Positions 1 to 34,339 of a DNA stretch of 34,339 nt are shown here, piece by piece. Location of the stretch: assembly GCF_946478885.1 (NCBI RefSeq), contig NZ_CAMLDX010000031.1:1-34339 (forward strand), in the 5' to 3' direction. The translations under genes and the position numbers were made by a program. How positions within the stretch are numbered: position 1 is the stretch's first letter; every line of letters begins with the position of its first letter. Source of the DNA: an uncultured Bacillus sp. (GTDB taxonomy: Bacteria; Bacillota; Bacilli; Bacillales_B; DSM-18226). The notes below the pieces were generated by a model. That model had not been told where the DNA came from. It saw only the letters and a list, made by a program, of their open reading frames with translations, and did no database searches.

Positions 1-66
1 TCTTTGTTTTTAGGCCGGCTTTCTTATTGTGATCCTTTTAACAGGGCAGAGCCTGCACTTTTTTAA
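1..66 (+). other. possible 3' end of a gene cut by the window edge
   Basis: Only plus frame 1 is open from base 1 to a TAA at 64-66, giving a 21-residue tail ending PALF. The other two plus frames stop within 30 bases. This is weak evidence for the end of a gene entering from the left; it could be chance. I do not recognise the tail. Confidence 0.15.
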
Positions 67-87
67 GTATATGTATGAAAAGGATGA

Positions 88-516
88 TTATTTCATTAAC
101 AGTACCGGAACCGTTGATCGCTGTGAAATCGTATGACTGACACTACCGAGATATTCTTTAATTCCGCTTAACCCGCGGCTACCCATTATAATTAGGTCAC
201 AGTCGAAGTCATTAGCCTGTTGTAGTATGACATAGGCAGGAGAGCCACTTTTAACCATTACTTCTGTTGGATTTTGAATCTCCTTTAATTTTGCTTTAAT
301 CGGTTCAACGACTCTCTCAGCTTCTTCTCTAACTGCCGCTTTATAACGGTTATACAAATCAGTCGGTGTATGGGCCGGCTTTGGTGAAAGTGGAGCTACA
401 TGAATTACGGTGATCTTAACAGCAGGATCCAGCTGAGCAAATTGAATCGCTTTTTCTAATGAGTCTGACGCTAAAGTCGAACCATCATAAGGAACAAGAA
501 TATTTGAGAACAGCAT
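88..516 (-). CDS. universal stress protein, UspA family
   Basis: A single Usp domain of 142 residues, the usual length. It opens with the beta-strand ILVPYDGS and ends with the ATP-binding signature GSRGLSGIKEYLGSVSHTI (G-x2-G-x9-G-S type), then VPVLLMK. This places it in the nucleotide-binding branch of UspA-like proteins: cytoplasmic dimers induced by starvation or stress whose exact target is usually unknown. The ATG at 516 is preceded by AGGAG with about 7 nt spacing. It appears monocistronic: about 260 bases separate it from the next minus-strand gene, and a terminator for that gene lies between. No clear terminator follows within the visible 87 bases. Family assignment is firm; the physiological role is not known. 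Confidence 0.93.
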   Translation of the reverse strand: MLFSNILVPYDGSTLASDSLEKAIQFAQLDPAVKITVIHVAPLSPKPAHTPTDLYNRYKAAVREEAERVVEPIKAKLKEIQNPTEVMVKSGSPAYVILQQANDFDCDLIIMGSRGLSGIKEYLGSVSHTISQRSTVPVLLMK

Positions 517-716
517 ATTTTACAACTCCTAATCTTTTCAAAATTATGTCTCATCTTTATTATAAAAGTAAATAGGGAATAAGTAAAAATTGACCTTATG
601 ACTTCTTCCATAGACGAGCAAGCAGAGCCTTAAAAATGTCAGTATAAGTTGCCGCGAAAAACGGAATGAAAGGCAGCAAATGATGCATACTATCTATTAT
701 CCTCTAAAAAAGTAAA

Positions 717-751
717 TCCTCCATTATTCAATCTATTTGAATAACGGAGGA
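717..751 (-). terminator. Rho-independent terminator of the 62-aa gene
   Basis: Stem TCCTCC-a-TTATTCAA / TTGAATAA-c-GGAGGA with a 5-nt loop (6 bp, one mismatch, 8 bp). Read on the minus strand it is followed by a T-rich run (TTTACTTTTTTAG). It lies 26 bases past the stop of the gene at 777-965. Confidence 0.75.
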
Positions 752-776
752 CGATCGTAAAACTTTTAGATATGAT

Positions 777-965
777 TCAGACATATATCTCCTCTTCCTC
801 TTTTTCACATTTGATTTCTCCTACCGCTTCCTCCCACCAAAGATAATCGTGTTTGACAGGTTCGATTTTTTCATTTGGCTGTGTTCCCTGCATCTCTTCA
901 ATCTCCATTAACCCTAAAATGATTTCTAACATTTCATCAAAATGAACGAATGACATGTTTCTCAC
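777..965 (-). CDS. small acidic hypothetical protein
   Basis: A 62-residue acidic protein with a hydrophobic amphipathic stretch near the N-terminus (MLEIILGLMEI), a WW pair near residue 44, and a glutamate run at the C-terminus (EKEEEEIYV). There is no signal peptide and only one cysteine. I do not recognise a family. The case for a real gene is translational and structural: a very strong AAAGGAGGTGAG ribosome binding site directly before the ATG, and a good terminator immediately downstream. It stands alone between a stress-protein gene and an intron relic. The function is unknown. Confidence 0.7.
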   Translation of the reverse strand: MRNMSFVHFDEMLEIILGLMEIEEMQGTQPNEKIEPVKHDYLWWEEAVGEIKCEKEEEEIYV

Positions 966-1187
966 CTCCTTTAAAAATTAGATTATTGATGATTCCCTTC
1001 TTTACTTCAATTATATGGGAGAAACCTTAGTAAACAATTACCTAAATATGTAAATATTTTGAATTTTTTCTATACTAAGAGATTGTTGATTAGTTAAACG
1101 CTCATAGGCCTTTATGAAGAATATTTCACTCGCTTATGGTTTCCCCAAGATTTGGATTGTTTAAATCTATCTCTGCTAATTTGAATA

Positions 1188-1265
1188 ATCGAGTAGGAGA
1201 GGGTGTTGAACCCCCGACCTCTCACGCCACCATACATACGGTTCTCGTATATGGCAGTCAACCTT
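1188..1265 (-). mobile_element. group II intron 3' end (domains V-VI), orphan fragment
   Basis: On the minus strand the block reads ATACGAGAACCGTATGTATGG, then TGGCGTGAGAGG, then a GGGGGTT...AACACCC hairpin and CTCCTACTCGAT. This is the arrangement of domain V, linker and domain VI at the 3' end of Firmicutes group II introns, with the splice end at the final CGAT. No reverse-transcriptase/maturase reading frame or upstream ribozyme domains are present, so this is a decayed or 5'-deleted copy. Open frames of 63 and 71 codons crossing it are products of the structured RNA and not genes. Recognition is from memory of intron 3' ends. Confidence 0.72.
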
Positions 1266-1337
1266 TTAAGCAAACTATCATCGATACTGTCCGTTTTTCT
1301 CAAATGCGATCATATTTAAAGACATTGTCCATTTTCA

Positions 1338-1688
1338 CTATATATTCGTAAAGCAACAGCAGATTGATCGTAAGGTTTGTAATCTCGCTGTAAAAATGAA
1401 CAAATCATCTTGATTTTGATCAATATAATTACCAATGATATCGATTGCCCTTCTAAAATCATTCACTAATTCCGCGGAATACTTTTCATCATAAATAAAT
1501 CGATTAATTCTTATTAATTCATCAGCAATAATATAAAGTTTAAATTCATCTACTAGAGATTTAAGACGATATAATTTTTCAGGATCGGAAAGGTATGCAT
1601 TCCTTTCCCTGTTGCTTTTGTCGACATATTCGATAAACCCTCTTATATTTTCAGCAAGCATATTGGCCTTCAGCACATCGAAGTTCAA
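1338..1688 (-). CDS. hypothetical helical protein, TTG start
   Basis: About 116 residues, predicted mostly helical and charged, beginning (M)NFDVLKANMLAENIRGFIEYVD and ending with a cysteine cluster SICCCFTNI. I do not recognise a family. The start is chosen at a TTG preceded by AAAGAGGTGAAGG with about 9 nt spacing; an upstream in-frame ATG at 1739 has no ribosome binding site. The C-terminus runs to within about 70 bases of the group II intron relic, so the reading frame's last residues (after about FTARLQTLRS) could have been altered by a past insertion or deletion. No partner gene is obvious. Function unknown. Confidence 0.55.
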   Translation of the reverse strand: MNFDVLKANMLAENIRGFIEYVDKSNRERNAYLSDPEKLYRLKSLVDEFKLYIIADELIRINRFIYDEKYSAELVNDFRRAIDIIGNYIDQNQDDLFIFTARLQTLRSICCCFTNI

Positions 1689-1932
1689 TGAAACCTTCAC
1701 CTCTTTATTATTATTTATTACTAAATGTATGAAACACATGCAGTGTTATTCTGTTAAAAATCATACAAGGTGAACAGAACTTCTGACTATCTGCTTTGAG
1801 CCGTAACTTGCATCTATACCAAATTAAGAAAATGTTTTTGTTCATCTAAATGGATAAAACATAATGGTCAAATGATGATCAAACAGGAAAAGTAATTGTG
1901 CTTGTCAAAATCAACAGCAAGCCAACCATTCA

Positions 1933-2352
1933 TTATTTGATAAACTCCTTAAATCCCTCTCCTAGAATTCCGGCATCTCTTCTTTCAGCCGCACCAATCA
2001 GGGCGCGTTTAGAAACATTATTCTTTTGTTCAAGCAGTGGCTGCCTTCCCTTGTAAACATACTTCTTTTTTAGTACATTTTTCTTTTGATTATAATATAG
2101 AACAAATCGTTTAAGCGGCAAATTTGGATTTGAATTAATCCAGTTTATTTTAAAGGCACTTTCATCCTGCCATTCTTCTACTAAAAGCATATGGGCGAGA
2201 ACACGTAATTGCTTGTAATTAAACTCAGGTGTCAGACGAACCTCCCTCTCTAGCATCAGTGTCGGTTCATCAACGGCTAACGCCTGTTTTAAAATAATAT
2301 CTTCATCTTTCATTCTTTGTTCCAGTTGAGAAAAAGCAAATAAAGAAAACAA
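1933..2352 (-). CDS. hypothetical protein, TTG start
   Basis: About 139 residues, soluble and basic at the C-terminus (QKKNVLKKKYVYKGRQP, then RALIGAAERRDAGILGEGFKEF). There is no signal peptide, membrane span or cysteine pair. The start at 2352 is a TTG preceded by GAGGAG with about 12 nt spacing, which is long. An in-frame ATG at 2313 (MKDEDIILKQAL) is an alternative with no clear site of its own. It is monocistronic, flanked by AT-rich spacers. I do not recognise a family, so this is a probable gene of unknown function. Confidence 0.55.
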   Translation of the reverse strand: MFSLFAFSQLEQRMKDEDIILKQALAVDEPTLMLEREVRLTPEFNYKQLRVLAHMLLVEEWQDESAFKINWINSNPNLPLKRFVLYYNQKKNVLKKKYVYKGRQPLLEQKNNVSKRALIGAAERRDAGILGEGFKEFIK

Positions 2353-2547
2353 CTATGCATACAACTCCTCATTGATTTTGGCATTAATATTATTATGCCG
2401 AATTAAACTTAATACTGGTCATAAATCAAGAATAGACCTTAAACTATTTTGGATCGCTTTAAACAAAAAAATGTCACATTACAATATATAAACACAACGT
2501 AACAATCGATACAAGTGAATTGCATAAAAAATAGGCAAACCGATCTG

Positions 2548-2577
2548 AAAAAGGAACCAATTTCAGGTTCCTTTTGC
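2548..2577 (-). terminator. Rho-independent terminator of the glycine-tailed membrane protein gene
   Basis: Perfect stem AAAAGGAACC / GGTTCCTTTT with a 7-nt loop. On the minus strand GGTTCC is followed by TTTTTC. It lies about 75 bases past the stop of the gene at 2648-2935. The A-rich flank would let it work in the other direction too. Confidence 0.8.
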
Positions 2578-2647
2578 AAAACTCCATTTTTCAGCGGTTT
2601 ACGCAATCCATTAGTTTAATCAAACAGCATGAGCTATCCCTTAAGGC

Positions 2648-2935
2648 TTAATCTCCGCCTCCACCACCGCCGTCTCCTCCTGTATCGGCCGTACTGCTGT
2701 CACTTGACGAATCAGAAATGAAAAGATCCCAGAATGAAGTGGATTCAGATGAATCAGAAGAAAAGGTGGTTTTTCTTTGTTTCTTTTTCCAAATACCTGA
2801 AAAAATAATGAAATAAAGAATAACACCCAAGCAGAAATTTAATATCCCACTGAGAATGTCACCGTTTAATAATAAACCTAGCACTATCCAAAGCCAAAAA
2901 AGACCATACATCAATAAACATATTGCTCGACTCAT
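2648..2935 (-). CDS. small membrane protein with Ser-rich linker and poly-Gly C-terminus
   Basis: 95 residues: two hydrophobic segments (about residues 5-23 and 29-47), a basic KKKQRK patch, then a serine/aspartate-rich tail ending GGDGGGGGGD. The layout of two helices followed by a low-complexity acidic Gly tail suggests a small integral membrane protein with an exposed flexible end. The basic patch after the second helix would place the tail in the cytoplasm by the positive-inside rule. Glycine-rich tails of this kind are seen in several Bacillus membrane proteins of unknown role. A strong AAAGGAGGAGGG site precedes the ATG, and a terminator follows. No family is assigned. Confidence 0.7.
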   Translation of the reverse strand: MSRAICLLMYGLFWLWIVLGLLLNGDILSGILNFCLGVILYFIIFSGIWKKKQRKTTFSSDSSESTSFWDLFISDSSSDSSTADTGGDGGGGGGD

Positions 2936-3076
2936 CTGACTAAATTCCCTCCTCCTTTATTAGATCATCTTGTATCATCCTGTGTATTATTTTCTGTTTT
3001 TTCAATCTATTCTAACTATAACAATATTAACACTAAATTCCATAAAAAGTTAACTTAACGATTAGAAAGATGTAAA

Positions 3077-3107
3077 TTAAGCGGACATTTTACAAATGTC
3101 CGCTTAA
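3077..3107 (-). terminator. hairpin at the end of the efe operon, overlapping the efeU stop codon
   Basis: A perfect 14-bp inverted repeat (TTAAGCGGACATTT / AAATGTCCGCTTAA) with a 3-nt loop. The 5' arm encodes the last five residues of EfeU (LSGHL), and the stop codon begins at the loop. The following sequence on the minus strand is only moderately T-rich (TTTACATCTTTC), so termination may be partial. Confidence 0.65.
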
Positions 3108-4823
3108 GCTTTCACGATTATTTTTGCTAACCTTCTGATAAACCAAAACTGCTAAGCAAATAATGATTAATAATGCCTGTCCTGCCAAACTTTCATATGT
3201 CGGATAGAAACCGATCAATGAAATGACCGGAAGCTCGTGAATGACATGTACCGAAAGTTCATTAGTCAGTTGCAGGGTATGGACGCTTGAACCAATAATC
3301 TTAAAGGCTAAAAGATAAATAAGTATTGTCGCAGCAAAGAAAAATCGATGTATGACAATGCGTGTACTCATTTTTAACAAGATAAATGCCACTGCTCCTA
3401 AAATAACAAGGGCAACGACGATTCCTAAAATAAAATCGAACATTTCCATTTTCGGAGCAACTCCGGTATAAAACAGAATCGTTTCTGCCCCTTCCCGAAA
3501 TACCGACAAAAATGAGATAAATGCCATCGCAAAAACAGATTGTTTGGAGATTGCATTTCCCATTTGCTTTGCTAAATAGGCATTCCAGGAAGCTACACTT
3601 GATTTATTATGGAGCCAAACTCCAACACCAATCATGATCGCAGCCGCTGCCAAACCGACATATCCTTCTAACATTTCCCTTCCAGTATTTGCGCTTAATG
3701 AATGGAAAATGAACGAAAATGCAACCGCAACAACAGCGGATAGTAATACGCCGAATAGTGCTCCTCCATATATCCAACGGACCATGTGCTCCTGCTTTGA
3801 ATTTTTTAAAAAGGATACTAAAATGATGATAATCAGAATGGCTTCTAATCCTTCACGCAGCAGAATTAAAGCGGAATCCCAAAAAGTATAATGACTATCT
3901 TCCTGAAGCAATTGAAGTTCCGTTTTAAATTGTGATAATTGAGCCGTGATCCCTTCAGCATCGACCGTATCTTTTGCAAGTCCGGTAACAAGAATCGGCA
4001 TCTCGCTTTCTATCTCATTATATAAAGCTCCGTTTCGTGTAGATACCTCCATCTCAATATTCGGCCAGACTGTAATAAACTCCGTTAAAGCTTTCCCTGC
4101 CTCTTGAAAATGTTTATCAGCAATAGAGTTCAATGCCCCTTCAATCAAATCTACCAGAGTTTGTAGTGAGTAATCATCTGCTGTTTCAATAACCTCTCCA
4201 GCCAAATACTGTTCAATCGAAGCTTTAAAGGTCTCATATTGACTCGAAGCTAAGGATAAATCCGGTTCCTCCGCAGCTAACGTAATCCTTATAAAAGCTA
4301 ATTGTGTTTCAATTTGCCCATACATTCCGACATTGTGCTCTCGTACAGGCTGTTCGTATTGATTCCATTTATTATTCAACACATTGTAGGCATTTTGTAT
4401 CGTAGTGATTTCCTTTGTTTCTAAAGCCTCTTCAAACTGTTTCATGAACGGAGTGTACTTCGAAGCAAATTCTTTTCTCTTTTCTGCCTCGTTAACGGGA
4501 TTTTCCATTTTTTCCAGATGTGAAAGAGCCTTTGATAGTTGTGTTATAGCTTCAGATTTTTCTGCTTGATTCTCTGTTTTGAGAACATTTTCCAGTGCCT
4601 TATCCACAGCCTTCTTTTCTTTAGCCTTTTCCGTTTTAACCAGATCCCAATTTGACTTGAATTCATCAATCGCCTTTTGAGCTTCCGTGACATTTCCCTG
4701 TTTCGTATTGATCAAGGCATCACTTATCGAGATATACAGGTGGCTGTATGAAACTTCTGCGAATACTGGACTGGCAAGGAACAGACACACCAGGAAACTG
4801 CTAATTTGTAAAAAGCGCTTCAC
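3090..4823 (-). CDS. efeU: EfeU-like FTR1-family iron permease with long N-terminal extracellular domain
   Basis: 577 residues. A signal peptide (1-22, ending FA) precedes an approximately 290-residue helical, charged domain. From about residue 315 follows the polytopic FTR1 permease domain. Both iron-binding REXXE motifs are present: REGLE at 323-327 and REGAE at 443-447. The protein imports iron across the membrane, with EfeB and the EfeO/EfeM-type lipoprotein as partners. It is the third gene of efeO-efeB-efeU. The GTG start at 4823 lies inside the end of efeB (23-base overlap) and has its own AAAGGGAG site, pointing to translational coupling. It is longer than my recollection of the B. 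subtilis homologue YwbL (about 480 aa); the extra length is in the N-terminal part. Confidence 0.92.
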   Translation of the reverse strand: MKRFLQISSFLVCLFLASPVFAEVSYSHLYISISDALINTKQGNVTEAQKAIDEFKSNWDLVKTEKAKEKKAVDKALENVLKTENQAEKSEAITQLSKALSHLEKMENPVNEAEKRKEFASKYTPFMKQFEEALETKEITTIQNAYNVLNNKWNQYEQPVREHNVGMYGQIETQLAFIRITLAAEEPDLSLASSQYETFKASIEQYLAGEVIETADDYSLQTLVDLIEGALNSIADKHFQEAGKALTEFITVWPNIEMEVSTRNGALYNEIESEMPILVTGLAKDTVDAEGITAQLSQFKTELQLLQEDSHYTFWDSALILLREGLEAILIIIILVSFLKNSKQEHMVRWIYGGALFGVLLSAVVAVAFSFIFHSLSANTGREMLEGYVGLAAAAIMIGVGVWLHNKSSVASWNAYLAKQMGNAISKQSVFAMAFISFLSVFREGAETILFYTGVAPKMEMFDFILGIVVALVILGAVAFILLKMSTRIVIHRFFFAATILIYLLAFKIIGSSVHTLQLTNELSVHVIHELPVISLIGFYPTYESLAGQALLIIICLAVLVYQKVSKNNRESLSGHL

Positions 4824-6045
4824 CTATATAACTCCCTTTTTCTACGCCGGGGAAACAAGCAAAAACTGCACTACCCCGATGAGTAATATATTCATTAAGT
4901 TTATCTAAACGCCCTAAACTGTTTTGAATATCGATAAACTGCTGCGGATTTTTCTGAAATGAAATAAACATTAAACCAGCATCATATGCTCCTGTATTTG
5001 CAACAATTCCCGAAGTATAAGAAAATCCACGACGTAAAATCTTTTTCTCCGCCGCTCTGGCTAAGTGAACATGGGATATTTCCGGAATAATATAATCACC
5101 ATGCTCATTCTTTTCCATGACATCAAAATCATCAAATTCACTTTCTTTTCCGATTGGCGCACCGCTCTCACGATAACGTCCAAAGGTTGCATCCTGCTCC
5201 TTCAAGGACGTTCGATCCCAGGTTTCCAGGTGCATTTGAATTCTGCGGTAAATTAAATAAGTCCCTTCTGTCAGCCAGCTTTTCGATTCTCCTTTTTGAA
5301 TCCAAACAGTTGATTGGTAATCCTCTTCTGACTTCGGATTCACGGTGCCATCCTTAAATGCGAAAAGATTCCTTGGTGTCCCTCCATCCTTCGGTATCGG
5401 ATTATATCCTGCCTGTGACCACTTGATTTCCACTTTCCCGCTTGCAGCTCGGACTAAATTCCGAACAGCATGAAAAGCTACCTGAGGGTCATCGGCACAA
5501 GCCTGGATACAAATATCACCCCCAGTATAGGCTTCATCCAATTGATCTTTGGGAAAATGGGGAAGTTCCTTTAATGGCTCTGGTTTCTTGCTTTGCAGCT
5601 TCAAGACCTTGTTTTCAAAAAGTGTTGGTCCTACACCAAATGTCAAAGTCAGATTGGAAGCACCCATTCCAGCTGCTTCTCCTGTATCCTCTGGAGCAAT
5701 ATAAACATTTCCGGAAGATACCGCTGCCATATCTCCATTCATCAGACTCTCCGCAAGAGGAGTCCACATTTGAAAAAGTTCCTGTAATTCGGCTTTAGAC
5801 CGAACCAATACATTTAGCGATGCAAAATAAATGTAATGCTGTGCCGGGGTACTGATTCCGGCCTGATGCTTTCCATAAAACGGGATTGTATCCTCCTTGG
5901 AAGAACTCTCCTTCTCTGAAGGCTCAAATTCATAGCCTAATGCCTTCATCGAACCTCCGATTCCAGCTGCTCCAACTGCAACGCCCGCAGCCCCGGCAGC
6001 GGCTAATTTTAATATTTCACGCCTCGTAATTGTCTGCTCAGTCAT
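4801..6045 (-). CDS. efeB: EfeB, Tat-exported DyP-type haem peroxidase
   Basis: 414 residues. A twin-arginine signal (TRREILKLAAAGAAG, R8-R9) exports the folded protein with its cofactor. The body is a dye-decolourising peroxidase: the distal motif reads AFKDGTVNP (GxxDG type), and the proximal haem histidine lies in ISHVHLARAAEKK, followed by RRGFSY. In EfeUOB systems this enzyme oxidises ferrous iron or acts on haem at the cell surface, feeding the permease. It is the second gene, 12 bases after efeO, and its last 23 bases overlap efeU. B. subtilis names the homologue YwbN, a well-known Tat substrate. Confidence 0.94.
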   Translation of the reverse strand: MTEQTITRREILKLAAAGAAGVAVGAAGIGGSMKALGYEFEPSEKESSSKEDTIPFYGKHQAGISTPAQHYIYFASLNVLVRSKAELQELFQMWTPLAESLMNGDMAAVSSGNVYIAPEDTGEAAGMGASNLTLTFGVGPTLFENKVLKLQSKKPEPLKELPHFPKDQLDEAYTGGDICIQACADDPQVAFHAVRNLVRAASGKVEIKWSQAGYNPIPKDGGTPRNLFAFKDGTVNPKSEEDYQSTVWIQKGESKSWLTEGTYLIYRRIQMHLETWDRTSLKEQDATFGRYRESGAPIGKESEFDDFDVMEKNEHGDYIIPEISHVHLARAAEKKILRRGFSYTSGIVANTGAYDAGLMFISFQKNPQQFIDIQNSLGRLDKLNEYITHRGSAVFACFPGVEKGSYIGEALFTN

Positions 6046-6057
6046 TCTGGATCACCC

Positions 6058-6936
6058 CTATTCTAAAATAATTCCCATTTGGCTTAAAGGTTCACCAAGC
6101 TGATTGACAGCTGCTGCTAAAGCTTTCGTATTCTCTTCTGTCAATTCTTCATAAGATACGTACCCGCCTTCTGCTGTTTCATGCTCCGCTAATAATTTAT
6201 CGACTGCAGCAAATCGATTCTCTAATGTACTTACCAAATCGGCATCTTTTTCGGCAATTCGGTCTCGCAATATTTCAAATATTTTTTCCGCACCTTCAAT
6301 ATTTGCCTTAAAGTCATAGAGATCAGTATGCGAGTAAATTTCTTCTTCTCCTGTAATCTTAGATGTTGACACCTCATTTAATAAATCTACCGCTCCCGTT
6401 ATCATTAAATCAGGTTCAACATCAACTGTTTGTACTAAAGCATGAAGCTCCTTGGTATCTGTCAGGAGTTGGTTAGCAATTTCTTCATAGCCCTCAGTTG
6501 TGTTTTCGGCCCACAAGGCATACTCCAATTTATGATAACCAGTCCATTCTTCCTCCCCTTTTCCTTCTTCTTTGATATCAGCAAGACGTCCATCAATACG
6601 CGGATCTAAATCTCCGAAGCTTTCTGCGATCGGCTCGGAACGCTCAAAATACATCCGTGCTTCCGGATATAGTTTTTTCGCCGTTTCAATGTCACCAGCT
6701 TTTACAGCATTTACAAATTTTTCTGTCTCAATTAAAAAAGAATCCATTTGTTCAAGAGCAAATGCTTTATAATTATCTACTTCTTTATGAAGATCAACAG
6801 TTGCCGTTTCTTTTTTGGTTTGCTCTTGCTTATTTACACTAGAGGCCTTTTCTTCTCCGCTGCATCCGCTTAGAAGCAAAGCGCCTGTTAAAAAAGCTGC
6901 AGACAAAGTTTTTAATTGGTTTGACTTAAGTTTCAT
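6058..6936 (-). CDS. efeO: EfeO/EfeM-type iron-binding lipoprotein (M75 imelysin domain)
   Basis: 292 residues from the ATG at 6936, which has an AGAAGG site 9 nt upstream. A longer frame starting at 6972 lacks a site. The N-terminus is a lipoprotein signal with lipobox LLSGC, so the protein is anchored to the outer face of the membrane. The rest is an M75 domain with the HxxE motif in GYHKLEYALW. It lacks the cupredoxin domain of enterobacterial EfeO and so is the shorter EfeM form. It delivers iron to EfeU. First gene of the operon, directly behind a Fur-covered promoter. The homologue in B. subtilis is YwbM. Confidence 0.92.
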   Translation of the reverse strand: MKLKSNQLKTLSAAFLTGALLLSGCSGEEKASSVNKQEQTKKETATVDLHKEVDNYKAFALEQMDSFLIETEKFVNAVKAGDIETAKKLYPEARMYFERSEPIAESFGDLDPRIDGRLADIKEEGKGEEEWTGYHKLEYALWAENTTEGYEEIANQLLTDTKELHALVQTVDVEPDLMITGAVDLLNEVSTSKITGEEEIYSHTDLYDFKANIEGAEKIFEILRDRIAEKDADLVSTLENRFAAVDKLLAEHETAEGGYVSYEELTEENTKALAAAVNQLGEPLSQMGIILE

Positions 6937-6974
6937 ATGTTTGTACCTTCTTCCTGCATGTAAAATTTTCATAC

Positions 6975-6993
6975 GATAATGATAATCATTTTT
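6975..6993 (-). promoter_or_regulatory. Fur box
   Basis: GATAATGATAATCATTTTT matches 17 of 19 positions of the classical Fur operator (GATAATGATAATCATTATC). It overlaps the -10 region and spacer of the efeO promoter, so iron-loaded Fur should block transcription. Confidence 0.92.
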
Positions 6994-7007
6994 AATTATA
7001 AATGCAA
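6979..7007 (-). promoter_or_regulatory. sigma-A promoter of efeO-efeB-efeU
   Basis: Minus strand: TTGCAT (7007-7002), 17-nt spacer, TATCAT (6984-6979). It sits 42 bases upstream of the efeO start and inside the Fur box. Confidence 0.75.
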
Positions 7008-7108
7008 GACTAATATTTTCATACTAAAAATCATATAAACTTAGATTAATAACGATTCAACATTAAGTACTATTCAGCTTTATCTTGTTAACCGAAATAT
7101 AAATAGAA

Positions 7109-7219
7109 GCTACCCAAAAACAAAGGTGTCAGGCACCACCATAGCATCTAGCATCACTTAGCATAAATCTGCAAGGGATATAGATAAATGGCGAATGCTT
7201 GACACCTTATAGGATAGCC
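7109..7219. repeat. dispersed intergenic repeat, copy 1
   Basis: About 110 bases containing GGTGTCAGGCACC, GCATAAATCTGCA, GGATATAGAT, TTGACACC and a closing GGATAGCC. Copy 2 at 10231-10340 shares all these blocks in the same order and orientation; copy 3 at 22098-22178 is inverted and lacks the middle. No coding content. Confidence 0.8.
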
Positions 7220-7267
7220 ACCATCAAATCTTTCGTTTCTAAAAATGCCAATTCATAAGTCGCTCTA

Positions 7268-8251
7268 TTAAAGCGTCCAATTAATTATGAGTCCCGCATG
7301 TGTTAATCCGCCTCCAAAACCATAGATTAACACTTTATCTCCAAAAGAGAGCTTCTGCTCCTTTACTCCTCTATCAAGGGATAACGGGATTGTAGCCGCA
7401 GATGTATTTCCATAATCAACGATGCTGTATAATGTTTTCTCGAGAGGAAATCCACTTTTTTCGCAGATAGATTCAATCATTTTCAGATTCGCACTGTGGG
7501 GTACAAACCAATCTACTTCTTGTAATCGCATAGCAGCATTTTCTGCCGCTTGATGCATTCCTCTTGGAACAGTTGTCACAGCCCATTTATAAACCTCTCG
7601 ACCATTCTGTGTGATCTTTCTACTATGAATGATATCTTCCTCAAACATAGTACTGGAAATATTGGAGCAATATAGATTTTTTGCCTTTTCTCCGAAAGAT
7701 CCCATATGATATGAAAGAAAGCTTGGATTTTCTTCGTCATATTCTACGAGAACGGCTCCTGCACCATCTCCAAATAGAATACAGGTCTTTCTGTCTTTAA
7801 AATCTGTAATTTTAGAAAGAGTCTCAGCGCCAATTACGAGAATTTTTTTGTGTAAACCTGATGAGATTAGGCCATTGGCGGTATGGAGACCGTAGGCAAA
7901 TCCGGCACAGGCAGCATTTAAATCTAATGCACCAGTATTCTTGAGACCAAGCTTTGCCTGAATGAGCGATGCGGTACTGGGAGTAAGAAAATCAGGCGAA
8001 AATGTGCAAACAATGATCATGTCTATATCCTCAATAGGTTGATGATAACGATCTATTAGATTGAGAACAGCCTTGTAGCCCAAATCGCTCGTGAATTCAG
8101 AATCAGCAGCGATTCTTCGTTCTTTGATGCCCGTTCGCTGGACAATCCATTCATCGCTAGTTTCCACAAGTTTTTCCAGATCGTGATTCGTCAGTCTTTT
8201 TTCCGGGACATAAGAGCCAATTGCGGTAATACGTGCCCTTGATTGGAACAT
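7268..8251 (-). CDS. fabH: beta-ketoacyl-ACP synthase III, FabHB-like
   Basis: 327 residues from the ATG at 8251, which has AAGGAGG 7 nt upstream; a longer frame to 8293 is untranslated leader. It condenses acyl-CoA (branched in Bacillus) with malonyl-ACP to start fatty acid synthesis. The catalytic triad is complete: Cys115 (LNAACAGFAYG), His252 (VPHSANLKMI) and Asn282 (YGNTSAATIP). The N-terminus (ITAIGSYVPEKRLTN) and C-terminus (GFGGGLTHAGLII) resemble B. subtilis FabHB (YhfB), which like this gene is unlinked to other fab genes and is FapR-controlled. A FapR-like palindrome lies just upstream. It could be the second of two FabH paralogues in the genome. Confidence 0.9.
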   Translation of the reverse strand: MFQSRARITAIGSYVPEKRLTNHDLEKLVETSDEWIVQRTGIKERRIAADSEFTSDLGYKAVLNLIDRYHQPIEDIDMIIVCTFSPDFLTPSTASLIQAKLGLKNTGALDLNAACAGFAYGLHTANGLISSGLHKKILVIGAETLSKITDFKDRKTCILFGDGAGAVLVEYDEENPSFLSYHMGSFGEKAKNLYCSNISSTMFEEDIIHSRKITQNGREVYKWAVTTVPRGMHQAAENAAMRLQEVDWFVPHSANLKMIESICEKSGFPLEKTLYSIVDYGNTSAATIPLSLDRGVKEQKLSFGDKVLIYGFGGGLTHAGLIINWTL

Positions 8252-8296
8252 TTGGAAGCCTCCTTCTTGTACGGAATTCAATAATATTACCAAATA

Positions 8297-8314
8297 CTAT
8301 TACCTGGTACTAAT
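8297..8314 (-). promoter_or_regulatory. FapR-like operator
   Basis: Minus strand ATTAGTACCAGGTAATAG, an imperfect palindrome with the ATTAGTACC half-site typical of FapR operators. It lies 46 bases upstream of the FabHB-like start. If real, malonyl-CoA would relieve repression. Assigned from memory of the consensus. Confidence 0.55.
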
Positions 8315-8373
8315 TATATGCTATAAAGGATGATAATACCAATATTCAATGAAATATCTCCAGAGAAGATAAA

Positions 8374-8400
8374 TAGGCTGCCGGATTTCCCCGCAGCCTC
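8374..8400 (-). terminator. terminator of the FAD oxidoreductase gene
   Basis: Minus strand: AGGCTGCGG ... CCGGCAGCCT stem (7-9 bp with a bulge), followed by TATTTATCTTCTC. It lies about 35 bases after the stop at 8433. Confidence 0.65.
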
Positions 8401-8432
8401 AGTAATAATCCTTTGTTTATTTTTTGTATCGA

Positions 8433-8996
8433 TTATGCTTTTAATACATCGTGATCAACGTATCGAGCACCGTTAAGTTCACTAATCACGTTGATTGCCA
8501 CTTTCGCACCGTCGCCGGCTGTAATAATGGTATGCATGCTTACACCTGCGCAGGTTCCTGCTGCCCAAATCCCCTCAATATTTGTCTTACCAGCCACATC
8601 AACATCGAAAATAGTTTTGACCCTTGGCTCAGTACCAGGCTTTGTTGTTAAACCAGCACTACCGGCTAAGTCCGTCATCATACCGGTTGCAATGATAACG
8701 TTTTTGGCTTCTACAGAACCGTTTTCTGTTTCAATTTTAAAACCTTCGTTTGTTTTGCTGATGCCAGTTACTGTTGTTTCGATAAGCTCCGCACCAAATT
8801 TTTTTGCCTGTGCAATGCCTGTTGCCACCATATCAGGACCCGAAATTTCAGAAACTCCATAGTGGTTTTCCATCCATGCTCTTTTTGTAACACTTTTATT
8901 ACTATCTAAAATAACCGTTTTCTTGCCGGATTTTGCTGAAAATAATGCTGCACTTCCACCTGCTGGACCTGCACCGATTACTGCTATTTCATACAT
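8433..8996 (-). CDS. short FAD-dependent oxidoreductase (thioredoxin-reductase-like fold)
   Basis: 187 residues. The dinucleotide-binding motif GAGPAGGSAAL is at residues 8-18, an ATGMM strand follows mid-protein, and a second FAD motif (IEGIWAAGTCAGVSMHTIITAGDGAKVA) is near the C-terminus. This is the FAD-domain pattern of class II pyridine-nucleotide disulphide oxidoreductases. However, the protein is about 120 residues shorter than thioredoxin reductase: the NADPH domain and the redox CxxC are missing. It therefore cannot be an ordinary thioredoxin reductase and may need a partner electron donor. Strong AAAAGGAGAG site before the ATG. Monocistronic, with its own terminator. Substrate unknown. 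Confidence 0.8.
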   Translation of the reverse strand: MYEIAVIGAGPAGGSAALFSAKSGKKTVILDSNKSVTKRAWMENHYGVSEISGPDMVATGIAQAKKFGAELIETTVTGISKTNEGFKIETENGSVEAKNVIIATGMMTDLAGSAGLTTKPGTEPRVKTIFDVDVAGKTNIEGIWAAGTCAGVSMHTIITAGDGAKVAINVISELNGARYVDHDVLKA

Positions 8997-9431
8997 ATTG
9001 GAAATCTCTCCTTTTCTATGTAATTTATTTCATACTATTTATTTTATCAGTTTAAAATATGTTTTAAAAACAATATGCTTTTTCATTTCAGCTTCCTTTC
9101 TGCAATATGCTATTCTCTTGCAATGATAGTATGAAAAAATTACAAATATTCCAACAATATTATATTTGCAAATTTCAGATAATATTGTTACTATGAACAA
9201 CAGAGTAGCATGTAGTCATTTTGTTTCACAGTTGTGAAAATGATTTGGATTGGGATTTGTTTTTTACCCTTAGATACATAATGAACTGAACAATTGCTTC
9301 CTTTGCTAATTACCTTTAAATACAGCGCTCCTGAAGAAGCATTGAATCTGCTTTTCAACTGTGAAACCTTTATGATCGTATTATTGAAGAAGTTTCGGAA
9401 GGCAATAAATAATGCTGTGGAGGCAGGAAAC
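8997..9431. other. 435-base spacer between divergent genes
   Basis: No convincing gene. Open frames here are leader extensions of the enoyl-CoA hydratase or antisense to it. The spacer is very AT-rich and holds the nested palindromes at 9154-9188. I could not place a confident -35/-10 pair for either flanking gene. Confidence 0.5.
9154..9188. promoter_or_regulatory. nested palindromes, candidate operator
   Basis: Perfect 9-bp arms ACAATATTA (9154-9162) and TAATATTGT (9180-9188) enclose a perfect 10-bp palindrome ATTTGCAAAT (9164-9173). It lies between two divergent genes. No regulator is assigned. Confidence 0.4.
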
Positions 9432-10211
9432 ATGGATCACCAATATTTAATAACCGAAATCGAAAACGATGTAGCAGTCGTCACCATTCATCATGCACCC
9501 GGAAATAAATTAAATTCACAGGTGTATCTAGAATTAACTAACGTTATGAATGAATTAGAAGCGAATGAAGATGTCCGTGCTATTGTGATTACCGGAGCAG
9601 GGAAAGAAGCCTTTGTTGCCGGCGCTGAAATTGAAGAAATGCTTGATTTGGATACAGTTGGAATGATGAATCTAACTCAAATCACTAGAGTTTCTTTTTC
9701 CAGAATTGAAAATATTAATAAGCCAGTCATTGCAGCAGTTAATGGTGAAGCGCGCGGAGGCGGATTGGAGCTTGCCTTATGTGCCGACTTGAGGATTGCT
9801 TCTGACAATGCTCAATTTTCATTTCCGGAAATCAATTTAGGCGTTATCCCAGGCGGTGGTGGAACTCAACGTATCCAGAAACTGGTTGGCTTAGGTATGG
9901 CAAAGGAATTATTATATTTCGGCGAGCCCATTAATGCCCAAAGAGCCTATCAATTAAATATCGTAAACAAAGTTGTTCCACAGGATGAACTCCTTCCAAA
10001 TGCGAAAGAATGGGCGGGAAAATTGGCACAAAAAGCGCCTGTGGCAATGAGACAGATGAAGCTTGCCGTTAACACAGGTTCAAATGTTGATCTTGAATCT
10101 GCACTGACGATTGAAGCCACCGCTTATGACGGTGCATTTGCGACCCAAGACCGTCGGGAAGGCATGGCCGCACGAGTTGAAAACAGAAAACCGAATTTTA
10201 TTGGTAAATAA
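9432..10211 (+). CDS. enoyl-CoA hydratase / crotonase family
   Basis: 259 residues from the ATG at 9432, preceded by GGAGG 8 nt upstream; the 46 codons before it lack family similarity. It hydrates trans-2-enoyl-CoA, or performs a related crotonase reaction, in fatty acid or amino acid breakdown. The oxyanion-hole segment reads AGAEIEEM. The second signature is NGEARGGGLELALCADLRIAS, and the catalytic glutamate lies in FPEINLGVIPGGGGTQRI. The C-terminal R-N-x-P-x-F ending is present (NRKPNFIGK). Its length fits stand-alone mitochondrial-type hydratases such as FadB (YsiB) of B. subtilis. There are no fad neighbours, so the pathway is not fixed by context. Dispersed repeat copy 2 follows directly. 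Confidence 0.88.
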   Translation: MDHQYLITEIENDVAVVTIHHAPGNKLNSQVYLELTNVMNELEANEDVRAIVITGAGKEAFVAGAEIEEMLDLDTVGMMNLTQITRVSFSRIENINKPVIAAVNGEARGGGLELALCADLRIASDNAQFSFPEINLGVIPGGGGTQRIQKLVGLGMAKELLYFGEPINAQRAYQLNIVNKVVPQDELLPNAKEWAGKLAQKAPVAMRQMKLAVNTGSNVDLESALTIEATAYDGAFATQDRREGMAARVENRKPNFIGK

Positions 10212-10230
10212 TCATAACTCCTACCTCAAA

Positions 10231-10340
10231 GGGAGCTGCTCCAAAAGCAGAGGTATCAGACACCACCCTACACTTTGCATAAATCTGCATTGGATATAGA
10301 TGTCTTGTAGATACCTGACACTTGATGGGACAGCCCTTTT
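10231..10340. repeat. dispersed intergenic repeat, copy 2
   Basis: GGGAGCTGCTCC at one end, then GGTATCAGACACCACC, GCATAAATCTGCA, GGATATAGAT, ATACCTGACAC, and GGGACAGCC at the other end. The partly complementary ends suggest it folds or once moved as a small non-coding element. It may also help end transcription of the upstream gene. Confidence 0.8.
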
Positions 10341-10412
10341 CATTTCGTCATGAATCGGTTCGGCAAAAGCCGAACCCCATGCCGTTTTCTGGCTGAATTA
10401 GAAAATTTTTTA

Positions 10413-10449
10413 TTAATTTATACTTTTTAGTTGAAAAAGTATAAATTAA
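10413..10449. promoter_or_regulatory. 16-bp inverted repeat over the sodA promoter
   Basis: Perfect arms TTAATTTATACTTTTT (10413-10428) and AAAAAGTATAAATTAA (10434-10449) with a 5-nt centre. It covers the -35 box and most of the spacer. The core ATACTT-N11-AAGTAT (10420-10442) recurs at 11954-11976. Likely a repressor operator. Confidence 0.65.
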
Positions 10450-10459
10450 GCTTTATAAT
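10431..10459 (+). promoter_or_regulatory. sigma-A promoter of sodA
   Basis: TTGAAA (10431-10436), 17-nt spacer, TATAAT (10454-10459). The sodA start is 49 bases past the -10 box. Confidence 0.85.
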
Positions 10460-10507
10460 CTAGACATAGTAAAAATTATGAATTTAAATTTTAGGAGGAA
10501 TCATAAA

Positions 10508-11122
10508 ATGGCAAAATACGAATTACCCGCATTACCATACGCAGCTAACGCTTTAGAACCATATATCGATGAGCAAACAATGACCATTCACCATGATCGC
10601 CACCATGCTACATATGTAAATAACTTAAATGCAGCACTGGAAGGTCATGATGAACTTTCAAGCAAACCAGTTGAGGAATTAATTGCAAACCTTGATGCAG
10701 TACCTGAAAATATTCGTACTGCTGTTCGTAACAATGGCGGCGGGCATGCCAACCACAGCTTATTCTGGAAGCTTTTAGCTCCTAATGCTGGCGGAGCACC
10801 TACTGGTGAAGTTGCTGAAGCTATCAACGCTGCTTTTGGAAGCTATGAAAACTTCAAAGACGAATTTACTAAAGCTGCAACAGGCCGCTTCGGTTCTGGC
10901 TGGGCATGGCTGGTTGTTGAAAATGGAAAGCTTGCTGTTACAAGCACTGCAAACCAAGATAGCCCACTTTCTGAAGGAAAAACGCCTATCCTTACTCTAG
11001 ATGTTTGGGAGCATGCTTACTACTTAAAATATCAAAACAAACGTCCTGAATATATTAATGCATTCTTCAACGTTATTAACTGGGACGAAGTAAACAGCCT
11101 GTATCGTGCTGCTAAAGCTTAA
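10508..11122 (+). CDS. sodA: superoxide dismutase, Mn-type
   Basis: 204 residues from the ATG at 10508 (TTTTAGGAGG site); the frame upstream to 10478 is leader. It dismutates superoxide in the cytoplasm. All four metal ligands are visible: His28 ([11 protein letters not shown]), His83 ([10 protein letters not shown]), Asp165 and His169 (LDVWEHAYY). The glutamine in STANQDSPL (Gln150) together with GGG before HANH is the pattern of manganese enzymes. It is monocistronic, with its own strong promoter and terminator, and faces a SufR-like regulator gene. The large palindrome on its promoter suggests control beyond the housekeeping level. Confidence 0.96.
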
Positions 11123-11136
11123 TAAACATTGATAAC

Positions 11137-11168
11137 AAATCACCTTCTGCCTGGCAGAAGGTGATTTT
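11137..11168. terminator. bidirectional terminator between sodA and the SufR-like gene
   Basis: AAATCACCTTCTGC / GCAGAAGGTGATTTT stem of about 14 bp with a 4-nt loop, then TTTTATTTG on the plus strand. The A/T-rich flanks allow use from both sides; the two genes converge here. Confidence 0.88.
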
Positions 11169-11207
11169 ATTTGTTAAAGAAAGGGGCTCACTGACGAACT
11201 AATCATT

Positions 11208-11861
11208 TCATGAACGAGCCTCTTTTCCCTTTGAATCATATTGGATAAGAAACTTGCAGGCATGATCCCCTTCCGTTTTACACGAGGTTCTGGTTACTTT
11301 CGCTGTTTTTAATACACATTTAAGCATATTTGTTTCACAACTGCAGGCAATTGTATACTCCTTCGCCACCGATAATATAGGACAATTATGCTCTATCAGC
11401 TCGTATGCTCCGGGTGCAGGTTCCTTGAAATCAGCCATATACCCTTTCTCATTTCGAATCGCAGTCAATTCCCTGATTTTATCTGCATCAGAAAGATTCA
11501 TTAATTTTCTTGCGAGTTCACTTGTCAACCGTTCTTCTCTTTTTTTGAATAATCCTTCTACTGTCTCCCTGCCATAGATCTTTTCTACATCCCGAAGAAA
11601 TTCCAATGTAATCCCTTCATAATTTTTTGGAAAAAGCTTTTCTCCTTTGTCAGTAAGAGAGTATAGCTGCAGCGGTCTGCCCATAGGCTGTTTCAATTCA
11701 CTTGTTTGAATGAGCGCATCCTTTTCCAGCTGTGTTAGATGCTTGCGAATGGCCATATGAGTAATATTTAAACGTTCTGTCAGATCATTAACCGACATGA
11801 AACCACTTTTTTTCAATTGCTCAAGAATCTTATCCTTTGTTGAAATATTTTTTTGTTCCAC
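11208..11861 (-). CDS. SufR-like winged-helix regulator with C-terminal cysteine cluster
   Basis: 217 residues if read from the GTG at 11861, which fits the AGAGGTGA site; a GTG at 11870 is the alternative. The N-terminal third is a winged helix (STKDKILEQLKKSG, then LTERLNITHMAIRKHLTQLE and MGRPLQLYSLTDKG). The C-terminal part carries six cysteines at 160, 173, 175, 182, 194 and 202. This arrangement resembles DeoR/SufR-type proteins that hold an Fe-S cluster and sense iron or oxidative state. Its probable targets are hinted at by an inverted motif shared between its upstream region and the sodA promoter. Cluster binding is inferred, not shown. Confidence 0.75.
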   Translation of the reverse strand: MEQKNISTKDKILEQLKKSGFMSVNDLTERLNITHMAIRKHLTQLEKDALIQTSELKQPMGRPLQLYSLTDKGEKLFPKNYEGITLEFLRDVEKIYGRETVEGLFKKREERLTSELARKLMNLSDADKIRELTAIRNEKGYMADFKEPAPGAYELIEHNCPILSVAKEYTIACSCETNMLKCVLKTAKVTRTSCKTEGDHACKFLIQYDSKGKEARS

Positions 11862-11932
11862 GTTGCTCACCTCTATTTAGTTAATTTGTGGAAAAATATT
11901 GCAAGATATAATCATCGATTGGAGGAAAGCAC

Positions 11933-11971
11933 TTGCGATTATTTATCATTATGATACTTATTATATTATAA
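11933..11971 (+). CDS. possible 12-aa hydrophobic micropeptide, TTG start
   Basis: TTGGAGG followed 7 nt later by TTG opens a 12-codon frame, MRLFIIMILIIL, ending in TAA. The peptide is almost entirely hydrophobic. It overlaps both palindromes in this region, so translation may be incidental. It could equally be a leader peptide. Only the site, frame and composition support it. Confidence 0.25.
   Translation: MRLFIIMILIIL
11944..11956. promoter_or_regulatory. TATCAT-T-ATGATA palindrome
   Basis: Perfect 6-1-6 palindrome, similar in layout to PerR/Fur 7-1-7 boxes but with C/G at the fifth positions. It overlaps by three bases the ATACTT-N11-AAGTAT motif beside it. Confidence 0.4.
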
Positions 11972-11976
11972 AGTAT
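11954..11976. promoter_or_regulatory. ATACTT-N11-AAGTAT inverted motif upstream of the SufR-like gene
   Basis: Identical outer hexamers and identical 11-base gap to the motif centred on the sodA promoter (10420-10442). It lies about 95 bases upstream of the regulator start, suggesting autoregulation by the same factor that acts on sodA. Confidence 0.55.
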
Positions 11977-11998
11977 AAAAAATAGAAAGGATACAACC

Positions 11999-12052
11999 AT
12001 GAAAAGAGTAAATATTACGATATCTTTCATGGGGATATTTCATTATAAATAA
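11999..12052 (+). CDS. possible 17-aa micropeptide
   Basis: AGAAAGGATACAACC precedes an ATG opening an 18-codon frame, MKRVNITISFMGIFHYK, with stop TAA. It is followed by a small GAACAG/CTGTTC hairpin. No known family. Support rests only on the site, the start and the hairpin. Confidence 0.3.
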   Translation: MKRVNITISFMGIFHYK

Positions 12053-12137
12053 GTGAACAGCAATTCACTGTTCGCTCCTTCTCCCATTTATTACAAACTA
12101 AAAGTATGATTCTGTTCATAAAGCTCTTTACATTTCA

Positions 12138-12169
12138 CTGCTTAATTGAAATGTTTTTCAATTAAGCAG
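12138..12169. repeat. perfect 13-bp hairpin without a T-run
   Basis: CTGCTTAATTGAA / TTCAATTAAGCAG with a 6-nt loop. Neither side is followed by a T-run, so it is not a classical terminator. Role unknown. Confidence 0.5.
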
Positions 12170-12308
12170 CATTAGTAATGGTTTCCGGCAGGGTGCTACC
12201 CACGATAATATTATTAAAATATACTTCTGTTCTTACGTCTGTTTGAAAGAGGAATCCGTTTTTTCAGTTCCTGACATTCATCGTGGCGAGCTCCATATAT
12301 TTCAGCTG

Positions 12309-12818
12309 TTATTCAGTAAGCTCATTTAATACCCTCTCTTCAGCCGGTATACGAATCGCTAAAATGAATCCATTTAAGAGAGTGAACAATATGGCGGTAT
12401 AATAGGCCTGAAACAGTAAAGGAATGATAAGAAATTCAAGGGTGACAACAAGATAATTAGGATGTTTCATGAAGCGGTATGGACCTTTTTTTACAAGTGA
12501 TGCATCAGGCAGGACAATAATTTTCGTGTTCCAAAACCTTCCCAAGGAGGATATGATCCATATTCGCACCAGCTGGGTCACGGCAAAAAGTAGCAGCAGG
12601 AGTGGCCAAACAGGTGACAGCTCCTTATGCCAAATTGTGACTTCAAGATAATATACGAGAAAAAGCAACGAGTGAATCAACACGATGAACCGGTAATGTT
12701 TCTGACCAAATTCCTTGGCACCCCTTTTTTTCATCCATTGTTCATTCTGCCGTGCAATCATCAGTTCAACCATACGCTGAACAAAAAGCAGCAGAAGAAA
12801 CGCATAAAATACAGACAT
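12309..12818 (-). CDS. bpsB: BpsB-like alkylpyrone O-methyltransferase (ICMT family membrane protein)
   Basis: 169 residues with about five hydrophobic segments. The isoprenylcysteine carboxyl methyltransferase signature is visible: GPYRFMKHPNYLVVTLEF near residue 113, with a late AEERVL acid pair. In B. subtilis the homologue YpbQ/BpsB methylates the pyrones made by BpsA. Here the ATG follows the bpsA stop codon after a single base (TAGGATG), with AAGGTGG as ribosome site inside the end of bpsA, so the two are translationally coupled. Predicted membrane location fits the lipid-like substrate. Confidence 0.88.
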   Translation of the reverse strand: MSVFYAFLLLLFVQRMVELMIARQNEQWMKKRGAKEFGQKHYRFIVLIHSLLFLVYYLEVTIWHKELSPVWPLLLLLFAVTQLVRIWIISSLGRFWNTKIIVLPDASLVKKGPYRFMKHPNYLVVTLEFLIIPLLFQAYYTAILFTLLNGFILAIRIPAEERVLNELTE

Positions 12819-12819
12819 C

Positions 12820-13905
12820 CTAACACCACCTTAATAACAAAAGCTCTGAGCTGAAACCTGGCCCAAGTGAAGTACAAAGTCCCCAATCACCAGGATTTCC
12901 TCTATGAAGAAAGCGATGCAGGACAAATAATACCGTCGCTGATGACATATTCCCGTATTCTCTTAATACCTCAAGCGACAAGTGCACCATATCAGGATGA
13001 AGGTCCAAGGAATTTACGTATGCATCCAGTACCTTTTTTCCTCCCGGATGTGCAATAAAGTGCGTGATCTTCTCCATTGTAATCTGTTGACTTTGTAAAA
13101 AGTGTGAGACATTTGGCTTCAACCATTTTTCTACTATAGACGGGATATCTTTTGAAAAAACTACAAACAGGCCGTCATTTTTTATTTCCCAGCCCATCAC
13201 GTCCAGAGAATTTCGCATGGTAATTGATTGGGTAGCAAGTATTCTTGGCAATGCCGGCATGCTGCTAATTTGACTTTCATCCACTTCGTCGCCTGCAACT
13301 AGCACACATGCCCCTCCATCGGCAAACAATGAAGTTCCAATGAGATTGCTTTTGGAACGATCATTGTACTGGAAGGTCATGCTGCACAATTCGACGCTTA
13401 CTACCAGTACCTTCGCTTTCGAATATGCCTTACAGTATTCAAACGCGCGCGATAACCCTACTGCACCACCGGCACAGCCTAGTCCCCAAACAGGGATGCG
13501 TTTTGTCCGCTCTGAAAAGGGCAGAATATTCATGATACGCGCTTCGATACTGGGTGTTGCCACACCAGTCGTCGTAATGAAAAAAATAGCTTCAATTTCT
13601 TCACAAGCTATTTCACGTTTTAAAAGCGTTTCATTGGTAAGACAGTTCATGATAGCCTCTGCCCCAAGATCAATAGCCGCCTCGATAAAGGCCTTGTTTT
13701 TTTCCTCAAAGGTATGAGGCCGTCTGTACCAGGGCATGTCTTTCACAAAATGCCGTTTCTCCACATGTCCGTTGGGAAATGCCTTTAACAGGCGTTCGAT
13801 ATCTTGAAATGATTTCGAGAAAATCTCCCGTGAAAAATTCATTACTTCCTTTTGTTCTAGAATAAACGGCGGAACCGCCTCTCCAACTGAAATAATTACT
13901 GGCAT
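12820..13905 (-). CDS. bpsA: BpsA-like type III polyketide synthase (alkylpyrone synthase)
   Basis: 361 residues from the ATG at 13905 (AGGAGAT site); the frame upstream to 13950 is leader. It is a chalcone-synthase-fold enzyme that extends long-chain acyl-CoA with malonyl-CoA units to alkylpyrones. The triad is complete: Cys144 (WGLGCAGGAVGL), His286 (FIAHPGGKKV) and Asn319 (YGNMSSATVL). Length and N-terminal wording (MPVIISVGEAVPPF) match Bacillus BpsA. It is paired with bpsB. The products are triketide pyrones of unclear function, thought to sit in the membrane. Confidence 0.93.
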   Translation of the reverse strand: MPVIISVGEAVPPFILEQKEVMNFSREIFSKSFQDIERLLKAFPNGHVEKRHFVKDMPWYRRPHTFEEKNKAFIEAAIDLGAEAIMNCLTNETLLKREIACEEIEAIFFITTTGVATPSIEARIMNILPFSERTKRIPVWGLGCAGGAVGLSRAFEYCKAYSKAKVLVVSVELCSMTFQYNDRSKSNLIGTSLFADGGACVLVAGDEVDESQISSMPALPRILATQSITMRNSLDVMGWEIKNDGLFVVFSKDIPSIVEKWLKPNVSHFLQSQQITMEKITHFIAHPGGKKVLDAYVNSLDLHPDMVHLSLEVLREYGNMSSATVLFVLHRFLHRGNPGDWGLCTSLGPGFSSELLLLRWC

Positions 13906-14021
13906 TAGTCTATCTCCTAATATTGGTAATTTATATTTTATATTACGCATAATAGGAAAAAATATACTGTTTCATATAGAGGCTTGCCATCAGAGTGCAA
14001 ATCATGAACAGTACTTACAGA

Positions 14022-14071
14022 AAAAGCCTAAATAGGCCACGCGAAATTGATCGCTTGTCTTTTAGGCTTTT
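14022..14071. terminator. two-level hairpin in the bpsA-fruR divergent spacer
   Basis: Outer arms AAAAGCCTAAA / TTTAGGCTTTT (11 bp) enclose an inner GCGA/TCGC stem. It looks like a bidirectional terminator, yet no gene ends here, as the flanking genes diverge. It may insulate the two promoters or be a relic of a lost gene. Confidence 0.5.
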
Positions 14072-14197
14072 GCATCAATTTATCCTTTTCTTGAAGAAAA
14101 CACATTTTCTATTGAAAACCTATCATCTTTACTTCTTTATTTGAAGAATTTTGCTCTTATTTGATATTTTTGATAGATTTTGAGCGATAAAGAAATA

Positions 14198-14237
14198 TTT
14201 TGGTTGATTATGATTGATTTTGGTTGACTTTTGATGA
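14198..14237. promoter_or_regulatory. 10-bp phased tandem repeats, candidate FruR operator
   Basis: Four consecutive 10-base units: TTTTGGTTGA, TTATGATTGA, TTTTGGTTGA, CTTTTGATGA. The third unit contains the -35 box. Weaker TTGAT/TGAT/TGAG units continue the 10-base rhythm upstream from about 14161. Direct repeats at helical spacing are typical of DeoR-family sugar regulators. Confidence 0.6.
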
Positions 14238-14252
14238 TTTACTTAGTACACT
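14224..14252 (+). promoter_or_regulatory. sigma-A promoter of the fru operon
   Basis: TTGACT (14224-14229), 17-nt spacer, TACACT (14247-14252). It is 44 bases upstream of the fruR start and overlaps the repeat operator. Confidence 0.7.
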
Positions 14253-14270
14253 TCAAGTACAAGGAAATAT

Positions 14271-14284
14271 TGAAAGCGTTTTAG
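14271..14284 (+). promoter_or_regulatory. cre-like site (catabolite repression)
   Basis: TGAAAGCGTTTTAG fits the CcpA site TGWNANCGNTNWCA except for the last two bases. It lies between the promoter and the fruR start, a position where CcpA would act as a roadblock. Confidence 0.4.
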
Positions 14285-14295
14285 GAGGTGGTCTT

Positions 14296-15045
14296 TTGTT
14301 AGAACCGGAACGCCATAAATTAATTTTAGACTTATTAAAACAAAAAAATACAGTTAAAATTCATGAGCTTGTCGATTTGACAAATTCATCTGAATCCACT
14401 ATCCGCCGGGATTTAACGCAATTGGAACAAGCTAAATTTCTGAAAAGGGTTCATGGTGGTGCATCTCGGCTGCAAGGCAAGCTTCAAGAACCAACCATGT
14501 CAGAGAAATCTTCCAAAAACCTTCAGGCTAAACGCCAGATTGCAAAATATGCCGGCAGTATAGTCGAAGAGGGCGATTGTATTTATCTTGATGCTGGATC
14601 GACGGTTTTTGAAATCATTCCCTATCTGCCAAACAACATTGTCGTGGTGACAAATGGTTTGATGCATACAAACGAACTGTTAGAAAAGAACATAAAAACC
14701 TTTTTAATCGGGGGATACATCAAGCTGACAACAAAAGCAATAATTGGCCGCGGCGCTTTGGAAAGTCTTGAAAAATACCGCTTTGATAAATGCTTTTTGG
14801 GCGTGAATGGAATTCATCCGCAATTCGGTTATACAACTCCGGATCAGGAAGAAGCAATGATCAAGAATCTTGCCCTGTCCCTTTCGCGCGAAGCTTATGT
14901 CGTCGCAGACGAATCAAAGTTCTCAGAAATTTCTTTTGCCAAAATTGCGGACATTAACGAAGCAACGATTATTACAAATGAACTTGACAACAGTTCACTG
15001 GACCATTATATTGGCAAAACGCAAATAAAGGTGGTTACTCCATGA
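14296..15045 (+). CDS. fruR: FruR, DeoR-family repressor of the fructose operon
   Basis: 249 residues from the TTG at 14296, which is served by TTAGGAGGTGG; the in-frame ATG at 14224 overlaps the promoter and is not used. The N-terminal DeoR helix-turn-helix is clear (ERHKLILDLLKQKNTVKIHELVDLTNSSESTIRRDLTQLE, then VHGGASR). The C-terminal sugar-phosphate-sensing domain carries DAGSTVFEI and the ADESKF motif. It probably responds to fructose 1-phosphate. First gene of fruR-fruK-fruA, overlapping fruK by 4 bases (ATGA). Confidence 0.93.
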   Translation: MLEPERHKLILDLLKQKNTVKIHELVDLTNSSESTIRRDLTQLEQAKFLKRVHGGASRLQGKLQEPTMSEKSSKNLQAKRQIAKYAGSIVEEGDCIYLDAGSTVFEIIPYLPNNIVVVTNGLMHTNELLEKNIKTFLIGGYIKLTTKAIIGRGALESLEKYRFDKCFLGVNGIHPQFGYTTPDQEEAMIKNLALSLSREAYVVADESKFSEISFAKIADINEATIITNELDNSSLDHYIGKTQIKVVTP

Positions 15046-15959
15046 TTTATACATTAACGTTAAATCCATCTCTCGATTATATCGTAGAACTGGATCAGGT
15101 AGTATTAGGCGAATTAAACCGCACGAAAAATGAAGCAAAATTCCCGGGAGGCAAAGGAATCAATGTCTCACAAGTACTAAAAAGACTGGGAGTTGACAGT
15201 ATTGCACTTGGCTTTGCCGGCGGGTTTACAGGGGACTATATCGAAAATTATTTACGATCCATACAGATTCATACAGATTTTGTCAAAGTACCGGAAGATA
15301 CAAGAATCAATATCAAGCTTAAATCTGAACAAGAAACTGAAATTAACGCAAAAGGGCCAAATATAACTATAGAGGACTTTGAAGCCTTGAAGCACAAGGT
15401 GAGCAAGCTATCATCTAACGATACCCTTATCCTTTCAGGCAGCATCCCTTTTTCCATGCCAGAAACCACATATGCGGACCTTGTAAAAATATGCAGGGAA
15501 AACGGAACAAGGTTTGTCGTAGATGCTGAAGGGATTTTATTAAAGAAGGTCTTGCCATATAAACCTTTCTTGGTTAAGCCAAATCATCATGAGCTGGGTG
15601 AATTGTTTCAAACTGTGATCACAACCTGTGATGAAGCGATTCCATATGCCATAGAGCTTGTGAACAGAGGAGTTCAGAATGTCATTGTCTCCCTTGCAGA
15701 CAAAGGTGCGGTCTTCGTTAACAAAGAAGCTGTTTATATGGCAGCCGTACCAATAGGAGCAGTGAAAAGCTCAGTCGGTGCAGGCGATTCTATGGTGGCC
15801 GCATTTTTGGCTTCCTTCGAAAAAACAAACAGCTTTAAAGAGGCATTCCGCTATAGTATCGCAGCAGGCAGCGCAACAGCATTTTCACTCGGTTTATGTT
15901 CAAGCGATCAAGTAGAAAGTATTTTGGAGCAGGTAACTTTAGAAAAGAAGGACTTTTAA
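15042..15959 (+). CDS. fruK: 1-phosphofructokinase
   Basis: 305 residues, PfkB/ribokinase fold. It phosphorylates fructose 1-phosphate (delivered by FruA) to fructose 1,6-bisphosphate using ATP. Motifs in order: TLNPSLDY at the N-terminus, FPGGKGINVSQVLKRLG (33-49), LSGSIPFSMP, LVKPNHHEL, and the catalytic GAGDS at 246-250 with Asp249 as base. The start overlaps fruR by 4 bases; fruA follows 16 bases after the stop. The class I aldolase at 26.9 kb would act on its product. Confidence 0.95.
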   Translation: MIYTLTLNPSLDYIVELDQVVLGELNRTKNEAKFPGGKGINVSQVLKRLGVDSIALGFAGGFTGDYIENYLRSIQIHTDFVKVPEDTRINIKLKSEQETEINAKGPNITIEDFEALKHKVSKLSSNDTLILSGSIPFSMPETTYADLVKICRENGTRFVVDAEGILLKKVLPYKPFLVKPNHHELGELFQTVITTCDEAIPYAIELVNRGVQNVIVSLADKGAVFVNKEAVYMAAVPIGAVKSSVGAGDSMVAAFLASFEKTNSFKEAFRYSIAAGSATAFSLGLCSSDQVESILEQVTLEKKDF

Positions 15960-15975
15960 AGGAGACTGATTGAAC

Positions 15976-17865
15976 ATGAAAATAACAGAGTTATTAACTA
16001 AAGACACCATCAATCTTTCGTTACAAGGCCGGCAAAAAGCAGATGTAATTGAAGAACTGATCACAGTCCTCGACACTGCCGGCAAATTGGCAAACCGGGC
16101 TGAGTTTAAAAAAGCCATTATGGCAAGAGAGGAACAAAGTACAACTGGCATTGGCGAAGGGATTGCCATTCCCCATGCGAAAACAACAGCAGTGAAAAAA
16201 CCAGCGATTGCGTTTGGCAGATCAACCGATGGCGCTCATTTTGAATCGCTTGATTGCCAGCCTGCCTACTTGTTCTTTATGATTGCCGCTCCAGAAGGTG
16301 CTAACAACACCCATTTGGAAACACTTTCACGACTTTCAATGATTTTACTAAAAGAAGATGTCCGGCAGCAGTTATTGAAAGCGGACTCAGCGAATGAAAT
16401 ATTACGTATAATTAACGAGCATGATCAGGATGATGAAGCAGACGAGCAGTCTATGGACGGCATGCGGCAATTTATCGTCGCTGTTACTGCCTGCCCAACC
16501 GGAATAGCCCATACGTATATGGCCGCAGATTCCCTGAAGGCAAAGGCAGCTGAAATGGGGGTAGGCATTAAAGTAGAGACAAGGGGCTCCAGCGGGGCCA
16601 AAAACGTACTAACCGCTGAAGAAATAGAATATGCCGCAGCTGTTATCGTTGCGGCTGATACAAAAGTTGAAATGGACCGTTTTAATGGAAAGCATGTCAT
16701 AGAAACGCCTGTTGCAGACGGTATTCGTAAACCGGCGGAATTAATTGAAAGGGCCCTAAAGCAGGATGCTCCGATATATCATGGCAGCGAACAATCGGAT
16801 GAATCGATGAAAGAAAAAGGCAAGGGAATAGGTGCAACGATTTACAAGCATTTAATGAACGGTGTCTCTAATATGCTTCCATTTGTTGTCGGGGGAGGTA
16901 TTTTAATCGCCATCAGTTTTATGTTCGGTTTTAACGCCTCAGACCCGAATGACCCATCCTATTCTCCAATTGCCGAAGCGTTCAATACTATTGGCGGCGG
17001 CTCTGCTTTCGGATTGATGATTCCTGTATTAGCCGGGTTTATTGCCATGAGTATTGCGGATCGCCCCGGATTTGCCCCAGGGATGGTTGGCGGTATGCTA
17101 GCCACAACCGGAGGAGCCGGCTTCCTTGGAGGACTTGTTGCAGGTTTCCTTGCTGGTTATTTAGTAATCGGCCTGAAAAAAATATTAGCAGGGCTTCCCG
17201 CCTCTATTGAAGGCATTAAGACCATTCTTCTCTATCCTTTACTAGGCATTGCCTTAACTGGTTTCATTATGGTTTTCATAATCAATAAACCGGTAGGTAT
17301 TGTTAATTCAACCATCACTGAATGGTTATCGGGATTAGGAACAGGAAATGCTATTTTGCTAGGGATAATTTTAGGCTTAATGATGGCATTTGATATGGGA
17401 GGTCCCGTGAACAAAGCAGCATATGTATTTGGCACAGGACTATTAACAAACGGAGTCTTTGAACCGATGGCTGCCATTATGGCTGCAGGAATGGTGCCTC
17501 CACTAGCAATCGCCATCGCTACAACCTTATATAAAAAGAAATTCTCGAAAACGGACCGAGAAGCAGGAAAAGTAAATTATATTATGGGGTTATCCTTTAT
17601 TACTGAAGGCGCGATCCCTTTCGCAGCAGCTGATCCGATTCGGGTCATCCCATCCATTATGATTGGGTCAGCCATTACAGGAGCATTATCTATGTTTTTC
17701 GGGATTGGGCTTCGTGCCCCGCATGGTGGCGTATTTGTCATCCCTCTAGTAGACGGAAACTGGCTGCTTTATCTTTTGTCCGTTGTCATTGGGGCAATCG
17801 TATCAGCCTTATTATTAGGATTCCTAAAAAAGCCCGTGAATGCTGAGGCAGGGACAGAGGCTTAG
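15976..17865 (+). CDS. fruA: PTS fructose transporter, EIIABC fusion
   Basis: 629 residues in the order EIIA-EIIB-EIIC. The start is the ATG at 15976 (GGAGA 10 nt upstream, giving MKITELL as in B. subtilis FruA) and not the TTG at 15970, which is too close. EIIA phospho-site His67 is in GIAIPHAKT; EIIB phospho-site Cys173 is in VTACPTGIAHTYMAA. The EIIC membrane domain runs from about residue 275 (FYKHLM-type start, YKHLMNGVSNMLPFVVGGG) to the end. It imports fructose with phosphorylation at C1. The ptsH gene follows after 83 bases with no terminator between, suggesting co-transcription. Confidence 0.96.
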   Translation: MKITELLTKDTINLSLQGRQKADVIEELITVLDTAGKLANRAEFKKAIMAREEQSTTGIGEGIAIPHAKTTAVKKPAIAFGRSTDGAHFESLDCQPAYLFFMIAAPEGANNTHLETLSRLSMILLKEDVRQQLLKADSANEILRIINEHDQDDEADEQSMDGMRQFIVAVTACPTGIAHTYMAADSLKAKAAEMGVGIKVETRGSSGAKNVLTAEEIEYAAAVIVAADTKVEMDRFNGKHVIETPVADGIRKPAELIERALKQDAPIYHGSEQSDESMKEKGKGIGATIYKHLMNGVSNMLPFVVGGGILIAISFMFGFNASDPNDPSYSPIAEAFNTIGGGSAFGLMIPVLAGFIAMSIADRPGFAPGMVGGMLATTGGAGFLGGLVAGFLAGYLVIGLKKILAGLPASIEGIKTILLYPLLGIALTGFIMVFIINKPVGIVNSTITEWLSGLGTGNAILLGIILGLMMAFDMGGPVNKAAYVFGTGLLTNGVFEPMAAIMAAGMVPPLAIAIATTLYKKKFSKTDREAGKVNYIMGLSFITEGAIPFAAADPIRVIPSIMIGSAITGALSMFFGIGLRAPHGGVFVIPLVDGNWLLYLLSVVIGAIVSALLLGFLKKPVNAEAGTEA

Positions 17866-17948
17866 TCCCCTGCCCCGCTGTTTATAACAAGCAGAGAATT
17901 TTCTTACTTTCGGCAATAGTAATAATAAAATGGAAGGATAAATAAATA

Positions 17949-18215
17949 ATGGCAGAAAAAATATATACGATAACCAATGATGCGGGCCTGCATGCCCGTC
18001 CTTCAACAGCACTCGTCACTTCAGTTACCCCGTTTAACTCGGAAATCGTGATTGAATATAACGCTCGGTCAGTTAATATAAAATCTATAATGGGCGTGAT
18101 GTCACTCGGTATTCCGAAAGGAGCGATTGTGAAAGTAACTACAACAGGCGATGATGAATTACAAGTATTGGAAAAAATTGATGAAATCATGAAAAAAGAA
18201 GGACTTATCTTATAG
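17949..18215 (+). CDS. ptsH: HPr phosphocarrier protein
   Basis: 88 residues. The catalytic His15 lies in GLHARPST. The regulatory Ser46 lies in NIKSIMGVMSLGI, so it retains the HPr kinase site needed for CcpA co-repression. Position behind fruA is unusual for Bacillus, where ptsH-ptsI normally follow ptsG. The middle of the protein (SVTPFNSEIVIEYNARSV) differs noticeably from the B. subtilis HPr I remember, so this may be a paralogue dedicated to fructose and not the housekeeping copy. It carries phosphate from EI (next gene) to FruA. Confidence 0.94.
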   Translation: MAEKIYTITNDAGLHARPSTALVTSVTPFNSEIVIEYNARSVNIKSIMGVMSLGIPKGAIVKVTTTGDDELQVLEKIDEIMKKEGLIL

Positions 18216-18234
18216 ACATGAATGTTGAATGTAT

Positions 18235-18256
18235 AGGCGAATGACGCCTTTTCTTT
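18235..18256 (+). terminator. weak attenuator between ptsH and ptsI
   Basis: AGGCG-aatga-CGCCT followed by TTTTCTTT. The CGCCT arm could pair instead with a second AGGCG at 18256-18260, giving two exclusive structures. A partial terminator here would make more HPr than EI. Confidence 0.4.
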
Positions 18257-18316
18257 AGGCGAACAGAAGAGACATTTGTCGTTTGCAAGGCTATGAAAAG
18301 TGAGGGATAAGTAAAA

Positions 18317-20035
18317 ATGTCTATTTCAATCAAAGGAATCGCAGCATCTCCCGGAATTTCCATTGCCAAGGCTTATCGTTTACAAAACCAAGAATTTGCC
18401 GCAGAAAAAAAGAATATTATTGATGCAGGTGCGGAAATAGAACGACTTGAAGAGGCATTGACAAAATCCAAAATAGAATTGGAAGAAATCAAAGACCGTG
18501 CCAGCAATGTGCTGGGAAAGGAAAAAGCGGACATTTTTGCTGCTCACCTCCTGGTTTTAAGCGATCCTGAATTTATTAATCCTATTAAATATAAAATTAC
18601 CTCTGAGCAGGTAAACGTCGAGTTTGCTTTAAACGAAACCGCTGGAATTTTCATTTCTATGTTCGAAAATATGGATAACGAATATATGAAGGAACGCGCT
18701 GCCGATATTCGAGATGTGACCAAACGTGTAATGGCGAATCTTTTAGGAATAACACTGGAGCATCCGGGTATGATTTCCGAAGAAGTTGTCATAATCGCAG
18801 AAGATTTAACACCTTCGGATACCGCACAATTAAACCGCCAATTCGTAAAAGGGTTCACGACAGATATTGGCGGACGTACCTCACACTCAGCTATTATGGC
18901 ACGTACTCTTGAAATTCCAGCCGTAGTAGGAACTAAAACAGTGACTGCTACGATCGAAAGTGGAATGAAGGTCATTATAGATGGACTTAATGGAGAAGTT
19001 ATTGTAAATCCGTCAGAAGAAATTATCAAACTTTATAAAATTAAAAAAACTGAATTTGAAACGGAAAAAGCGAATTTGACCAAGCTGGTTTATGAAAAGA
19101 CCGTCACCACAGATGGTCATCGGGTAGAACTGGCCGCAAACATCGGGACTCCTGATGATGTTAGAGGGGTCTTGAATAATGGCGGCGAAGGCATTGGATT
19201 ATACCGGACCGAGTTTTTATACATGGGACGCGATACACTGCCGACAGAAGAAGAACAATTTACAGCCTATAAAACGGTATTGGAGCATATGGGAGGAAAA
19301 CCGGTTGTCGTCCGGACGCTGGATATCGGCGGCGATAAAGATCTCCCCTACTTGGATCTTCCAAAAGAAATAAATCCATTCCTGGGCTTCCGGGCCATCC
19401 GATTATGCCTGGAAATGCAAGATATGTTCAGGATACAAATCAGAGGATTATTACGTGCCAGTATATATGGAAACTTAAAAATTATGTTTCCGATGATTGC
19501 AACACTTAATGAATTTCGCCAGGCAAAATCTATATTAATGGAAGAAAAAGAAAAGCTACTGGCAGAAGGTGCTCCCGTTTCCGATCAGATCGAAGTTGGG
19601 ATGATGGTCGAAATCCCATCTACAGCGGTCATGGCAGATCTATTTGCTAAGGAGGTTGACTTCTTTTCAATTGGGACGAATGATTTAATTCAATATTCAT
19701 TAGCTGCGGACCGGATGAATGAACGGGTATCCTATCTTTATCAGCCGTATAATCCTGCGATTCTCCGTTTGATTAAATATGTCATTGATGCAGCACACAA
19801 AGAAGGCAAATGGGCAGGGATGTGCGGTGAAATGGCAGGAGATAAGATAGCGATTCCGATATTGCTTGGATTAGGCCTTGATGAATTCAGTATGAGTGCG
19901 GCCTCTATCCTGCCAACCAGAAGCCAGATTTCAAGATTAACAAAATCAGAGCTACATGAAGCAGCAGCACAAGTATTAACCATGAGTACAGCTGAAGAAG
20001 TCAAAAATTATATCCAGGAGCATTTTATCGATTAA
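18317..20035 (+). CDS. ptsI: PTS enzyme I (phosphoenolpyruvate-protein phosphotransferase)
   Basis: 572 residues, full length. It transfers phosphate from phosphoenolpyruvate to HPr. The phospho-accepting His190 is in [21 protein letters not shown]. The PEP-binding barrel shows [49 protein letters not shown] and the catalytic-cysteine segment [10 protein letters not shown] strong terminator closes the cluster after this gene, so the unit appears to be fruR-fruK-fruA-ptsH-ptsI. Whether a second ptsHI exists elsewhere in the genome cannot be seen here. Confidence 0.95.
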
Positions 20036-20090
20036 ATGATGCTTACGGCAAAAAATTCGAAAATAGCTGAAGTATGAATTCAAATAGATA

Positions 20091-20133
20091 AATAGAAACT
20101 CCCCTAAACTGTTAAGGGGAGCTTCTATTTTTT
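20091..20133 (+). terminator. terminator of the fru-pts operon
   Basis: ATAGAAACTCCCCT / AGGGGAGCTTCTAT stem (14 pairs, one mismatch) followed by TTTTTTTCG. Confidence 0.92.
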
Positions 20134-20211
20134 TCGTTTTATTGCAGAGTGATGCTATAAATCCGTGTATATGCTAAGACCCTTTCAATTCATATTTGTT
20201 TACCCAAAATA

Positions 20212-20246
20212 AAAAAGAACCCAATCCTATCGATTAGGCTCTTCTT
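20212..20246 (-). terminator. minus-strand terminator
   Basis: Minus strand AAGAAGAGCCTAATC / GATTGGGTTCTTTTT pairs over 15 positions including three G-T wobbles, with a 5-nt loop, then TATTTTGG. It lies about 115 bases downstream of the doubtful minus-strand frame at 20360-20638. Confidence 0.6.
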
Positions 20247-20260
20247 TAAGTTAAGGCTTA

Positions 20261-20292
20261 TTAAACAGGGGAACGGCCCTCTGTTCACCCAA
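20261..20292. repeat. GGGGACGG-type palindromic repeat, copy 1
   Basis: TTAAACAGGGGAACGG then CCCTCTGTTCACCC. The reverse complement of 28101-28138 carries closely related wording (TAAACAGGGGGACGG then TTCCACTGTTTCCC). Both are intergenic and can fold through AAACAG/CTGTTT. Confidence 0.55.
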
Positions 20293-20359
20293 TATTTTCC
20301 AATTTTAAATAAACAAAGGTCAATTTTCCGTTTTCAAAGCGAATCATACTCTAAATAAG

Positions 20360-20638
20360 TCATGATTTCTGTCGAACAATATATTGAGGACTGAAGAAAG
20401 TAATATTTTGATTCAACTGATTTTTATTCCAGTATTTAAGCGATTGCTTTTTATCATAAGTGGAAAAGCACTTCCACCATTTAAGCAAATCCATTAGAGG
20501 TTTCTCATGATAAAGCATAACGTGATATGATAGGAAAGGAGATTTTATCATTCCTGCCATCGCTCTATCTAATACCGCGTAGGATGGATGCAGCAATGGC
20601 AGAACAGCGAAAGACTTGCCCTGTGGAGGGATATACAT
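20360..20638 (-). CDS. doubtful minus-strand reading frame, up to 92 codons
   Basis: The frame ends VRQKS and includes MAGMIKSPFLSYHVMLYHEKPLMDLLKWWKCFSTYDKK, a composition that could be protein. An internal ATG in that segment may be the real start. No family is recognised. In favour: a minus-strand terminator follows about 115 bases on. Against: no strong ribosome binding site, and the far end of the frame overlaps the cobA leader. It may be a gene remnant. Confidence 0.3.
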   Translation of the reverse strand: MYIPPQGKSFAVLPLLHPSYAVLDRAMAGMIKSPFLSYHVMLYHEKPLMDLLKWWKCFSTYDKKQSLKYWNKNQLNQNITFFSPQYIVRQKS

Positions 20639-22096
20639 ATGAGAAAAGGCAAAGTGTTTTTAGTTGGAGCTGGTCCCGGCGATATTGGGCTAATTACAGT
20701 TAAAGGGCTTGAAGCCATTAAACAGGCGGATGTGATTTTATATGACCGCTTAGCCAATCCAAAGCTTCTGGACTTCTCCTCGACTGAGTGTGAATGGATT
20801 TATTGCGGCAAACTGCCAGATCGACATACATTGAGACAAAATAATATTAATGATCTTATAGTTGAAAAAGCTTTGCAAGGAAAAAGCGTGGTCCGGCTTA
20901 AAGGGGGAGATCCCGGTGTATTTGGCCGGGTCGGTGAAGAAGCCGGGGCACTCGCCCAGGCTGATATTGACTTCGAAATCATACCGGGCATTACTGCCGG
21001 CATTGCAGCCCCTCTTTATGCTGGTATTCCTGTGACCCATAGAGAATTCGGAGACACCTTTGCAGTGGTGACAGCCCACCAGCAAGCAGCGGATTCAGGA
21101 CCAAATCTTAACTGGCAGGCACTTGCCCAAGGGGTGGATACCATTGCGTTTTATATGGGAATTTCGAGTCTCCCTCAAATATGTAAAAAATTAATAAAGA
21201 ATGGTAAAGCACCGGATACACCTGTCATTTTGGTACAATGGGGAACCTTCAGCAGACAGAAAACATTAGAAGGCACGCTTTCCACCATTTCAGGCATGGC
21301 TGCAGAAAACGACTTTACGAATCCGTCCATTACTTTGGTCGGAAATATTGTATCCCTGCGCAAAAAAATGAACTGGTTTGAGAAAAAACCATTATTCGGA
21401 CGCCAGATCCTCCTGCCCCGGACAGGTACCAAGCCAAGCCATCTGGCAAAGGTTTTAACTGATCAAGGTGCGGATGTAATAGAATTTCCAAAATGGAAAA
21501 TGGAGAAAACAGCAGTGGATTTTAAAGTTTTGGAGAACCTTTCAAGCTATGAAGAGATCCTGTTTACTTCTCCGGAAAGTGTGACCGATTTCTTTCAAAT
21601 ATTATTCGAAACAGAGATTGACATCCGGACATTATCCGGCCATCTCTATGGATTATCGAAAAAAACAATTATGGCACTATGTGAAAAAGGATTGCAGGCG
21701 GAAATTACCCCCTACATTGAACCGAGAGATGAGCTGCTGGTCATTGGCGACAGCAGAATCGGAGAGCATCAATATGAATTATGCCATACCTTTATTACGA
21801 CCATGAACAGCATTGATACAAATTTTTCACCAATTATTAAGAGAATACTTGAGGAAGCGGCTCCTGATACAATCGTATTTACAAGTGCTAATTCTGTCCG
21901 AATGTTTTTTGAAGAACAGGATGTAATCGAATTGTATTCATACCGATTGCTACAGGGAATGAATGTTATCAGTATGGGTACCAAAACAACGGCAGCATTA
22001 CAGTTTTATGGAACAACACCCGATCAAACAGCCGTTAAGCCAAATGTTTCTAGTTTAATTGAAGCTATTAAGAAATGTTCTCCGAAAAGGGATTAA
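20639..22096 (+). CDS. cobA: CobA-HemD fusion: uroporphyrinogen-III C-methyltransferase / synthase
   Basis: 485 residues from the ATG at 20639 (GGAGGGATATACAT site). Residues 1 to about 245 are the SAM-dependent CobA domain: VGAGPGDIGLIT, DRLANP, LKGGDPGVFGRVGEEA, IPGITAGIAAPLYAGIPVTHR. From about 255 a HemD-type domain follows, with LPRTG, FTSPESVTDFF and VFTSANSVRMFF. The first domain makes precorrin-2 for siroheme or B12; the second would close uroporphyrinogen III, or may be vestigial. Same architecture and length as NasF of B. subtilis (nitrite reductase siroheme supply). No nas or cys genes are adjacent in the window. Confidence 0.9.
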   Translation: MRKGKVFLVGAGPGDIGLITVKGLEAIKQADVILYDRLANPKLLDFSSTECEWIYCGKLPDRHTLRQNNINDLIVEKALQGKSVVRLKGGDPGVFGRVGEEAGALAQADIDFEIIPGITAGIAAPLYAGIPVTHREFGDTFAVVTAHQQAADSGPNLNWQALAQGVDTIAFYMGISSLPQICKKLIKNGKAPDTPVILVQWGTFSRQKTLEGTLSTISGMAAENDFTNPSITLVGNIVSLRKKMNWFEKKPLFGRQILLPRTGTKPSHLAKVLTDQGADVIEFPKWKMEKTAVDFKVLENLSSYEEILFTSPESVTDFFQILFETEIDIRTLSGHLYGLSKKTIMALCEKGLQAEITPYIEPRDELLVIGDSRIGEHQYELCHTFITTMNSIDTNFSPIIKRILEEAAPDTIVFTSANSVRMFFEEQDVIELYSYRLLQGMNVISMGTKTTAALQFYGTTPDQTAVKPNVSSLIEAIKKCSPKRD

Positions 22097-22097
22097 A

Positions 22098-22178
22098 GGG
22101 TTGTCCCAGAAGGTATCAGGCATCGACCATTGATAGGGCTATGGTGGTGTCTGACACCGTTACCTTTAGGACATCTCC
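22098..22178. repeat. dispersed intergenic repeat, copy 3 (inverted, shorter)
   Basis: GGGTTGTCCCA, GGTATCAGGCA, GGTGGTGTCTGACACC, then GGACATCTCC. This matches the reverse complement of copies 1 and 2 at both ends but lacks the GCATAAATCTGCA centre. It fills the gap between two convergent genes and may serve as terminator through the GGTGTC-T-GACACC hairpin. Confidence 0.75.
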
Positions 22179-22206
22179 TTAATTTTTCTTTTTATATGCA
22201 TTTTTG

Positions 22207-23178
22207 TTATGAGATTATTTCTCGATTGACACATGCAGGGAGTTTTTTCCTCTCCAATCCCGCCAGTAAATTATCAGCTGTCAATTCATGCATGCTTGTC
22301 CTCGTTTCAATCGTAGCACTGCCAATATGCGGAGTAATCAGTATATTGGGCAAAGAAAGCAGCGGGTGATTAGGCTGAAGCGGTTCCGGATCTGTCACAT
22401 CTAATGCAGCGTATGCAATCTCTTTCTTCACTAAGGCCTCGTATAGGGCATTTGTATCAACTATTCCACCTCTTGCGGCATTAATGAAATAGGCAGTCGA
22501 TTTCATTATGGAAAATTGTTCTTCGCTAAACAGATGGAATGTTTTTTCTGAAAGTGGGACGAGAACGACCAGAAAATCCGATTGTGCTAAAAGCTCCTCA
22601 AAGCTGACGTATCTTACTCCCAGCAGGTCATCATCCTGACGTTTTGTCCGATTATGATAAATAACTTTCATTCCGCTGGCCTTGGCTCTTTTTGCTACAG
22701 CGGTACCAATGCTTCCCATCCCTATAATTCCAAGCGATTTTCCAAATAAATCAACACCAAATGGGAAAGAATTTTCCTTTGTCCACTTCCCTGCTTGGAC
22801 GAAATTCCAGCCTTCATGAATTCTCCTTGCCGATGAAAGCACCAATCCAAAGGCTAAATCAGCCGTTGCTTCAATCAGTACTCCCGGTGTATTGCCAAAT
22901 GGAATCCCACGCTTTGAACAAGCATCTATGTCCACATTATCATAGCCTACCGATGTTTGCGCAATGACACGGAGATTCGGAGCCTGCTCTAGAAGCTCGT
23001 TGTTAATTTGGAAATCTCCCCTGCTTCTTAAGCCCTCGGCATCTGACAGCCATTCATATAATAATTCCTGCGGAATCGGCTCTGGCTTATCCCACATTTT
23101 AATCTCACAAACCTCTTCCAGCCTTTTCAATGCTGCCGGAAAAATCCTCCCTATCGACACCACTTTATACTTCGACAT
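22207..23178 (-). CDS. D-isomer 2-hydroxyacid dehydrogenase (glyoxylate/2-ketogluconate reductase type)
   Basis: 323 residues from the ATG at 23178 (AGGAG 10 nt upstream); an in-frame GTG at 23187 is too near the site. The Rossmann motif GMGSIG is at 153-158. The catalytic trio is Arg236 (NAARGGIVD), Glu265 (VTDPEPL) and His284 (TPHIGSAT). The nucleotide pocket reads IYHNRTKR with basic residues and no acidic one, which favours NADPH. The sequence resembles GyaR/GhrB-type reductases and B. subtilis YvcT. It reduces glyoxylate, hydroxypyruvate or 2-ketogluconate; the exact substrate is not decidable here. Monocistronic. Confidence 0.87.
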   Translation of the reverse strand: MSKYKVVSIGRIFPAALKRLEEVCEIKMWDKPEPIPQELLYEWLSDAEGLRSRGDFQINNELLEQAPNLRVIAQTSVGYDNVDIDACSKRGIPFGNTPGVLIEATADLAFGLVLSSARRIHEGWNFVQAGKWTKENSFPFGVDLFGKSLGIIGMGSIGTAVAKRAKASGMKVIYHNRTKRQDDDLLGVRYVSFEELLAQSDFLVVLVPLSEKTFHLFSEEQFSIMKSTAYFINAARGGIVDTNALYEALVKKEIAYAALDVTDPEPLQPNHPLLSLPNILITPHIGSATIETRTSMHELTADNLLAGLERKKLPACVNREIIS

Positions 23179-23445
23179 TCCATTCACACTCCTGTCAGAA
23201 ATTGCGAGATGATTCTTCTGTTTCCCATTTCAACAAAAGATTAATGATGATCCTTGTTTTTCACAGTTCTTTATCACTATGTATACAAGTATAATTTTCC
23301 CTCTATCTTACACTTTAGCTGCCTTCATACCAATCCTTCAACTGGAATGCTCAAGAAGGCAAAAATATTTTCATGAATAAAGGGTGCATCATCATGAATT
23401 CAGCTTCTCCGAATAATATAGCCTTAAAAAAACATGTCACTAGAA

Positions 23446-24606
23446 TTATAGTGTTTCCGATTCCAGCCGGAATCCTTCAATAACCACGTCTTCATCAATC
23501 TCTACCAACAGACAGCGTTTTCCTTCATATGTAATATATCTAATATTTTTCAAGTCCTTTGAACTAATAGACACATTCGCTACATTCGTTTTAATTTTAA
23601 TGTTTTTCGGAACTACACTACTTGCCTTAAACTCATATTTTTCATCATCTACAACCGCTTTGAAGGCATGTTCCACCTTAGCGGTATCTATATTTTCCAC
23701 TCCGCTTACTTCTAAAATACGGCCGATGTCCTTATAATCTAGCATCGGGGATTCTCTTTCTTTATTTTCTTCATTCTCCTGCACAATTTTATCGATTTCC
23801 TCATAGACATTGGAAATAATTCTAGACTCTACTTCATCTCCTATCACATTAATTAAAATCTGTTCGAAACAATCTTTATCATCGGCAGCAGTCATTATTT
23901 CTTCACAATTAAGCACTTCTTCAATAAAAGAATAATCCGGCTGATTCGCCTTCCCTGCACAATAAAGAATATGGTTCACATCTGCAGAATTATCATTAAA
24001 AGCAGGAAAAAGAAAGCCTGACAAAGGAGCATCTAACTTAATAATCGGATCAATTACCGTATTAGGTTTGAATTCTTTTTCGATAAAATCAAATAACAGA
24101 GCTTTTTTTGGCTGATCAGTTTTATTGAGACTGCACAGGATAAACTGACTGGAAAAGACTTCATCATCTCCACCTTCCTCCGAGTCCGGATCTCGTCTCC
24201 GAGTTGGTTTCCTGTATTCACCACGAATAAACGTCACCACAGTATCAAATTCATAAACAGCATGGGCAAACATTTTTTCGACAATTTGCAGCATATCCTC
24301 AATCCAGGCTTCCGCTGTTCTTTCCTGTATTCCTTCGAACAGCATGATCTGCGTGCTATCCTCCACATCCCGTTTAAATTTCAACTCAAACAGTTTGGAA
24401 TCAAGCTGCCCAGTTAAAACCTTTTTAAAATTTGCTAAAAATAATTCCTGCGTTTCATGCTCTAATAACTGAAACGGCTGGCAAATATGATGATAAATCT
24501 CACCAGATTCCTTCTGAACATATACATTAAGGATTTCTCGAATATTCATGCGATAGTTGTTCAATTTAAATTGTGTTCGGATATTAGCAATTTCTTTTTT
24601 GTTCAT
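23446..24606 (-). CDS. DUF4317 family protein
   Basis: 386 residues from the ATG at 24606 (AGGAG, 9 nt spacing). The opening MNKKEIANIRTQFKLNNYRMNIREILNVYV, with EIYHH and LTGQLDSKLFELKFKRD, is the wording of the DUF4317 family, whose function is unknown. The protein is soluble, with no signal peptide or membrane span. It has an acidic low-complexity insert around residue 150 (RRRDPDSEEGGDDE) and a helical charged region near 290 (VQENEENKERES). It stands alone; a 10-bp hairpin at 24689-24720 lies in its probable leader. The family call is from memory of the N-terminus. Confidence 0.75.
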   Translation of the reverse strand: MNKKEIANIRTQFKLNNYRMNIREILNVYVQKESGEIYHHICQPFQLLEHETQELFLANFKKVLTGQLDSKLFELKFKRDVEDSTQIMLFEGIQERTAEAWIEDMLQIVEKMFAHAVYEFDTVVTFIRGEYRKPTRRRDPDSEEGGDDEVFSSQFILCSLNKTDQPKKALLFDFIEKEFKPNTVIDPIIKLDAPLSGFLFPAFNDNSADVNHILYCAGKANQPDYSFIEEVLNCEEIMTAADDKDCFEQILINVIGDEVESRIISNVYEEIDKIVQENEENKERESPMLDYKDIGRILEVSGVENIDTAKVEHAFKAVVDDEKYEFKASSVVPKNIKIKTNVANVSISSKDLKNIRYITYEGKRCLLVEIDEDVVIEGFRLESETL

Positions 24607-24688
24607 ATATCTCAACTCCTATCCCTGATTATACTGTTCAGACAAAAAAATAGTAATACTTGATATTGAATAAATAGGAGTGGTAGGA

Positions 24689-24720
24689 AGCATAACCTGC
24701 GTATCCACGGAGGTTATGCT
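24689..24720. repeat. 10-bp hairpin upstream of the DUF4317 gene
   Basis: AGCATAACCT / AGGTTATGCT, perfect, with a 12-nt loop and no T-run on either side. It lies about 85 bases upstream of the DUF4317 start and could be a leader structure or an operator. Confidence 0.45.
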
Positions 24721-24769
24721 CAATATTTAATGATGATTCGATCGTTGTTTCGACATTTTGGATGCTCTA

Positions 24770-24811
24770 ATAAAAAAAGGAACGTCTCCACTCAAATGGA
24801 AATCGTCCCTT
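24770..24811 (-). terminator. terminator of the Spx-like gene
   Basis: Minus strand AAGGGACG / CGTTCCTT (8 pairs, one wobble) with an inner TTCC/GGA stem, then TTTTTTT. It lies about 80 bases after the stop at 24890. Confidence 0.85.
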
Positions 24812-24889
24812 CTTTGCTAATAATAGTAATCAAACTCCGATCAGGTACCAAGCAATATAACCTTAGATTCAGTTAGACACAATGAATAA

Positions 24890-25300
24890 TTAGCTCTTAG
24901 CCAAATTAAGATTATTGATCTGCCAGTTCAACCACTGGGTTTTACGAATTTTTCTTGGAAGAAATTGTCGTATTTCATCCTTATGATATCCCGCTTGTAT
25001 CTTTTTACCATCCGTAATAATAGGGCTACGAAGCAATCTTGGCTGTTTATGAATTAACTCCAGTAATTCTTGTAATGAAAGTTCATCGATATTTAAATCT
25101 AATTCCTTATAACTATTTGACTTCACAGCAATAATACCATCTGTACCGTCAACTGTCAGCCGCAAAATACCTTGCAGCTCGTGTACTGTCAAAGGGTCCT
25201 TTATAATATTCCTCTCTACAAAAGGTATCTCATACTTTTTAAACCACTGTCTAGCTTTCTTTGTCGATTGGCACTCTTGTCCATAAATCGTTACAGTCAT
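24890..25300 (-). CDS. Spx/ArsC-family protein lacking the CxxC redox switch
   Basis: 136 residues, the length of Spx. Family landmarks are kept: IPFVERNIIKDPLTVHEL, GTDGIIAVKS, LLRSPIITDGKKIQAGYHKDEIRQFLPRKIRK. Spx binds the RNA polymerase alpha C-terminal domain and is switched by a Cys-x-x-Cys disulphide near residue 10. Here that site reads CQST, so the second cysteine is a threonine and a classical switch cannot form. It may be constitutively in the reduced state or sense something else. AAAGGAGAT precedes the ATG. It lies 58 bases after the TetR gene on the same strand with a terminator behind it, so it is probably operonic with it. Confidence 0.85.
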   Translation of the reverse strand: MTVTIYGQECQSTKKARQWFKKYEIPFVERNIIKDPLTVHELQGILRLTVDGTDGIIAVKSNSYKELDLNIDELSLQELLELIHKQPRLLRSPIITDGKKIQAGYHKDEIRQFLPRKIRKTQWLNWQINNLNLAKS

Positions 25301-25358
25301 TTGGGAATCTCCTTTATTTTTTTGTCAAAAATTTTATGTGATACTGCTGACCCGGTCA

Positions 25359-25976
25359 TCACTCTCGTCTGTATATTCCATACTTGATTAAATTAATTTC
25401 AAATGTAAAATGCTTCATTGCCTCTTCATCGGACAGTTTTTTCGAAATTTTTTCAATAAAATTATGAAACGCTACCGCTGTTATGAGTTGCAGGATTTGA
25501 AACAATTCCTTATCCTCTTTAATATTAAAACGCTGTTTGTCAACTAAATTGATAATTTCTTTGAAACGCTCCTTACTCAGATTAAAATCAAACATATCCA
25601 TTAAAGAATTTTCAACTTTGTGGGTCGCATATAAGAATGCATTTTTAAGAAAATTATGCTCCTCTTCATCCGGCAGCTTTACCAAAAAACGATTGTATAA
25701 TTCTGTTACAGCATCAATAATATCTCCGTTATGCTGTTTTATTAAAGAAATAAAATCCTGTTTACCCTCTTTTAACTTCTTATTTAATATATAAAAATAG
25801 AGATCCTGTTTGTCTTCAAAATATTGATAAAAGCTTCCTCTCGGTATATTGGCCATTTTAATGATATTTGCAATAGAAGCATCAAATATCGGAACTCTTG
25901 AAAATTCCTTTTCAGCCGCTTCTATTAACGTATTTCGTTTGTGTTCTGGCAGGTTAAAAAAAGTTTGCTTCGGCAA
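25359..25976 (-). CDS. TetR/AcrR family transcriptional regulator
   Basis: 205 residues from a TTG at 25976 with GGAGGAAG about 7 nt upstream; the frame upstream to 26009 has no site. The N-terminal TetR domain is clear: NLPEHKRNTLIEAAEKEFSR, then ASIANIIKMANIPRGSFYQYFEDKQDLYFYIL. The C-terminal ligand domain is helical and unassigned. It lies between an unknown gene and an Spx-like gene on one strand. Three ATGACA-N3-TGTCAT palindromes upstream of the first gene are the obvious candidate operators, making this an autoregulated operon. The inducer is unknown. Confidence 0.9.
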   Translation of the reverse strand: MPKQTFFNLPEHKRNTLIEAAEKEFSRVPIFDASIANIIKMANIPRGSFYQYFEDKQDLYFYILNKKLKEGKQDFISLIKQHNGDIIDAVTELYNRFLVKLPDEEEHNFLKNAFLYATHKVENSLMDMFDFNLSKERFKEIINLVDKQRFNIKEDKELFQILQLITAVAFHNFIEKISKKLSDEEAMKHFTFEINLIKYGIYRRE

Positions 25977-26049
25977 TGCTCTTCCTCCAAGCTGTTTATG
26001 ATTATGCAAATAATGAAGTTGGCAATCCCATCTGATTCAAAATACCCTG

Positions 26050-26565
26050 TTATTCAGATAAAAGCTCTTTTGCAGGGAAAAATAAGATTTCTTTATGCAG
26101 GTCAGACAATTTCTTATTTATAAATTTTGCTAAAACTCCTTGTACAACACTTTCAAAATATTTACAATGAGATTTTCTTTCGAATTGAAAAACCATTGCC
26201 TCATTCATCTTAATCAATTGATTACTCGACTCTAATTCAGATTGAAATTTTCTTATATAAACATACATGGGTGAAAAGTTAAATAACCACAAAACTGGAT
26301 TCCGATATGTATTTAAAAAATAATCATCCTCAAGGAGGATCAGACTTAATTGTTCTTCCATTGCTTCATTGCCTGCTGTTATTCTAATCGATGTTTGAAA
26401 GGGTTTTGCTGATGACTGATTCTCATTGGAAGTTACTTGTATATCATACATTTCGCACATCTGTTTTTCCTTTACTGAGATAGAATTCATCATATCTTTT
26501 TTGATCCCCTTTGTATCCTTTTTCATGAAATAGTATTTTCTATTTTCAATCTTGATATATGACAC
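26050..26565 (-). CDS. hypothetical protein, first gene of the TetR operon
   Basis: Up to 171 residues; the start is uncertain. The GTG at 26565 lies inside the first palindrome and is unlikely. ATGs at 26490/26487 follow AAAGGGG at about 12-15 nt and are the better choice (146 or 145 residues). The protein is soluble with a hydrophobic stretch NPVLWLFNFSPMYVYIRK mid-way and a C-terminus ALAKF-like helix (VVQGVLAKFINKKL). I do not recognise a family. It lies 74 bases before the TetR gene's start and shares its control region, so it may be the regulator's main target or ligand-linked partner. Confidence 0.6.
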   Translation of the reverse strand: MSYIKIENRKYYFMKKDTKGIKKDMMNSISVKEKQMCEMYDIQVTSNENQSSAKPFQTSIRITAGNEAMEEQLSLILLEDDYFLNTYRNPVLWLFNFSPMYVYIRKFQSELESSNQLIKMNEAMVFQFERKSHCKYFESVVQGVLAKFINKKLSDLHKEILFFPAKELLSE

Positions 26566-26573
26566 TATGTCAT
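26559..26573. promoter_or_regulatory. TetR-type palindrome, box A
   Basis: ATGACA-CTA-TGTCAT, perfect 6-3-6 palindrome. Identical to box C and nearly identical to box B. Confidence 0.75.
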
Positions 26574-26595
26574 TTACCTTATATATCTATAATGT

Positions 26596-26610
26596 ATGAC
26601 AACGTGTCAT
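26596..26610. promoter_or_regulatory. TetR-type palindrome, box B
   Basis: ATGACA-ACG-TGTCAT, same arms as boxes A and C. Its centre is 37 bases from that of box A. Confidence 0.75.
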
Positions 26611-26625
26611 TTGTCAAATCATTTT

Positions 26626-26640
26626 ATGACACTATGTCAT
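26626..26640. promoter_or_regulatory. TetR-type palindrome, box C
   Basis: ATGACA-CTA-TGTCAT. Its centre is 30 bases from that of box B. Together the boxes span 82 bases upstream of the unknown-TetR-Spx-like operon. Confidence 0.75.
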
Positions 26641-26729
26641 ATTGTTGAAAAAAGTACACATTTTTTAAAGGGATTTCCAAATGGCTATTTTTTTTTGGAC
26701 ATGAATGAAAACAATCACCAAAATAAGAC

Positions 26730-26776
26730 AAACCCCCTCAATATGTCCGCTGAATATGGACATATTGAGAGGGTTT
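26730..26776. terminator. strong 19-bp hairpin downstream of fda
   Basis: AAACCCCCTCAATATGTCC / GGACATATTGAGAGGGTTT, one mismatch, 9-nt loop. A TTTTT run follows on the plus strand; the minus side is T-rich but interrupted. It lies about 115 bases past the aldolase stop, so it probably ends fda transcription and shields the TetR-box region. Confidence 0.75.
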
Positions 26777-26891
26777 TTACTTTGTTTCCTAAATCCTGGC
26801 TTCACTAGCTCCACCAATCTTCAGATTAACGACCAACACTTCTGAACTGTTATTCTCAACAGCTTTTATAAGCTTAGGGTTTTTGCTACTT

Positions 26892-27779
26892 TTATTTTAT
26901 AGATGCTTCATAGATGCTTTTAATAGCATCTGCCAGCTTCATATTGAATTCTTTATCTGTTTGATCGACAGCGAGCCCCTCTGTCAGGGCACGGGAGAAG
27001 CTAGCGATAACTCCATTATTACGCGCTAGAAATTCATTGGCTTCTGTCCGGCTGTAACCGCCTGACAAGGCTACCACCCGTACTACATGGGAATCCTCTA
27101 GCAGATTGAGATAGAAGTTATCTTCTGAAGGCAAGGAGAGTTTAAACATGACCTTTACCTCATTATCAAGAGAAGTTAATTGATTCTTTAATTCTTCTTT
27201 TAATATTCTTTCCGATTCTGCCTTATCTGCGCTATGAATGTCTACTTCCGGTTCAATAATTGGAACCAGCCCAGCCGCTGCAATTTGTTTAGCAATGTCA
27301 AATTGTTGTTGAACAACTTTCTTAATACCAACGGGATTGGCTTCTTTAATAACCGAGCGCATTTTTGTTCCAAAGATATGGCGTTCATTTGCCCGTTTCA
27401 ACAGATCATCCAAACCAGCAATAGACTTCATAACCTGAACTCCATCCTCAAGCCCCGCAAGTCCTTTATCGACTTTTAAGAAAGGCACAATGCCTTTCTC
27501 TTCCCAAAGAAAGTCAGCTGTATATTTCCCATCAATCATGCGATCCATTGTGTTTTCAAACAAGATTGCCCCTAATACATATCGGGAATCAAACGCAGGA
27601 CTCTTAATTATACGCGTTCTCATTTCATGAACTAAAGAAAACATTTCTTCATCAGTGGAGTATTGACCTTCACTAATACCATATGCCTTCAATGCCTTGG
27701 GAGTACTTCCGCCACTTTGGTCTAGAGCTGCGATAAAGCCTTTTCCTGTTTGGATTCGATCAAACTGCTTGTCATTCAT
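26892..27779 (-). CDS. fda: class I fructose-bisphosphate aldolase
   Basis: 295 residues, the length of the Staphylococcus-type bacterial class I enzyme. It cleaves fructose 1,6-bisphosphate to two triose phosphates through a Schiff base; the likely lysine is Lys213 (VMFKLSLPS). Other conserved blocks are [38 protein letters not shown] and [19 protein letters not shown] precedes the ATG. It is monocistronic, with a possible TATAAT about 30 bases upstream but no convincing -35. Functionally it could take over the product of FruK. Most Bacillus species also have a class II aldolase, not visible here. Confidence 0.93.
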
Positions 27780-28100
27780 GAATGGTTCTCCTTTCGCTGT
27801 TGGAATTCTATACCTATTTTATTATATCACTTGTACTAGCAGCACATGCGGAAAACGCCGGAAAGGTAATTTGATTACATGATTATAACAGGACGTCTAT
27901 GCTGAATGATTCAATTATCCATGCTTACAAGTGGCTCTGGTTGCACCGCTTTTTACATGAACACAGCTTTGTTTTACCTAGCAGTAATTACGATTTGCCA
28001 TCCAACCATATAAAGATATGATAGAGTCTGCAGAATAGCCCGCTGTCTTAATGATTTACTATGAGCCTTTGAGATCAAATAGCGACTTCTGGTAAAAAAT
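27780..28100. other. spacer upstream of fda
   Basis: No supported gene. It must hold the fda promoter (a TATAAT on the minus strand near 27818). The rest, including stretches around 27900-28090, shows no recognisable coding or structural signal. Confidence 0.4.
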
Positions 28101-28138
28101 TAGGGAAACAGTGGAACCGTCCCCCTGTTTACTTTTAA
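28101..28138. repeat. GGGGACGG-type palindromic repeat, copy 2
   Basis: TAGGGAAACAGTGGAACC then GTCCCCCTGTTTAC. The reverse complement of this family's copy at 20261-20292; AAACAG and CTGTTT arms allow a hairpin. Confidence 0.55.
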
Positions 28139-28168
28139 TGATGTGCTTGTTCATGTACGGTTGCTCCT

Positions 28169-28315
28169 ATGAATGCGAAGGAAAATATCTTTTTCCATCC
28201 AAATCTGGCGATGGTACGGGCAAAAAGAATGTTAAACGGCCAGGTTGATCCCCTCATTACAGCCGCAGGTCTTAAGGAAGGGATGTCTTTCTTAGATTGC
28301 ACATTAGGTCTTGCT
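28169..28315 (+). pseudogene. fragment of a YpiP-type class I SAM methyltransferase gene
   Basis: In one frame the segment reads FFHPNLAMVRAKRML, then DPLITAAGLKEGMSFLDCTLGLA. This is the block leading into the SAM-binding motif (LDCTLGLA) of a Bacillus methyltransferase family related to YpiP. Both the roughly 75 N-terminal residues and everything after GLA are gone; the open frame then runs on into unrelated AT-rich sequence. It is therefore a relic and not an intact gene. The family call is from memory. Confidence 0.65.
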
Positions 28316-28615
28316 TTTTCGTTTCTTAATATTATCAGAATAGTAATAAGGTTGCTTATAAAAATAAATGGGAAGAAGTTAGCTGCTCCGTTGATGGCCG
28401 TCTTTTTTTTCACAGCTATATTTCTATACAAAATTATTGAAAAAGATGTCCCAGTAAATAATAAAGTTACACAGGGACATCTCTCTATAAATAGTATTTT
28501 CTTTATATTAAACATTTTTAATACTTCTAATACAATGCTAAGTAAAAGAAAGTGTTACCATGAAGCTATGTTTTTAATCCCTAAACAAACGGTGTATACA
28601 GGTCCTATTCAAAAT
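28316..28615. other. AT-rich non-coding stretch after the methyltransferase relic
   Basis: Open frames run across it on both strands, but none has a ribosome binding site or recognisable protein content. It holds the terminator of the molybdoenzyme operon at 28444-28482. Confidence 0.5.
28444..28482 (-). terminator. terminator of the sigma/methyltransferase-molybdoenzyme operon
   Basis: Minus strand AGATGTCCC / GGGACATCT (9 bp) with a 21-nt loop, then TTTTTC. It lies about 130 bases past the last gene of the operon. Confidence 0.7.
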
Positions 28616-29476
28616 CTAAAACCAAGGATACTGACTCATGACTGAATAATAAAACAACATTCTGCCTGATAGTTCGCCAATAAAAACCAATACGGTAGCA
28701 ACTAAGATGTAATCGATCGCAATTCTCTTTTTGCTGGTAACCATATAAACCACCAGCGATGCTGGAACTAATAAGCTACCGAGAACACGAATCCAGTAAA
28801 AGATTGAGGTAAACGATACTGTTGCTGCTATTTGGCTTTCTGCGCCATTTGACATTATGGCAGAACTTCCGAGAGTGACGACTAAAGAGATTAGCAAAAC
28901 TGACAAATATATTCCTAATAGTTTCATAACATTTTCGTCTGATTCCTCTTGTTTTCTCTTCAAGGCAAAATAAGAGACTGTTAAAGCGCCGATTAATAGT
29001 CCTGTTAGTAGAAAGTTAACAAATGTTGTCCAATTATTCCATGATGGATGCAAATGGATTGAGAAATACACAGCTGCTGAGCTGATAATCATTATAATTC
29101 CCAGTATAGCAGTCAAAGTTCCAGCAATTTTTCTTATAGATGTATGATCTGCCTTTTTCCACCATAAATATGTCAATGCCAGTAAACAAAGATTAAAAAG
29201 TATTACCATAATGATTTCCCGGCTTAACCAGGAATGACCCGTACCAATTAAGCTTGTATAACTTTTAAATGGATTATTTAAATGGAACAGCGAAGCCAGT
29301 GTACCAATTATAGAAATACCAATAGCCATAAAAATCGGCTTTTTCATTACCTGCTTTCCAGTTGTATCCATGAATCGAGGCCTCAGCCATTCCAGTAAAA
29401 CAACCGCTATCGTGATGCCGACAGCCCACTGACTTAACACTGTGAATATTACCAATGGAATTTCATACTCACCCAT
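28616..29476 (-). CDS. DmsC-type membrane anchor subunit
   Basis: 286 residues with about eight hydrophobic helices, matching the DmsC/NrfD-like quinol-oxidising anchor of molybdopterin reductases. The opening IPLVIFTVLSQWAVGITIAVVLLEW, the mid-protein FHLNNPFKSYTSLIGTGHSWLSREI and the GRMLFYYSVM ending are typical of the DmsC family. It takes electrons from menaquinol and passes them to the iron-sulphur subunit. It is the last gene of the operon, 21 bases after the B subunit, and has no cofactor of its own. Confidence 0.88.
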   Translation of the reverse strand: MGEYEIPLVIFTVLSQWAVGITIAVVLLEWLRPRFMDTTGKQVMKKPIFMAIGISIIGTLASLFHLNNPFKSYTSLIGTGHSWLSREIIMVILFNLCLLALTYLWWKKADHTSIRKIAGTLTAILGIIMIISSAAVYFSIHLHPSWNNWTTFVNFLLTGLLIGALTVSYFALKRKQEESDENVMKLLGIYLSVLLISLVVTLGSSAIMSNGAESQIAATVSFTSIFYWIRVLGSLLVPASLVVYMVTSKKRIAIDYILVATVLVFIGELSGRMLFYYSVMSQYPWF

Positions 29477-29497
29477 ACTAAAAACCTCCCTCTTCCA

Positions 29498-30043
29498 TTA
29501 ATGCGCTGCAATAATGACCACGTTTGGCTTACTTATTTTATGACTTGGCAGCTTGTACATTCTTTCCACCACCTCAATATCATCTCCATACTCAGCACGT
29601 AATTCACCAATTTTGCCGAATTTTAGTACATGTCCCGGGCATAATGCAACACATTTTGGCTGTAGACCTTGATCTATTAAATCCGCGCACATATCACACT
29701 TGCTGATTTTTTTCTCGACTGGATCATATTGCGGTGCGGCATAGGGACATGCCATTAAACAGGAACGGCATCCCAGACATTTATCATGATCCTGGATCAC
29801 AATACCATCCTCCCGCTTTGTATAGGCAGAAACAGGACATACCTTCAAACACTGAGGTTCATTACAATGGTTACATGACATGGAGAGAAACTCCAATTTG
29901 TCAGGCTCATCTGTTCTAAACTCTCTAACTCTACGCCAATTTACCCCTTCCGCTGTTTTGTTTTCCGACTTGCATACAACAGCGCACGATTTACATCCAT
30001 AGCAATCATTCATATTAATAACGAATCCATATTGGACTGACAT
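29498..30043 (-). CDS. DmsB-type iron-sulphur electron-transfer subunit
   Basis: 181 residues with four ferredoxin-like cysteine clusters: CYGCKSCAVVC, CNHCNEPQCLKVC, CLGCRSCLMAC and CDMC...CVALC. This is the DmsB/PsrB pattern for four Fe-S clusters that wire the anchor to the catalytic subunit. There is no signal peptide; such subunits are carried out with the Tat-bearing A subunit. It starts 3 bases after the A subunit stop. The family does not reveal the substrate. Confidence 0.93.
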   Translation of the reverse strand: MSVQYGFVINMNDCYGCKSCAVVCKSENKTAEGVNWRRVREFRTDEPDKLEFLSMSCNHCNEPQCLKVCPVSAYTKREDGIVIQDHDKCLGCRSCLMACPYAAPQYDPVEKKISKCDMCADLIDQGLQPKCVALCPGHVLKFGKIGELRAEYGDDIEVVERMYKLPSHKISKPNVVIIAAH

Positions 30044-30046
30044 GCT

Positions 30047-32395
30047 TTAGTCCTCCTTTCTCACCTCAACAAGTGTATTATTAATGGTGGTTCCATTTCC
30101 CAGAACCTCAACCGTATCATTTGTAACATGGCTGCTGCTGCCCCCCTGCTGCTCCCACCAGCCATTTTGTATACCAACAATCCCCTCTTTTATATGGGCC
30201 GTGACTAATGCTTTAACAGCATGTTTGCCTCTATCATTAAATACCACAGCTTTATCTCCATTCACGATATTTCGTGCTTTTGCATCATTTGGATGAATAA
30301 GGACTTCCGGTTCGCTTTGATGCACTTCATTAATCCATCCCAGCGTGCTAAAGCTGGAATGAATGCTGCGTGCCATCTTATATTGCACAGCCATTAAAGG
30401 ATATTTTCTCAGTAACTCATTGGACTTATTGGTAATACATTCATTCGCACGAATATATTTGACTATGGGACTAAATTCTTTTTCTTTCCAACCCTCTACA
30501 AAGAAGTGTGCTTTTCCGGTCGAAGTTTTAAATTGACCATCTTTAAAAGGAATGTAAGGTATCGGGACCGGCTTAACGGGTCCTTGTTTTAATTGTTCAA
30601 TTGTGATTCCGGTACCTTTAAGGCATGCCTTGATATGCTCTTCTATCGGTTTATCAAATAGCTCACCAAATCCAAACCGTTTAGCGATTTGGGCAAAAAT
30701 CCAAAAGTCAGGCTTTGCCTCGCCCGGTGGTTCAACCGCTTTTTCCTTAAGCTGAACATAGTGGCTGCGTGAACCGGCCATTAAGCTTGTATATTCAAAT
30801 ACCGTCGTAACAGGTAAAACTAAATCAGCATATAAAGCAGTTGAAGTCATCAGGCTGTCGGAGACGACAACGAACGGTACTTTTTCTAATGCCTTTCGCA
30901 CCATATTTGTATTGGGTAATTGAGTCATTGGACTGGTTGTCATGATATACCAGAATCCAATTTCCGTTGGATCACCCTTCACGATCGATTCAGCTAATTT
31001 TGCAATTGGAATATTTTCAACTTTTTCTGTAGTTTTAGCTGATGCAACAGGCGGATTGATTTGTAAGAATTGCGTGACTCCCCCTGCATCACAAACACCA
31101 GCTCCAGCCTTACCAATGTTGCCAGTAATTAAAGCAAGATAAAATTGACTTGCAGCAACATAGGTCCCATACTCTGTCCTTTGAGCTCCCGACATATTTT
31201 GGATAATCATTGCCGGTTTATTAATTGCATATTCACGCGCTAAGCGAATAATTGTTCCTTTTGGTACATCGGTTTCTTTCTCAATCTCTTCTAAAGTTAA
31301 TTTTTTTGCTTCATCTTTGATAAGATCAAAGACAGTTCGATAGTTATTAGGTAAGGTTGTTTCATCTTCACTTAGTACTGGCTGAATGTTTGCCTCATCA
31401 TGGCGGACCAGTCCATTTCGTTTTAGATCGTATACCAGATAGGAATCCGGATCGTCAGCGTCACCGCGAACGAGTTCGCCTTTCTCATCCACTAAATAGA
31501 TTGCACCTGTATGATTTAATAAAAATGGACGATCAATTAAATTTTCTTGAACAATAACCTGTAACATCCCCAGAGCAAGTGCTGTATCAGTACTTGGAGT
31601 AATTGGAATCCATTCATCAGCCCTGGCTGCCGTTTCACTGAAACGAGGATCAATGACAACTAATTTTGCACCATTTCTCATCGCTGCTTCATATTCTTTA
31701 AAATAGGCCTGCATGGTTACTGCAGGATTATTCCCCCAGCAGATAATATATTTACTATCCCGAATGGTATCTCGGGTATCAACATAACGAAGTCCAACAA
31801 TTGGGGTCATTGCAGCCGTAACCGCAGAACAGCATAGGGAACCCTCTGGATGGGTTGCGCCGCCTAAATAGCTGAATAGAGCCCCGGCCATACTGTTATG
31901 TATAGAATCCATATTTCCGGATGCTGTCTGAAGTAATATGCCTTTATTTCCTATCTTCTTTTTTGTTTCTTTAATATTTTTTTCTATTAAATCAAGAGCC
32001 TCATCCCATGAAATTTCTTTAAAATCACCTGAGCCTTTTTTCCCTGTACGCAATAATGGTTGTTTAAGCCGTTCTTTATGATTTACCCACTGTGTACGGC
32101 TTACTCCGCGTAAACAACCTGTTACATTAAAGCCTTCACTAGTTTCAACCTTCTCAATTTTTCCGTCTTTAACAAAAGCAGTAAGATTACAATGCAAGCA
32201 TTCCATTGAACAACTGGATCGGAAAGTTTCATAATTATCAATCTCTGCACCGAGAACCTTTGAAGGATGGTCAACTGTATCCTTAACAGCAAGATAACCA
32301 CCGCCTCCAACAACAGCAGCACCCACTGTTCCGGTTACCTTTAAAAAATTTCTTCGGTTTATCTTTGTTTCCATTAAATTTTTTTTATTAGACAT
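30047..32395 (-). CDS. DMSO-reductase-family molybdopterin oxidoreductase, catalytic A subunit
   Basis: 782 residues. A Tat signal (INRRNFLKVTG, R14-R15) sends it outside. A [4Fe-4S] site uses Cys62, Cys66, Cys69 and Cys94. The molybdopterin-binding body includes WGNNPAVT, VIDPRFSETAARADEWIPITPSTDTALALGM, and a C-terminal dinucleotide-binding domain (LIHPNDAKARNIVNGDKAVVFNDRG). With B and C it forms a DmsABC-type respiratory complex. At the position where DmsA carries its serine molybdenum ligand I read LCCSAV (Cys188-Cys189). This suggests cysteine ligation, as in polysulphide, thiosulphate or arsenate reductases, so dimethyl sulphoxide is not a safe substrate. AAAGGGGGG precedes the ATG. 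Confidence 0.9.
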   Translation of the reverse strand: MSNKKNLMETKINRRNFLKVTGTVGAAVVGGGGYLAVKDTVDHPSKVLGAEIDNYETFRSSCSMECLHCNLTAFVKDGKIEKVETSEGFNVTGCLRGVSRTQWVNHKERLKQPLLRTGKKGSGDFKEISWDEALDLIEKNIKETKKKIGNKGILLQTASGNMDSIHNSMAGALFSYLGGATHPEGSLCCSAVTAAMTPIVGLRYVDTRDTIRDSKYIICWGNNPAVTMQAYFKEYEAAMRNGAKLVVIDPRFSETAARADEWIPITPSTDTALALGMLQVIVQENLIDRPFLLNHTGAIYLVDEKGELVRGDADDPDSYLVYDLKRNGLVRHDEANIQPVLSEDETTLPNNYRTVFDLIKDEAKKLTLEEIEKETDVPKGTIIRLAREYAINKPAMIIQNMSGAQRTEYGTYVAASQFYLALITGNIGKAGAGVCDAGGVTQFLQINPPVASAKTTEKVENIPIAKLAESIVKGDPTEIGFWYIMTTSPMTQLPNTNMVRKALEKVPFVVVSDSLMTSTALYADLVLPVTTVFEYTSLMAGSRSHYVQLKEKAVEPPGEAKPDFWIFAQIAKRFGFGELFDKPIEEHIKACLKGTGITIEQLKQGPVKPVPIPYIPFKDGQFKTSTGKAHFFVEGWKEKEFSPIVKYIRANECITNKSNELLRKYPLMAVQYKMARSIHSSFSTLGWINEVHQSEPEVLIHPNDAKARNIVNGDKAVVFNDRGKHAVKALVTAHIKEGIVGIQNGWWEQQGGSSSHVTNDTVEVLGNGTTINNTLVEVRKED

Positions 32396-32408
32396 GTCAT
32401 TCCCCCCT

Positions 32409-33665
32409 TTAGTACTGTCTCACACAATGTGCGAATAATAACGGGACTTCGACCCGATTATTAACATGAATCGTTTCAGCAAACTTAAAGCGATATTTTT
32501 CATTTTCTTCAATCTGCAGAACCTTAAAACCTGAATCTTCAAGCCACCTGCTCATTTGGATCAGCTTGAATCCCGACCAAAAGTCATGAGATTCTTTGAA
32601 TTTCCAATTAAATTTCGTGTAAGCAAGATCAGCAATAATCAGGTGCCCTCCAGGCGTAACTACTTTCGCTATTTTTTCGAGAACAGCCTTTGGATCATAT
32701 ATATGGTGCAATACCATACAGCAAAATCCAACGTCAAATGCTTCAGTTGGAAAGGAAGAATCTAAGGTAATATCCGCCAATATAGGATAAATATTAAACA
32801 ACTGCTTCTCCGAGATCTTTTTCGATAAAATTTTCAACATTTCAGAGGAATGGTCAACTGCGTACACCTTCTTAACATGAGGGCTTAATGTAATGGTTAA
32901 GTTGCCTAAACCACAGCCAATATCAGCTGCTACTTGATGCTTATCTAATTTGGCCGTTGAAATTAAGTAATCATTTAACCCTTCGGGATATGATTCTTTA
33001 CGAAAGGAGGCAAACCTTTCGTTGAAGCCATTAAAAAAGTCACGTGATTTATAGGAAACCTTTTCTTCCAGATTGATAGGAAAATCTAAAATATCAAACC
33101 AGTAAACTAATTTTTTCATTTCCCTTTCTGAAATATTTTCTTTAGTCAAACCTGGAACCATCATCTTAATTAGTTCGTGAATGAGCGCCTTTCTTGCCCT
33201 TTTTAAAAGGGAGGCAAATGCCGCTTCACTAATTCCCAATAGATTTGCACTTTCCTTGTAGCTGAGCTGATTTAAATCAAAAAAGCAGATTGCCTGCTGA
33301 TGCTCGCTTTTTAATAGATTGATTGCTGTTTGAATCACCTTCTTGATCTCTTTTGATTCAATAGACTGCAGCGGATCATTTTCGGATAAAAGCTTTTCCG
33401 AAAAATGTACAGCTTCAAGATTAATGTTTGCACCCGATTTTTGTATTTTCCTCCAATGATCAATACATATATTACGAGCAACTGTTAACAGCCAGGCCTT
33501 TACCTTTCCTTTATCCTGCTGTTTCATTACATGAAGATGATCGCATGCCCTGACAAACGTTTCCTGAGTGATATCTTGTGCTACATCTGCATTTTCAACT
33601 CGTGACAGTACATAATGAAAGATGTCCTGATAGTGAATATGATACAGGTCTTCTATCATATTCAT
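32409..33665 (-). CDS. ECF sigma factor fused to a SAM-dependent methyltransferase
   Basis: About 418 residues from the ATG at 33665; an ATG at 33674 sits only 3 nt after AAGGAGG. Numbering below is from 33674. Sigma region 2 spans about 10-77 (DVAQDITQETFVRACDHL, WLLTVARNICIDHWRK). Region 4 spans about 118-170 (LSYKESANLLGISEAAFASLLKRARKAL). After a linker, a class I methyltransferase runs from about 205: motif I ADIGCGLGNLT (250-260), acidic Asp274 (YAVDHSS), FCCMVLHHIYDP, and PGGHLIIADL. It is the first gene of the operon, 13 bases before the molybdoenzyme. No anti-sigma gene is seen; the methyltransferase may act as a sensor or as an enzyme of the same pathway. Confidence 0.88.
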   Translation of the reverse strand: MNMIEDLYHIHYQDIFHYVLSRVENADVAQDITQETFVRACDHLHVMKQQDKGKVKAWLLTVARNICIDHWRKIQKSGANINLEAVHFSEKLLSENDPLQSIESKEIKKVIQTAINLLKSEHQQAICFFDLNQLSYKESANLLGISEAAFASLLKRARKALIHELIKMMVPGLTKENISEREMKKLVYWFDILDFPINLEEKVSYKSRDFFNGFNERFASFRKESYPEGLNDYLISTAKLDKHQVAADIGCGLGNLTITLSPHVKKVYAVDHSSEMLKILSKKISEKQLFNIYPILADITLDSSFPTEAFDVGFCCMVLHHIYDPKAVLEKIAKVVTPGGHLIIADLAYTKFNWKFKESHDFWSGFKLIQMSRWLEDSGFKVLQIEENEKYRFKFAETIHVNNRVEVPLLFAHCVRQY

Positions 33666-33895
33666 TTGCTCCATTCACCTCCTTAAGCAATAGTGATATT
33701 CGTGTTTTTGAGATACAATACATGATTACACTTCAAATAGTAACGTGAATTAGTTCATTTGTAATACATCTTTCATCTCTTTCATATACATGTAACAATG
33801 GTGCGACAAATTATAGAAAACTTTTTTTTATGCGACGGAAAATCAATTTTTTATCGTTATTTATATAGCGAATAATAATTAGGAAAATAACAAAT
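33666..33895. other. control region of the sigma/methyltransferase operon
   Basis: AT-rich, no gene. On the minus strand TATAAT occurs near 33816 without a good -35. An AAC...CGTC pair around 33835-33866 is loosely like an ECF promoter, but the 18-base gap is long. No confident promoter can be placed. Confidence 0.4.
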
Positions 33896-33946
33896 AAAAA
33901 AGAAGCTCACCTTGCATGCTTGCTCTGCTGTGATCGCTTCTTTTTT
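33896..33946. terminator. bidirectional terminator
   Basis: AAAAAAGAAGC / GCTTCTTTTTT (11 bp) with an inner TCAC/GTGA stem. It works in either direction and separates the operon from the right-hand segment. Confidence 0.8.
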
Positions 33947-34161
33947 ATGAAGTCTATAATTACCTATTATGTCACTTGAAATCCTAATTTATAAAAACAA
34001 TTACCCCGGTTATTTAAGTACTTGCAAACGCAAGGATTTCATCAAATCCAGCTATAAATTGGATACATTTCGGAAATCTTGTATCTTCCATTTGATTCAT
34101 TATACTATTAAAGCAGATAGCCTATTTTTTTTATGAACATTAATAAGGGGATATTACATAT

Positions 34162-34339
34162 AAAACGTTCGAATTGATGTCAGGAACAACCGTATTGATT
34201 GATGAGAATAAGATTGTCATTGAAAGATCTGGTGGCAGAAGTGCGGTCAAAGGACTATTTCAAATGGAATAGATGCTGAATTTCTTCTGAACGATGTGAT
34301 AAAAGCGCATGACAAAGTATTTATAGGGTTAGTAGATAG
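34162..34339 (+). pseudogene. possible frame-disrupted gene start, cut by the window edge
   Basis: One frame reads TFELMSGTTVLIDENKIVIERSGG and stops at the TAG at 34270-34272. A second frame is open from about 34263 to the edge: NGIDAEFLLNDVIKAHDKVF. The first resembles the strand-rich opening of small bacterial PH-like/DUF4429 proteins. The switch of frame suggests a frameshift or two unrelated pieces. Start codon unclear; low confidence. Confidence 0.3.

Follow-up and report, generated by a model that had tools for sequence, protein, structure and literature searches.

An ECF sigma factor–methyltransferase fusion at the head of a molybdoenzyme operon, a candidate SAM/SAH-responsive switch

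The window (the whole stretch of DNA analysed, 34,339 nucleotides from an uncultured Bacillus sp.) carries a gene for an ECF-type sigma factor with a C-terminal methyltransferase (MT) domain. The gene stands at the head of a molybdoenzyme operon, a reading proposed earlier from the sequence alone and supported here. The fusion is a real, conserved but rare family. We propose, with about even chances of being right, that sensor and switch are united in this one protein: its MT domain would bind SAM or SAH and thereby gate the ECF sigma part, which would transcribe its own reductase operon. The features concerned were located as follows.

33833..33858 (-), candidate ECF-type promoter AACGA-N14-YNYGTCG, ~160 bases upstream of the fusion gene
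32409..33674 (-), sigma–methyltransferase fusion gene, 421 amino acids, one open reading frame (ORF) with no internal stop
33441..33647 (-), sigma region 2, residues 10-78 (Pfam PF04542, Sigma70_r2, 50.9 bits, cut-off 24)
33183..33338 (-), sigma region 4, residues 113-164 (Pfam PF08281, Sigma70_r4_2, 34.1 bits, cut-off 25.7)
32412..33137 (-), MT domain with its N-terminal helices, residues 180-421
32568..32585 (-), D-F-W-S-G-F motif of the D-x-W-x-G-F type, residues 364-369
30047..32395 (-), molybdopterin reductase A subunit (DmsA/PsrA-like) with a TAT-type start and Cys188-Cys189
29498..30043 (-), Fe-S B subunit (DmsB-like)
28616..29476 (-), membrane anchor subunit (DmsC family; PF04976, 99.9 bits, above the cut-off of 22.3)

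The uninterrupted frame joining sigma regions 2 and 4 to a methyltransferase, on which the sequence-only reading was built, was confirmed over 421 amino acids with the Pfam models above their cut-offs. The ECF assignment of regions 2 and 4 follows from the sigma70-ECF superfamily model TIGR02937 (78.1 bits, cut-off 42.9), while the cut-off of the SigM subfamily (TIGR02950) was missed (118 bits vs 147.95). About 250 residues extend past sigma region 4, and their structure was predicted mostly at high confidence. This extension was assigned to the class I SAM methyltransferases by the Pfam cut-off (Methyltransf_11 at residues 251-347, 72.2 bits, cut-off 21.2), by motif I, and by its fold. Motif I (ADIGCGLG), the post-I acid (D274), and PGG could all be read in the window's fusion as claimed and were kept across 24 fusions: D251, G253, G257, D274, G342, and G343 were invariant, and G255 was found in 23 of 24. 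Judged from this residue conservation, the SAM pocket of the METHYLTRANSFERASE part is intact.

A single-sequence search retrieved 18 full-length fusion relatives (P0002-P0019, 31-72% identity), and a profile search added five more (P0212-P0216, 27-32% identity). The search for this architecture that had been suggested earlier thus returned it at full length in 23 clusters besides the window, at 24-72% identity in a multiple alignment, giving 24 with the window. Within the first alignment, region 4 was recognized in 19 of 19 members and region 2 in 18 of 19 (Pfam E up to 0.01). P0217 (228 amino acids, sigma only, on a 792-base contig) also matched the profile and was excluded as a likely fragment. 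The possibility that two genes had been joined by an assembly error or a frameshift, raised earlier as a potential refutation, was not borne out and is practically negligible, given the same architecture in 23 other clusters and uninterrupted frames at three genome loci.

The family is nevertheless thinly spread. The fusion was carried by two of 193 genomes of the family of Robertmurraya siralis, and wider, overlapping samples at the levels of order (that of the Schinkia genome), class, and family yielded no further fusion (1 of 397, 1 of 398, and 1 of 7 genomes, respectively); only nine or four candidates were scored per genome in the scans of 193, 397, and 398 genomes. An NCBI source was found for only one of the 23 clusters (P0018, Bacillus). 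Viral carriage was rejected, as the 35 matching viral loci match only within residues 1-182, the sigma part. Plasmid and phage carriage were likewise rejected, as none of the 373 matching plasmid records and none of the 18 phage records covered at least 80% of the fusion query. A fourth hit of the locus scan (L004, Anaerolineales) matched only the MT part (residues 242-350) and was dropped.

Control of ECF sigma factors by C-terminal extensions is established, with at least 26 groups of non-canonical, extension-bearing ECF sigmas described in the available part of the survey of these factors (PMC8999054). The extensions described there are SnoaL-like, Cys-rich, and anti-sigma-like (zinc-finger, membrane), and the only methyltransferase mentioned in that part is encoded by a gene neighbouring ECF122 (PMC8999054). 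The window's protein resembles these factors in its sigma2–sigma4 core, its C-terminal regulatory candidate, and the lack of a visible adjacent anti-sigma gene, but differs from those in the same excerpt in that its extension is a full class I methyltransferase. No described sigma–methyltransferase fusion was found in the literature covered, which consisted mostly of titles and abstract starts with most subscription papers outside its scope, and this absence is weak evidence. What is known is ECF sigmas with control extensions; what appears to be new, judging by sequence, is an MT as the candidate built-in control domain.

The earlier observation that no anti-sigma gene is adjacent held for the 665 bases upstream of the fusion, where no ORF of at least 60 amino acids lies between 33674 and the window end; the next upstream gene lies beyond the window. 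No anti-sigma gene was seen by eye at any of four fusion loci, comprising the window, L001 (Schinkia azotoformans), L002 (Bacillaceae MAG UBA7792), and L003 (Robertmurraya siralis). A riboswitch or other RNA element in the window was rejected, as there were 0 Rfam matches at the gathering threshold.

The fusion and the reductase appear to travel together, as the sequence-only reading had asked to be checked. In all four fusion loci with readable DNA, the genes follow one another on the same strand in the order fusion, A, B, and C, and the 13-base gap (32396-32408) between the fusion stop and the A-subunit ATG of the window is as claimed. Among the 193 genomes of one family, the fusion and the reductase A subunit were both present in two genomes and only one of them in none (A subunit at E up to 1e-100; at most nine and five candidates scored per genome). 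In an order-level sample (387 genomes), A subunits of 77-78% identity occurred in two genomes, both fusion-bearing, and remote A subunits (31-34% identity) in a third. Remote reductase relatives were recorded for genomes G589 (30%) and G226 (31-34%), and neither appeared among the fusion matches of the samples of 397 and 398 genomes, where genomes lacking a match mostly go unnamed.

Indirect evidence extends this neighbourhood to distant relatives. For nine of the 23 fusion clusters, the longest contig is exactly as long as that of one of 119 reductase clusters (the best 120 of 210, minus the window's own), as compared with 0 of 72 control proteins. The matches include P0212 (25%) and P0216 (28%), whose putative reductases are at 57% and 56%. 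The distances between fusions and those between reductases correlated with r 0.74 over 13 pairs and r 0.48 over the 10 closer pairs, values reached by 19 and 29 of 5000 permutations, respectively; shared ancestry alone would also yield such a correlation. As a separate observation, the pair P0012/P0156 (longest contigs 44979) apparently places a Bacillaceae-type fusion beside a reductase only 60% identical to the window's, possibly a swapped or a second reductase.

The reductase shares its A-B-C subunit order and its domains with the DmsABC/PsrABC molybdoenzymes. Its A and B subunits fell below the DmsA and DmsB NCBIfam cut-offs (342.8 vs 777.7 bits for DmsA/YnfE, TIGR02166), and it has a Cys at the position of PsrA Cys173. 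The A subunit carries the molybdopterin domains and a start that is TAT-type by eye, the Pfam TAT match being below its cut-off (20.2 vs 22.7 bits). At the SLC of PsrA its sequence is GSLCC, and by counting along the alignment Cys188 falls on PsrA Cys173; we take the latter to be a molybdenum ligand, so that Cys188-Cys189 would be at the metal-ligand position. The earlier label of a DMSO-reductase-type enzyme therefore stands for the molybdoenzyme family, but it does not warrant a substrate name, because the A subunit fails the DmsA cut-off and has Cys at this position. The substrate may be sulfur compounds or oxyanions, which is a guess. In DmsA, the molybdenum ligand is Ser, according to the available part of a preprint on Salmonella DmsA paralogs, for which sulfate reductase activity is reported with the Ser ligand kept (PMC12636705). 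A sulfate substrate by analogy was not adopted, as Ser is kept in those paralogs, in contrast to GSLCC in the reductase relative P0163, and as P0163 could not be tied to the locus tags given for them.

Reductase relatives were found at 58-63% identity, many of which have enterobacterial names among the matches listed. Since only one of the 23 fusion clusters came from NCBI, these sequences suggest that the enzyme works without the fusion elsewhere; the enterobacterial gene neighbourhoods lie outside this view. P0163 had no plasmid match at 1e-100, and a distant blastn search for enterobacterial reductase neighbourhoods returned no E. coli match.

The MT domain appears akin to methyltransferases fused to DNA-binding regulators. 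The top non-fusion matches were P0020 (excisionase-like HTH and MT) and P0021-P0025 (ArsR-type HTH and MT) in a single-sequence search restricted to proteins of 0.55-1.75 times the query length, in which short lone MTs could not appear. The D-x-W-x-G-F motif near the end was present in 24 of 24 fusions, in four of the six HTH/ArsR–MT regulators, and in none of 39 lone MTs (single-sequence search matches so classed from the Pfam columns). The four regulators are P0020, P0021, P0022, and P0024, the last three being near-copies, and P0023 and P0025 carry H-x-H-L-G-F at the same place. When 70 MT domains were placed on a tree, the sigma fusions grouped together (83/79), as did the other regulator-fused MTs (90/77), and the side that holds both groups also holds seven lone MTs, most of them on long branches; this sequence-based grouping of sigma–MT and regulator–MT proteins has moderate support.

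The top-ranked plasmid match was a Leptospira ArsR–MT protein that shares this motif type with the fusion (D-L-W-L-G-F) in a SahR-like context, as its gene lies directly before ahcY and is followed by ahcY, a small Fe-S protein gene, and metH. The sensor domain of SahR is reportedly methylase-related, as attributed to Novichkov et al. in 2014. SahR is described in the consulted part of its source as an SAH-responsive ArsR-family regulator with the core regulon ahcY, metH, metF, and metK (PMC4239095). Like SahR/SamR, the SAM-cycle ArsR-family regulators, the fusion joins a DNA-binding part to an MT-type domain; unlike SahR, it has sigma domains in place of an ArsR domain (no ArsR model in its Pfam list) and heads reductase genes at four of four loci, not SAM-cycle genes. 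From the shared motif, the tree, and the SahR-like context of the Leptospira protein, a SAM/SAH-sensing role of the MT domain is our best guess by analogy. Of the two functions suggested in the sequence-only reading, gating of the sigma is thus favoured over methylation of the reductase's substrate, because the best non-fusion MT matches are DNA-binding regulators and one relative has a SahR-like context.

Methylation remains the main competitor, as the residues kept in the MT domain serve catalysis as well as binding. The protein may be a bifunctional enzyme and regulator whose MT domain methylates a small molecule linked to the reductase, either its product or a substrate that is toxic, and whose sigma part turns on the operon, an explanation that we regard as possible but doubtful. 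Its catalytic-type residues are intact, with His323-His324, Asp364, Trp366, Gly368, and Phe369 invariant in 24 of 24 fusions, and its nearest structural matches include many methyltransferases of small molecules whose structures contain SAH or SAM. A precedent exists in ArsRM of Brevundimonas, an ArsR–MT fusion heading a met operon that is reported, in the part of the paper available, to methylate arsenite and to bind its own promoter (PMC10190100). ArsRM is comparable to the window's protein as a regulator–MT fusion at an operon head, and differs from it in its ArsR domain, its met operon, and the arsenite methylation reported in the same part (PMC10190100).

Two observations speak against such an enzyme: the TAT-type start (by eye) of the A subunit implies that the substrate would meet the reductase outside the cytoplasm, and the enterobacterial reductase relatives (58-63%) gave no sign of a fusion within the protein matches, their gene neighbourhoods being outside view. 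Classical ArsM methyltransferases have a conserved cysteine set, and no Cys is invariant in the MT part over the 24 fusions (21 of 24 at best); an ArsM-type arsenite methyltransferase was rejected on this ground. The missing set is a weak point against a bifunctional protein, as ArsRM is reported, in the same limited source, to bind arsenite without it (PMC10190100). A macromolecular target (RNA polymerase, the sigma itself, or a reductase subunit), the methylation of which would control transcription or enzyme assembly, is very unlikely. It is hinted at by the protein N-terminal methyltransferases NTMT1/NRMT1 among the fold matches, but small-molecule methyltransferases rank above them and among them, at Z values within 2 of theirs.

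We return to the proposed switch and the promoter that it needs. The general ECF promoter consensus has the form AAC-N15..19-CGTC. This form occurred within 250 bases upstream of the fusion in three of the four loci (the window, L001, and L002), a result of at least three of four reached by only one of 3000 dinucleotide-shuffle sets; no AAC element was present within 250 bases upstream of the fusion in L003. The looser AAC-N15..19-[CT]GT[CA] was also found in three of four loci, but at least three of four were reached in 122 of 3000 shuffle sets. Two further forms, AACGA-N14-YNYGTCG and AAC-N17..18-YGTCG (three of these three loci and 0 of 2000 shuffle sets, with none in L003), are post hoc, and only AAC-N15..19-CGTC follows the consensus. 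The CGTC match of L002 is at -243, and a site resembling those of the other two loci is at -180; distances upstream in L001 and L002 take the aligned start as zero and not the start of the longer, annotated-style ORF.

Two other tests gave no such signal. An unconstrained search for a shared 26-base motif in the three upstream regions was not significant, as the 12 invariant columns that it returned at most were also obtained in 151 of 200 shuffles; the site it ranked best differs from the promoter candidate. The promoter motif was not enriched genome-wide in three genomes (21, 10, and 17 matches vs 41, 42, and 47 for a reversed control), although in G001 and G002 one of the genomic matches is the site upstream of the fusion. 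Taken as sequence evidence, self-transcription from an upstream ECF-type site has moderate support. A GAAGC/GCTTC inverted repeat with a T run was noticed by eye near 33905-33945, with the promoter candidate coming after it; a terminator scan of the window did not list this repeat.

Under the proposed switch, the N-terminal sigma would direct RNA polymerase to the ECF-type promoter upstream of its own gene and would thereby transcribe itself and the downstream reductase genes. The C-terminal MT domain would stand in for an anti-sigma factor: SAM or SAH would bind to it, perhaps along with another small molecule, and the sigma would be released or restrained according to its ligand state. If SahR is a guide, the operon would be turned on when SAH rises relative to SAM, and the sulfur- or oxyanion-reducing enzyme would be tied to the methionine/SAM cycle. 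Promoter use, gating, the ligand, and the direction of the response are what we infer here.

The state of the sigma part bears on this proposal. The sequence-only reading had named a lack of conserved core-binding residues as a refutation; the core is not evenly kept over the family, region 2.3-2.4 being decayed in three lineages that do not include the window's protein. The acidic region 2.2 motif for core binding is of the DAED type in the part of the survey consulted (PMC8999054). By eye, this motif reads V-A-Q-D in the window's protein and contains A-E-D in P0006, P0019, and P0212-P0216. Region 2.1-2.2 was 47-71% identical over the groups of fusion sequences compared.

Sigma region 2.3-2.4 has a role in reading the -10 element. 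In three lineages (P0006, P0017, and the clade P0013/P0014/P0016/P0018), this region was only 23-25% identical to nearby intact relatives, region boundaries being approximate in this comparison. In the same lineages, identity remained at 47-58% over region 2.1-2.2, at 68-71% over region 4, and at 51-70% over three MT segments. The stretch linking regions 2 and 4 was low both there (18-38%) and in intact groups (22-44%). The intact groups had region 2.3-2.4 at 58 and 72%, the latter value making it the best-kept part in the window's group of five. The decayed lineages sit at three separate places on the MT tree. One of their members, P0018, is the Robertmurraya protein, whose frame is intact in the named genome and whose upstream region is the one without the AAC element. 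The decayed segment corresponds to window residues 55-80 (33435-33512, -), and the decay is not in the window's protein.

The sigma part could be on its way out, with another promoter driving the operon and the protein surviving for its MT function. The loss of region 2.3-2.4 in three lineages and the Robertmurraya locus without an AAC element agree with this view, but the retention of regions 2.1-2.2 and 4 in the same lineages rules against general decay, and region 2.3-2.4 is the best-kept part in the window's group; we consider this view unlikely. Because one part was lost while the rest was kept, these sequences suggest a changed use of the sigma and not plain decay. A plain sigma model leaves the decay of the -10-reading part unexplained. 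It could be explained, in a reading that we hold to be rather unlikely, if in the three lineages the sigma had given up -10 recognition while retaining core binding through region 2.1-2.2 and -35 reading through region 4, and had changed from a promoter-melting sigma to an activator tethered to RNA polymerase beside another sigma under methyl-donor control, the family as a whole being a SAM/SAH-sensing switch.

ECF sigmas with built-in sensors are few, and an MT sensor, if true, would make methylation state a direct input to sigma choice. The joining of sigma, ArsR, and excisionase-like HTH parts to one kind of MT suggests a reusable sensory module. As the operon is small and present in named Bacillaceae genomes, ligand binding, the promoter, and gating are directly testable, and in the lineages whose -10-reading region is decayed, nature itself provides a test of how much of a sigma factor activation requires.

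Several other genes were noted. In L002, a second, separate sigma-70-like ORF (7259-7774, -) was seen by eye just past the C-subunit gene. In the window, an ORF at 28169-28645 (+) overlaps the end of the C-subunit gene; it has a class I methyltransferase-like start (AGLKEGMSFLDCTLGLA, by eye), after which the similarity is lost, and with no Pfam match it is possibly a gene remnant. FTR1 iron permease, Dyp-type peroxidase, and imelysin genes are consecutive at 3090-6972 (-), forming an EfeUOB-like iron uptake set, and a type III polyketide synthase-like (chalcone synthase) gene lies at 12820-13950 (-). A fusion of tetrapyrrole methylase and uroporphyrinogen-III synthase of the CobA-HemD type is encoded at 20588-22096 (+). 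The product of 26892-27779 (-) is short and resembles class I fructose-bisphosphate aldolase, with about half of the Pfam model covered by the match.
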